Below are positions 1 to 64,000 of a stretch of 64,000 nt of DNA, piece by piece (within the stretch, counting starts at the first letter, position 1; every line of letters begins with the position of its first letter). Source of the stretch: Karstenula rhodostoma CBS 690.94 (Eukaryota > Ascomycota > Dothideomycetes > Pleosporales > Didymosphaeriaceae); assembly GCA_010093485.1 (NCBI GenBank), contig MU001504.1, positions 152,985 through 216,984 on the forward strand. The letters are read 5' to 3'. The position numbers and the translations under genes were made by a program. The notes under the pieces are model-generated. The model made no database searches, was not told the DNA's origin, and worked only from the letters and a program-made list of their open reading frames with translations.

Positions 1-539
1 TCTTTGTCTTGCCATTCGAGTTGAAGTCTTGTTGAAGGTAATAAATGGTCATGCCTCCAGTCAACGAGCCCAACAACGCATTGGGGTACTGTGGCACACG
101 CTTGTAGGTGCCGTTCCTGGCTTTGAAGTACATCACAGCGGTCCAATAGTTACTGCCAAAGTCAGGAACCACATTTATGCTGCGCTAACCGGTAGCTTGC
201 CTAAAGTCTTCAGAGAAAGAGCAAGTCGTGCAAGTGGCCTTCGCACCAATGTCGCCGCTCATGGTGGCGTTGAAAGCATTGCCTCCCACAATCTACGTTG
301 GGTGTACTATGAGCAGTCGTCTCAGGCATTTCGAAAGCACCGCTAACTTGCCTGGTGCAGGTGAGCCGACGGAATGCTTCCAGGCTGGAACCGTCAGCGG
401 TGTTCCCTTTCTACCAGTGTCGTACAAAGCATACCTCCACAACGGGATCCAGGCGCTGCACTGAGAGCGTCGCGCATCCGAATCGTATGTAAGCCCAAGA
501 GGGTGCCACAAGGGCGAGAGTAAGAGAAAGCCACTTCAT
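1..539 (-). CDS. DUF1996-domain secreted protein (3' end off window)
   Basis: Minus-strand gene whose C-terminal part lies beyond the left edge. The ATG at 539 opens a signal peptide (MKWLSLTLALVAPSWA). The mature start RFGCATLSVQRLDP, then HLHQ/IVGGNAFNATM and SNYWTAVMYFKARNGTYKRV are hallmarks of the fungal DUF1996 family, which is secreted, often with a C-terminal WSC or cellulose-binding domain, and of unknown activity. Exons are 539-435, 384-352, 292-201 and 152 to beyond 1, and phase closes at every junction. The first intron is GT-AG. The second (351-293) and third (200-153) have GC donors (GCAAGT, GCAAGC). The family recognition is firm. Function is unknown. The protein is split over four short exons, so it is invisible as a long open frame. 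Confidence 0.88.
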
Positions 540-2231
540 TACTGAAAGATGTGATCGTGACGCTTTCGATGGGCTCAATCGAACACAACCTAAGATCATT
601 CGACGTGGTGTCCAGTCATGCAGATATACATGCTCCCTTATCTCCAAGATACTGTCCGATCTTTGAAATATGCCGTGCGGGTCGTCGGTAGGACGATGAT
701 AGTCCGTTAAATCGACGCATATCTGCCCAACCAGCGTTCAGATCAGTAAAGTGCGTCGCACTATATTCACGACTTCCCCGCATTTGGTCTTGTTTTATGC
801 GGTTCTTCAACATCCATATGGTTGATGCCTGCGCAGTTCATCTACAGATCCGAAAATGGCCACACGAGCTGCTCTGCCGGCAGTACTGTGATTGCCGAGA
901 GGTAGCGACCAGATAACCGTTGCAGGGCATGTAGCCATTAAGCCTTCGACAAGGATCCTTGGCCTCTGAACTAGAAGCCTTGGTTTCCAGGCCAGAGATT
1001 GGAAACGCGACCGAGTATGTAAGTTTCGCAATTGTAAAGCCGACGATCCAATATGCGGGATGTGTCTTCGGCCACGATCAGCAGAACCATCTGGTCACGA
1101 CAAGCAGATCGTGGGCAAAGGCATTCCCGGCCTTGAAGTAATGCGCATGCCAGTAAGTTTTACGGGTGATCTTCAAACATGTACGTGTCGATGATTACAA
1201 GGTCGATGGCGATGGATGTCGAGGTCGTCGTGAACAGATGAAGGTGCGACATCGAGCTCCCAACAGGCTCTAGTGGCTTGGCGCTACACATCTCCGTGAA
1301 TTGTGGGATGATGCCTTATGGGCGATACCAGCCCGAACACAGTGCATATCCCAGGCCTTCACGCGCTCATCAATCACGAATAGGATACTCCATATCCATC
1401 TCTCTACTCATTCACAGTCGCTATAGCGGGAAGGCTCTGCGAATGTTCACCCAAACTGAGACAGGTGCGCGCAACGTGCAAACCTCCGGAGGTTTCTTGC
1501 CTCATGGTGCACACGATGCTCAGAGGATGTATTCGAACTCTCTAGTGATGATACGGCCTTGCCTGTCATTTCCGACGGCCGTTACCAGTCTTTGACGTGC
1601 CATAACAGGGCAGCATCCCTTCCCAAAGTCGAGGCGCGATTCCAGAAGCCGGTATCCCACGCACCTGCGGATCATCGCCGCGCGAAGTCTTCCCTACCCT
1701 CGAGTCTCTTTCCGAGTGTTCTCCACAACCAAGAGAGTGTAAACCGCGATATCTTCATTTCCAGGCCCTCTCAAAATCAATCGTTGAAACAACTTTCACG
1801 AACTACTAGAGCACCAAGTGTTGATGAGCGGCTCTCATTCTTCCCTTTGAGGCAGATGGCAGGATTCCAGTCTAACATTATGGCAGGTAGTGCCAAAAGT
1901 ACATAAAAAAGCCGCTTTTCGACGCATGTGATATTCACATACCCACGAATGTCCATTATTGCAGCCGCGCAAACGATGCGATCGTTCAAGCTTATTCACG
2001 GCTCTATAGGACCCGGCGCGAACATCACAGTCGACACCTCATTGCTAGGGCCATTGGTTCTTCGGCGCCCGCGCGTGCAGTCCTGGAGTGCAATGTTGTG
2101 GCCCTTGCGCGCGCCTGCCTTCACTTCGCACTCGAAGCTCAACCCTCACCTCTCACTTTTTGCCCACTATATAGTTCGCTCTCGAACAACATATTCCATC
2201 AAACAAGATCACCGACCCTCAGCTTGGTGTC
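540..2231. other. Intergenic stretch, no gene recognised
   Basis: No reading frame here resembles a known fungal family and no set of exons closes in phase. Short open frames of 60-115 codons exist on both strands but lack plausible starts, splice sites or composition. Parts (about 960-1140) have protein-like stretches that I could not assign, so an old gene relic is possible. Confidence 0.4.
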
Positions 2232-2344
2232 TGCTGAGTGGCCTATTAGGCCGTCAATCTGAATTCAGGTTGTCTGCAATCCCTGGGTTAACCATCTCTT
2301 ACCAGGCCAACCTGAGGGCGTGTGTTCGATTCCCACTATCAGCA
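2232..2344 (+). pseudogene. tRNA-Leu-like relic
   Basis: The 3' half reads GTGTGTTCGATTCCCAC followed by TATCAGCA, very close to the T-arm and acceptor end of a fungal tRNA-Leu (expected GTGGGTTCGAATCCCAC). The 5' end TGCTGA pairs with the 3' TCAGCA over six bases. Against a working gene: the 5' segment runs straight from GCTGA into GTGG, as if about seven bases of the acceptor/D-arm were lost; the T-stem carries a mismatch; and the anticodon region (around TTCAG, with a possible intron) does not fold cleanly. It is best read as a decayed tRNA-Leu gene or a tRNA-derived short repeat. The T-arm match is seen directly. The leucine identity is inference. Confidence 0.4.
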
Positions 2345-2399
2345 AATCGCTATCAAAGTGCTATTAGCATGGGCGGTTTCTGAGCGGGCTCGGCGGTAG

Positions 2400-3900
2400 T
2401 CGGACCGTTTCTTTTGCAATTTTTTTGTGGAGGGAGGGCTGCATGCAGTGCTTCTAAAATTTGTCCGCAACGCGACGGGGCTTGTATACATTAACTTCTC
2501 CCATTTAGTAACGTCGCTAAAGAATTGCCATGTCTAATACCTTTTCGCCACATGTTTCGCAACTGTAGTGGCAATCTGGCAAATTAATGCGCTATTCGCA
2601 GGAAAAACAATATTGGAATCAACATCGAGAAGGCGGCCGCATGTATCGCATTGGAAGCAACCTAGATGCTAACAGTTATTACCTGGTGTTGCTTAGTTGC
2701 TAGGAACATAATATTCATGGTGGTCTACTTACCTAGTTCGAGGACGTGCTTTTCCCGAAGGTTAGGTTACAACCTTTACAAGGAAAAAATCACTATCCTC
2801 AAGTAGTCACCCGTGAAGTGTGGACTTAGTTATTTTCAGAAAATATATATATGAATATATTAGATAGTAAGGTATCGTTAGCGAACGGGTCCATTTCCGA
2901 TTCAGTAGCCTTTTCAGATAATGTACTATCTTCAGCTATGTATACCGAGTCGTTCAGACGCCCTATCAAAAGCTTAAAAATCAGAATATTTACAATAGGT
3001 AATTACACTAGAGCAATTTCTAGCTCTAGTGCTTTTCTTCTTAGTTAAAGGGGTGAGCCTATCGTCCGGATAATCTCCTGCGTTACCAGACATATACTAG
3101 CAAGGCCTAATAACGACAAGCTTAACTCTTTATCGTGTGCGATGTTTTCGTCATCATCTTCAGAGCTACCAGTCTCTACAATAACCCAAGCGCGCGCGTT
3201 CCGGTTAATATATTATCCGCAAGCTCTATTTGGCCGAACTGGTATTGTTCCGAAGGAGTCCGGGACATCATCGAGATGTAGTGGTAGAGTAATGATAAAC
3301 ATCACTGAGATGTCTACTAGAAAAAGGCCTAGCTAATATCATGACTAGGCCTTTTGTAAAATTTTAGGATCAAAGACCAGCCACGCTGCACACCACCGGC
3401 TAAATCTTCTACTTTCTCTCTTTGAATATATAACCTTCTCACTCTTTTTTTTTATGGACGCCCTACCGTACGCACGCTGCGCATATACTCGGTAAGTCGA
3501 ATTAAATTTTCTCTCGGGATAAAACGTGTATGAAAATGGATTGTATATTGCAGGAAAGAACTATTCCACACAGTATATAAGTCTGCTGTTCTGTATCCAG
3601 ATCTTATACACAGTTCTGCACATAGAGTGATCTGAAAGAATATAACTTTTCCTCGGTTCTCGGGGCCATGAACCGACCGTTTCATGATTCTGGAAGTGTT
3701 CGTGAGCAGACGGCCAAGAACAGAAATAGAACAAGGCATGTAATGCTTTGATCTTCCCACCTCCAACACGACCACAAGTTAACTAAAACGGCTTCGGTTT
3801 CAAGTGTTTCTGAACGAACGGTGTCGAGAGCAGGACACCACGGAAAGGGATAGGTATATTGGTCTCTTATGCTATGTGCGTCGTCTACTTCCAATCTGAT
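2400..3900. repeat. AT-rich degenerate block, probable decayed transposon DNA
   Basis: Base composition drops sharply compared with the flanks, with runs such as TATATATATGAATATATTAG near 2846. Frames on both strands are short and broken. Minus-strand fragments around 2850-3330 look protein-like but are interrupted by stops, which is what repeat-induced point mutation leaves of a transposon. No terminal repeats or transposase motifs could be identified, so the element class is unknown. Confidence 0.4.
3322..3355. repeat. 11-bp perfect inverted repeat (hairpin)
   Basis: AAAAGGCCTAG (3322-3332) and CTAGGCCTTTT (3345-3355) are exact reverse complements separated by 12 bases. The hairpin sits at the right edge of the AT-rich block. 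It could be an end structure of a decayed element. No adjacent gene needs a terminator here. Confidence 0.6.
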
Positions 3901-6510
3901 ACAGTCAAAACTGGCCTACTGTAGAGGGTAGAACATGTTGCGGGTTTCTTCCATCTCTGGGTCTGTCTGGCAAAAACCACAGCTCAAGATGGATTGATTT
4001 TCGCATGTGTTCTTAGCCGAGCAGGGTGTAAACAGAACATGTCGGCCAAGTCGAACCCTTAGGAGTCTGAATGGTTCGCAGCAGTGACGCCTCCGAGTTG
4101 TACATCCGTCTCTCGCCTGTCGTAAATACCGGCGCCGATCGTCCGCCCACTGTCAACAGGCGCGGCGTCGGAGTACGGAAATTGTGGCTGGGCGGGTGTG
4201 ACTGGTGCGTTTTGTGCTTTCGCCCGAAAGGGTAGTGGGTAGTATCTGCCCTTGACACAGCAAATAGGTGGGAGGTTTTTACTTAGGCTTTTACGCTGTG
4301 GATTGTTCGTTATAGAGTGAGAGTGATGGATGGTGGTTTGATACCGTCTTGTCCGGCGGGTGCGGATGGGGGCAAAAACGACTCTTCGGGATATCTGGGG
4401 TGTGGGAGAGTATGCTGTGATGATGTTCTGATTGTTGACACGAACCATGAGGTGGTGTCAAAGTAATAGGCAAAACAATAGACTGCCGCACAGAAGCAAC
4501 ACAAAAAAATGAAGCGCGTGCTGGGATGTTGTGCAAGAATGTAAATGTATATGGGGTGCGAATCTACAGGAGGTGCAGTCCCAGGAGCAGCGTTGTTTGT
4601 CAATTGCCTACCACGCCGTTGTCTTCTATCGAGATCACGACGATCAAGCGCGTGCAAGCAGATCAAATTCGCGCGAATCCCACATCCGATTTTCGATCGC
4701 GTGAAGAGACCTGCTATTAATATATGGCTTGTGAGGAGTGTCGTTCGCACGTGTGGGCGGTCCACAATGCGCAGACCCACAACGGACTTCGCGTACCACA
4801 AACGGCCCCATTATGCACTGCAATCTGATCATATGAGCGCTTGCTGTCCTCAGCGCCATCCCACAGTAACTTTTTCGCGCTGAGTGCGCAGCGCAGCTAT
4901 GCCGGCGCTCCGAAGCCTGCGCGCGCGACGGAGCGCGAGGGAGGGGGATCAAACAAACTATATGCTGTCCGCGAGGCGGTGCTACTACAGTTATGCATGC
5001 GCTGGACCCGCGGAAGTGTTTGAAAGTGAGATGTTTGGGAACAGGTGTTTGGTCGGCTGTCGCAGGTTTAAGGTTGCTGCACTGTGCCTTGTGGGTGCGT
5101 CGGGCGTAGGTATGGTGCTGACGCTGCAGCCGTGGAGTGTGCACACATCGTACGCCCCATCGGCGCAGACCTAGCTTGAGCTTGATTTCGCCTTGGTCTG
5201 TAAATCGAATGCGGCTGCGACCTGTCTTGCCTTCCTTTTTATATCTATACTTTGCGAGCGGGAAAACTGAGATACTGCATCCCTTCTGGCGTCGATGGCG
5301 CACAGGCCCCTGCGGACTCGACTTCCACTTACCAAGAGACACGGCTCGTATACTTAGCACGAGACTCATCAGCCTCGACGCTACGCTTCAGCAGTCCGTG
5401 AAGGCCTTGCGCAGATGCTCGATGGGGGGAATAGGGCGCGGATTAGTCAAGCTGCCGGGTGTTGCGGGAGGTCCGGAGGGCAGCCTGCGCAGGGGTTGCT
5501 GGGTCGTGAAGTCCGGATGGGAGATGAAGGGTGGTACAGCCGCAGGCGGTTGGCCGCAGAGACGGTCGCTGTGGGATATTGTCGTGATGAGAGCGTGGTG
5601 TTGTGTATTTTGATTGGGGGTTGTGAGATTATATGAGTTGGGCAGCGCGTACTGCTGTGAGAAAATGTGGGAGGGAGGGTTGAAGGGAAATGCTGGCGCG
5701 CTAGATACGTTTCATGTGTACAGCGTTACGGCACTTCGCCACATTCGTGCGATAGCATACAGGTAACATACGGCTAGTGGCTCCAGAACAGCGTCGGTCT
5801 TGCTGACGAGGGTTAATTACACCGGATAAGAACACTGGCCTGCGCCTCCGACCGCGCTCCACCAATTGACCCCCGATGCGACCTTGACATCCCCTGCCGT
5901 CTGTATGTCCGGCAGATTTCCCCAGGGATCCCACTGTCTCGCCTAGGATGCCTCTCAGCGTTCCTGTCCTCGTTTCACGCAGCCACCCCTCACACCCGGC
6001 CTGAGCCCTGCTCAATGTCCTTGAAACAGACACCTCTTGCCCTCCACATCCGCGGCATCATCGGCCTGCCTTAGAGAGCTATCCGCTCCGGGATCCCGTG
6101 CATCTCAGTGGCTCATGCGTATTACCTGAATATCTTTAGGACAGTACGGTAATGAGGGTGGATCTTAGGATCTGCCACCTACCCTTGCGGGTAGATGGCT
6201 AGAGTCCGTAGGCGAGACAATGTTTGAACGAACGATGGACATCAGCCACGAGCGGCTCCACCGCCTTGTTTGGAAACAGGGCCCTTGATGGCGACTCTGG
6301 AGAGTCCGTTTGGACGGCGGGCCTTGGACGCTATATGTATACGCGGGCCACGCACATGCTCGCTCTCCGTCTTTTTAGTAGAGAGTATCGAGTACTGCAG
6401 TAGCACGTTTGCTTCGCTTCTTCATTCATTCTTTTTCTTTCATCCATTCCTTTGCTTTGCGTCTTTGACGCTCGTCACTCATTTTCAACAGCTTCGAAAT
6501 CATCTTGACG
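3901..6510. other. Intergenic stretch, no gene recognised
   Basis: Moderate-GC DNA with overlapping open frames up to 241 codons (for example minus strand 4644-5369). Their composition is rich in Arg, Ser, His and Cys and typical of chance frames in GC-rich sequence. No family, signal peptide or phase-consistent exon chain was found. The last ~250 bp should hold the promoter of the GH16 gene. A CTATATGTATAC stretch lies near 6331, about 180 bp before its ATG. Confidence 0.4.
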
Positions 6511-8427
6511 ATGCATTTCTCTACAATCGTTTCTACGGTGGCGTTTGCCGCTCCGGCACTAGCTGGCTATGTGCTTCAGGATGACTACATGACCGACTTT
6601 TACGGGCATTTCAACTTCTTCGACCAGGGGGATCCGACTCACGGGTTCGTCAAGTATGTGAATGAGGAGACTGCGCGCTCGTCGGGTTTGATCGATGCCT
6701 CGGGACCACCGGTGCCAGTCAAGTGGGGTGTGGACACCGTCAACAAGGACCCGGAGGGTAGGGCGAGTGTCAGGCTGGAGAGTAAGACGGCGTACAACAA
6801 GGGTCTCGTGGTGATTGACCTCGAGCACATGCCTTTCGGCTGTGGTACATGGCCTGCGTAAGTTTCCAACAGATACAGTGGTTTCTAGGGACTGACACAA
6901 TGCAGCTTCTGGATGTTCGGACCAAACTGGCCGTACCAGGGTGAAATCGACATCCTCGAAGGTGTACACGAGCAGGACGCCAACGCCCTCACGCTCCATA
7001 CGAGCACGGGCTGCGCTGTAGGCTCCGACACAAGCCTCTTCTCCGGCTCTGTCGAAACCCAGAACTGTGACGTCAAGGGTGAAGGCCAGCCCGACAACGC
7101 CGGCTGCTCTATCAAGTCTCACGACAACAAGTCGTATGGTGCTGGTCTTAACGACAACGGCGGCGGTGTCTATGCTACAGAGTGGACTAGTGATGCCATC
7201 AGCATCTGGTTCTTCCCTCGCGACTCTGTTCCCGAGGGCGTCACCGGCGACAACCCCGACCCAAGCTCCTGGGGCACTCCCACCGCTAAGTGGGTCAAGG
7301 AATCGTGCGACATCGACGGCATCTTCAAGGATTTGAGCATCATCTTCGACACCACCTTCTGCGGTGACTGGGCTGGCAACACGTGGTCCTCCAGCTCGTG
7401 CGCCTCAAAGGCCCCGACTTGCAACGACTACGTCCGGGACAACCCGGATGCCTTCACCAACGCTTTCTGGACCGTCAACGCCCTCAAGATCTACCAGCAA
7501 GGCGATGCCCCCGCCCAGGAGGAACCTGCTCCCATTGAGTCCGGCGCCCCCGTCGAACAGCCATCCGCTACCGATGCGCCCGTCGAGCAGCCGTCCGCCA
7601 CCGATGCGCCCATCGATGTCCCCGTCTCATCTGAAGCACCTCTCGAAGAACAGCCCGTCGCGACCGATGCCCCCATCGAGTCAGCCCCCGCCTCCGAGCC
7701 CACCGGCCCCATCGACTCATCCCCCCCAATCATCGAGCAGAGCACCACCGCCGACATCCCCCTCGCGACGGGCGCCCCCGTCCAGCAGAACCCCGACGGC
7801 ACGCTGAACATCCCCCTCAGCCCATGGGGTTCCAACGGCGAAGGCGGCGGCCACGAAGGCGCAGAGGACGCTCCCTCCGCCGAGACGGAGCCTGAAGCAC
7901 CTCTCTCTCTGCCCGCCGCCGACGCGCCCGCACCCACCCCCACCCCCGCCCCCGGAAACGGCGGCTTCAACTGGCCCGGCGCACCCCAGGGCACCGGCGC
8001 TTCCTCGTCCGCGCTCGCCCCCGCGCCCTCCTTCCCCGCAGGCAACCAGACGGGCTACCCAGTCCAGCCCACGGGCACCGGCGCCCTCTCCTCCATCGAC
8101 TGGGCGACAGTCCCTGTGTTCTCGACGAGCATCCCTACCGAGCTCGCCTCGGCGACGGGCGACATCGCCGAGGTCTGGGAGACCATCTACACGACGCAGG
8201 TGGTGACGGTGCCGGGCGTTGGGCCCGCGCCGACGGAGGCACCCGCGGGTGGCGACAGCGACAGCGACGGCTCGGAGCCGATTGCGACGGTGCAGCAGAC
8301 GAGTTATCAGACGGTCATGGTGACGGTGGATGCGGGTGGTGCGCAGGCTAGTGCGCCGGCGGTGGCGCGGATGGCGCGCCGCGAGAGGGCGGTCAGGAGG
8401 AGGATGGTGAAGCATAACCGGGTGTAA
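6511..8427 (+). CDS. GH16 endo-1,3(4)-beta-glucanase, secreted, Pro/Ser/Ala-rich tail
   Basis: Glycoside hydrolase family 16 laminarinase-type enzyme acting on beta-1,3/1,4-glucans at the cell wall or outside the cell. Exons 6511-6857 and 6906-8427 join in phase (GTAAGT donor) to give 622 aa. The signal peptide is about residues 1-18 (MHFSTIVSTVAFAAPALA). The catalytic signature GEIDILEG (the two Glu are nucleophile and acid/base) lies just after the intron, inside the typical context FWMFGPNWPYQ. The catalytic domain ends near residue 310. A ~300-residue low-complexity tail follows, rich in Pro, Ala, Ser and Thr, with imperfect repeats of the form EQPSATDAPV. Related fungal enzymes are often GPI-anchored, but here the end is basic (RRRMVKHNRV) with no hydrophobic anchor, so a missed 3' intron is possible. 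The ATG at 6511 is chosen because it opens the signal peptide. Confidence 0.93.
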
Positions 8428-9560
8428 GAGGGTTTAGGTGGGAGAGAGTGTTTCGCTTCGCTGATACCCATTTGTTGTATATACTTCTCTGCGCAGCTTT
8501 TTGTATGACCTTGGCGCGAGCTAAAGTGGAGATCCTGAACGAGGGAATATTCGGTTTTGATAGAATTGCATAAAGAGAAGTCACATTTTGATACTTATAA
8601 TCCGTGCTAAGGACCGTGTACTTCACAAATCTCGATTGTTGACTCTTCGCGCACTTTTGCAAGCCGCGGCAAAACGCACTACATGAACTCGGCGGGATGC
8701 CAAAACACAAAGATTCCAAACAGCTCAAAGGTCATGCTCTCACGAATTTATTCCCCTCACTGTTACCCTTTCACCGGTCTAGCATTATAGGTTTCCCCTG
8801 GTGCACTCCCTTACTTGCAAGACGTGCACGGAGAGAATTGCAACATAGTACAACTAATCCACCTACTCCTTCCACTTTCATCTAGCCCTTCATATTCCTG
8901 TTCTATACACAATGAACAGGCCTCCCCTTCCCCGCCCTACCTCCACCCGCCATTCCGACGGACCCCGCAACATGTTCGCATTCTCGCCACTACCTGAGCA
9001 TCGTGCAGTAAGTCTCACACTCGCCTCCTTCGATAGCGTCCTCACTCGAGAGAATCAGACAATTGGTAGACAGCTTCCATTCGATATTCACCAAGCGCAT
9101 TACCCAGGAAATAAGTTCTCTTCAACAAGCATGTAATCCCATCTATTTCGTGACAGTGCATTAATCCGTGGGAGCCTGCGAGGAGAGAAGAGAGGCATCA
9201 TTGCTTCATCGTGACATCGTGTAGGATATGGAGTGGCACGCCTTCGTCTGAGGTGGCTATGTTGTTTCAACGTATATATCCTGTGTGAGGTTTGAGCGAC
9301 AGAATGTACAGTGTAGGATCTCGACCGACGCATTGTGGTTGTAGAGGTCGATCGTCAGACCATGTGAACGTTGTGTTTTCGAACGAATGTAGGCATGACG
9401 GTCGATCGGTTGGTGATGGAGACGTTAGGTGGTGCGGAAGTATGCCTGATTACGAGTGCTCGTTTGCACAATGGCAGCGACACAGAAAGGGCGAGGTGTG
9501 ATGTTCTACGGTGTCGGCTGACCGATGGATGAGGCTGATGTCGCGCTACCCTGGCCACTG
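8428..9560. other. Intergenic stretch between convergent genes
   Basis: Lies between the 3' ends of the GH16 gene and the regulator gene. Apart from the dispersed repeat copy at 8633-8726, nothing recognisable was found. Open frames are under 80 codons. Confidence 0.4.
8633..8726 (+). repeat. Dispersed ~90-bp repeat, copy 1
   Basis: Begins CGATTGTTGACTCTTCGCG, contains GCCGCGGCAAAACG and GATGCCAAAACACAAAG, and ends CAAACAGCTC. It matches copy 2 (15554-15629) and, on the other strand, copy 3 (20999-21090). Copies 1 and 3 also share the right-hand part AAAACACAAAGA...CAAACAGCTC. No open frame and no terminal inverted repeats are evident, so it may be a SINE- or MITE-like element or a solo fragment of a larger repeat. 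Confidence 0.7.
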
Positions 9561-12037
9561 CTACCTCAAATCGACTCTATCAATTACCCGGTATAGCCAT
9601 CCTCTTGAACAGAAACGCCGCTCGTGGATTGTCGCGCTATCGTATATAAAACGGGCTGTTGTGGGAGAAGACCTGGAACGCCAAGCGTCAGCAACCATCA
9701 GCAAGCACTGAGTAATTCCGTGAAAGCGTAGTACGAAGCGCACTTACAAAGCCATTTCCCGAGTCAAAAAGCCCATTGCTTCCGTCAACTGGAGAAGCCA
9801 TGAATCCTCCAGGCGAAAACATCGTCTCAGCGGCGGGACTCGTCAACGTAGACCAGTCCACGTTCTGCCAGTCCGTGAAGTCTGGCGAGTTTACCTTGCC
9901 CTGCAGCGGCCCAACGGTGCCGGTGTCGAAGGAGGGCTCGAGCCTATCGTCCCAACTCATGTATAAGTAAAGGCACGAATCGGTAAGAAGTTTCGGTCCT
10001 CTAACCTGAGATTAACGGCATGCTCCCACAGATGGCCCACAGCTTTATCGAGCTTGAAGCTGACCCAACCACAAAGTCGCAGTCGATCGAGTAGCGCTTC
10101 TGCGCTTGGGATTTCGAACTCTGCGCACGCCAAAGATACCTGATACACGAACCACGGATGCCGCGCCGAACCTTCTGCTGATATGGCACCGATGGCCAAG
10201 ATCCAGAGGAGGAGGTCGGGACACAGCCGCCAATTGGTGCAGCTTGTGGCACTGAGCGCTTTTTCGAGCCGGTCGCTCGCTTGAAAGTGAAGCATGTGGA
10301 CGTGGTTGGGGCCGTTGAAGGCCTCGGTCACTCGAATGGTAAAGATCAAGAGCGCGACACAGAGAGCACCCTCGAGTGGACAGACCATGTGCTCCCTATC
10401 GCGCAGCCACTGCAGAAGCATACACTCTAGAACGCAGGAGAAATTCTGCATGCCCAGCGGATCAAGTGGACTGTTCGCGTCACCAAACCATGCATTAAGG
10501 TCAGCAATCAAGATTAACGCAGACTCGACTAGGGTAGTCAGGGACTCCTGAACTTGGACAATTGCACAGCATTCGAGTAGGTGTCGACATATATGCGGCT
10601 GGTAGCCAGGAGGATGGCGCATATTGCGTGCTGCGCTGAGGAGGTCGGTCGTAGGAAGGTACGGCGTATCAAAGGATGCGACCGCGTGTGCCGTCGCATG
10701 CCTAGGCTCAGTAAGCAGATGCTAAGCGTGTTTGGGCTGGCTTGGACAGATGCAGACAAATATGGCATCCTCGCGCGTGATGATTTTAAGCAGCGTACGG
10801 TCCACTGGATGCAATGATTCATCACAGCGCTAAAATGCTATTCCTCGTTATGCATCGCATCGGAGGCAGACCACATACCATAGTATAAAGGCTTGCAAGA
10901 TCCGGTTGGACTCCATCGCCATAAGCCCCCCTCGTAATTCCACCATCTTGAGAAGCCCGTGGAGATGTATTGCGCGCTGATCAGGGTTGTCGCCGTCTGG
11001 TCGAAGGTGCCCAAAAAATGGAGAGGCGAGCGTTTCTTCAACACTTAGCAAGTTGAACACCGCACCGATGTTTGCGTCGGAGATGCCCGCGGCTAGATCC
11101 GGATTGTCCAGAGAAGTGTTTACGGACGCTATTGCATGCGCTCTGTGATACAAGACGGTTTCAAGACGCCCTCTTCCGACTACATGCCGGTGAAGCGCAA
11201 TCGTACTGAGCAAGCTATGCATGAACCCTTGGTTGCTCATAGCTGTGCCAAACCAATGCGATCTCATCAAATGCGAGGTGTTCCGAATGTCGACCGCAAT
11301 GATTCCTGGAGCCATCTCGGTGACGACTGGGAGGCGACGTTAGCATTTGCCACAGATTTGGACAGTCTTGCTGTATGCTGGAAGCGCACTCCAATGGGGA
11401 GCATTTATATGGTGCTACAAATCTGTGGAGAATACATTTGCGGGAATAGTTTTCAGTGCCCAGCTAGGATTGCGTTCAGGAACCACCGAAAGCAGATACA
11501 GAGACGAGACTCACAATGTTCCAGTAATACCGACACATCCCCGTTCATGTCCACTGGCATGGTTCCGAAGGGATCAAATAGGCTGTTGTCAGGCTCCTCG
11601 TTTGGCGCCGGTGGCTGGAAGAGCATGCACCTTGGGCATAGATGTTGTCCAGGCCGACAGAGTAGAACCTGGCACTCAGAACACAGTTCTTGCTTGACTA
11701 CCAGAAGGTTACTCGGATCGAACAGTGGGAAGAATTCCGTTCCAGGAAACGCGATAGGTGGGCTTGGGGTTGAAGTTATCGGAGTGGTTGACAGATCGGG
11801 CGTACCAGTCGTTGTAGGACTTGCGTTCTCGGGGCTTTTCCTCTGCCTTGCTGCGTATTTACTTGTGGACCATTGGCGTTCCTTTCGAACTTTTCGCATA
11901 ACAAAAGCGCGAGCATTTCGGCGCCCTTGTTGTGAGCTTTTGGCTTTTGCTGAGTCCACGAAGAGAAACTCCTGTTGGACGGCGGCCACGGGCGGAGAAC
12001 CCCGCTGCGCCGTGGCGGGCTCCCGCTGGCTCGCCAT
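9561..12037 (-). CDS. Fungal-specific transcription factor (Fungal_trans_2 type)
   Basis: Probable nuclear regulator of the large fungal family with a Fungal_trans_2 middle region. Five exons close in phase: 12037-11515, 11326-10879, 10701-10006, 9955-9748 and 9707-9561 (673 aa). The N-terminus has the family motif FLFVDSAKAKS...RAFVMRKVRKE, a basic stretch, then linker. After the first intron come HFVTEMAPGI and LLSTIALH, then WHATAHAVASFDTPYLP, all typical of the helical regulatory domain. No Zn2Cys6 cluster is visible. A Cys-rich patch (CSECQVLLC...CPRC) sits near residue 155. The third intron has an unusual donor (GTTAGA), so the end could instead be the in-frame stop at 9957, and the last exon is uncertain. 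The target genes are unknown. Confidence 0.75.
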
Positions 12038-13109
12038 GGAGTCTACCCCACGTAGACCTGGCGGGCCGGGACGTTGCTGCCCTGCTGTTCCCAGTTTCCC
12101 AGATGGCAGTAGGTGGAGGTGCTTAGCAGCACAGAGCCATCATGTTGTTGTGATGAGTGGCTGTGCAAAAACCTCCTGGTCCGAATGTTACGGAAACCAT
12201 TCTCTGGTTCTGAGAATGCTCGGGCCGCGGCTGCTCGTAGGGTGAAGCGTAGAGTGGTAGGTTGCCACCGAAGGCAACTGGAGGGGTCCACGGTTCCCAA
12301 ACTATCAAAGACCCGATTGGGATTAGACCGCGACAGCGTGGGGGTTGCTGTAGCCGATGTCACGCGGCTGGAGATACCTTTTTGCCAACTCGCAGTGCAG
12401 TGTTCTTCGCAGCGACGATGAAGCGTGGTCAGAAAGATAGCGCCGAGCGGTCAGGGCTGCTGATGTATATGTGCAGACTCAGGAGCCATGCACAGTGTCT
12501 CTACTGCACTAGTCGCAAAAATAGAAGCGTTCCGGGGCGATGGACGGGCCACTGGAGAAAATACGAGGGCAGGTGATGGGGTTACCGGCATCTTCATCCA
12601 CAGAGCAGTGACGATCTGACCAGACGTCATGCTGGGCTGAGGCGAGCTGGCGGACACGGGGTCTAGCTGGGGTGTGTTCGGAGCTGGCAACCAACGAGGC
12701 TGCGATGTGTATATAAGGGCTGATCGCTGGACGCCGAACGGAGCAATGCAGTGGTGCTCAAGAATAGACCACATGTCGACACCATACTTGCAAATGTCCG
12801 TTGGCCCTGGTTTCCCGTGTCGTCGAGAGAGTGTTTCTAAAGATACCCGTTAGCAATGCGATGGCGGGCCCGCAGCAGGTCCCAACGGCGCGCCAAGCGA
12901 CCCCGGACAGATGTGCGAATGACGGGACGTTTCACGCCGACTCCCGCAAAACACCACCACGCAGCGCGCGTTCGACTATCAACCAGCAAAGACAATGCCA
13001 TTGTGCGCCGTGGAGCAACGGGTGAGGTGAGGAAAAGAAGGGTCCACTGCCAACTAGCTTCGAACTCGATCGCGGCTGCGCGCGGCTTCTTTGTGAGTCG
13101 CCTACAACC
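12038..13109. other. Divergent intergenic region (regulator / ZIP transporter)
   Basis: The two flanking genes are transcribed away from each other, so both promoters should lie here. Open frames up to 111 codons overlap on both strands without coding character. No repeat or RNA gene was seen. Confidence 0.4.
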
Positions 13110-14601
13110 ATGGACGCAACGGCGGGCAATCCGGGTGCGCGGGCTGGTGCTGGTAGGCCACGCCTCTTCCGCGACACTGTGGCATGACTAAATCCGTCTC
13201 AGGCCCGCAGTGGGTAGACATCCCTACGCATCTGTTGCGCGCCGAACTGCTCCGCCGGCAAGAGTATGAACGTCCAGAGTGCGGCACAAAGGGCAACCGC
13301 AGCTACTACAACACACCCCTCCATGTCTTCGCCCTCGTATTGATCCTCACTGTGAGCACTGCCGGTACGCTCCACGCTCGAAGCGCCCTACATAGCCCTA
13401 CTGAACATTTTGTCCAGCCTGCTCCTTCCCCATCGTCGCCAAGCGCTTCCCTCGATTCCCCGTACCGCACAACTTCCTCTTTATCTCGAGACACTTCGGG
13501 ACCGGGGTTTTGCTGGCGACGGCTTTCGTACACCTCCTGCCCACGGCCTTCATCTCCCTGACCGACCCATGCCTCCCGCCGTTCTGGAACAAAGACTACG
13601 AAGCCATGCCTGGCCTGATCGCCATGGTTTCCGTCTTCGTGGTGGTGGGCATCGAGATGTTTTTTGCCTCAAAGGGTGCCGGCCACGTCCATTCTACGGA
13701 TTTCGAAGCTCTCGGGACAGATGAACACGACGGACACCCGCGCCCGGGCCACAAGAGGACCAGCAGTTACAGCAGGTTCCGAGCCAACGGCCACCATCAT
13801 CCGCCAGACATTGTGCTGCACGACCTGGCCGGATCATCGGACAACCTTGTTGCAGGACCATCGCCTTCATTTGTCGCTTCGCCTATGACGCCCCAGCCTG
13901 GTTCACGGACTGCAGATATGGGGCGGCATTACAAAGACGGCGACGACGAGGACTCCGATCTCGATATAGATCCTGATGAGCTGGGCCCGCGTGGTTCGAA
14001 CGACTCCGAAGATGAGTCGCGGTTGTTGTCGCAGCCGTCTGCACACAAGGATACCCACCGTTCAACCTCGCCGTATGCTGAGCACACGCCAGACATGACG
14101 GAAGCACAGCGCAAGAAGCAACTTCTGCAGTGTCTTCTATTGGAAGCTGGCATCCTGTTTCACAGCGTCTTCATAGGCATGGCTCTGTCCGTCGCAACCG
14201 GCACGTCTTTCATGGTGCTGCTAGTGGCTATAACATTCCACCAGACATTTGAGGGCTTCGCACTTGGGTCGCGCATCAGCGCCGTCGCTTTCCCTGCAGG
14301 CTCGCTCAGGCCATGGCTAATGGCGTTGGCATACGGAACAACGACTCCGATCGGACAGGCGATAGGCCTCGGTATCCACACGCTTTACGACCCTGCTAGT
14401 CAGACCGGCCTGCTCATGGTCGGTTTCATGAACGCAATCTCCAGCGGCTTGCTTCTGTTCGCAGGCCTGGTTGAGCTTCTCGCGGAAGACTTCTTGAGCG
14501 ACGAGAGCTATATAACCCTGCAAGGCAAAAGACGCCTGCAGGCATGTGCAAGCGTTGTCGGTGGAGCAGCACTCATGGCACTTGTTGGTGCATGGGCGTA
14601 G
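13110..14601 (+). CDS. ZIP-family zinc/iron transporter
   Basis: Membrane transporter of the ZIP family that moves Zn2+ or Fe2+ into the cytosol. The N-terminal part is ECGTKGN...YNTPLHVFALVLILTVSTA. After an intron (13365-13417, phase 1) come CSFPIVAKRFPRF, FLFISRHFGTGVLLATAFVHLLPTA and a second helix. A His/Ser/Asp-rich cytosolic loop follows (HDGHPRPGHK, GHHHPP), then TM helices with LEAGILFHSVFIGMAL and FHQTFEGFALG, the His/Glu metal path of TM4-TM5. Two starts are possible. The ATG at 13110 (ACCATGG context) can be spliced by a 50-nt intron (donor after 13152, acceptor CTCAG before GCCCGCAG) into the frame. Alternatively the ATG at 13184 gives a 454-aa protein without that intron. The ZIP assignment is firm; the start is not. 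Confidence 0.9.
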
Positions 14602-14777
14602 ATTTATCTGTATATTTGTACATACTGATTAGCATTTGAAGCCGCACGGGGCACTTTGCATATTCCTAGAACTACCACCATTCAGTCCATCTGGGCAATG
14701 CTTCATCCAAGCGGCTCGACATATAGCGCATCATTGACGTCCGATACACACCCCATATCCATAATCCGGGCCGCATC

Positions 14778-15533
14778 CTACTCGAACGTCCCCGAAGCCT
14801 TCGTCATCGCAGCATCCGGGATCAAAGCGCCACCCGCCCATCTCGAGACCTTATCGTCGAGCCGGAACCCAGAACCCAGATAGTCAGGCGCAAACGTGTC
14901 CCAGCCACACATGGACGCCCTCGCATCGAACGGGTCGCCAAACGCACCCAACGGCGCCATCGCCAAATCCACCGCCATCCCATCCCCAGCCACCCCAGCA
15001 TCCCCCTCAAAGTCCACCAGCTCATTAAAATCGAACGCATCCAGTTCAAACCCCTCCACCCCTAGCGGACTATCCCCCACCAACCCCGGCGTCCCCATCT
15101 CCCCCCCTTTCCCCCCAGCCATCATCCCCCTCGCCCACCCCCTCGGCGTAACCCCCATCCTCTCCTTAAAAACCTTATGAAAATACCTCTCGGTAAGCCC
15201 CACCTCCCTCGCCAAAACCCGCAACCTGACCCCCTCCTCCCCCCTCTCCACCGCCTCCCCGATCAACACGCACGCCCGCGCGACAGCCGCCTCCTGCGGG
15301 TCCTGCGCGGGCGCTTTGTCGGGTTTGCAGCGCTTGCAGGGGCGGAAGCCCAGAGCGGCGGCGGCGGCGGGGGTCGCGCAGAAGGCGACGTTTGCGCGGC
15401 GGGCGAGGCGCGCGGGGCAGGTGGGGCGGCAGTAGATGCGTGTGGATTTTACGGTGTAGACGAAGGCGGTTGCGGCGGCGGGGTCGCGGGTGGTGAGGGC
15501 GCGCCAGCGGGAGGCGTCGGTTGTGTAGGCCAT
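14778..15533 (-). CDS. Ada-type Zn-binding / AraC-HTH protein (alkylation response)
   Basis: 251 aa, single exon, convergent with the ZIP gene. Residues ~8-75 form an Ada N-terminal domain with zinc ligands C35, C39, C66 and C69 (YCRPTC ... FRPCKRC). In bacterial Ada the first Cys takes methyl groups from methyl-phosphotriesters in DNA. Residues ~80-140 form an AraC-like helix-turn-helix (LAREVGLTERYFHKVFKERMGVTP). The Ada C-terminal O6-methylguanine transferase domain is absent. The remaining ~110 residues are acidic and Gly-rich with no recognised fold. Expected role: DNA repair sensor and transcription activator of the alkylation response in the nucleus, inferred from the family. The frame is open to 15731, but the Met at 15533 starts the conserved domain. 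Confidence 0.88.
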   Translation of the reverse strand: MAYTTDASRWRALTTRDPAAATAFVYTVKSTRIYCRPTCPARLARRANVAFCATPAAAAALGFRPCKRCKPDKAPAQDPQEAAVARACVLIGEAVERGEEGVRLRVLAREVGLTERYFHKVFKERMGVTPRGWARGMMAGGKGGEMGTPGLVGDSPLGVEGFELDAFDFNELVDFEGDAGVAGDGMAVDLAMAPLGAFGDPFDARASMCGWDTFAPDYLGSGFRLDDKVSRWAGGALIPDAAMTKASGTFE

Positions 15534-15553
15534 GGTGGATGTTCGCTCTTGTT

Positions 15554-15629
15554 CGATTGTTGACTCTTCGCGGCCTTCTGCTAGCCGCGGCAAAACGTAA
15601 TACAGGGACTCTGTGGGTGCCAGAACAGA
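15554..15629 (+). repeat. Dispersed ~90-bp repeat, copy 2
   Basis: CGATTGTTGACTCTTCGCGG...CTAGCCGCGGCAAAACG...GGGTGCCAGAACA aligns base for base with copy 1 over about 75 bp. It lies in the upstream region of the Ada-like gene, 20 bp from its start codon, so it probably forms part of that gene's 5' leader or promoter. Confidence 0.7.
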
Positions 15630-16204
15630 CTTCGCTCTTGTGCGGGGAGATGTCGAGGGTGGGAGATTACTCCTCCCGGCTGCTTTGCACGTGGTAGGCA
15701 GCGACTTTTGGGAAATGTTGTGATTTGACAAGGACGGTGGAGGAGGTGAGAGGGTTTGAGATTGGTGTGAATCTACGATTCGGGTGGGTGAGTGAGGTTT
15801 ATCTATGGAGTTGTGGTTGATGGTGCTTTGGTCGCTGGGCGCGGCATCTCCGCGTGTGTTGATTGGTTACTTCTCGAGCATCTTGCTGCATCCTTCGATG
15901 ACGTGTGTGGGGATGACTCCGCGATGGCATTTCGGAGCTCGAATCCCATGGACATTTTATAGGATTTACTAAACCTGCTCAGCATGAATGGAATTGACTG
16001 CTTCCAAGCTTGGGTAGTCCGCGAACATGTCACCTGATACCGCGACCAGGTCGCGTCGTCGTCGCTTCCCTCCGAGACGCGTCCACCCTCAACGAAGCAG
16101 GCACGAACGAGGCAGGCGGGACCAAACTTCCAAAATGGTTCGCACAAAATTTCTCAAATCTCTTGGAACGGAGTGTTTCTCAACCTTCCTTCATCCCGGG
16201 CACA

Positions 16205-19200
16205 ATGGCTGATCCCGCGCTGCCGCCGAGCATCGCCGCCCTACCCCCGACAACAGTGCGACAGCTCGGCTCATCCAACGTCCTCCGCGACCCCAGTTCC
16301 GTAGTCAAGGAACTCATCGACAACGCTCTCGATGCCCGCGCAAATGCTATCTTCGTCGACATATCTACAAACACGCTCGACTCCATCCAGGTCAAGGACA
16401 CCGGCCATGGCATCTCGGCGGAAGATCGACCACTGGTGTGCCGCAGGTATTGCACCAGCAAGATTCGCGACTTCCGTGACCTTGATGAGATTGGTGGGAA
16501 GTGGCTCGGCTTTCGGGGCGAGGCGCTGGCGAGTATGGCGGAGATGAGCGGTGTACTGGAGGTAGTGACTAAGGTTGAGGGGGAGCCGGTGGCGGCGAGG
16601 TTGAAGTATGGGAGGGATGGAGAGTTGACGTCGTGAGTGTTGAGGTCTTGAAAAGCTGCGGTGTCTAATGGAGCGTCAACAGTACCGAGCATGCATCTGC
16701 ACCCGTCGGAACAACAGTCAAGGTTACCGACTTCTTGCAAACCCTGCCTGTGCGGAGAGAATCGGCACTCAAGGAATCTGCAAAGACACTCGCGAAGATC
16801 AAGCGCCTTATGCAGTCCTACGCTTTCGCAAGACCATCTGTGCGCGTCAGTCTACGTGTGCCTAAAGCAAAGTCGGGCAGAGGCGACTTCATGTACGCGC
16901 CAAGGAAAGATGGCAATGTTGAGGACGCCGTGCTGAAAGTCATCGGCAGGGAGTGTTCCCTGCAATGTGACTGGACGGCTATGGAATCCGATGGCTACGA
17001 GATCCATGCTTTTTTACCCAAGCCCGACGCCCTTGGTCCAAAGATTGCCAATGTGGGCGCCTTTCTGTCTGTAGATGGAAGACCTGTTTCGACCAGCAGA
17101 GGCACTCCAAAGAAGCTCGCTACTGTCTTCAAAGAGAGACTGCGCAAGACCAATCTCAGTTGCAGTTCAGTCAAAGACCCCTTCCTCTGCATGAATATCA
17201 TGTGTCCGCCCGGAAGCTATGATCCGAATATTGAGCCTGCCAAAGATGACGTTCTTTTCGAGAGGGAGGACATCGTTATCAGTGCTGTGATCAAGCTCCT
17301 CACAGAATACTACCCTAAAGCGGCCGTTGCCAGAAACATGGATGATGAGCCTACGTCAGCCCCCGACCCACCAACGTTTCGTGCCCGTGTTGGGGATCCA
17401 ATACACCGTCCCGATACTGCCTTCTCAGTCCTTGAGGAAGCTACAATGGCTCAATCTAAGCGTCCCGAGACCGCGTTTTCTATCCTGGAAGAAGTGACCC
17501 CAATCGAGAATGCTGGCATTCCTGCCAATCCCACATCTCTGCCGCGGTGGCGACCAACAATGTACGGCATCGACGAGGATGATCTAGAGCTTCTCGACTC
17601 TGAGAACCAGCCTCCTGTGATCGATGAAGAGGAGGAAGGACGCGAAGCAGCGAGCGTATCTAACCCCTGGACTATCGCTCGGATGATTGCTTCTCTCAAA
17701 CCAAAGTCGACACGCAATATTCAGCTCATGACACCGGCCAAGGGCCGGGGCGAGGTCACAATGGGTTCCAGCTCCCCTTTGCCGGCACCCAGCACGCGGC
17801 AGAGACTACCACTGGAACCACTGACACTCGAGACCTCATCGAGAGGGAATGCGACTCCGGCATCGAGAAATCTGGCAATCCAACAAAGTATTGAGGGGCC
17901 GTCGCAGGCCTCTGGACAACCACCTGAGGTAAATTAGTCTATGTCATTTTCGCATATGATATATACTGACGATCGCTTTTACCAGCCTATCGATCAGGGG
18001 GGTATCGGAAGTGGGAGAGTTCGAGTGACTCGAAGCTCTAGAGTAGCTGTCCCTGTGGCGATGGATTCGTCTTCATCACCAGCTCCGCGTCGTAGCAGAC
18101 GGAACCAGCGGCCTGGTATTGGCCAGCAGTCACTATATGCATTCGAAGGTCGACCCGATGGTAACGACTGGTTCGGGAAGCTCATGCGTGGACAAGCTCC
18201 TCCCCAGTCATCTCGACCTCGACGAGCACGGCGTGCCCAAGGCTTGGATCACCCGATGGCCGACTTCGACAACATTGCCCTGCCGCTGACATCTAAGAAC
18301 AATACTGACATCCGGCAATTTCTTGGTCGAGATAGGCCTCACCTGCAACGAAGCACTTCTTTCGAGCCGACACCTGGTCCCTCATCATTCACACCTATCA
18401 ATCGACCATTCAAACAACCAAAAGTCTTGAATGTGATGCAAAACATGGAGCAGGGGCGTCCATCTGATCATGGCCCGATGTCTCGAAGTTCGTCTGCTGA
18501 GCCACCGCAACGCCTACGACGTGGCAGGAACCATCCCCCACACAACTCAGACAGTTGCGATCCTCTCGACTTTGCAGAACAGCTCCGTGCCTACGCCGAG
18601 GGCGAAGTCCCACCACGCCCACGATCCCTGGAGCGAAACAGTATGCTTTCCCCAACTCACACAACAGCCTCTCGTAACGGATTCCCAGAACCTTCCCGTT
18701 GCCCAACTGCTCGTCCAAAAACAACTGACCACGAGATGGCTGCCATGTTCTCAGCATACAGCGACGCCCCGAACGTCCCCATCGATAAAATCCGTTCAGC
18801 CCGAGTACGCCATTCTCATTCTACACGTGCGACCCCAAGCCGCCGCCGCACAACCGACGGCCCGCAACGCACCAAGTCCTCACGCCTCTCGCTCGAGCGC
18901 GTCCCCCATGGGTACCGCATTCACAATGTCATTCTCCACTTGACATTGCCTACTTCGTGCATTACGAAAGCCATGCTGAAGCTCGACATGCGGAGTAACA
19001 GCGTCGAATGGGGATACCCTGCTGATGCATCTGCGTACGAGGGTCTCGGAGGGAAGGTTACAGATGGTGTGCTGAGGGCGTGGGTGCTGCGAATTGACGG
19101 CATGCTCGAGGGGTTTGATACGAGGATGGATAGGGAGGGCGTCCTTGGCACGCTAGAGCATGGGATTAGAGATGCGTTGGGTGCGAGCGAGAATAATGGG

Positions 19201-19422
19201 GATGATGTAGGTGAGAAGGACGGTTGGATCGGAGAGGTTGTCGAAGGCGCGGAGGAGGGAATTAGCTGCTCCGATTAGTCGAATCTCGTCGTAGGACTGA
19301 CGCAGCCTGCTCCCGTGGCTGGGACTAAGCCGAATACCAACGCCCCTCTGCATCCTACGCGCGAAGGCGACGCAGACAAGTTCAGCGAAGATATCGACGA
19401 CGAGATACTTATGGATTTCTGA
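16205..19422 (+). CDS. MutL homologue, Mlh2/PMS1 type (no endonuclease motif)
   Basis: DNA mismatch-repair ATPase. Exons 16205-16632, 16683-17928, 17986-19206 and 19306-19422 close in phase (about 1003 aa). If the last intron is not removed, translation stops at 19278 (988 aa). The spliced end SEDIDDEILMDF looks more natural. The N-terminal GHKL ATPase shows motif I KELIDNALDA (35-44), motif II DTGHG (65-69), YCTSKI (82-87) and motif III GFRGEAL (102-108), followed by the transducer domain (TTVKVTDFLQTLPVR). The C-terminal half is long, Ser/Arg-rich and disordered. The DQHA(X)2E(X)4E endonuclease motif of Pms1/Mlh3 is not present, which points to the Mlh2 (human PMS1) group, an accessory partner of Mlh1. 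Divergent from the Ada-like gene across ~670 bp. Exact subgroup is inference. Confidence 0.85.
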
Positions 19423-20078
19423 GCGACGCTTCCGCATTCCCGCCATACTACTACCATGTCCCGCGTCCTATAATACAAAACCGCCCAGAGTAGCAGATAA
19501 TCAACTAGTATACCATACGCGAGCCTCTTTAAGTAGCTCCTGAACCGTGATGTCCCATCTCCCTACACTGATGTTAATCAAAGATAGTGAGTTAGCTTAA
19601 ATACTTCTATATCTAGACAGCTTTGCGTTCGAAAATGTACGCCTCTGTGTTCTGGCGACCATCTACGTTTATTACATAATCGTCAACTGTCGGAAAGGGT
19701 GTGGGTGTAGGCAGGTCAAAGCTAGCCCACAGAAAGACTAGCGCCATGCTGGCCATCACATATCTTTTTCTAGTGGTCACGTAGTCGAAAGTACCACGGT
19801 TGAACTACAGAACCGTCTTGAACTCGCTCGATTCGCTTCTTTAAGAAGCCGGTTCACCAACACATATCCTTAACTCCCAATCTTCTCACTGATTTCTTGT
19901 CAACCACATCACATCCACATACAAACTCCAAGGACGGCAGTCGGTCCATGTTTGTCTATCGCTTTACGGGACACTACTTTGTAGTACGAGTCAACAATCA
20001 GAAAACCATACAAACTCTACATTTCGCCATGACGACGACAGGCAGCCCACTCTTGAGAAGTCCGCTTCTGTAGGTGGT
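19423..20078. other. Intergenic stretch
   Basis: About 650 bp with no gene or RNA seen. It holds the 3' end region of the MutL gene and the upstream region of the nucleotidyltransferase-like gene. A GAGTCAACAAT string near 19987 resembles the edge of the dispersed repeat but is too short to call. Confidence 0.35.
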
Positions 20079-20984
20079 ATGGACCACGTTCTCGACATTT
20101 TAAGATCTCATCAACATCCGTGCATCATACTTGGATGCAATGCGCACCGGTGGATGGGCTCTACAGGGATGTGTTCCCGTACATGCGACATGCTAATTCG
20201 CGACTATCAATTGGAGAGCATTGCCGCCAAGCTTGTCGAGACCAATCGCTGGGAGCGTATCGACTTGGGCCTATCCCCAGTCTCATACACCGTGCCCCAC
20301 AGTGCGAACGATGCCGAAGTCATCCTACGAAAGACAACCGTCGATCATGACTCGATGTACACCGGCTTCGAGCTCAACATGCTGTGCTTGTGGTCGGAAG
20401 CCACGTACCGCATCCAAGTCGATGACTGTCCCACCATCGAGGTGCCAGACTTCCATTGCGCTAACAACGTGCTGATGGAAGAAAAGTGGCATCCGGCTAC
20501 TGAGCGCACAAATGTTTCTTGGTACGGTCCTTGTCCTTATGAAAACTCGACGATACAAAATATTCCCGAATGGCGCACGCGACAGCCGCTATTTACCAAA
20601 GGATATCCAAGAGGCAAAAGCCCATCACATAACACTCCTATCTTCGTCCCAAGTCTTCCGAATTACCTTGATGCTCTCATATACCACGTGACTCATTACA
20701 AAGAGTCAAGACGAGGACTTTCGTCGGAGTCCTCGTGGCAAATCAGAAATCTAACTCGATATCTATACCTGGAATTGTCACACCAGCAACTTCCACTGCT
20801 TATAGAGCTTGAAGAATATGAGTTTATGGAGGAGTACCTTCGGGCCTTCGTCAGAAAGCCTCGCTTTGTGTATAACAATGTTCCTGGGTTGGGATTCGTA
20901 GCGACACGAATTAGAGAGTGGGATCTACCTATCTCTCCAGATTCGTCTAGAGGGATTTCTTCAGGTAGTCAAGGAAATGTTTAA
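20079..20984 (+). CDS. Nucleotidyltransferase-fold-like fungal protein
   Basis: Single-exon gene of 301 aa. The N-terminus (HPCIILGCNAHRWMGSTG...CDMLIRD) follows the pattern of a fungal lineage-specific family with a nucleotidyltransferase-like fold, normally Gly-Gly-x-Ala, then Asp-x-Asp. Here the Gly-Gly is Gly-Cys and the acidic pair is reduced to Cys-Asp, so catalysis is doubtful. No signal peptide or membrane helix is present. The function of this family is unknown. A ~100-bp internal segment (20490-20588) recurs as a fragment at 23545-23644. The upstream ATG at 20030 reads into a stop after 14 codons, so the start at 20079 is preferred. Confidence 0.7.
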   Translation: MDHVLDILRSHQHPCIILGCNAHRWMGSTGMCSRTCDMLIRDYQLESIAAKLVETNRWERIDLGLSPVSYTVPHSANDAEVILRKTTVDHDSMYTGFELNMLCLWSEATYRIQVDDCPTIEVPDFHCANNVLMEEKWHPATERTNVSWYGPCPYENSTIQNIPEWRTRQPLFTKGYPRGKSPSHNTPIFVPSLPNYLDALIYHVTHYKESRRGLSSESSWQIRNLTRYLYLELSHQQLPLLIELEEYEFMEEYLRAFVRKPRFVYNNVPGLGFVATRIREWDLPISPDSSRGISSGSQGNV

Positions 20985-20998
20985 TAGTACGGAGCAAG

Positions 20999-21090
20999 GA
21001 GCTGTTTGAGGTCTTTGTGTTTTGGCACCCTATAGAGTTCCTGTATTGCGTTTTTCAGCGGCTTGCAGGAGCTCGCGAAGAGTCAACAAT
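20999..21090 (-). repeat. Dispersed ~90-bp repeat, copy 3 (inverted)
   Basis: The reverse complement matches copy 1 from TTGTTGACTCTTCGCG through GGGTGCCAAAACACAAAG to CAAACAGCTC. It starts 14 bp after the stop codon of the nucleotidyltransferase-like gene. The 9-mer AGTACGGAG stands on both sides (20986-20994 and 21093-21101) and could be a target-site duplication. Confidence 0.7.
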
Positions 21091-21641
21091 TGAGTACGGA
21101 GTAAAAGGAGTATGGATCTGGATATTTCCTACCTGCTACAGACGTGACTGGAATATATCCCGATCGCTTTCTCGTGCTGTTCGCTCGTGCCTTCCTCACT
21201 GTGTTGCGGTTTGAGAGGCGCCTGCATGTATACTGAACTCGCAACTGCCTCTCAATACAACAACTGCAGTCGCGCACGTCATGTAACAAAACCGCCTCAA
21301 CAGCGACGCTTGATTCTTCTTCAGCATCGTTACCCGAGCAGTAGGTCATGCTACACATGTTTTCGTTGCTCGTTGCTAATTTATCTTCCCAGTCTTTAAT
21401 CAACATTCTTCAAGCGGGTTGTTGTCTTATTCTTCTCTTCTTCTTTTTCCTTTTTTTGTCCAATGCAAGTCACAGTCGAGCACCTTTTGTCCAAATTCCA
21501 GTATGCTAACCTGAATCCTTTTCTAGATACGTATTGAGCATATTTTCGCCTTCACCTTCGACAACTTCTTGACTGCTTCCTTCAACTACTTCACTGTACA
21601 CCGTACATCTGTCACCCATCCGCCATTGCCTCCAACTCGAC
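21091..21641. other. Intergenic stretch
   Basis: No gene seen. Pyrimidine-rich DNA (for example 21420-21470) before the next gene is typical of fungal promoters. Confidence 0.35.
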
Positions 21642-22419
21642 ATGTCGTCTTCCCAACATATCACTCCCCAAATGGAAGCAGCTCTGCTTGAGTGTTTCCT
21701 GTCAGCCACCCGCCTCCTCCTGCTCGAACTGCGATCGTGTGGCATGAAAAGCACGTGATATCTACGCGTGGGCGCTCAATCGAGCTTGGGCCAGCCGGAT
21801 CCATATATATATCGAGCCTGGGAGCTTCTCTCCCTACGCTCAGTGACAATACAATCGATCACCCTGAACTTGCTCCCAAGCTCCCTCCAACAGATTGTCC
21901 TTCATCTTGATCGGGGGAGCCGCCACAGTATTTCACGGTCAAAAACGTCCAACAAAAGACGTCGACGTGGCGACCTCCCCCGAGGCAATCGTACATTTTC
22001 ACGACGCAATTTCGAGCGGCACCACGCAATTTGCAATCAATCCTACAGATCCGTCGCAAACGATCGAATTAGACAGCAGCCAAGATTTCCGTATCAGTCT
22101 CGAGCTTCTCCAAATCGGAGGCGGCTTTGTCGATTCGATCGCCGCGTATGAACCCTTCCACGATGGGTTCATCGCGTCCCGGGCGGATCTGCTCAAGTTG
22201 CGTGGTGTGACGGTGGCTGACCGAGGGAGTGTTACTGACTGGGTGGACTTCATGTTCTTGTTGAGGGCGACGGCGTTATCAGGGTCGATCCTTCCACGGA
22301 TGGACCGGTGTACAGTGGAGGCGTTGAAGGAGGTGGCCATGAAGTTGTCGAAGGTGGATGCTTTAGTTTTAATCGGGTTACTCCAGGAGGAGGATTTTAT
22401 TTTATTCAAATCTCTTTAA
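21642..22419 (+). CDS. Nucleotidyltransferase-fold protein (Gly-Gly / Asp-x-Asp)
   Basis: Exons 21642-21754 and 21894-22419 join in phase (donor GTGATA, acceptor CAACAG) to give 212 aa. The junction produces FILIGGAATVFHG...RPTKDVDVAT, the Gly-Gly helix-turn and the Asp-x-Asp metal site of minimal nucleotidyltransferases (AbiEii/NTP_transf-like). A fungal DLLKLRGVTVADRG segment follows, then a helical C-terminus. The substrate is unknown. The long first frame lacks an ATG of its own (it opens with TTG), which is why the upstream exon MSSSQHITPQME... is needed. A truncated second copy of the 3' half lies at 23731-23937. Confidence 0.72.
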
Positions 22420-22959
22420 TCTCACATTTGCATCATTGGAACAACACCGCATCAAAGGGAACGCGTGAAGGTTTTGCAGTTGGCTTCAAGAAAGATTTCC
22501 GCGGACTGTTGAATTATTTGGGTTGGCAAGGAATTAGACACTGCATGTGCGCCGCAGAGAAAGCCTCCATGTTTGACCCATTATGGAATAGAGTGCTGGA
22601 GCAGGTAGTGGCAAACTCTCGATCAGCTTTTGCTTTCACACTATTCCTGGACGATTTCCCTCAACAGCTTCCTCCCCATCCCCGACGGCAACTTTCACAT
22701 TGTAAAATGTATGTGATACCTCTCCGGAATCTACTGTTCACACCAGAAGGGGGAGAGTTGAGTATACTCTTTTGGACATCATCCACCAGGACGGTATCCC
22801 ACAGCTGTTCAGCACGGAAGGTCGTCAGATACGTCAGGATCTGGAGGCTGTTGGGCTGGTAACCCGGGGGGCCGGCTCTGTAGAGGAGCGGCGCGTTGCT
22901 TGAAGTTTCGGCGACGATTGCGACGGTGCGTCGAATAGTGACTGCTCGCGATCAAATTC
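22420..22959. other. Degenerate coding-like DNA
   Basis: Protein-like strings occur in changing frames (for example LLDIIHQDGIPQLF and RQIRQDLEAVGLVTRG around 22760-22865) but stops and frame changes separate them. This is probably the decayed 5' part of the ankyrin pseudogene that follows, or of another gene. Confidence 0.4.
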
Positions 22960-23532
22960 TTGGGCAGGCAGCAGCGCACGCACGAATATTTCTTCAACTC
23001 CTTCGAACCTCAGATACGTCGACATCTTGAAAACTCGGCACATTTAACATGGTCAGGATCTCGCCCCTTCTGGACCTTTGGAATGATCTCATTCGGTTTG
23101 TCAAGAATTAACAGCCCGGATATATATGATCTCCTCTCCCTTGAAGAAACTCATATATCGGTATTGGATATCCATATCTTGAGACGGAGCCAAGCGGCCG
23201 TCAAAGCGATCCTTGGGGCCAGAAAACCCGAGTATACCATTTCGGGCAATGACCCCGGGGAATCGTTGTATAAGACAATGGATAGCATGGCTCTGTGGGA
23301 GGCAGCACTGGTGAGGAAGCATGCGATTGTAAAGCTACTATTGGAGAAGAGTGAAGCAGATGTTAGCTGGACCTGAGGGAGATATATGGCCGCGTCTCCT
23401 TACTCGATGCTGATTGCTCGATTGCTGGAGGTCTTTAAAATCCCTGCAAGCAGCGATACGCTGTTCACGTGGGCGGAAAAGGTTCAAGATGACCGTTTAG
23501 TAAAACTTTTGAGAGACCACAGTCGGCCTTGA
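22960..23532 (+). pseudogene. Ankyrin-repeat-like pseudogene
   Basis: One continuous frame of 191 codons is interrupted by a TGA at 23374-23376. Before it, ALWEAALVRKHAIVKLLLEK is a recognisable ankyrin-type helix pair. After it the same frame gives MLIARLLEVFKIP and VQDDRLVKLLRDH before the final stop at 23530. There is no convincing start codon in context. The frame continuing on both sides of the stop shows that the break is recent relative to the rest of the zone. Confidence 0.55.
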
Positions 23533-23544
23533 ACGCTGGAAGCA

Positions 23545-23644
23545 CATGCTGCTGAGCGCCGAGATGTTCCTTGGTACGGTCCGCATCCTCATCTGAACTC
23601 GGGAGTACAAATCCTTCCCGAATGGCGCACGCGATGGCCGCGAC
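23545..23644 (+). pseudogene. Fragment copied from the 20079-20984 gene
   Basis: GCTGAGCGCCGAGATGTTCC...TTGGTACGGTCC...CTTCCCGAATGGCGCACGCGA aligns with 20490-20588 of the upstream nucleotidyltransferase-like gene (CTGAGCGCACAAATGTTTC...TTGGTACGGTCC...TTCCCGAATGGCGCACGCGA). Only about 100 bp remain, and they are out of any functional context. Confidence 0.7.
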
Positions 23645-23730
23645 AAGGCCGCCCCGATGGGGGTTGAAAAGTGATTGGGTCCATTTCAAACATCTCTTCC
23701 CCGGAACCCACACGCAGCAGACACAACTCA

Positions 23731-23937
23731 CGGTGGGTTCATCGCGTCCTGGGTGGATCTGGTCAAGTTGCGTGGTGTGACGGTGGCTGACCGAGGGAGT
23801 GATACTGACTGGGCGGACATCATGTTTTTGTTGAAGGCAGCGGCGTTGAAGGAGGCGGCTTGTAAGTTGTCGAAGGTGGACGCGAAATCTTGATTGAGTT
23901 ACCCCCGGAGGAGTTTATATTATTCGAGTCTCTTTAA
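23731..23937 (+). pseudogene. Truncated copy of the 3' end of the 21642-22419 gene
   Basis: The segment from GGTGGGTTCATCGCGTCC to the stop codon TCTCTTTAA matches 22161-22419, with runs of identity such as GTGTGACGGTGGCTGACCGA. It lacks an internal ~45-bp segment present in the parent (around 22280-22320) and carries an early stop near 23891. The copy has no 5' half. Confidence 0.8.
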
Positions 23938-24040
23938 TTCCGCATCTGCACGCCCACGTTTGTCAAGACTAGTCATTATTGTTCTACCTGTATCTCTATC
24001 CCTTCCTCAGCCCGGCGTTCTTCCACCTCCAGATCCACGC

Positions 24041-25067
24041 CTACTTCTCCACCTCCTCCTGCTCATCCGTACTTCCCACGGTATGTAACCCTTCACCGAC
24101 TCCCTTTTCCTCGACCCCCTTTACCACCCCTCTAGCCTCAATCGCCCTGCATCTTGCGACCAGATCGGTAATATGCGCATCCCCGCTCCCCTCGCCCAAC
24201 CCCCGCAGCGCCTCCTCCAGCTGGAACAGATACTCCCTGTTCTCCCCGCTAGGCCCCCTGCTCTTCAGTATGTGCGCTGCGAGCGCATCCGGGTCCTGCG
24301 GGCCAAGGAATTGCGGGTTCGAGGGGAGGCCGATGTATACGAGTGTTTGGATAGGGGTGGTGGGGTCGGAAGAAGGGATGAAGGGGGTGAATTGGATGCT
24401 GTAGCCGTTGATTTCGCGGATGTCTATTTCCAATTCTCCACATCAGCAGATAGTTTTCTGGGGGGGAAGGGGAAAGGTAAAGAGGGGATGTACCAAGATA
24501 CTCGCGCACCTCTGCGACCTTTTCCCTAGGGATGTGATACGCGGCGCCCCAGACGCGCTCAGTGGGCTCGTGCTGTTCCGTAACCTCAGCTTTCCTGGTT
24601 GTATGCAAAGCGAAGGGGGAAAGGGCGAGGGTAGCGTACGTGATCTGTCAGCGTCTCCCAGTGTGCGCGGTCAATCAGCGTGACGACGCGGCCCGGGGCT
24701 TCGGGCGTCCCGCGGTGGTCTTCGCTATACCACCCCTCATCAGCTTCAATTCCTTCTACAACCCTCCCCTCCCCTCAACTCGAAATAGGTAAAACACACC
24801 TTGCCTACCACACAGTCAGCACATCCCCTTCATCCCCCCCTCGTAAACATACCTGCCAAAACCGCCTAACATACCCCTCAATAAACCCCTCTACGCGCAC
24901 ATCTATCCCCCTTCAGCATCTTTCTCCCCTCTCTAACCCTTTTCCTCCTACAACACGGAAAGCGTACCGAAATGCGGTGGAGGTTTCCATATCAGGCTGC
25001 CGTAGCCGAAGAGCCAGAAGTCGTCGTTTGCGCCGAAGGTGGCGAGCTGCTGGGAGTGGTCTGCCAT
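24041..25067 (-). CDS. GCG1: Glutathione-specific gamma-glutamylcyclotransferase (ChaC/GCG1)
   Basis: Cytosolic enzyme that cleaves glutathione to 5-oxoproline and Cys-Gly. Five exons close exactly in phase: 25067-24968, 24902-24853, 24735-24640, 24584-24494 and 24423-24041 (239 aa). Hallmarks in order: FWLFGYGSLIWKP (the substrate-loop YGSL), PHFDVRVEGFIEGYVRRFWQ, SEDHRGTPEAPGRVVTLI, ERVWGAAYHIP, EVREYLDIREINGYS and IQTLVYIGLPSNPQFLG. The catalytic Glu of the family lies in the REYLDIRE region. The exon 3 and exon 4 acceptors are GAG and less standard than the rest, but the alternatives break the frame. The gene is convergent with the decayed zone to its left and shares strand with COQ6. Confidence 0.92.
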
Positions 25068-25322
25068 GTACGGTGAGAGAAAGGGTGGTGGTGTTTACAA
25101 ATGCGGTGGTGGTGGAGGGATAGCTCGGTCCTGGCGGGGCAGGGTGGGTTGATCAATCACGGCGCAGGAACGCCGCGGGCGTGTGATGGCGAGCGATGGC
25201 GCGAGAACGAAAGCACGAGAACTGGACAGAGCAACAGTGTAACGAACCATAGAGATGCATGTTTGTGTATCTAGATTCAATATCTACACGTATGGTACAG
25301 GGCATGTTAACATGTGTTATTC

Positions 25323-26850
25323 CTACACGCCCCCCGCGGCCCTGTTCATGAAGAACCCTTTCAACGGGCCCATCGCATCCACCGCCCTCAACCCCAAGCT
25401 CCTCAGTCCCACAATCGGCCCCGACTCCACGCTGTACAGGCGATGCAGCTTGTCGCACACGCCCATCATCGCATTGTTCTCCGCGTACCGCGCGGCATTG
25501 TAGCTCTCCAGCGCGAGCGTGCTGCCAATGTCCTGCCCTGTCTGCACCGCGTGCGAGATGGTGCGCACCAGCGCCGCGGCGTCGCCCTGGCCCTGGTTGA
25601 GCCCCTGGCCGGCCAGCGGGTGGACCGTGTGCGCGGCGTCGCCGACGAGGGCGACGCGCTCGCCCGTGTACGTGTCTGCGTGACGCATACGCAGCGGGAA
25701 AGAGGCGACGCTGCCCGACTGCACGTCTGTGACGCGGACGGGGAGGGCGCGCTCGTCCACAGGGGTGTGCTTCTCGCGCCAGGCGATTTCTTCTGCTTGG
25801 CCGGAGGGCAGGGTGTGCAGGTACTCGAGGTCGGTGAGGGAGAGGCGGAAGCCTGCGTTCACCATGGCGGAGAAGTCGGCGGGGGAGAGGGACTTGAGCT
25901 TGGCGGCGCGCTCGGGGGTGGTGCTCCACACGAGCGTTGCAAAGTTGCCGGGCATGGGGAGCATGGCGATGGGGCCGCTGGGCAGGAAGCGCTGGTATGC
26001 GATCTTGTGGTCTGGGCCGCCCCAGCCGGAGTTGGAGAGCTTGAGTGTTGCGACAACGCCGTGTCTGCTGTAGTCGAAGCCTCGCGACGGGATGCCGGCA
26101 AAGGTCCGCACCGGGCTGTTCGCGCCGTCTGCGCCCACGAGCAGTCTGGCTGCCAGCGATTTTCCGTTCGACAAGGAAAGTACAGGCCATGATGACAGGT
26201 CGAGCTGCTCTGTGTCTGTCCCAAGCTCGATTGCGTCTACTTTGGTGGAAGCGAACATGTCCACGCCGCCCAGCTCTTCCAATCGCCCCAGAAGCGCGGA
26301 CACTGTGTTGACGTTCTCGATCATGTATGCGATGGTCGTGGGCTGGGTCGGTTTGCGAGGGCCGAAGGATCGCGCTGTGTCCCAGTCGAAAGATATGCGT
26401 GCATCAGAGACGCCGTCCCACACCTGCATCTCCTGGTAGGGCTGGATTCGCGAGGCATTCGCATGTCGCCAGACGCCGATCTCTGTTAGAGATTAGCGAT
26501 TGCAGGCAGTACGGCATTAGATGCTTGCCCTGGAGGTTCCTCATGGACGCTGGTGTCAGCGAGCTGCACCTGTTGGAGAAGCTGTCCAGAGTCGCATCTT
26601 TCTGCAGGCGGTTCTTCTGCAAATCTTGCCCGTCAATGAGCGCGACCTTGAGCCCGTTGGTGACAGGCGAGGCCTTCAGACCGGCCAGCAGACTGAGCCC
26701 GGCTGGTCCACCACCGACGCACACTACATCGTATATCTCGGGCGCGCTGGCAGCGGTCGATGCTGACCTCCGCTGCAGCCGTATCCTACAGCGCACGGCG
26801 GGTGTGGCGCAGGCGGCCCGGTGCGCTCTGCACGGTATCCGAGGCGGCAT
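25323..26850 (-). CDS. COQ6: Ubiquinone biosynthesis monooxygenase COQ6
   Basis: Mitochondrial FAD-dependent hydroxylase acting at C5 of the coenzyme Q ring. Exons 26850-26529 and 26482-25323 give 493 aa. The N-terminus is Arg-rich and acid-poor (mitochondrial targeting), followed by YDVVCVGGGPAGLSLLAG (FAD dinucleotide fold, ~40-56), NRCSSLTPASMR, the MQVWDGVSDARISFDW segment and GDAAHTVHPLAGQGLNQG, the second FAD motif. The single intron (26528-26483) has a GC donor: exon CAGG, then GCAAGC, branch GCTAATC, acceptor ACAG. With that splice the frame reads RNLQ-EIGVWRHANASRIQPYQE, as the family requires; no GT donor does this. The Met at 26850 is chosen because it starts the targeting peptide; the frame is open to 26967. 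Confidence 0.95.
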
Positions 26851-27617
26851 TGGCCTGTTTAAACGAGTCGCATGTGGGGGATATTCAATTGGCGTTGGGC
26901 AAGGAAGCGAACGGTTGGGCCGTGGACATTCAACTACCGCTGATTGTTGGCACCGTGATGATGGCATGATGGAGTTGCGAGCTTGAACCGAGCTAGTTTC
27001 TTCTGGGCTAGCTTTGCGCTAGTCCATTCTGGGATAGCTTCGCGCTCAAGCCTCTTCACTTGTCGGTCTTCCATCCATTGTCATTGTGCACTCAACACTC
27101 CTCTACCGCCAGGTCACGGTTACATCATGCAGGTACAACCTTTGGCCGTCGACCTGGTACACGCCAGACTATCGTCGAGGTCACCATTCTTAGAGTCCGC
27201 TAATCACCAGACTGCCCCTCAACACCTACCATGGGACGCTATCTTCGAGCGGTAGCAGTGAGGGCTCGGGTTGCAATGCTGTACATCCCACTCGCTCCCC
27301 GTACCTCTGCCCTGCGTCGGCCTGCACCGTTATTCCCATTGTGGCAGCCTTCAGTGGGAGACGACGTCTGCTCAACCAATTTGTTATGATGCACGCGCAG
27401 CTCAGCAGCAAGCCTGGCAAAATGGCCAGCCACCTCGTCTCGCTGTCACAAAAGTCTCCGTCCCCTTTGCAGCTCTACTTCAAGCTCGTGAACGGTAGAC
27501 CCTTCTGACCCCCATTCCGAACATTCTTCGAACTACATTCCTTCCCCCATCTCTGCTTCTCTGACGTCTACATCCGACGCATACATCTCATCACATATCT
27601 CCTTTTCTTCTTGCACT
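26851..27617. other. Divergent intergenic region
   Basis: Lies between the COQ6 start and the start of the disordered-protein gene. A small imperfect repeat GGGCTAGCTTTGCGCTAGTCCATTC / GGGATAGCTTCGCGCTC is seen near 27007-27050. Pyrimidine-rich DNA precedes the ATG at 27618. No gene was recognised. Confidence 0.4.
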
Positions 27618-29075
27618 ATGGCAACCCCTTCGCACTTTGCTTCCGTCTTCAAGAGCGTCCGCGAAGCGCAAGCGCGCCGTCACAGCGCGACAGTTTCACA
27701 AGACGAAATCGCGCCGGACGACTACCCGACATTCACGCGGCCCCTGAGTCCGCAATTGGATGAATCCAAGCGCTACACGCACGATCCCCCAAAGAGGAAA
27801 CGCACAAACCCGTGGTCGTTCCAGCGCAATCCGAATGCCCCGGAAAGCGGAGACGACTGCGACCGGCCATTGTCGAGGAGGCTCTCCAGGAAGGCTTCCA
27901 ATGTCTTCCACAAGTTCACGCCCCAGACGACCCACGGCAATGCATCTACCGCCCCAGCCCAGGAATTCCCGGGAGCACCCGAGGAGCACGCTGCGAAGAG
28001 ACTCCACGTGACTGCTGAACAGCCCGAGCGGCGGTCGTCTCTTCAGAAACTCAAGGACTACATTCTAGACAAAGTGCGGAAAGACTCTGCAACTTCCACG
28101 AAGCCCCTCTTACCGGCGCACCCGCTAGACGAAGACGACCACGCCATGGGTTTGTGGCAGTGCTCTCCCCCCAAGCACTCCCAATCCCTTTACACCGCGG
28201 ACCCCGACATCATTTACATGACCGGCGCCCTGCCCGCAAACGACCCAAGCAGAAACTCCCAAGAACACTCCGAAAACATCAGCCTCGACCCCTCCGTCAA
28301 CCCAATCCTCACAGAAAGCAGGCGTCGCAAAGCCTCCACCGCCGCCGCCAGCATCGACTCCGCCGACGTCCCCTTTTCTCAGGGCGTCGCCGTAAACATC
28401 ACGGGCTACAGTCCCCCGCCCACCCCCAAGAACAGACCCTCCTACCACTACCCCAAAATCTCAATTTCCAATTCCTCCACCTGCCACAATTACCCCAGGC
28501 GCCCCAGAGCCGGGCCCTCCTCCAGTGGGAAGTACATCAACATCGCCGTCGCTGGTTCCTCGGCCCGGCACGTTGTCGCGCCCTGGGAGGAGATTGAGCA
28601 AGCTTCTCCATCGACATCGACATCGACATCGACATCCACCATCGGCGTGCTGCCATCCCTCTCATCGGTGGAAAGTGCATCGCACGTGTCACTGCCCACC
28701 TTCGCGCTGCCGAGCACGCCAACGAATGCGTCGACTATAGCGCTACACACGCCATCCCGCCCGCAGTCGCCAACGCAAGGCACGCAGAGCATGGACGTGC
28801 GGACGCCGGAGTCGTGTGATTCTTCTCGCAACTCGCCGTCGCCTGCGGCTAAGTTTCTTGATGTGCCGAGGATTGACACGCGGCCGTCTACGGCGGCGGA
28901 CTCGGTGGCCGAACAGGAGCTGAGGCTGAGACGCTTGGGTAGTTTAAGGAGCGAGGCGAGCGTGTTGGAGGGTATGGAGGGGATGGAGGGATTTGAGTTT
29001 GTAGAGCGGGCGGTGGGTTGGATGGGGGAGGAGGAAGAAGAAAGAGGGAGGGGGTGGAGGAAGAGGAGGTGGTAG
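27618..29075 (+). CDS. Hypothetical disordered protein
   Basis: Single-exon frame of 485 codons with a good upstream leader (CTTGCACTATGGC). The start MATPSHFASVFKSVREAQARRHSATV looks like a folded or amphipathic head. The rest is rich in Ser, Pro, Thr and Arg with basic patches (KRKRTNPWSF, RRLSRKASNVFHKF), a possible helix LQKLKDYILDKVRKD, and an Asp-Ile-x-Tyr-Met stretch. A TCGACA trinucleotide-type repeat (28612-28637) encodes Ser-Thr repeats. The C-terminus has VEGMEGFEFVERAVGWMGEEE followed by a basic tail. No known domain is recognised. Codon use matches the neighbouring genes, which supports a real gene. Confidence 0.65.
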   Translation: MATPSHFASVFKSVREAQARRHSATVSQDEIAPDDYPTFTRPLSPQLDESKRYTHDPPKRKRTNPWSFQRNPNAPESGDDCDRPLSRRLSRKASNVFHKFTPQTTHGNASTAPAQEFPGAPEEHAAKRLHVTAEQPERRSSLQKLKDYILDKVRKDSATSTKPLLPAHPLDEDDHAMGLWQCSPPKHSQSLYTADPDIIYMTGALPANDPSRNSQEHSENISLDPSVNPILTESRRRKASTAAASIDSADVPFSQGVAVNITGYSPPPTPKNRPSYHYPKISISNSSTCHNYPRRPRAGPSSSGKYINIAVAGSSARHVVAPWEEIEQASPSTSTSTSTSTIGVLPSLSSVESASHVSLPTFALPSTPTNASTIALHTPSRPQSPTQGTQSMDVRTPESCDSSRNSPSPAAKFLDVPRIDTRPSTAADSVAEQELRLRRLGSLRSEASVLEGMEGMEGFEFVERAVGWMGEEEEERGRGWRKRRW

Positions 29076-30603
29076 GTAGGGAACACGAGATGGACGAGTG
29101 GCTGTAGCGTATAACGCTGTTTTCTTCTCGTTCCTTACAACCTTCTCGCGCCTTTGCTGGATTTTATGGTAGCTATATTCGTTCAATATCACCTTGTGAA
29201 ATACGACTCGCTTTAACCCAAGGAAAGTAAAAAACCACCAGTCCACAGGGAGCCGGCAAGACCCTGTTAGTGGCGACCTACGGCGTCCTCCAGACACCCG
29301 CCAAACCGGTACTATTACATGTCTACGATATATATTGCAGGCGGCAAACGGCTGGGGTAGATCCTGTCAATCCTATAATGGGAACACCCATTGCTGGGAT
29401 CGAGAGTCTGCTAACCCCTGTCACCGGCCGGACACGCCACGACTGTGCCGCCCGCTTCTTGCCCGTGTTTCACTGGCGGTAGCTTCCTAGACGCAACTAG
29501 AGATTATCGGATCGTTCCCGTTTGATTGAACCATTCATTCTCTGACACGTTCCCGGCCGCCTGCGCAACATGCCGCTTCTCCGACCTCGTTAAGCGCACA
29601 AACTTGCTTCGCTTGCATCGCGACCCGTTCATGCATGCGACGTGTCAGTTGCCGCCTTGCTTCTACATACACAAGTCGTATGATATTAGCTTGAATACGA
29701 TCAGTGATTATCGCTGCTATCGATTGCCTGAAGCTAGTTCTTGCGCCTAGTTTTAACATCCCATGTATGCAGCTCAGGCCATGATACAATGGGTCCATGT
29801 AGCTGCGTCTAGGTCCTCCAAACCAAATACAATAATTGTCCCCGCAATTCATAGACATTGCATACAGGCAGCAGCTCTTACTGGTGAACACGCACTGGTC
29901 CATCGCTAGCACAAACATCTTGCCGACTCCCCTTTCAACTCGATCAGTAGACAGTTCGATGACGACGTATGGGTTCTCAAACGTGACGATCAACTCGTAT
30001 CTCGTTGACAAGACGTAACGCCCGGGGATGACTCCATGATTCAGGAGCCCAAATGTCAGAAGGGGGGCTTGAAGGAGTCATTTGTCCAAGCGAATGCATG
30101 CTCCGAGATAGAATCGGCCCGAGGCCCGCGGTTGCAAGATAGGCTGTTAAGCGTCTATCCGTTACACGGCCTTGCTCTCTACCTATCGGGTCAACCCACG
30201 GACCGGTGCTGCATGCACGGGACGATAATGACTTCCAACATTGCGGTTTCACCGGTAGAAACTCGCAAGAGGAATCACAACCTCGCATGTCGACATCCTG
30301 ATAAGGTCGCGCTCATGTGCAAGGCAAATGACCAGAGACGTAGAACACTATCATGGTGCTAACTGAAGCCAATGAGCTATTTACTCACCACACCATCTGG
30401 GCACCAAGGTGAATACAGCCTATGCATTTACAAAACGTTTCAACAACATCATGCAGAGTCTATCAGACTGCTGTCGATGACGGCTTCCTTGCATAGATCA
30501 GCTCACAGACATAAAAGCTGACAATAGTCTAACATCTCATGAGCAGAAAAATCATCTTCCATATTTTCTGGTTCCAGGATTGTTACGATCAGCGGGAGAC
30601 GCA
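29076..30603. other. Intergenic stretch, no gene recognised
   Basis: About 1.5 kb of lower-GC DNA. A 158-codon minus frame (29535-30011) has no start context, domain or partner exons and is probably chance. No repeats of note. Confidence 0.35.
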
Positions 30604-32346
30604 ATGGCTACAACATCGGCACCTCGCATCAATGGAGTCGATCCAGATCAGGCTAGCATGAATGCAGGCTCTGACTCTCTTACCGAGTTGCAGGGCTTGT
30701 GGAAAGCCATGCATACGCTCTCCAAGGAAGATGGGTTCAGAACATTCGCCAAACTTGTCGAACGCGTCGATTTGCAGGATGCCGATCTCAAACACAGAGA
30801 TGGGAAGATAAATGCGCTGGAAAACCAGCTGGCTGCACGCGAAGCGTCTCACAGCGCTTCCAACAAAGAGCTATTTGACAAGTTTGAGGAGAGACATCGG
30901 CAGTGGACAGAGAGATATGGAGAGTTGCGAAACGAAGCAGAGGCGTTGAAGGTAGCCTCTAAGGAGAAGGATAAGAGCATAGCAACGATTCAAGAAAACC
31001 AGAAGCAGGCCAGGGCACGAGTTTCGGATCTTGAGAAGGCATGCGAGTCGATGATAAAGAGCGTTAAGAAGAAGGAGACTGATCTTCTGGACCTGGAAGC
31101 GAAGTTGAGGACTGCACTGAATAAAGCAAGCGACTTGGAAGTTCGACTAGAGAAGGCAAAGGACAATACAGTCGCTCTAGACAAAGCCTTGAAGAAGGAG
31201 GAAAACGAGAAGCAGAAGCTCCAAGTGGAAGCCACCGAAGCGATGCAAAAGCTTCAACTAGACTTCACCGAAGCAAAGAAGACGATCAAAGAATACAAGC
31301 GCTTCACGGTGAAAATGGAGCAGCTCGACCTGCTAACAGTGTGAGTCCTCAACGTGCGTACTCTCCATATACTAATACACCCACAGAACAAGCCAGCTGG
31401 AGTCCTTGTGGGCATCTGTCGCAGCACTGGTAACAAACAAGGTTGGGTGCGATCTACCAAACCATGTGCTCGAGGTAAGTTGGTTGTGCACAGCAAACTT
31501 TACTCCTCACTCACGCACTCACAGAACGACTGGGTGAAACTGAACGACAACAAAGTGTTCGGGATGAATATTCCGCTCCCCCAAAACAACACCAATATTG
31601 CGAAACAAATGCGCGTAGCAGTAGTCCTCGGCGCTCTTGCACGTCTCGTAATTAAATTTCTCTTACAGCCCACCTACGTGTTGGATGAACGCGGTGGCCT
31701 GCGCCAATTACTCCGCCACCAAGCAACTATCGACCCCAATAAAGAAATACATACCCGCAGCATTCTTCTTTCCATGGAGCACGACAACCAAGAGGAACTG
31801 GAGCAAGAAATGATTGAGTTCATTACGGATGATTTGAAAGACACTGTGTGCATCGACGTTCTTTTTTCCAATGAAGAGGACCTCGAGACCTTCTTCGATG
31901 CGCTCGAAGACATCCTATCCCAATTTCAAAAGCAATGGAAACGCATACAACATGGGAGACAGAAGCTGGAGCCGAGTTTCGAAGCACATCCTTCGACGAC
32001 GAAATATCCTTGGTACATAGTCGGTCTGCCGGTTGCAGCGGAATCCCAAAAACGCACTTCATCGCCTCTCACGACTACGGATGCGCATGAGGACACTATA
32101 ATCGTCCCACAGATTGTGCGGATGCGAACGGAGGGCAGTCCGGAGCCTATCACCCATGGCTGGGTACTCCAGAAAGCGCAAATACACGCGGCTGAAGAAG
32201 AGATCCTCCGGATCCGCAGAAGCATGAAGACTACTCCGTTTGTGGAGGAAACCTCGAGTCGCCCACGGAACCGGCCAAGACGGACCATGTCCATTTCTGG
32301 CAATACGACTCCTGTTCAAAAGAAGGGCAGTCGTTTTTTACCTTAG
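30604..32346 (+). CDS. Coiled-coil protein, MEI5-like
   Basis: Exons 30604-31340, 31387-31474 and 31525-32346 close in phase (548 aa). Residues ~45-245 are almost all heptad-like coiled coil, rich in Lys, Glu, Ala and Leu (for example KASDLEVRLEKAKDNTVALDK). The C-terminal half is globular, with LESLWASVAALV, NDWVKLNDNKVFGMNIPLPQNNT, a helix QEELEQEMIEFITDDLKDTV and a basic Ser/Arg tail (RPRNRPRRTM). This layout matches fungal proteins annotated as MEI5-like, of unconfirmed role. The ATG at 30604 is used; the frame is open upstream only through a TTG. Family naming rests on memory of such annotations and is tentative. Confidence 0.75.
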
Positions 32347-33144
32347 GGTGGGGCCCAAGCCACAGAATTACTTTGAGGGGTGTGTGGGGCTGCCTGCAGG
32401 CTGAAAAACAAAACACGAAACGCAGTCATTAACCACGACTTGATGATATCATTGTTCAAGGCGTGCACTTGGATAAGGTAGGCATGGCGGAATACACAAG
32501 GATTGGCGAGGCAATTCGTTTACAGGCTTCTTATATTGCTGGAGTTGGGATCCCGGAACAATAGTACACTATATTCATGAAAAACCTGTAAGACGGACCA
32601 AATGTCTTCTTTGTTGTGCTTCTCTTCTCGCAACTCCGGACGAAAGTCTCTTATTAGCTAGGGCACATCCCCGTACCGTCAGGGGGATTCTCATGGTAAG
32701 AGAAAGACAAAGCACCATATGCTTTAATCTTACTCCATTGTAGAGCTGTTGCAGAAGCATCAAACTTTCTGAACGTCGTGGTGCCTGCCACATAGTGCGA
32801 GTCAAGCTGAAATACCATTGATACAGCATCGACTGCTCGTTAAGCACGTAATAGCAGAGTCAACGTGATCAAGTCAGTGCCTACGGTACCTTGGGTTCTT
32901 GTTCGAATAAGAGCGACATTGATTCTCCGGTTAGCTTCAATTATCGGCGTGCAGGATACCATTAAGCGATCACGACTCTGCGGCATATTCCCGAGATAGG
33001 TCTTGAATGAAAAGCGTCATTCCAGTCAAGCGCCTAGGGAAAGTACCAGCGCACGCCTAGATCATACCCTAGCTTTCCACACTTAGTTGTTCGCACAGAG
33101 ACGAGCAAAACCATGCCTTTTGTCCTTCCGCATCCTCCGTCTAC
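32347..33144. other. Intergenic stretch between convergent genes
   Basis: No gene, repeat or RNA recognised in about 800 bp. Confidence 0.35.
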
Positions 33145-34101
33145 CTAGGCCTTTCCCCTCCATGCCGCCTCCAACGCATCAAGGTTTACATCCCACGGAA
33201 TATTGTCCAAGTCAACATCAAAGTCCACTCCTTTCCTCCCACCCCCATCTCTCTTCACCAACCCATACCTCTTCGGATCATACTCCCTCACCTCCCCAAA
33301 GTCCGCCGGATTCACCTGTACAATCCTCGTCACCCTCCCCGCCTTAAGCGCCCTCTTCAAAATCGGCCATTCGTCCCTCGCAAAAACCCTCCCCGCCTTC
33401 GGCCCCGTCTTCCACGGCACCATCACATGCACCACGCCGCGCGCCTTCCTTGCAAAGACCTTTGAAAAGCGCTGCGCGAAGAGCTGTTCCTTCTTTTTGT
33501 TGTACGGCTTCCCGTTCGGCCTCGTATACTTGCGCACATAGCCCTTGGGGTACACCGACTCGTCGTGCTTCAGCCCTTTCTGCGCCGCATACTGCAGGAC
33601 TATCTTGGGGGTCCAGTCGCCATTGGAAGTGCTACCCGCAGGCCACATGCCAGACCAGAATAGCGCCTTGTCTTTGGGCACTTTGCAGTGTCTCGTGATG
33701 GTGGCCTCGCTGGGCACGGGCTGCTCCCAGGGCTTTTGCGGGGGTTTCTTTTTCGGCGTGGTCTTGGGTTTTGCCTTTGTCCCTTTCGATTTTGATTTCG
33801 GTTTTGTGGGCCGTGGTTTGGTCTGCGACTTGAGCTTTTTCTTCCGTGTCGACTTGGATTTGGGTTTGGCTTTTGCGCGGGTTCTGCCGCTTCGCACGCG
33901 CGCACGAGGGACGAGTTCAACGTCTGCGGGTACCACGGCTCTTGCGCCCACGGATGCGGCTGCGATCTGGGATGTAGCTACGTCCCTGCGAAAGCCGGCA
34001 TCCATAGCGTCAACGCTACCGCTTTGCTGCACTGGAACAGCAAAGGTGTTGAGGGAGAGCACTCCCAGTGCAAGGGCGGTGGCGCTGCTAAAGAAACGCA
34101 T
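33145..34101 (-). CDS. Secreted basic protein with FWSG-type C-terminal domain
   Basis: 318 aa, single exon. A clear signal peptide (MRFFSSATALALGVLSLNTFA) is followed by a linker, then a Lys/Pro/Thr-rich segment (~75-135, about a third Lys, with repeated KPKSK words). The C-terminal ~170 residues form a conserved-looking domain: HCKVPKDKALFWSGMWPAG, VLQYAAQKGL, E/S-V-YP, FAQRFSKVFARKARGVVHV and DEWPILKRAL. The F-W-S-G, Y-A-x3-G, S-x2-FA-x2-A-x-G and E-x-P-x-L order resembles ADP-ribosyl-cyclase-like domains found in some secreted toxins. That is inference from pattern only and the enzyme residues cannot be confirmed. The frame is open to 34284, but the Met at 34101 starts the signal peptide. 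Possible effector or cell-wall protein. Confidence 0.75.
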   Translation of the reverse strand: MRFFSSATALALGVLSLNTFAVPVQQSGSVDAMDAGFRRDVATSQIAAASVGARAVVPADVELVPRARVRSGRTRAKAKPKSKSTRKKKLKSQTKPRPTKPKSKSKGTKAKPKTTPKKKPPQKPWEQPVPSEATITRHCKVPKDKALFWSGMWPAGSTSNGDWTPKIVLQYAAQKGLKHDESVYPKGYVRKYTRPNGKPYNKKKEQLFAQRFSKVFARKARGVVHVMVPWKTGPKAGRVFARDEWPILKRALKAGRVTRIVQVNPADFGEVREYDPKRYGLVKRDGGGRKGVDFDVDLDNIPWDVNLDALEAAWRGKA

Positions 34102-34779
34102 CTTGGTTCGACGTTGCTGGGGCGTGCTAGGAGTTGCTCGGATCAAGAACGAATGTTGTTGGAATGAGTGGACGACACCTCTACGGCGTCTTGAAATAAT
34201 CACTAAAAGAAAGAAATGAGCTGTGAAAGATGCCAGCAAAGATGTTGAGAGAAAGTGGTGCCTAAATACACACATACAAGCCATGAATCTGCAACCTACC
34301 TCACTGCAAAGTCCGCTCAGCGGAGATTAGCAACGTTCGTGTAAACCAAGCATTAAGCGACCATAATCTGCTTCTCTCTACAGTGGCTCAGATAGGTGAA
34401 GCGAAATGTCGGTAAGCCCGTATCGTGCGACAGGACAAGGGTCTTATGCAGGGGTACAATCTAGTCCGTGTTTTGTTTCATCGCCCCCACGCACCGTCTC
34501 TCTTCGAGCCACTGCTCCGCCGGCACCAAACGTTACCTCTTCCAGCAACACGGTCAGCTCGTCTCACGAAAGGTCTTGAGTCCGTAATCCCCCCTCCACC
34601 CTATGCTCACCAAAGGCTCGGATGGTTCAGTCCCTCCTGCCCTCATGAGATTTCCACACGTGTGAGAACTTCTTCATAAGCCCTTTGACCCCACCTTCCT
34701 TAAACACCTCACTCCCCTTTACACCAGAAGCGACTAGTTCAAAGGTGATAGCGTACGTCTGAGCGTACTCCTCATTCAG
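34102..34779. other. Intergenic stretch
   Basis: Upstream region of the secreted-protein gene. No gene or repeat recognised. Confidence 0.35.
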
Positions 34780-35484
34780 CTAATCGACGCCTCTTCCTTC
34801 CAGCCAAACACTCCTCCAGAGGTTGATATTGTACTGTTGGAGTTGAATCTTCTGATGGCCGAACTCCCGAGAATGCAACACGTCAGGCCACAGGGATGGA
34901 ACATTCGAGCCCCCACTCAGGGTCAGGCGACCCCTGTTCCAGGAATCCTGGGTGGTGAACATCCCCTCCTGCATCTGGATACTCACTAAGGCCCCCCATC
35001 TCAACTCGTCGCCTGACCCCAGGGTCCAGTGGGTGAGGCCACCAGGGGCGGGCTGGGCGGAGTAGTACTGGAACACGGCTACACCCTCGAACATGTTTCC
35101 ATTTGCGCTCCAAAAGCGCTGGAGTTGTGAGATGACTGTAGTAGTGGGTATGTTCTGGACAATATTCGCCGCGGAGACAGCCCATAGGAAGGAGCGGAGA
35201 GGTGAGAAGGCAGTGTACACCAAAGGCACACCTTTGGGGGCTATTTGGAAACCAGTAGATGATGCACGGATGGTGTGGGTATCTGCGTTCCAAGTGTTTG
35301 CCCAGGCCGGGTTTTCGAAGTGGGCTGATGTACCGTGGTACGCATAGAATCCACCGGCTTGCTTTGGGGACTAGTCTTTCCCTGTAGCTTTGCGCACCGT
35401 GTCTTCAAGGTCATGGAGCGTGCGGTTGGCGTGCCAAGCTTCCCTGATGTGATCCCCCTGCTCCTCCTCGCTGCAGCGTGGGTT
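34780..35484 (-). pseudogene. Broken gene of unknown family
   Basis: A minus-strand frame reads CSEEEQGDHIREAWHANRTLHDLEDTVRKATGKD, then a TAG (35371-35373), then continues in the same frame SPKQAGGFYAYHGTSAHFENP...FSPLRSFLWAVSAANIV...HWTLGSGDELRWG...LWRSVWLEGRG to a stop at 34780. Sequence on both sides of the TAG has coding character. There is no ATG: a TGA lies just upstream of the conserved start, though a CTGCAG acceptor could mark a lost 5' exon. An alternative is an intron hiding the TAG, but no donor fits. The family was not recognised. It lies next to the first cassette array. Confidence 0.5.
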
Positions 35485-35639
35485 TCACATGTATGTTTTT
35501 CGTAACCCTTTGAAACTAAAATCCTTATCAAGTTCATCCACGGTAAATTGGAACCGCGTAACTCTTTAATACCAAGCTCCCCATCAAGTTGATCCACGGT
35601 AGATTAGAGTCCCGTCTCTTTCTCTCTCCTGTGATAACT

Positions 35640-37990
35640 TTTGCGGGTACTCTTAGCACATCGCACCTCCCCATAAAATCAACATCGAATCTTTTTAGTC
35701 ACCACTCTCCAGCCAGAACATCGCGGTTAGCCTCTTGCTTTTTTTGAACACTCAAAGTGCAGACAAGTGTGAGAAACTCCCCATCTCCTTCGCATCACAG
35801 TTGGTCTTCCCGCATGTGAGTTGTATAGCCTGTGATCTAGCACATCTCCACACCCCACCATCAAAAGATTGGGTGCAGATTTGTCGTCCACCGCACCACC
35901 TGCCCATCCATCACCTTGCTCCAGGGCGAATTTTAATCCCAGCGCACTCCCCCTCCATGCGTGCTGTTGCGTTTCTTTTTAGTCGCTACCCCCCAGGCAG
36001 CACATAGATTGAGATCCCGTAGACTTTTAGTCACCTAAGAGGGAGACACTTGTGAAGAACCAGCCCCTCTCCCCGCGCGGTATCCTCACCATCCCATCTT
36101 CTGCAGCCCTCCGCGCTGCGACGTGCAAGACGCTCACACGTCAGCTGCGTGGTTTTGAGACCGCAAGCGCACCACCCAACGATATCGTTCTTATCCGTTT
36201 TCAGTTCCCACGCACCGCACCCCCATCAAGCTTCTCTAGGGTAGGTTTTGCTCCTAGCATACATTCACCCCTCCCCACGTCACCCACCACATTGGCTTTT
36301 AGTCCCCGACAGCCGCATAGCACATTATATAGTTCTCAAAAGGTTTTCATACGCACAACAAAGGCGTGTAAGCACCCTCCATGACGAGTTTGGCACCGCG
36401 TTTGCGCGTGTGCGATGGGGCAGCGTCGAATCATTTCCAGGTTGGTTTAGTCCTCCCACCAGACGCAGTCCCACGCGTCCAGGATTCGCCCATCAAATCT
36501 ACCCATGCGCGCTTTTACTCCGCACAACACCCCCTCCCTCTCCGCATGAGGACGTTCTTGCCCTTGTTAGGTCCCGATCGTCCCGCCGCAACACACCGTA
36601 AGACTTGTTGTTCGGGATTCCAATCCCTGTTTTAAATGCACTTCGTGTGCGATTGCGAGATGTGGGGTTTAGTCCTGCTGCTGCTCCCACACACCATAAA
36701 CTTATCTTTGGTCGTTTTGAATCCTCCGCTTCCACTTCCATCAGGCGGAGATGGGTGTGTTTTTGTCGCCTCGTCATGCGCTCCTCATGTTTTCTCTTTC
36801 CCTTAACTTTGCATCTCCACCTCTTCCCCTCCATGTACTTCTTCGACCATCGGTTTTAGTCCCCTCCCTTCCCATGAGAATCTCTAGTTGTGCTTGTAGT
36901 CCCCACCTCCCTTCCACACTCCTATCGATTTCTCGGCACAGGGTTTTTAGTCCCCCCCTCCCACCTCTCCCATGTAGCTCTCTAGTAGAGCTTTTAGTCC
37001 TTCTACGACCAGCCAGTACACAGCACATGCATCTGTTCCATTGGGGTTTTAGTCGCCTCCTGCTACTCCCCCACAGCTAGACACCTAGACAGCACATTGC
37101 GGTCATCCAACTCTTTTTTGTCACTCGAGGAGCAGAAGAAGTGTGACACTCCCCACCTCCCCTCCCCTCCACACTCCCATCAGTTCCCACTGACAAACGT
37201 CTTTAGTCCCCTCCCATGAAAATCTTCAGTGGTGCTTTTAGTCCCATAGCGAGGTAGCCAGCAAGCACACAGCACATACATCTGCTCCATAGGTGTTTTA
37301 TTCCCCCACAAACAACCAACCAGCCAGCCAGCCAGCCAGCCACCCATCCCGCACATACATTTGTTCCATGGGCGATTTAGTCCGTCGCCCGTCGCCCGCA
37401 GTGCGGGAGAAGTAAAGAAAAACAGAAGAGGACAGTACAGGTCATGTCATATACACCTCTCCATCGCCTCCCCTCTATCAACTTCTTGAAACGGCCTTTT
37501 TAGTCCCCATGGACTTCTCCAACCGCACTGTCTAGTCCGCACTTCCTCCCCTCCCATACAGGCCTTCGGTGATGATTTCAGTACCCCGCACACACCCTCT
37601 GCTCTATTGGCGTTTTAGTCCCCGCCTCCTTCCCTCGCCACGCTTCCATTGCTATCTTGGCATGAGGTTTTTGCTCTTCCCTTCCCTTCCCTTCGATTTT
37701 CCGAAATGCCCTTTTTATTCCCTGCCTCCCACCCATAATTCCTTACTCCTCAAATTTCAACTCCCCTCCTGCCCTCCATGAATTTCTTGGCCGTCGTTTT
37801 GAGTCCCCGCCTCCCACTTCCCCTTCCATCAACTCCCATTAACAGATGTTTTTAGTCCCCACAACCAACCTGCACATAGCATTTGTTCTAGTGGTGTTTT
37901 AGTCCCCCATCCGTCCCCCACACCTCACTCGTGGTGCAGAAGTGTGAAGAAACAGTCCGAGGGGGTTATATACCCCTCTCCATCCCATCT
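35640..37990 (-). repeat. TATA/GACTAAAA cassette array A (minus orientation)
   Basis: Non-coding, pyrimidine-rich on the plus strand. At least 18 copies of TTTAGTC (octamer GACTAAAA on the minus strand) occur, for example at 35692, 35978, 36026, 36297, 36854, 36945, 36990, 37046, 37237, 37498, 37611, 37849 and 37897, usually as (T)TTTTAGTCCCC. Minus-strand TATA boxes stand at 37973 (GTATATAACC) and 37454 (GTATATGACATG). The first octamer follows each by 69 and 72 bp. Between octamers are CATG-containing spacers of about 40-60 bp (for example CATGGGAGGGGACTAAAG). Lower coordinates are more degenerate. There is no coding potential. A CCAG tetranucleotide run lies at 37319-37343. Confidence 0.8.
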
Positions 37991-38274
37991 CTTCTATACA
38001 TGAGGTTCACGTCTAGATGCGGGTCCAGCGCCTGGGCAGAGCGAGGTGGCAGAGGACCAGCAGCGCATCCACAAGCACACATGCGCAGCTAGCTAGCTGA
38101 TTCCAAAAAGGGTGCGTGAAAGCGCGTACGCCAGAAAGAAACACGTTTATATGTAGCACAGCACTGCAGCCATGCAGAAGCAGCACCACGCCCTCGTCTC
38201 CACGTCATCAAATACACAAATATAATACACCCACCCGCCATATACAAAACCCCGCCCCAAAAACCTCCTACCCC

Positions 38275-40049
38275 TTACACCTTCCCCCCACCCCTCCCCT
38301 CCCTGACCCTCCTCCTCCTCCCCCTCTCATTCTCCCTCAAAAACCCACTCGTCACAAACCCCCCCGCCAGCTCAAAACACTGAAAACTCCGCTCATCACC
38401 GAGCAGCTTATCCTCGGTGGGTTCGCCGCGGCGCGCAAACTCGTCATCTTCTCTCATCATGCGCGTGAGGACGTCGTCGTCGACGCGTGTGAGGATAGAG
38501 GGTAGAGGGACGCCGAAGGGGGGCGGGGCGGTGGAGCGGGTAGTGCGGGCTGCGCGGGCGGAGGAGGGACGGTGGGGGGAGGAGAAGGAAGGGTGGTGGT
38601 TTTTGGGGTAGAAGGATTTGAAGGGGGAAGGGGGGGGGANNNNNNNNNNNNNNNNNNNNNNNNNNNNNNNNNNNNNNNNNNNNNNNNNNNNNNNNNNNNN
38701 NNNNNNNNNNNNNNNNNNNNNNNNNNNNNNNNNNNNNNNNNNNNNNNNNNNNNNNNNNNNNNNNNNNNNNNNNNNNNNNNNNCGGCGCGGTCGGGGGTCT
38801 GCGGTTGTGTTAGATTTTTCTTGTTGTTTTCTTCTTTGGAGGGGGAAAGGGAGGAGGGTAGAAGGTGGGTGGCGAGACTTACGCTCGTCCGCGCTCTCGT
38901 CGTCGTCGTCGTCGGGACTCTCCCGCTCCCTCGCGCGCTTCTCTTTCTCCCGCCGTCGCTTGCGCAGCTCAATGTCCCGCAGCGCATCCTGCTTCGCGAT
39001 CGCGGTCCGCAGCTCGCGGATGAAGTATGCGCGCTTGGGCTCCCACGACTCCCGCGCGCCCTTGTCGATGACAAAAACCTTGTGCCAGTCGTCGCTCTCG
39101 AGCTCCTCCAGCACGGCCGGCGCCTTGGACATCTTGTACTGCAGGTCTTCGCGCTCGCGGTTGCGCGACTTGCGCTCCTCGCCCTCGTGCCGCTTGTGCA
39201 CCTTGGTGTAGACGCTGTCGGCGAGGGGGTCGGCGGTCGTGGGCAGCGCGGTCGCGTACGGCGTGTAGTCGACGGGCGCGCGCTCGGTGTAGACGTGGTT
39301 GGGGTCTGGGGGTGGTTTGTCGGCGCGTGCCTGGGCGGCCTTCTGTCTGATGTTGTCGCGGAACTCTGCGAGCTGGGCGGCCGTGAGCGGCTCGTCAACG
39401 AGGGCAATCTGGTCGTCGCTGCCCATGGAGGATACATCTGCGGCCGTTAGCTTCGACCTGCGCCCGTGTTCGGATGAGACGCACTGCTCTCCGCGCTCTC
39501 CCCGTCATTCCAATTCGCTATGATGTCGTCGTACTCGTCGAAGATGTCGGCCAGCACGCTGGCTTTGCGGACGGGGTCCTTGCTGCGTAGGCTCTTCTTG
39601 TCGACCATGGCCGAGGGCGTGTCGTCGGGCTTAGGCGTCGACGCGCCGGACGGGGTATCCTCGACATTGACATTGCTGTGCAGCTTCTTTGTTGCGTCGT
39701 TTGCCCAGGTGGACAAGTCGTCGTGGAAGCGCCTTTGTTTGCTCTTTGACTGCGGTCGCGCATCGGGGGTGTCGACCTCGGCGATGGAGCGTTTCCGCGC
39801 GCCTGCACGGGCGGGCGACGTCTGGTTTGGCGGCGCGATGTCGGATGCATTGGGGGCTTCTGCAGGCTGCGGGAGCGTCTTGGAGAGGCGGCGCGTGGAT
39901 ATGGGCGAGGGGGGCCGCTGCTGGTGGTGGACGGCGACGTGTTTTGCGACCTCAGCAGGCGGCGGGGAGCGCGATTTGGTGCGCCTCGTGGTCCTGCGGT
40001 CAGCAGCTGGCCGGATCAAGTTGGCCATTGTGTTGATTGCCTTGAGCAT
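38275..40049 (-). CDS. SAS4-domain-like chromatin protein (interrupted by assembly gap)
   Basis: Exon 1 (40049-39485) encodes a Ser/Pro/Arg-rich N-terminus with KRSIAEVDTPD and VLADIFDEYDDIIANWNDG. A 47-nt intron (GTGCGT donor, GCTAAC branch) joins it in phase to exon 2 (39437-38883): VHKRHEGEERKSRNREREDLQYKMSKAPAVLEEL, DDWHKVFVIDKG and WEPKRAYFIRELRTAI. This matches the pattern of the fungal SAS4 domain, a scaffold of histone acetyltransferase complexes. A GTAAGT donor follows, and the intron runs into 143 undetermined bases. After the gap the frame continues as FGVPLPSILTRVDDDVLTRMMREDDEF to a basic end at 38275. A second start (Met at 40028) is possible. The SAS4 assignment is by pattern and moderately sure. 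Confidence 0.7.
38640..38782. other. Assembly gap (143 N)
   Basis: Undetermined bases inside the SAS4-like gene. The left flank is a purine-rich G run (GGGGGGGGGA) and the right flank is GC-rich. The gap probably spans the end of the second intron and the start of the last exon, so the middle of the protein is unknown. Confidence 0.99.
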
Positions 40050-40806
40050 CGTGCTGGCGCATAGTCACCGGGAGGAATTACGGGCTATTGCGGGCTGCCA
40101 TTGAGGGTTGCGCGCGGCTTGGTGAAGGCACTCGCGTTAGGGGTGCCGTCGGAGCAGCCAAAGCCAGGCGAGCTCAATCGGAGCTGTAGGATGGGAACGT
40201 CACGCTTCACAATGCAATTGCGGCAGGACAGAGACTTCGGGTGCTGGCAGCAGCTTGCGCGTCTTGGATATGGATAGCAAAATCGCTGGAGATTTTCCGA
40301 GCACAGATTCACAGAATGGCTGGTACGACGCCACGATGCATCGCAGCCAATCCTTGGGTCGGCAAGGGTATCGCCGCTAGGTGGTGAGCGCCGCAGAGGC
40401 TGAGACATGGCGCCGAGCCTGGCTGATGGCAGTGAAGTCGAGAGATACATGTGCAGCTAAGAGTTACTGGGCATGTGATGTGAGTAGGCACAGGTAGGGA
40501 GCTGCCGTCGCACTGTGCTGGTCCACGGAGCCAATGGCAGAGGCAAGAGTCGAGTTTCCAGCTAGTCTGCCCAACAACCGCCTTCTCGTGGTCTCACGAC
40601 CTGGTAGGTTTGCGGTCTAGAGAGACGAGAACACGCGGCCCAGAGACTGATGGTCAGCTCACCAAGCATGATGGATGCTATGTACGGATGCCGCTGATCT
40701 CGCAAGTCGCTGGCGTGCACAAGGCGGGGAGAAAGGAGGAGGTTGCCACATGTACATGGAAGAGAAAGAATAGGTCATGGAAAGAAAAGAACATGTATAT
40801 ACATCC

Positions 40807-41607
40807 TTATTCAAACAGAAACTCCTTGAGGACGGGCGAGCCGGCGAACTCGGGATTAAGCAGTATGCAGCTAAAGATATATATGTGAGCGACACGGGCT
40901 AGCGCAATGCACGAGGGACCTACTTGAGAAAGTGTGCGAGCCCGACTCTCCGCTTCTCCAGGAACTTTGAGCGGAAGCGCGCTGCACAGGATCAATACAT
41001 GGACGAGGCCCGAACGGGCAAGTGGGGTGAGGTGACTTACAGACGATAGACTTGGGTGGCAACGGCGGCATCGAGCCCACCAGGTGGGGGAACGTCTGCA
41101 CCAGCTTCTGCCGCAGGTCGTCAAAGTCCGAGTATCTGCACCCATGGCCTCACGTTAGCCACGCCGAATTCAAGCAGCGCGGAATCGTGAGCGTCACCTC
41201 TTGATTATCTTCATGGGACTCCCCTAGACGGACAGAGCGGTCGGTCAGCGAGGGCGCCAGATGGACGAGCTCGGGGCGACTACTGCACTCACATTCAATG
41301 TGTCGACGGTTACATTCCACACGACATAGGCGCCCAGTGCAGGCGTGGTGCCGCTCCCGACGACGACGTAGTCTTCAATGGTTACGTGCTTGGCCCAGAG
41401 CGCCTTGCACTGCTCCGAGCCCTCGTCGGTGTGGTCCTCGAGGCGGATGGGGGTGCGAGCCTCGACCGAGTGGCAGCTCAGGCGGCTGTCGTTGGGCTCG
41501 CGCTGCTGCCAGTAGGGCGGGACTATTGAGGTGCGCTCTGGGCGGGCAGTGGCAGTGGAAAGGGCGGTGGCGGGTTCCTCTGCGTCTGGTGCATCACGGG
41601 ACTCCAT
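40807..41607 (-). CDS. YPT35: PX-domain protein, YPT35-like endosomal adaptor
   Basis: Five exons close in phase: 41607-41293, 41223-41198, 41135-41041, 40981-40924 and 40870-40807 (185 aa, compact as in the family). The PX domain runs from IEDYVVVGSGTTPALGAYVVWNV through IKRYSDFDDLRQKL (the R-Y-S phosphoinositide 3-phosphate site) and PPLPPKSIV (the PPxxPxK loop) to FLEKRRVGLAHFL and ILLNPEFAGSPVLKEFL. The N-terminal part has a Pro-containing peptide (SIVPPYWQQ) in the place where yeast Ypt35 carries its Vps13-binding PxP motif. Expected role: recruits Vps13 to endosome and vacuole membranes. The symbol is given by domain layout and size, so it is tentative. Confidence 0.8.
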
Positions 41608-42427
41608 CCATCCATCAGGCGGGGGTCGTCTGATGCTGCTGTCTGCGTCTGGTCTGCGTGTGCGCCTGCGTCTGCGTCTGCTGAACGGGCCCCTCTACGA
41701 CAGGAAGACTGGGGACTGGGGCGGTCGAGGTGGAAGAAATCGAAGCGGTATCAATAATGCCAAATGCGCGGTCCCGCACAGAGCGATATCGTGACTTGGT
41801 GGAGGCGCTGAGTGGCCAATCGGCCGAGGCTGGTCTGGTCTGTCCGCCCCGCACCATCCCTGCACCGTCCCTGCTGCATCTCTGGAGAGACGCCTCTCCT
41901 CTCGTCCTCCACGCCGCCCAAGTTGCAACATCTCTCTTTCCGTGGCCACGCACAAGCTCGCCGCAGCCCGAGATATGCCCTCTGCACGCCGCCCACCTCG
42001 CCTCCCCGCCCGTCCAACATGGTCGAGTCGACGCCCGCAAACAGGAGGCTGGTGTTGAGTCTGGCCTCGGGTGCGGCGCCGGGCTAGTGAATGCTCGATA
42101 GCAAGTGTGGGTCCGTGCCAAAGGGTATGTGCGTAGCGTTGCTCCTCTCCCTTCTTTATCAATAGGCCTCTCGCCGGATGTTTGCTGCTCTCTCTCCTCA
42201 CCTTCGCCGACATTCGCTTTGTGAGACACGCAGCCGCTGAGACTTCTGCTTCTTCGCATCTGTTCTACACAGCACTTGCGCTTCAACCATACGCATTGTA
42301 ATACCTCCCGTCTCACTTGCCTCCGAAGCACTGTAAGTGCATTCCGGCTGCGAACAATCCTACCGAGATTACAAAAACATAAACTGACTCCCAATGCTGC
42401 AGCTCCACAAACACCTCCACCCTCAGC
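41608..42427. other. Divergent intergenic region (YPT35-like / GPI protein)
   Basis: About 820 bp between two genes transcribed apart. Open frames here lack coding features. No repeat was recognised. Confidence 0.4.
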
Positions 42428-43244
42428 ATGCGCTCAACATTCACTTTCGGCGTGCTTGCTCTGGCCGGCTTCTCTGCCGCCCAGGAGCAGTACACCATCG
42501 ACCCTTCGACTGTGCAGCAGTCGACCAGGGACTACTGGTGCAGCCAGCAGACGGCCTCATGCCCCTACATCTGCCTGCAACAGGCCGGTGTCACGAGCAT
42601 GAACACGGTCAGCAACGATTGTGACTCGGTACGTACATCCCCCGAGCCTGACTGAAGCTCGCCCAGCATGCCAACCACCATGATCACACAGTTACATTTC
42701 ATACCTGTAGCCGTATAGTCCACGGTCAGGAACATGTCTTGTAACGTGTCACTGATTGCCTGCTTGCTCGGTCGCGCCTTCCTCAGCTTGCACCACTCCG
42801 CAGACCGCCAGCTAACCCCAACACCAGGACTCCCTCAAAGCCACGTGCGTGTGCGACAATGGCATCTCCCCCAACCTCACCCAGTACACGCAAACCCTCC
42901 CGTACAACATCTGCCAGCAGTGGGGCACAAACTGCGTCGCCGACTGCGGCATCGGCGAGAACGCGTGCGCCAACTCGTGCCGCGCGGACCACCCGTGCGG
43001 AGCCCAGGACCCCTTCAAGGGCAACGCGACCAAGACGTCGTCGAGCGCCTCGCACGCATCGACGGCCAAGCCCACGGGCACCAGCGACAGCGACGCCTCG
43101 TCGACCATCCCCGTGACGGGCTTCGCGGGCGCCACCTCCTCGCCCGACTCCCCCGGCGCCGCCTCCGCGCTCGTCGGCTTCGGCGCCAGCTACGGCATGG
43201 CCGTTACGCTGGTCGGCATCTTTGCGTCGCTCATTTTGCTATGA
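42428..43244 (+). CDS. Small Cys-rich GPI-anchored cell-surface protein
   Basis: Exons 42428-42628 and 42828-43244 join in phase (205 aa; GTACGT donor, 199-nt intron). Signal peptide MRSTFTFGVLALAGFSAA is followed by DYWCSQQTASCPYICLQQAG and, after the intron, CVCDNGISPNLTQYTQTLPYNICQQW, NCVADC and ACANSC. This Cys pattern belongs to a conserved family of small fungal GPI proteins of unknown function (DUF7707-like). A Ser/Thr-rich stalk and a hydrophobic C-terminus (YGMAVTLVGIFASLILL) form the GPI signal. N-glycosylation sites NLT and NAT are present. Likely a cell-wall or plasma-membrane protein. Confidence 0.85.
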
Positions 43245-43499
43245 GCATCTGCAGCACGCACCAGCTTTCCATCTATCTATCTTCCCACGCGTCTACTTCT
43301 CTCATGCATAGCGCTCGGCACATGTACTGTCGCTTTTCCTGTCTTTTCCCCTGCATATACCCTACCGAATTGGGTTTTCGTCGGTCCTTCCTTCTTCGCA
43401 TGGCTGGGTTCAGCACACCATCCTTTTTACATCATCTATGGGTTTAATGGCGCTTGAGCGAGGTGTTTTTCTCGCGTTTATTCAATCTACTTTCTATCT

Positions 43500-44450
43500 G
43501 AGCGAGCGAGGCGAGGCGGGGCGAGCCGCGGACAGGCGAGATGCGGGTGGGTTGGGGATTAGATAGCGACGACCAAGGAGAGTAATGGAAGAACGCACGC
43601 ACGTACGCACACACACATTCGTCCCGTGCAGTGCGGTGCGGTGCGGTGCAGTGGAGAAGACACAATTCCCCATCCTCTCGTCTTGTCTTGCTGTGACCTG
43701 TGCCATACCACACACTCTAATCGCCCATCCCATCCCATCAACTAGCCATTTTTTTCCCGTGACGTGACGTGACATGACATGACACCCTCCCTCGGTACGG
43801 TTCGGCCCGGCGAGTGGTAGTCGGATTTTCGGACCCCAAGCCCGGGCGTAGGATCGCATCCCTTGTCTTGTCCTGTCTTGTCCTGTCCTGTGCCGCGGCA
43901 CGAACGTACCCCAGACCAGGGTCCGACATCCCTGTCCTGTCCTGTACTGGGGTGGGCGTGGGGTTTTTCCGTCCCGTGTGCAGGGGGCGTTAGCGAGGTG
44001 AGATGAGATGCGGGTTCGCTCGCCGGGTATGAGGTATGAGTAGGCGGGAAGGTGGGGGGTTGTGGGTATGGAAATGGACCCTTTTTCCCGTATACCACAC
44101 CGACAGCAGCTGAAAGCTAATCCTACTCGTTGTCCTTATCCTTATCCTTATCCTTTTTTTTTTTTTTTTTTTTTCCTGATGGGAGGTGTGGCGTGTTGCG
44201 CGGAAGGGAGGGTCTCGTCTTGTCTCGTCTTGGATGTATCTACGAGTGGGTGATGGTGAGGCTGTGGGACGAGAGTGGCGCTGTGGTGTTATGAGGCATG
44301 AGTAAGCGTTATTCTTGTGGTGTGGTGTGGTGTGGAGGGAGGTGGGCAGGGAGGGAGGGAGGGAGGGACGGATGGATAGAGGGACAGAGGGACAGATGGA
44401 CGGAGGGATTTAAATCAGTAGGTCTACTATCTACACTATACGGAAGGGGG
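43500..44450. repeat. Low-complexity intergenic region with microsatellites
   Basis: Short tandem repeats follow one another: GTGAC/CATGA units (43759-43784), CTTGTCCTGT units (43861-43892), CCTTAT units followed by a 21-base T run (44133-44174), GTGTG units (44318-44335) and GGGA units (44347-44368). No gene was recognised. It leads directly into cassette array B. Confidence 0.8.
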
Positions 44451-44459
44451 AGGTAAGGC

Positions 44460-45990
44460 AGGGGTCTAAAATAGAAATTCAAAGATAACATATAAGAGTA
44501 TAGGGGGAGGTGGCTAAAGAATGGATGAGATGGGCATAATATGTAGGTAGGCGGTGTCTAAAACATGCGGGGAATCAAGATGATATGTTGCTGTGGGACT
44601 GGCGCTGCGAGATATCACTAACCGTTACTGTGGGGTGGTGATGACGATAGGGTATATATATACTTTATGGATCTGTCTGCGCGCTACACTACGGCGTGAT
44701 GGGGGAGGTGGTAGGTCTAAAATACAAGACAAGAAGAGATATATGGGAAGAGTGGGAAGGCGGTGTCCAAAAAACATAGAGAAGAAGACGTCATGTGCGT
44801 GGGTGGTGTCTGAAGAAATATGCTGGAAAAGACGATGTGTCGCTGTGGGACTGTCGCGCTGCGGAACATGACCGTCACCATTGTGGGTTAGTGATGCCGG
44901 CAGGGAGGGGTATATATACTCGGTGGGGTTGTCTGCTACGTGTTCACTACACTCGCTATTAGGGTAGCGGTGGTGTCTAAAACCGAGTTCCAGGATGACC
45001 TATGGGAAGGGTGAGGGCGGTGTCTAAAACCAATGCCCAAACACGTATGTGGTGGCCTCCTGCCTATGCGCGGGAAGGGTACAGGTTACTATGCTATGGG
45101 ATGACTGTGGCGCTGCGGAACATCACCAACTATCACCGTTGTGGTATGGTGATGACAGGGAGAGCTGTGGTATATATACTCCGTGAGCAGATCTACGTCT
45201 CTTACTCACTGCAATGTACAGGAGGTGATGGGTCTAAAATGCAAAACCAAAAGTACGTATGTGGGAGGGTGGGGGAGCGGTGTCTAAAAAATAGAAGAAG
45301 TAACGGAGATGTGTCGCTGCGTGCGAAACATCACCAACCGTCATCGCTGTGGGGTGGTGATGACGGAGGGAGGGGTATATACACTCAGTAGATCTGTTCG
45401 ATAGGTGCTCACTGCACTACACCGTAGGGGGTGGGAATGGCGTCTAAAAATGAAACTGCGGCCAGATATGTGGGAAGCGTGGGGAGTGGTGTCTAAAAAG
45501 GACAAGACACGTATGTGGTTTCCTGCGCGCGGGAAGGGTATGGTTTACTGTGCTGTGCTGGCGCTGTGAAACATCACCAACCATTACCGTTGTGGTATCA
45601 TGATGACAGGGAGAGGCTGCGGTATATATACTCGGTAGATATCTATTGGGTATTCACTACACTATACCGTGAGGAAGGGAGATGATGGGTCTAAAAACGG
45701 AATACAGAGATTTCATGTGGAGGGTGGGAGTGCGGTGTCTAAAACCGATGACAAGACACGTATGTGGTGGTGTCCTGTGCGTGGGGAGGGTATGGGTTAC
45801 TATGCTATGCTGGCGCTGTGAAACATCACCAACCATCACCATTGCGGGGTGGTGATGACGGCAGGGAGGGGTACATATATATACTCGTTGGATCTGCCTG
45901 CTTTATCCACTACACTACCCTGTACGGGAGGTGATAAGTCTAAAGATTGAACATACAGAGTTGTATGGGAGTGCGGTGTCTAAAAGATAA
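44460..45990 (+). repeat. TATA/GTCTAAAA cassette array B (six clear units)
   Basis: Tandem units of about 205-260 bp. TATA boxes (GTATATATA, GTATATACAC, GTACATATATATAC) start at 44652, 44910, 45170, 45375, 45622 and 45871. The first octamer GTCTAAAA follows at 44715, 44975, 45232, 45442, 45689 and 45938 (GTCTAAAG), that is 63, 65, 62, 67, 67 and 67 bp later. A second follows at 44764 (GTCCAAAA), 45022, 45282, 45491, 45737 and 45978. About 13-16 bp before most TATA boxes is a hairpin CATCACCA...TGGTGATG (for example 45121-45154, 45329-45362, 45825-45857), preceded by TGGCGCTG(T/C)G. Two lone octamers (44464, 44555) mark a decayed left edge. Nothing is encoded. Confidence 0.85.
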
Positions 45991-46930
45991 ACGAAAAGAC
46001 GAAAATATTACTGCGTCGAAAGACGATAACAAGACACGCATGTGGTGGCCTCCCGCCTACGCGTAGAAAAACCTTGCTGTGCTGGACGGTGCTTTTCTTT
46101 CAGAGGTTGCTGAACTAGGAGGTCGGAGTCAGGCATGCATGTTTGCTGCACACTTTTTAGACTGGGCAATTCTGAAAGTGGCATGGCTTTGGTCTGGAGA
46201 GGTCAAAAGCATGATGGTGATGGAGTTAGGTGCGACATGCATCTGCGTAAAACCCATACTGGATGAAAGACATGTATGCGATGCGCAAGAAAAAGGTTTT
46301 TGTGAAGGTGATATGCTGGTTTAACTGTCTTCACTCTCTTGCGGCTTCTCCACACCACCATCTCAAGAAAGCCGCAATTCTAAAAGTTGTGGAATGCAGG
46401 ATGCATGTGCCCGCTGGGGGTCCACACTAAACTCACCAAAGCCACGGGTTCATGTGCTCAGCCTGTAAAACCGGTCTATCCTATCCGCATGTGGAGAAAG
46501 GCCTTCCATCACAGAGGTATGCCACGCACTCATCTCGGCGTCAAAGAATATAAACCAAAATCCGACCTACCCCCGTCCTCACTACCAGCCCAAGGCAAGG
46601 CCACGACTAAAAACACCACTCACGACTTTTTATGTGCTTGCGTCGAAAACACACCACATGATGTGAATATGCGGGTTCTGTGCCGCACTCGCGTTCAAGA
46701 CTTTTCCTATCAAGCTCGCATGGTAACTCCTGCGTAACCTTGATACTTTTTCAGCAGATGCCTGTTGTACACCACCGGGGAAGGCACAGTACTAAAAGAC
46801 GCGCGGAAAGTACGACATGTGGACGGCGTTGGTCAGCATCTAGTCTAAACCAGAAAAAGCAGCAGGAATGTCGATTTTCCGGGGTGCCTGGCTGGGAGAG
46901 CGGGGTCTAGAAAATCTCTTGCATGTTGGT
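45991..46930. repeat. Degenerate right flank of array B
   Basis: Scattered octamer derivatives (GACTAAAA near 46605, TACTAAAA near 46792, GTCTAAAC near 46843, GTCTAGAAAA near 46906) without TATA boxes at the right distance. An 81-codon frame at 46079 has no support. Probably older, decayed units. Confidence 0.5.
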
Positions 46931-47374
46931 TGGGTATGTGTCTGCCAACCTGTTCAATTTGTAAATAGATAGTATAGCGGCTGCGTAAGAAACGGAAGGA
47001 GGAGTAATGGCGCTTATAAGCTATTAGGCTTATGTTCGGAGGCTCGGGGGCTGGGTGGAATTTCAGTGGGTGGTGTTTCTTTCTTAGCACACTGCTCGCT
47101 AAAACTGACGAAGAACGTCTGAATGTGGGGGTCTATGATATGCGGGGAGAAGCAAAAGCCCATTAGATATCGCATTATGTCGACGTCTGCAGCGCCAGGC
47201 CGAAATCTATCATGCACGTGCACATGCGTGGGGGACGAGAAACCGCAGTGTCCAGCAAATGGGTATATTCAACCACTCTCCACAGCAAGCTACATATCGT
47301 ACTTTTCCCTTCCCTCCCCTTCCCTTCCTCGCACCCTTCGATCCAGACGCCCAAACGCCCTCCTTCTATCTCCA

Positions 47375-50300
47375 CTACTGCCCCCCTTCCAGCACCCCAC
47401 TCTCCCGCAACTGCCTAAACAGCTCCGGCTCCAAAAACTTGCTAATCGTCACATCCTCCGCAAGGCCCTTGCGTCTCCGCGTCTTCAGCACAAAATCGCG
47501 CGCCGTCGCCTGCGCGGATGCCGGCTCCAGCGGCCGCAGCTGCGCGTCTTTGTCGAGCGGGTCGCCGGGGACGATGGACCAGCGGTCGAAGACGAGCGAA
47601 AGGGAGACTTGGCCTTGGGTGTGGATCTAGTTCTCGTTAGTATGTTGGTTTCAACTGGGTAGAAGGGAAACAGAGGGGAAGACTTACGCGCAGATCCGTC
47701 TCGAAGCCGAAGGAATCGATGACGGGGATCAGCCCGCGCACGCTGTACAGCGGCGTCCCTGCGATCGGGCCGTCCTGCAGGACGTGGCCTCTCCGCCGCG
47801 CGAGGACGGTGTACAGGCTGGACTTGGTGTCCGCGGGGCCGACCATGCTGCAGCTGTACACGGGCTCCATGAGCCGCGGGCTCGCCATGAGAAAGCTGGA
47901 GTAGCACGCGCGGCGGGCGGTCGGGATGATCTGGCCGCCGCCGCGGAAGATGGCTTCGGGCGCGAGCTCGACGTCGGTGATGCGGAACTTTGTGTTGCGG
48001 ATGGGCTCTTCGCAGAGGGGGCCTTCGCGGGTGGCCCAGCTGAAGCCCTGGCGGATGGTGTCGCGGACGGAACGGAGTGTCTTGGTGTCTACTTCGGAGG
48101 GGAGGGTGTCGTTTTGGAGGATGTTGGCGCCCATGTCGTCGGGGCCAAAGGCCCAGATGTTTCGGGAGGCGAGGAGGTCGTAGCCGTAGTGATCTTCGAA
48201 GAACTTGCCGACGACTCGGACGGGGTCTTTGATGGAGACTTTACCGGCTTCGATGTCCTCTGCGATGCCTGGGTCGAGCTGCTCTGCCACCATGGTGATC
48301 TTGTTCTTCTTGTTGGGAGTGAGGGCGTAGCATTTTATGGCGGACATCTCGACGACGGTCTCGCAGAAACGAGTCACCGGGTCGGACACCTTGATCTCCA
48401 TATCCGCGTACAACCTCCGCAGGTCATGAAGCACGCAGTCCATGTACAGTTCGCCAGTGCCGAGGATGACGTGTTCGCCGGATTCCTCGACCTTGGTGGT
48501 GATCAGTGGGTAAGACTTGTTGATTTTGCGGAGACCGTCAAGCATCTTGGGGAGTTCGGAGGGGTTGATGGGTTCGACGGCGACTTTGAAGACGGATTCG
48601 AAGAAGTGGCGGATCGGGCGGAAGATGTAGGCGTCTTCATCATCTGGCAGTTTTTGCGAGACCAGGGTGGCAGTCTTGACTATTGAGTTGTCGACGCCAC
48701 CTAGGAGCACCCAGTTACCCGCGGGCACGCCGCTCGTGGGAACGTTGTATCTCGACTCGGCAATCCAAGTGTCAGTGATGGTGGCGACCACCATGTCTTC
48801 CTCGTCTTCGATGGTATATGCTTCTCCGAGTACTCGCACGGAGGTGGCCGTTGTAGCTGTGCCGCTCATAACTCGTCCTAGGGCGTGGAACGACTTTGCA
48901 TCTGAGGTGTTGTACAGTTTGGAGACGTGAATGACCAGCGGGCCATTCTGGTTGCACTTCTCCATAGCTTGTGCTGTTTTGGAATCCAAGGGGCCTGTGT
49001 AATGTCTCTCGAGCATTCTCTTGGCGCCCTCTGCCGGTGAAGGAACGTGCTGTGTGATCATGTCTACGAAACCAGTCGAAGGACCGAAATACTGCTGGCA
49101 TACCAGCCGCATCAGTTCTTTCGCGTCCGTCTTGTACTCGGATGGCTTCAACCGGATGCCCAGCTGGTCCAGCGTGTCTTTCAGATCGTCCGCGCTCTCG
49201 CTAAGGGTATGTGCGTAGAGCTTGTAGATAGGTTCTAATATCCAGTGTACGAACGAGCGCTTCGAGTCCTCCTCTTGTGCCTTGCGGCTGAATTTGCGAC
49301 TTCCTGGGTTGTAGAAAATGTCTCCCCACAGGCGCACTGCAAACTTCTCCACATCGAGGTTCTTCATCGGCTTGCCAAATCCAGGCGCTTTCGCGGGTCC
49401 AGGGTAGAATTCGGCGTACATCTTGGCAAACGACTGCAGTGTGAAGCACCATCGCATGCTGGAGCAAGCGAAAGCGACGTTGCCTCTTTCAGGGCTTACA
49501 CGTCGGCGCTCGCCGCGGCCGGGAATGGTGTTTTCGATGACTGTGTTGACCTCCTCGATGACGTGCTTAATCTTGAAGTATGCGTCGCGCGGTGGCAGTT
49601 TCAGCTCCAGGATGAGGCGATCCATTTTGTTGACGACCAGTGTCAGGGGCAGATCTTCCAAAACAGCATGCTTAATGGCCAGCTCGGTCGTCACCTGCAC
49701 GCCTTCCACCACGTCTACAACCAGCACCACACCATCCACTAGCCGCATTGAGGCCGCCACCTCGTCCGCAAAGTTGACGTGTCCCGGGGTGTCTATGATG
49801 TTGAACAGATGCGACTTCATCGACGTGTTCTGGAGCACCAGTGTCATAGGCGCGGCCTTGATGGACAGTCCGCGCTCGCGCTCGACCACGTGCACGTCGG
49901 TGTAGCGCAGCTGCTCCTCGCGCTTCTTCCCCCTCTTGGAATCCAGGCGATCCTGGATGTCGTGTGTCTCCATAACCAGCATGTCCATGAAAGCCGTCTT
50001 TCCGTGATGCAGGTGGCCCGCAATGGCGATGTTTCGTATTTGATCCGGGTAGTTCATCAGGTCCGTCATGAGTTCGCGTGAGTAGTGTACCGGCGGCAGG
50101 TCCTCCTCTTGCACTGTGAACTTCTTCTGCACCACAGGCGCAACGATGGGCTGCGACAGCGCCTGCGTATCCTCCTCTTGGACCAGGACTTCGACATCGG
50201 CGCCGTACACGTCGGATGCGGAGGGGTAGTACTGCTTGTCTTCGTGCAGTATGACGGCGTTTGAGGGCCCCTCGTCCATCTCCATCAGCTGCTGGTCATG

Positions 50301-50478
50301 CGCCCCCTCTTCCTCGGCCTCGTCGTCGAGCACGTAGGCGTCTGCCGCCTCGCCGGTGGACTGCACATCGTCGTCGGACTCGGCTTCGCCGATGAAGTTG
50401 CCGAACCTGTAGCAATTAGGATCACGGGATGACGCACAGCACTCGAGCGCGCACTCACTCGTCGTATAGGTCGTCCAT
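47375..50478 (-). CDS. SNU114: U5 snRNP GTPase Snu114 / EFTUD2
   Basis: EF-2-like GTPase of the U5 snRNP that controls Brr2-driven spliceosome activation and disassembly. Exons 50478-50459, 50406-47688 and 47626-47375 close in phase (996 aa, normal for the family). The acidic N-terminal segment (MDDLYDEFGNFIGEAESDDD) is typical. G1 is GHLHHGKT (137-144), G3 DTPGH, G4 NKMD. EF-2-like domains II-V follow to RGLIPVIDSFGFETDLR, and the last exon ends ...FVLKTRRRKGLAEDVTISKFLEP. The first exon is only 20 nt, a conserved kind of micro-exon problem for gene finders. Head-to-head with ERG10. Confidence 0.97.
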
Positions 50479-50808
50479 GGCTGCAGAGGTGAATGGCGCA
50501 GTCTGCGCGCGCGAAGCTTGCATGAGCTACCCAAAAGTTCGAGGTCTTGGCGCGATCGACTCGGCAGCGGTGAAACGTGCCGCCGAGCAGGGATGTACCC
50601 GCTAAACTAGCGGTCAACAATGCGAAGGATGCGCCCAATCGGAGAGCCGAAATCGGGGCGAATGCTCAGGGCAAGGAACCACCCCACTCGGGCTTTTCCT
50701 AACGTGGACGCCACGACGACCGACTGCTAGACGATTAAAGTCGCTGCCCCTCGTGTGCTTTCTGCTCAATTCACCCCTTTGTCTCTCCCGTGTTCTAGAT
50801 ACCCCAAG
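50479..50808. promoter_or_regulatory. Shared divergent promoter of SNU114 and ERG10
   Basis: 330 bp separate the two start codons, so both promoters must overlap here. The ERG10 side is pyrimidine-rich (TCACCCCTTTGTCTCTCCC, near 50771). No canonical TATA box is visible on either side. That two housekeeping genes share this region is seen in the layout; co-regulation is inference. Confidence 0.6.
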
Positions 50809-52238
<1,430 letters not shown>

Positions 52239-52399
52239 AGGAGAGGATAAAATACCCTAATTTGTGATGGATTGCATGTGCATATGATAGATGACAATGG
52301 ATGGCTATAGCCTGTCTTGGATGATGACTGACGCCTTTGCTGTGTGTCGTATGGGGAGGTGCTGTGATACAGGGAATTAGTCATAGTGTTACCCTGGGG

Positions 52400-54440
52400 T
52401 TGTGGAGGTGGTCTGTATCATCACCACCCCACGCTGCAGATGCCAGCACCCTGCTCTAGAACGGTATAAATACCGCCCCAATCCCCCTTCAACTTCTTCA
52501 CATAACTGTTCGGGATCTTTGCGGGCTTGACTAAAACCATTTCAAGAGCATGCCATGTCTGGCTTAGGAGACTAAAAACGCTTTTATCAGGCGACATGTG
52601 TGCTTCGGCGCTGGCAAACCAAAAACGATAATTCTTCCGCCATATGCGTGGTTTATAAATATAGCGAGGCTCTGGTGATGTTGAAGGCGTCCCACAGAAT
52701 TGATGTGTGCTGTCAGGCTGTCGTGATAATAATCATCATCAATCGCTGTGGAGACGTTAATCTAGGGAGGGGTATATATACCGCCTCAATCTCCGTTCAA
52801 CCTCCTTACACTACTCCTGAGGATCTGAACGATCTTGCCTAAAAGCATTGGAGAGATGGAGCATGTCCTGGTGTGGGAGATTAAATTTGGAACAACGCGG
52901 TCTTATGTCTGGTCTGCGGCTGGGCTGGGTGACTAAAACTAAAACATCTTGCACCTCTGGTCATGTTATGTACTGTATACTATACATTTAACAGAAAACG
53001 CTGCGTGCTCTTAGGTTTTCGTGATAATAATCATCATCAATCACTGTAGAGACGTTAACCTAGGGAGGGGTGGGGTGTATATATACCGCCTTGATCCCCC
53101 TTTAACTTCCTCACAACTCCTAGGGATCTTGACTAAAAATAACGAGCTACAAGCCCATGTCCGGGGGTAGGAGACTAAAAATAAGTGACGCGACATTCTG
53201 ATGTTTGGGCTGGGGATGGGCTGGGCGACCAAAAAATGACATCGAGATTTCGGATGTCTGGTTGGGAATGTGGATGGGAGACGAAAAGCAGAAGTACATG
53301 GTGACCTGTGCGGTCTACAAGCAGATGTGGAAGACATTGATGGCGCCAGCGCCGTGTGTTTGGAGATTGGCGTGATGATGATGATGATCAGTACTACTCT
53401 GCTGTGGATATTGTTAAGCTGCTCGGGAAATGTATAAAAATACCCTTGATCTCGACCCTGACTTGCACGATACTCTCAAGGACCCTTCTGGCATTGACTA
53501 AAAGTGTTAGCCCGGCTGTCTCATGGCCCGCACTGGAGGACTAAAACTCTAGGAGACCATTACCATGTGTGGTTGGGGCCGGGAGACTAAAAACTGAAGA
53601 CTTTCAGTCATATGTGTGGTCCGAAACCAGACTGTCGAGGACTACATGGCGCCGGTTCTGGGTGTCTGTGGTTGATTTTGTTTGATGTCAGGTGTTGTAG
53701 TGATGGAGGAAATCACCACAGGCGTCGGCAATGTGTGGTGGGCTGTATAGATACACCCTTGATTCCACTTCAGATTCCGCACACAATTCCTAGAGAATCG
53801 CTCCCACAATCATGACTAAAATCCGTTGAACATGGACAATATGTCCTGCGTTGGGAGACTAAAAACAGATCCATCCAGTGGCATATGTGGTCGATAAGCA
53901 ACGACGGATATCTCGAATGGCGCCAGCTCGGTATCTGAAGCTCGTAGCGTTTATTCTGGGTCTGTTGTGATGATGATCGTCATTGCAGACAATAGTTCCC
54001 CGCCGAGAAAGTGTATTTATGTCTCTGTAATTATCCTTCTGTTCTGCACACTATTCTCAAGTCTTTGGGCCTTGACTAAAATGGCTATTGCGCCGCTTTC
54101 ATGTCCCAGGCTGGGAAACCAAAGAGTTCATGATGAACTTCCTATGTGGTCTAAAATACTTGTGGAACAATATTTATGCATCCGGCTATGGATATGAGAT
54201 CACTGCTTTTTACGTTGCGTAGAGGGGTGAGATGATTATCACTGCACTCGCGGACGTCAGCGGTCTGGGCTAGATGTATAGATACCACCTCGAGTCCGTT
54301 CCTATCCAGTACGCTGCTCTCGGTTAGCCTTGACAAAAACATATGCTCAACGGTTTGATGTCCTGGGCTGAGAGGCGATAAAGAGAAAATCTGAGTTCTA
54401 TGTGTGGCGTAAAGGCAGACTTGGATGGCTTTCATGGGGC
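52400..54440 (+). repeat. TATA/GACTAAAA cassette array C (seven units)
   Basis: Begins just after the 3' end of ERG10. TATA boxes (GTATAAATAC, GTATATATAC, GTATAAAAATAC, GTATAGATAC, GTATTTAT) start at 52464, 52772, 53077, 53432, 53745, 54014 and 54276, spaced 262-355 bp. The first octamer (GACTAAAA or GCCTAAAA/GACAAAAA) starts at 52529, 52837, 53131, 53496, 53814, 54074 and 54332, that is 65, 65, 54, 64, 69, 60 and 56 bp later, usually in the context (G)GCCTTGACTAAAA. The second is about 42 bp further in CATGTCTGGGCTGGGAGACTAAAA context (52570, 53173, 53539, 53857), and a third of GTGGTCTAAAA type follows. Upstream of the TATA is a TGATNATNATCATCA palindromic cluster (52724-52743, 53021-53040, 53372-53390, 53966-53984). 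No coding potential. Confidence 0.85.
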
Positions 54441-54775
54441 TAGGAGAGGGTTAAGGTCAACTTCTTTTTTGCGGTCCTCACATTACGTTTCGAGTCGTCT
54501 ATCCGTCAGCACCTAATTTCAACTATTGCATCCCGGTCAGCTCGGTCGACGCGATGGGAGCAGTGTGTTGATAGCAATGACAAGCTAAAGTGAATAGACA
54601 ATAACTGCGTTACATTTCGCAATCCTGTCAAGCGTTGGAAACAAATCGTTCGCTAGCTGACTGGCACATCTCCCAGGACCCGGCGCCGCGTTGCCGCTGC
54701 AATGTCTACAGTGTATTGAACATGCGTTCTGTATTGCAGCCTCAACACACAGGCTGATGTATAGCCAGGCTATAT

Positions 54776-55991
54776 TCACGTTGGACCGATGTTCCGCTCT
54801 GAATATTGGAAGAATATGGTAGTTCTGAGAGTAAGCATGCCGTTCAACTTGTAACACTTGGATTGTAAAATTACAATGATTACATTAATTCGGCCACATG
54901 AGAAGAGACGCAATATTTCACATGACAATAACCTTGACCAGCCCTGAGTGTCAAGCTCTCTTGGGGAGTGTACTTCACTGGAAGGCAATTCGGAAACTAC
55001 AGGCCGGCCGTAGATCTCCTGAGTAAAACTATGGTGGGTCATGCTAGAAGTTTTGTCTTCAACTCCAGAGGTCGCCTCTGGTGCTGCTGCCTGAGGTTTG
55101 CTTGGCCTATCCTTTCTTCGACGCCGATGCAAAAAGACCGTTAGGACCAGCGCACCGATGCCGAGTACGCCAAGCGATGCACCCAGTCCGATTCCAACTT
55201 TCACTCCCGTTGACAATCCGTTGTCGGTCGAGCTATTCGAAGGTGCCGTGCCTGTCGGAGATGGACGTTCATCCGAAGGATTTGAGGTTGAGAGCCGGCC
55301 GGGACGAGAAATCGGATGAGGCAGTTGTTGAACTGGTAGAAGGATCTGCTATAGCTGTCGAGGTCGCGCGTGCAACGTTGAATCATACTACAGCGATTGC
55401 ACCAACACTGGAAGACGCAGACAACGTCGTTGTCGCCATCGACTAGTCTGTGGACTCCCCTGCACCAGTGGAGGCGTATGTCAAAACCATGCCCTTGGAT
55501 ACACTGGAGAGACAGTCGCCGTTTACGGAGCGGCTTGTTGCATGCAGGTTCGAGTAACCTCTGTGAATCGGAGTCAGCCTGGTAGAGGATTCAGAGAGTT
55601 CAATAGCTTACGAGGGACAACACATGATCTGTGTCGTAGTACTGTCTTTAATGAAGGTTGCGACAGTCGTCCACAGATATGGACATGTCAGAGGCTGTAT
55701 GCTTAAGGCAGTATGTTCACTGCCTCCAACGCCTAGGCGCGCTTGTTCCCACCACGTAGTCACAGCAGAAGGTACACACTTGACTGCTGGGTCGATATCA
55801 AGCCCGTAGCCCGGATCGAACGCAACCAGGCTAGATCCATTGAGGCGAAAAGCAGACTCGCACCCTGATGACGGTGTGAAGACGGCCGTGAGAGGGATCC
55901 AGGAAGTTACATCGTCGCCATTTGTTTCTGCCGTGACAGACATGATGGGGAAGTTTGAAGCAAAGCGTTGTGGAGATAATGCAACGTGGGA
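54776..55991 (-). pseudogene. Decayed single-pass membrane protein (extracellular domain, Ser/Thr stalk, TM)
   Basis: The first part (55991-55608) encodes SPQRFASNFPIMSVTAETNGDD and ...CVPSAVTTWWEQ...CPYLWTTVATF...TTTQIMCCPS, a layout common in fungal surface proteins. An intron (GTAAGC...CTACCAG) continues it in phase to SSVSKGMVLTYASTGAGES. Then a TAG and, 20 codons on, a TGA interrupt the Ser/Thr-rich stalk. A one-base frame change follows before STSNPSDERPSPTG. The last part (to 54776) is intact: STGVKVGIGLGASLGVLGIGALVLTVFLHRRRRK, a TM helix with a basic stop-transfer, then a cytosolic tail. Both nonsense codons fit C-to-T changes (CAG to TAG, CGA to TGA). A complex intron structure is the alternative. 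Confidence 0.55.
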
Positions 55992-56273
55992 CTGTACAAG
56001 TGAGTTGATTGATGGTAAGACACCTCATCAAAGAAGAACGGGGAGTAACGCAACGAGGATACGGGGGACCAAGGCTTTGCCTCTCCGCCCCTATGCACAA
56101 AGCCTGGCATGCGCACCCGCGTGGCACAGTGATCCATGTACCAGAAATGAGTGGCTGCAAGCCGCGTGCAGGGATATCACATTTAAGCGCTGACCATGCT
56201 AATCACAACACTTGGCACCGTTATAAGACAGGTTCCCTTCTCAACATAATCCACTTTGTCCTACATCCACAAC

Positions 56274-58176
<1,903 letters not shown>

Positions 58177-59719
58177 ATTAGCTGTCATCTTTCGTTCTTC
58201 ATCAACTTTGGCAAGAATGGAACAAACACTGATAAGCACATGCCATGCGGCGCAAGATCGAGAAAGATGCATGGCTCTCTATTTTATGTCATGTTATGCT
58301 TACTATAGCGAACAAAAATGTATCAGAAGAAAACACATCGACAAGACACTTGATCGAGCTGCTACCATTTAGTTACCAGATACTGCCAATCCACGTGTTA
58401 TCAATACCGGCACCGACCGAATTCTCCGAAAAGTGCATGAGCTGCGTCAATGAGTTTACACTGCTTATATATGGCTGAGCGGACGGGAAGCCTAGTTCTC
58501 TCTTGCCCATTCGCCACCAAGACCGCTAAAAGGACTGTGTTTAGTAGTCTGTCTACAGCTTAATACACCCCGTAGATCGTTGATTCACTACACAGTATTC
58601 TCAGACATTACTGTTATTCCCGGACCCTGGCTACTGCACGCTTAACGCTATGTCACGCACATAGGCGCTTAGATCAAGCCGCTATTGGTGTCTGCCTGTT
58701 CGAACAGGGGAGCGGCCTATTACGGAACTGTTGGGTCTAGGACTCAGGATAGCGAGTGAGCGCGAGGCAGGCATAATGAGGGCGGGCTGCGCGACCATTA
58801 GATCGGCGGCTTGCTAAACTTGGGCTAACGCCACATCACCAAGCGCTTAGGTTAAGCCACTATTGGTTCTACAGGGTGTTTAGCCCCGGCTCGCACGGGG
58901 CCGTCGTCCTTAGAGTACCGTATATTTTGAGCAAGTAAGCAGCTTTCGGTGGGTAGACCAATTGGACAGTAGCTACGGTACACCTTCACTGGCACCCTAG
59001 GAGCGGCCCCGTGCGACCTGAGGTGGAAACACCCTGTATCCAGGCTGTAGATACAGGCCAGTATTCTGAGTGAACGACACTTAGAAATACGCTTACTGAA
59101 CAAGTCTTAGTGTCTTTCAGCGGCCACGGCGGTGCATGTGGCTTAGAAAGTGGCGATCTTATGGGTCATTGCTACCATGTACCTTTCTACCTACCATCTA
59201 TACATTCTGAGACATCTACAAGGTCAAGGCGGGTGTGAGTTGGCCTTCCCCCATGCTGGCTTCCTCGGAGGTGTTCGTCGACTTCTGACGAGGCTGAAGT
59301 GGCAATTTTTAACCCGTGCTTCTCAAGCAACATGTTCTCGAAGCTTCGCTCTGGCAAGTAACCTAGGGTACATAGCACTCGTTCCTGGAAATCTGCCTTC
59401 GGTTAATTAGCTGAGAAATAAGGCGCTCTTGGCATTTTCACACGCTGTGATTCGTTTATTGAGCCATCAATTCTATCTTCTAATTGGTTGATTATACGAG
59501 GGCGGATTCGAGAATCGCGTGTGATCAAACGTGGAGTGATACTGTTGATGCGGTTCTTCAGCCTTCCGGTGAGACGATAACAGCACCATGCAGCTCGATG
59601 TTAAGCCACTAATGCGTGGGCAGGCTAAAAGCCTATATTGTCCAGCTGAAGGCACCAGTGTTCACCGAAAATCCTCGCCCGCTCTCCAAAATCGCTTCCT
59701 GTTCTCTTGCTAATCTTCT
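58177..59719. other. Repeat-bearing intergenic region
   Basis: No gene recognised. It contains an imperfect ~43-bp direct repeat, CGCTATGTCACGCACATAGG...CGCTATTGG (58648-58690) and CGCCACATCACCAAGCGC...CACTATTGG (58829-58866), and immediately after the second copy a MITE. A TTAAGCCACTAATG string near 59600 is a possible third partial copy. Confidence 0.55.
58872..59036. mobile_element. Mariner-type MITE, 165 bp
   Basis: The left end CAGGGTGTTT...TCGCACGGGGCCG and the right end CGGCCCCGTGCGA...AAACACCCTG are reverse complements over about 33 bp, with mismatches only in the middle ~9 bases. A TA dinucleotide stands on both sides (58870-58871, 59037-59038), the target duplication of Tc1/mariner transposases. 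The 165-bp element has no room for a transposase. It must have moved by a partner element elsewhere in the genome. Confidence 0.85.
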
Positions 59720-62211
59720 ATGGATCCGCTCTCAGTAGCAGCAAGTATTATAACCCTTATCGCGGCTGCTGGGTCTATTGTGCAGCATTTGGAATATGTG
59801 AAATCTCGCATGACTCCTTACGCCGAGCTCCTTGCTATCATGAACACTGTAGGCAGCACTAGATTGCTTGGTTTACTCCACCTAACAGCTATAGGTAACA
59901 GATCTACAAGCAACTTTGATCGTTGTCCGATATGAATATGAATCGCTCAGAAACAGCAGAATACCGGCTGCGAGGCTGGTCTACCAGACCCTACCTGATA
60001 CAATTAAGAGGCTCCAACAATGCTTGGATCAATTAGTCGATTTCGCACATGCGAACCTCGTGAGGAATGGAAAAGGTCTATCCCGCCTTGGACTGAGCAA
60101 AGCAAAGAGAGAACAGTTGGTCCACATTCGAGACGATATTTCAGACGCGCACCGCAACTTGCAATTGCTTCTTCACTCTGCGAATCTGTCAGTCTAATCT
60201 TCTCCGCCCCTGGTATTTACGCTCAGGATCAGTTCTAATAATTTTGAAGGCGTCGGACCCAGGAGCTGATGTCGAAGATAGAAGAAGCTGCTATTGTTCA
60301 AAACGAAAACCATAATCAGACTTCTACGGTCCTGGATGGAATAATTACTCAATTATCGGCAGTCCACGATCTTCAAGGCGAAAATTTAAAAGGCAGTCAG
60401 CATACGCAGAGTGAAATCAGATCTGTTCTGGAACAGACAACATATGACGGCGGCGATTCAACATCGACCCAGCTTCGGATAACAACGAGTATGCCTCTCA
60501 AAGCATGTGACTGGACTTGTAATTGCCAATGTCATGTTCGAAACCGATCTCAGACTCCGCAATGGCTCTCGGCAGTTGTCGGAACGCTTTTTTACTGCTC
60601 TACAAATACACCGTCGCTTGACTTCCTACCTTGTAATACTACAGCCTGCTTCAGGTCTCAATCAACGTCCTCTTATCGGTTCACATATTATTTTCCGAGT
60701 TGGATAATGCGTGCAGCTCTTGTCTATACGACTTGGAACAACGTACAAGGAGAGAACTCGTCTTGGAGTGTTAAAATGCCGAAGGAAATACCGCTTTATT
60801 CTCCCTGTTGGCATTACATCCAAGGAGGATTTGTAGAGAAGATTCGAGAGCTTCTGCAGTTGCGCCAAATGTCACCGTACGACATTGGGCCGGACGGAGT
60901 TTCTGTTCTGCATGTAAGTTGTGAGGAGAGACTGGGATCACCCATTGAAAGTAATGAGGATGTCGTACTAACACTTTTATAGTGGGCAGAGTCATTCTGG
61001 CAACTCGATATATGCTCTCTGCTAATGGCGACGGGAGCAGACTGGCATTTCAAGGATAGAGCGGGAAGGTAAGTAGCTGCTATTCCCAGCCAGGGTACGG
61101 TAAAAACTTAAAAATTATTGGCAGGTCACCATCAGACGGCGCATGGAGAAAGGTCCTGTTGAATGAAAATTCCGATGCCAGTGTGACTAGGTTGCGAGCA
61201 CTCGTTGGGTCAGAGGACTCGTATGATCTCCAGCTCGGGCCTCTGCATCGCATCATCCTGGGATTATCTAGTGCCGATTTTCAGATGCAATTGGACCTGG
61301 AGCCTTCACGAATAAACGATCTGGACTGGTTGGGATTGACCCCTCTGATGTGGGCAGCGCTTAGAGGCAATCATACTTGTCTTAATATGCTGCTCTCACA
61401 CGGCGCTCGAATCCACTTAACGGACTCAGAAGGGCGTACCGCTCTCCATCATGCCGCAAGAGTTGGCTTTTTACAATGCGTCGAGGCTCTTCTGAATGCC
61501 GGGGTCGACCCCAACATTGCCGATAAAAATGGCCTCATTCCTCTCCACGATGTCGCCTACTTCATCCCAAGCCCAGAGGTTGCAACCATAGTCACATCAC
61601 TACACGGGTATGGTGCAGACCTTGAGGCGAGGAACAAAGATGGATGGACCCCTCTGTTTATAGCCACTGACTTAGGATCACTCGAAGCTGTCGAAGCACT
61701 CGTCGAATGTGGTGCCGATGTAAATGCTCTGGATTTCAGCGATACCCCACCCATCGGTCGTGCGATTTTCCGCGGGAACGATCAAATCGTTCAACTACTC
61801 TGTCAGCGTGGAATATTGCCATCCTGGAATTCAACTGATCACGAGTTCGTGAATGTTCTCGCCGAAGCAGCGGTGTGGGGAACGGTGAAGGTTATGGACA
61901 TTCTATCGGACTCTGCTATTCCTCCGATAGAATGTAACATTACCAAACTTAAGCATTGGTTCAATACATATCGCCAAAACAGTTATTCTACATACCGCTC
62001 ACCTGAAGAGGAGCTCGCCGCCTTTCACCGTCTGCTCGATAAGAAGGCAATTCCACTGAGCCGTGCCGAGGCCGAGGAGTCGTTCGTCGCAACGAAAGAC
62101 GCATTGAACAAAGAAAACGATGATAATGACGATAGCGATGATGTCGATGTTTTCGAGGATGCTATGGAAGGTGTTTCCTTTTTTGTTGAGTCTGGTCTTC
62201 TCGCTGCTTGA
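59720..62211 (+). CDS. Ankyrin-repeat protein with fungal NLR-type N-domain
   Basis: The start MDPLSVAASIITLIAAAGSIVQHL is the classic opening of the fungal N-terminal domain found on NLR-like and ankyrin proteins. Exon 1 (59720-59848) joins exon 2 (59895 on) in phase: NTVTDLQATLIVVRYEYESLR. A helical region and a linker with DWTCNCQCH follow, then LHWAESFWQLDICSLLMATGADWHFKDRAGR (introns 60914-60982 and 61070-61124). About five ankyrin repeats come next (LTPLMWAALRGNHTCLNMLLSHGA, RTALHHAARVGFLQCVEALLNAG, WTPLFIATDLGSLEAVEALVECGA and others), then an acidic tail. No NACHT/NB-ARC module is present between the two. The splice near 60190-60275 could not be fixed: several acceptors fit, none perfectly, so a frameshift there cannot be excluded. 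Likely role: protein-protein scaffold or incompatibility/defence-type protein (inference). Confidence 0.75.
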
Positions 62212-62690
62212 CCCGTTGTAGTTGCCTCATAAACGATAGCATACGGAGGGAGGCGTTTCCCATTGAATGAGATAAGCTTGAAATCTCTACTTTGTGAGCG
62301 CGTCAGAAGACGCACCGAGGCCGATATATGGTCTCCAACAGAGGAAAGCGTCCTTGAGGTCATTCGTGGTATAGGTCTGTGAAGGTAGCGCTATCACGTG
62401 CCACGTGATGGTGGTGGTGGTAGTGGTATCAACCACCGGAGGATGGCAGCGCCCATGTTCAGGCATGGCGCAGCCTTTTTGCGGCGTGGCCGGCGGCAAG
62501 CTCTTGATCACGGGATCTTGTCTTTCGTCGTGGTGCTAACATACCTCACTTCTGACGACTGGCTACCGATTCCTATTGCCGGTTTCCGTTTACGGTCCCT
62601 CAGCAGATGGCGTCCTATGGTCGTATGTGAAAGATGGAGAGCAATCTATGGTATATATCCCCTGCTTTCATGCCCGCCCAGTATGGCATA
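62212..62690. other. Intergenic stretch leading into array D
   Basis: No gene recognised. A GTGGTGGTGGTAGTGG microsatellite lies near 62408. A GAGGTGGT/ACCACC-type symmetry precedes the first cassette. Confidence 0.35.
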
Positions 62691-64000
62691 ATGCCCGTGA
62701 TATCTATCTTCCGCGCATTGGTGCTATGCCTGGGGACGTACAGATACCACCTCTATCCAGCTCTTGAATCTTATAATTCTCGGGTCTTTGCACTTTTGAC
62801 TAAACCATATGCAATGTAGTGGGCATGTCTCGGGTTAGGAGAGGGGCCTAAAGAATGAACAAACCAAACTTCATGCGTGGTCTAAAAGCGATTTTGAAAA
62901 ATTGAATGGCTTTGGCGCTGGTTCTGAGTGTGTGAACTCCGCCTGCTGTGATGGAGGGCTGGATTATGATCATCACCATCGTTACTGCGAATATTAGCAA
63001 TATGTCTGAGGATGTATAAATACCACCTAGTTTTCATTCTGACCTTTCACGCTCTTTGCGGGGTTTCTTGGCTTTGACTAAGAACTTGGTCCTCACTATT
63101 CATGTCTGTGGTCGGGACAAAACCGAAAACTTCGAGTTTAAGAGACATGTCTAGCGGGTCAGAGACTAGCGAATGTAAAATGCATGTTGGCCTCGTCTGC
63201 TTGGGTACAGTTGGTGTATCTAGACTGGATACAAGGCGGAGGATGGAGATAGTAACGTGTATCATCGTCACCGCGCCCTGCGAGTGCTCGAAGCATGTGG
63301 GGGGAATGTATAAATACGGTCTCATTCTTCTCCTAAATCGGCACATAAAACTCCCAAGGATTTCCTTGGTCTTGAACAAAACTGGTCTAAAATCAGAGAT
63401 GATGGTGTCCTATGTCTGGCGGATTAGAAGGAAGATGACTCCTCGATGGTGAGAGTTGTCATTACCAGTACGCGGCGGATGTGGTATTCTGCCTGGGGAT
63501 ATACCAATGCGACCTCGTTTGCCTTTTACTTGTACACACCACTCCACCCATTCTGATTAAACCTCTCTACATAGCAACCTGATTCCATGGGCTCCGAGCT
63601 CGGGGCGTTGGGGACTAAAGCCAATCTCGATTCTGATCATTTCTGGCAGACTAAAACACAATGTCTCCAGCATATGACTAGTTGGCTCTCCGTATAGAGG
63701 CTCAACACCATCAACGACCTGGAGTGGGATGAGCATGGTCATCATTATTACCACCGCGTAATGCAGAGATTGGCAATCGGTTAACGGAGTGCATAAATAA
63801 TACCTCATCGATTCCATACATAGACGGCACGATGCTTTTGGGTCTCCTGGGCCTTGACTGAAAGTTGAGCGACATAAAGCTTATGTTCTGCGCTAGGTAA
63901 TGGAAGATGCCGGCTTGAATCATGGCCGGTTTCTCTGTGATCTTGACCGAAAATCGTTTGATCGCACTTCCATGTCTCTGTGGGTGCTGGGCTACTAGAA
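62691..64000 (+). repeat. TATA/GACTAAAA cassette array D (continues past window)
   Basis: At least five units. TATA-like boxes: GTACAGATAC 62738, GTATAAATAC 63014, GTATAAATAC 63308, GATATACC near 63499 and GCATAAATAATAC 63791. First octamers: GACTAAAC 62798, GACTAAGA 63076, GAACAAAA 63374, GATTAAAC near 63558 and GACTGAAA 63856, that is about 60, 62, 66, 60 and 65 bp later, in GGCTTTGACTAA / GGCCTTGACTGAA context as in array C. Later octamers occur at 62845, 62879, 63385, 63613 and about 63650. Upstream palindromes: GATTATGATCATCACC (62962), GTATCATCGTCACCGCG (63259) and GTCATCATTATTACCACCGCG (63738). Units here are more diverged than in C. Confidence 0.75.

Follow-up and report, generated by a model that had tools for sequence, protein, structure and literature searches.

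Tandem arrays of a two-box cassette with an 18/19-nucleotide spacing in Karstenula rhodostoma: candidate non-coding RNA genes

The octamer GWCTAAAA is repeated in several arrays within a 64,000-nt stretch of the Karstenula rhodostoma CBS 690.94 genome (contig MU001504.1, positions 152,985 to 216,984; hereafter the window). In these arrays, short boxes and the distances between them are kept while the sequence between them diverges, and this raises the question of what kind of element they are. An initial annotation had described them as TATA boxes followed at a set distance by octamers, with tandem short non-coding RNA genes, small-RNA source loci or regulator binding sites as candidates.

Cassettes and arrays in the window

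The window has 42 copies of GWCTAAAA against 2.32 expected (100 dinucleotide shuffles, largest count 6). The observation behind the initial annotation is confirmed, and its extent is greater than had been described. All but one of these octamers (41/42) are on the strand of their own array, the exception at 46155 being on the opposite strand. The octamer is the part of the conserved unit that had been recognized before; the unit is in fact bipartite, and a second box and a length ruler had been overlooked. In 68 of 106 clustered exact octamers, a count that alone is free of scan bias, a second box ATG(G/T) starts 18 nt (n = 31) or 19 nt (n = 37) past the octamer. Other offsets are rarer (20 nt, n = 7; 17 nt, n = 3; any other, at most 6). 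The cassette can be written GGG-G(A/T)CTAAAA – N18/19 – ATGKGG, with G/T-rich linkers and a period of about 45 bp. Across the array loci the octamer-to-octamer interval is most often 45-49 bp. As clues to what the unit is, the ATGKG box and the 18/19-nt ruler carry the most weight. Adenine makes up 9% of the linkers (G 41%, T 30%; 192 linkers) and 28% of the 18/19-nt segments.

Cassettes were scored with a two-box score (threshold at least 14) that was trained on the same loci later scored. The window contains 70 cassettes, every one of them inside four arrays and on a single strand per array. The features are as follows.

35670..37904, minus strand: array A, 27 cassettes (score at least 14), mostly GACTAAAA (cassette scan and sequence)
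37873..37904, minus strand: top-scoring cassette of the window, GACTAAAA + 19 nt + ATGTG (cassette scan)
37972: TATATAAC, upstream of array A
44464: additional earlier octamer of array B
44556..46821, plus strand: array B, 16 cassettes, mostly GTCTAAAA (cassette scan and octamer count)
44653..45885, plus strand: six TATA boxes of array B (44653, 44911, 45171, 45376, 45623, 45876)
46378-46821, plus strand: last four cassettes of array B, degenerate or set apart
52465..54284, plus strand: seven TATA-like boxes of array C (52465, 52773, 53078, 53433 and three weaker)
53746, 54013 and 54277, plus strand: the weaker TATA-like boxes of array C, TATAGATA/TATTTATG
52529..54362, plus strand: array C, 19 cassettes (cassette scan and sequence)
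53539..53569, plus strand: example cassette, GACTAAAA + 18 nt + ATGTG (cassette scan)
62798..63976, plus strand: array D, 8 cassettes inside the window (cassette scan and sequence)

Three plus-strand arrays (B-D) and one minus-strand array (A) had been described, and the scan recovered this arrangement; array A is at 35.7-37.9 kb, outside the coordinates that the initial annotation gives. Array D runs beyond the window end, with 7 further cassettes in locus L016 (C13:216985 on). The units of array B are recognizable duplicates of one another. In array C, the first cassette of a unit tends to CTTGACTAAAA..ATGTCY and the second to GGAGACTAAAA..ATGTGT. No tandem repeat was called inside the four arrays at a score of 50.

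Promoter-like sequences and genome-wide extent

TATAWA is found 90 times in the window against 20.4 expected, with TATATA scored on both strands. In the array loci, 96 cassettes have a TATAWA within 130 bp upstream, and in 77 of these the distance is 52-71 bp; boxes were looked for upstream and on the cassette strand only, and strand agreement therefore rests on the enrichment itself. TATA-to-octamer distances are close to those reported earlier for array B (62, 64, 61, 66, 66 and 62 bp; claimed 62-67), array C (64, 64, 53 and 63 bp in four of seven units; claimed 54-69) and array A (68 bp in one unit; claimed 69 and 72). Array D is looser than claimed, with one distance inside the reported range of about 60-66 bp (61 bp) and one outside it (76 bp). 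CACA-type initiator-like words peak 34-39 bp downstream of the TATA box (79 units), and the first octamer follows some 25-30 nt past the CACA-type word.

Most TATA boxes of array B are accompanied by an upstream inverted repeat like CATCACCAACC..GGTGATGA and a CACT-type initiator. The upstream palindrome that had been ascribed to all units is not general; what holds is that GTGATGA-type words are present within 120 bp of the TATA box in 30/80 units, compared to 11/80 in a stretch farther upstream. Inverted-repeat arms of 7 bp were found upstream in 13/80 units (5.1 in shuffles) and arms of 6 bp in 30 (23 in shuffles). Runs of four or more T number 33 in the predicted transcripts and 37 in shuffles, so there is no sign of the avoidance expected of Pol III genes, and Pol III units were rejected; 29/80 predicted transcripts contain such a run. 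The 72 downstream stretches examined show no 3' end signal (one contains AATAAA).

Pattern scans covered the whole genome (44.3 Mb), with the reversed pattern as a control. TATAWA-N44-66-GWCTAAAA-N18/19-ATG has 68 matches (61 distinct sites) and its reverse none, and the strict two-box pattern has 167 matches versus 13 reversed. The pattern put forward in the initial annotation, slightly widened, has 49 matches (35 + 14) versus 1 reversed, many of the 49 being AT-rich repeats or one site listed again 2 bp on. The proposed order of promoter and signal thus recurs genome-wide, with box-to-box and TATA-to-box spacing kept and the sequence between diverged. With the two-box score (at least 14), there are 472 matches versus 8 in reversed sequence in 203,633 bases, nearly all from loci picked for having arrays. 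After removal of duplicates 451 distinct cassettes remain, of which 386 have the 18/19 spacing, partly a product of the scan penalties. By extrapolation, the genome would hold several hundred cassettes, about 740. The array loci keep their cassettes on a single strand, bar one stray match each in L009 and L030.

Composition and drift of the segments

Segment identity in paralogous cassette pairs is 0.51-0.52 against a background of 0.52 (424 pairs, of which 40 were one site counted twice and were left out of the reading). In array B (15 pairs), the first segment hardly exceeds background (0.55 versus 0.52), in contrast to the conserved promoter (0.76 versus 0.57) and linker (0.73 versus 0.48). 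Related segments form a family in array A, L011 has an identical pair and 72 pairs reach an identity of 0.66 compared to 35 in one shuffle. At least some segments therefore drift by substitution, which weakens wholesale replacement of segments as an explanation.

The 3-mer odds of the segments correlate with those of coding sequence in the sense (0.81) and antisense (0.68) directions; leaders (0.23) and linkers (0.37) correlate less. Correlation of the segments with a noncoding control is 0.15 (a small control of 5,710 nt), or 0.54-0.61 with looser settings (20,767-28,529 nt, likely including some coding sequence). A second-order Markov score fails to separate coding sense from noncoding (-2.0045 versus -2.0073 and -2.0049 bits/base). 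RNA folding of 150 cassettes sampled from the 451 gave a mean z of 0.01, no more structure than in shuffles, and hairpin or miRNA-like precursors were rejected.

Proposed function, rival explanations and known systems

We give about even odds (roughly 0.5) to a reading of the arrays as tandem non-coding RNA genes, probably transcribed by Pol II, in which a protein would measure the box pairs and the segment between them would be a free payload. Among the candidates of the initial annotation, tandem short non-coding RNA genes fit best, because each array keeps to one strand, the CACA word lies at 34-39 bp and the octamer follows 25-30 nt on. The proposed model is as follows. A short unstructured RNA with 1 to 12 cassettes would start from a dedicated promoter, which consists of a TATA box, a CACA initiator some 35 bp downstream and, in a subset of units, an inverted repeat around GTGATGA/TCATCAC ahead of the TATA box. 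Each RNA cassette would consist of GGGG(A/U)CUAAAA, 18 or 19 free nucleotides and AUGKGG, set between GU-rich, A-poor linkers. A protein or processing complex would bind both boxes jointly and measure the 18/19 nt between them, which would keep the length constant and leave the sequence free to drift. The payload, presented or excised, would be the free segment. The anatomy, the spacing, the single strand per array, the genome-wide enrichment, the drift of the segments and the lack of a predicted fold are observed, whereas transcription, action at the RNA level, the measuring protein and a use for the payload are inferred. If transcribed, the arrays would add to eukaryotes a class of RNA gene not known before, one with an internal length ruler; the two-box pattern allows a direct test for the family in the genomes of related Pleosporales and in RNA-seq reads.

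On the main rival reading, which we consider unlikely, the octamer and ATGKG would be the two halves of a site in DNA, contacted by a domesticated recombinase or another DNA-binding protein across a neutral 18/19-bp spacer, and the arrays would be binding platforms that lie behind TATA promoters. A DNA-binding protein would account just as well for two conserved boxes around a neutral spacer. The spacer length is fixed within about 1 bp while its sequence is free, as the background-level identity of paralogous segments indicates, and recombination signals share this build: V(D)J signals are described as a heptamer and nonamer with a spacer that is fixed in length and poorly conserved (PMC2666730). 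However, the boxes here are GWCTAAAA and ATGKG, not CACAGTG and ACAAAAACC, the spacer is 18/19 and not 12/23, and the cassettes keep one orientation per array and are tied to TATA promoters. That single orientation, the initiator-like word before the first box and the strand-biased GU-rich linkers favour an RNA-level reading over a DNA-level one.

It is improbable, in our estimation, that the arrays are small-RNA source loci whose cassettes are cut to Argonaute guides of about 18-35 nt directed against the fungus's own transcripts, parasites or a host. In keeping with this, the segments use words much as mRNA does (by one measure), and the genome has Piwi-domain matches at 8 places (4 above 200 bits). 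Two segments were searched genome-wide at up to 3 mismatches: the first has 18 places including itself (1 at 2 mismatches, 16 at 3) versus 4 reversed, whereas the second shows no excess (6 including itself, 5 of them at 3 mismatches, versus 8 reversed), and neither has a second place at 0 or 1 mismatch. The cassettes are not predicted to form a hairpin, and 423/451 segments (at least 18 nt) show no excess of targets in 126,600 non-array bases, a sample of about 0.3% of the genome with little power. A related possibility, also unlikely, is a guide-array system of several hundred genome-encoded cassettes, in which a protein that measures the boxes would cut hypervariable mRNA-like 18/19-nt guides out of tandem Pol II transcripts. 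In design this would be a fungal analogue of CRISPR arrays or piRNA genes that evolved independently. Such a system in a fungus would follow if the segments are guides. Neutral decay of old tandem satellite or transposon-derived arrays, with the boxes as remnants, would explain the tandem units and the duplicates in array B; yet the same boxes and spacing recur in arrays without long shared similarity, and array B keeps its promoter and linker while its segment is near background. Full-length sharing was seen within an array only (array B) and not between the arrays tested (B and L030). A genome search with array B retrieved itself alone, and one with L030 retrieved itself and an unrelated inserted element (among 40 of 154 candidates scored); this search misses short matches, a joint query of 120/451 segments having failed to retrieve its own sites. 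We regard such decay as highly improbable. The coding-like word usage could also mean that the cassettes are read through as genes for short peptides or as micro-exon genes, but this is extremely improbable: segment length is 18 or 19 nt, the octamer has TAA in one frame, segment stops occur in all three frames (72/2507, 85/2286 and 78/2683), and there is no consistent GT donor at ATGKG or AG acceptor on the octamer side.

Known systems provide partial likenesses. No published description of the element was found in a search that covered few subscription journals and no bioRxiv preprints. A tRNA search returned none, and Rfam gave 0 matches at gathering score in the window, L030, L011 and L015 (best sub-threshold matches in array C, E-values: 2 and 2.2). 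The tandem pattern has 0 strict and 2 looser matches in viral contigs and 1 in prokaryote genomes. After a cassette scan and reading, none of these stands: L036 has an exact simple tandem repeat and another scan match within an open frame, the L037 match is within an open frame and L038 has two scattered scan matches. Near kin of this fungus may be missing from that collection, so absence from it says little about fungi. The design (two fixed tags holding freely varying 18/19 letters) was absent from the collections searched. No neighbouring gene common to the arrays emerged among 10 selected flanking frames: 8 have families (one HET, the others common cellular genes) and 2 do not. Box C/D snoRNA clusters are polycistronic, encoding short guide RNAs with two boxes, RUGAUGA and CUGA; the cassettes resemble them in having two boxes and in being, as predicted, polycistronic, but differ in the boxes themselves and have no Rfam match at gathering score in the stretches scanned.

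As in CRISPR arrays, repeated tags alternate with variable inserts of fixed length; unlike in CRISPR arrays, the tags are short, the linkers vary in length and the segments drift by substitution. In one report, GGGGACTAAAAC is present in Cas13a crRNA oligos (PMC6315463). A type VI-A-like stem was not apparent next to ACUAAAAC, where an exact 4-bp partner is present in 35/451 cassettes versus 27.5 in shuffles. A Cas13a-type repeat was thus rejected: the letters match, but the stem partner is not much beyond chance and the fold z is 0.01. With the Cas13a repeat ending at its usual boundary, GGGGACTAAAAC stands just before the spacer in those oligos.

The Class I RNAs of dictyostelids are 42-65 nt long in D. 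discoideum and have a terminal stem and a single 11-nt motif (PMC7919456). The cassette arrays resemble this account in comprising many lineage-restricted short non-coding RNA genes (here putative) that share a promoter element and a short conserved motif and vary in the rest (PMC7919456). They differ from it in that the cassettes are without a predicted stem, carry two boxes at a measured distance and occur several to a predicted transcript. The Class I DUSE is placed there about 60 nt upstream of the start, and the TATA box 52-71 bp before the octamer is alike in kind only.

Cassette arrays in the window

The window contains 42 matches to the octamer GWCTAAAA, compared to 2.32 expected (maximum of 6 in 100 dinucleotide shuffles), and all 42 lie within four regions.

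Array A: 35.7-37.9 kb, minus strand, octamer matches
Array B: 44.5-46.8 kb, plus strand, octamer matches
Array C: 52.5-54.4 kb, plus strand, octamer matches
Array D: 62.8 kb to the window end, plus strand, octamer matches

The three plus-strand arrays and one minus-strand array described in the initial annotation are borne out; a single octamer of the 42 (at 46155) has the strand opposite to that of its array. When 106 clustered exact octamers, drawn from the window and from eleven further loci in this genome, are aligned, a second box, ATGK, starts after the octamer at 18 nt in 31 cases and at 19 nt in 37 (7 at 20 nt, 3 at 17 nt and no more than 6 at each of the remaining offsets up to 106). 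The three places before the octamer are GGG (59-68% G at each). The module is GGG-G(A/T)CTAAAA-N18/19-ATGKGG, and its second box is the half of the motif that the initial annotation had missed. A two-box score of at least 14, trained on the loci scanned (203,633 bases), gives 472 matches in the forward sequence versus 8 in the reversed sequence. Deduplication leaves 451 cassettes, 386 of which have 18 or 19 nt between the boxes, a share partly raised by scan penalties on other lengths. Successive cassettes are most commonly spaced 45-49 bp apart. At this score the window has 70 cassettes, all within the four arrays and on a single strand in each.

The second base of the octamer is skewed differently by array (27 T to 3 A in array locus L018, 24 A to 1 T in L034), and T at this base accompanies T at -1 (47% vs. 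15%; array loci). In array C units, the first cassette flanks are mostly CTTGACTAAAA..ATGTCY and the second mostly GGAGACTAAAA..ATGTGT, as if position in the predicted transcript mattered; several array D cassettes resemble the first type. A GGAG-type simple repeat (44334-44408) is immediately upstream of array B.

Predicted transcription units and genomic distribution

A TATAWA is located 52-71 bp before the cassette in 77 of the 96 cassettes that have one within 130 bp upstream. The TATA-to-octamer distances first annotated were reproduced to 1-2 bp for the units measured, except for one array D unit at 76 bp. CACA-type words are most frequent 34-39 bp after the TATA, which is where Pol II transcription in fungi would be expected to begin. 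The upstream palindrome that had been claimed was recovered in part: a GTGATGA/TCATCAC-type word, most commonly 45-59 bp upstream, is found within 120 bp of the TATA in 30 of 80 units (11 of 80 in a stretch farther upstream). Units contain 1-12 detected cassettes, with a median predicted length of 138 nt up to the final box. Pol III transcription is unlikely because T4+ runs are about as common in the predicted transcripts as in shuffles (33 vs. 37). No 3' end signal was found downstream of the units.

In the genome (44,326,383 bases, 29 contigs), GWCTAAAA-N17-20-ATGKG occurs at 167 places, versus 13 for the reversed pattern. With TATA added in front, there are 68 matches versus 0 reversed; as TATATA runs match at two offsets, these are 61 distinct sites. 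The examined array loci contain 94 strict matches and 451 scored cassettes, from which roughly 740 cassettes are extrapolated for the whole genome ((167-13)/94 x 451), a rough figure since the loci were picked for arrays. Over the examined sequence, arrays are about 1-9 kb with 7-46 cassettes each.

The arrays sit among ordinary genes. Those of the window lie between U5 GTPase-like (EFTUD2), GH47 and ankyrin frames, and ten selected array-flanking frames outside the window include P5A-ATPase, thiolase, Sec7, DEAD/DEAH helicase, WD40, MFS, HET and ABC proteins and two without a family. A MutL-like protein of the window has 71% identity to one from Paraconiothyrium brasiliense and 66% to one from Bimuria novae-zelandiae, which places the fungus in the Pleosporales, probably in the family of these two. 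Past the window end, a HET-domain (heterokaryon incompatibility) frame (L016:3462-5366) follows the final scored cassette of array D by ~2.3 kb. A dispersed AT-rich element of ~285 bp (L030:5419-5704, contig C3) is lodged inside another array; it has 154 candidate genome places, 40 of which were scored (70-92% identity). It looks like a mobile element separate from the cassettes, SINE/MITE-like by size only.

The 18/19-nt segment

Linkers contain little A and are dominated by G and T (A 9%, G 41%, T 30%), segments are near-even (A 28, C 26, G 24, T 22%), and the switch occurs at the boxes. Folding did not exceed shuffles for single cassettes (mean z 0.01; 150 sampled of 451), nor clearly for two-cassette units (mean z -0.31; 60 of 174). 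The six units of array B are clear duplicates of one another. Their promoter (0.76) and linker (0.73) identities compare with 0.57 and 0.48 between arrays, and their first (0.55) and second (0.58) segment identities with 0.52 and 0.53 (15 pairs each). Segments change, at least in part, by drift rather than swapping: related segments form a family within array A, two segments of locus L011 are identical, and an identity of 0.66 is attained by 72 segment pairs versus 35 in one shuffle. Such drift and near-background segment identity, with promoter and linker kept, mean that segment length is held while its sequence is free or diversifying.

Segment di- and trinucleotide odds correlate with the coding sense strand of the same genome at 0.89 and 0.81 and with the antisense at 0.86 and 0.68, the coding set being small (17 frames, 29,883 nt) and the noncoding control smaller still. 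The 3-mer difference is 0.13 (bootstrap 0.06-0.20), and sense exceeds antisense in 5 of 6 locus groups. The 2-mer and 3-mer values are 0.21 and 0.23 for leaders and 0.44 and 0.37 for linkers; 19-letter stretches taken at ten other offsets in these arrays do not exceed 0.60 (3-mer). With box-derived words removed, segments score 0.79, noncoding sequence 0.50 and its reverse complement 0.63. Against the resemblance, a looser noncoding control rises to 0.54-0.61, and a Markov score including base composition did not separate coding from noncoding. TAA occurs 62 times in segments versus 128 in shuffles, and avoidance of TAA-type words for their likeness to the octamer box may be another cause of the word bias. 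The coding-like usage is a lead, as yet unexplained, to mRNA-like sequence; if real, guides or targets would fit better than a neutral spacer.

Known systems and mode of action

Rfam gave no matches at gathering score in the window and three further loci. GGGGACTAAAAC, common to the cassettes, occurs within Cas13a crRNA oligos (PMC6315463), but the stem beside it there has no counterpart in the cassettes. Dictyostelid Class I RNAs, a family of ncRNA genes specific to one lineage, come closest in kind (PMC7919456), and recombination signals in box geometry (PMC2666730), but neither fits. Three pattern matches in viral contigs and prokaryote genomes were judged to be chance. Phage-like contig L036 has a tandem repeat of GTGACTAAAATACAACACTC units among TATATA runs (reverse strand 256-400), unrelated to the fungal cassettes.

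No targets were found, in searches of little power. Matches of the 451 segments to the examined array loci, save the L011 pair, and of 423 of them to 126,600 non-array bases were shuffle-like; a combined search of the genome with 120 segments missed even their own sites and carries no information. Two single segments had no second genomic place at 0 or 1 mismatch. Allowing up to 3 mismatches gave 18 places for the first (4 reversed) and 6 for the second (8 reversed), the segment's own place counted in each case.

The proposed model, with a probability of about 0.5, is that the cassettes would work as RNA, one protein holding both boxes. Action as RNA is favoured because each array uses one strand, is linked to promoters and has strand-biased linkers; the protein is suggested by a box distance that tolerates about one nucleotide. 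The main rival, a bipartite site acting in DNA, is distinctly less probable. No fixed reading frame was found in the segments, and encoded peptides are very improbable; decay of former repeats is only slightly less so. Better placed than these, though still doubtful and somewhat behind the DNA site, is a role as source loci of Argonaute small RNAs, for which Piwi-domain matches at 8 genome places (four above 200 bits) speak. These matches amount to an Argonaute set of several genes. Two of them are adjacent on contig C1, one read through two stops, perhaps an intron.
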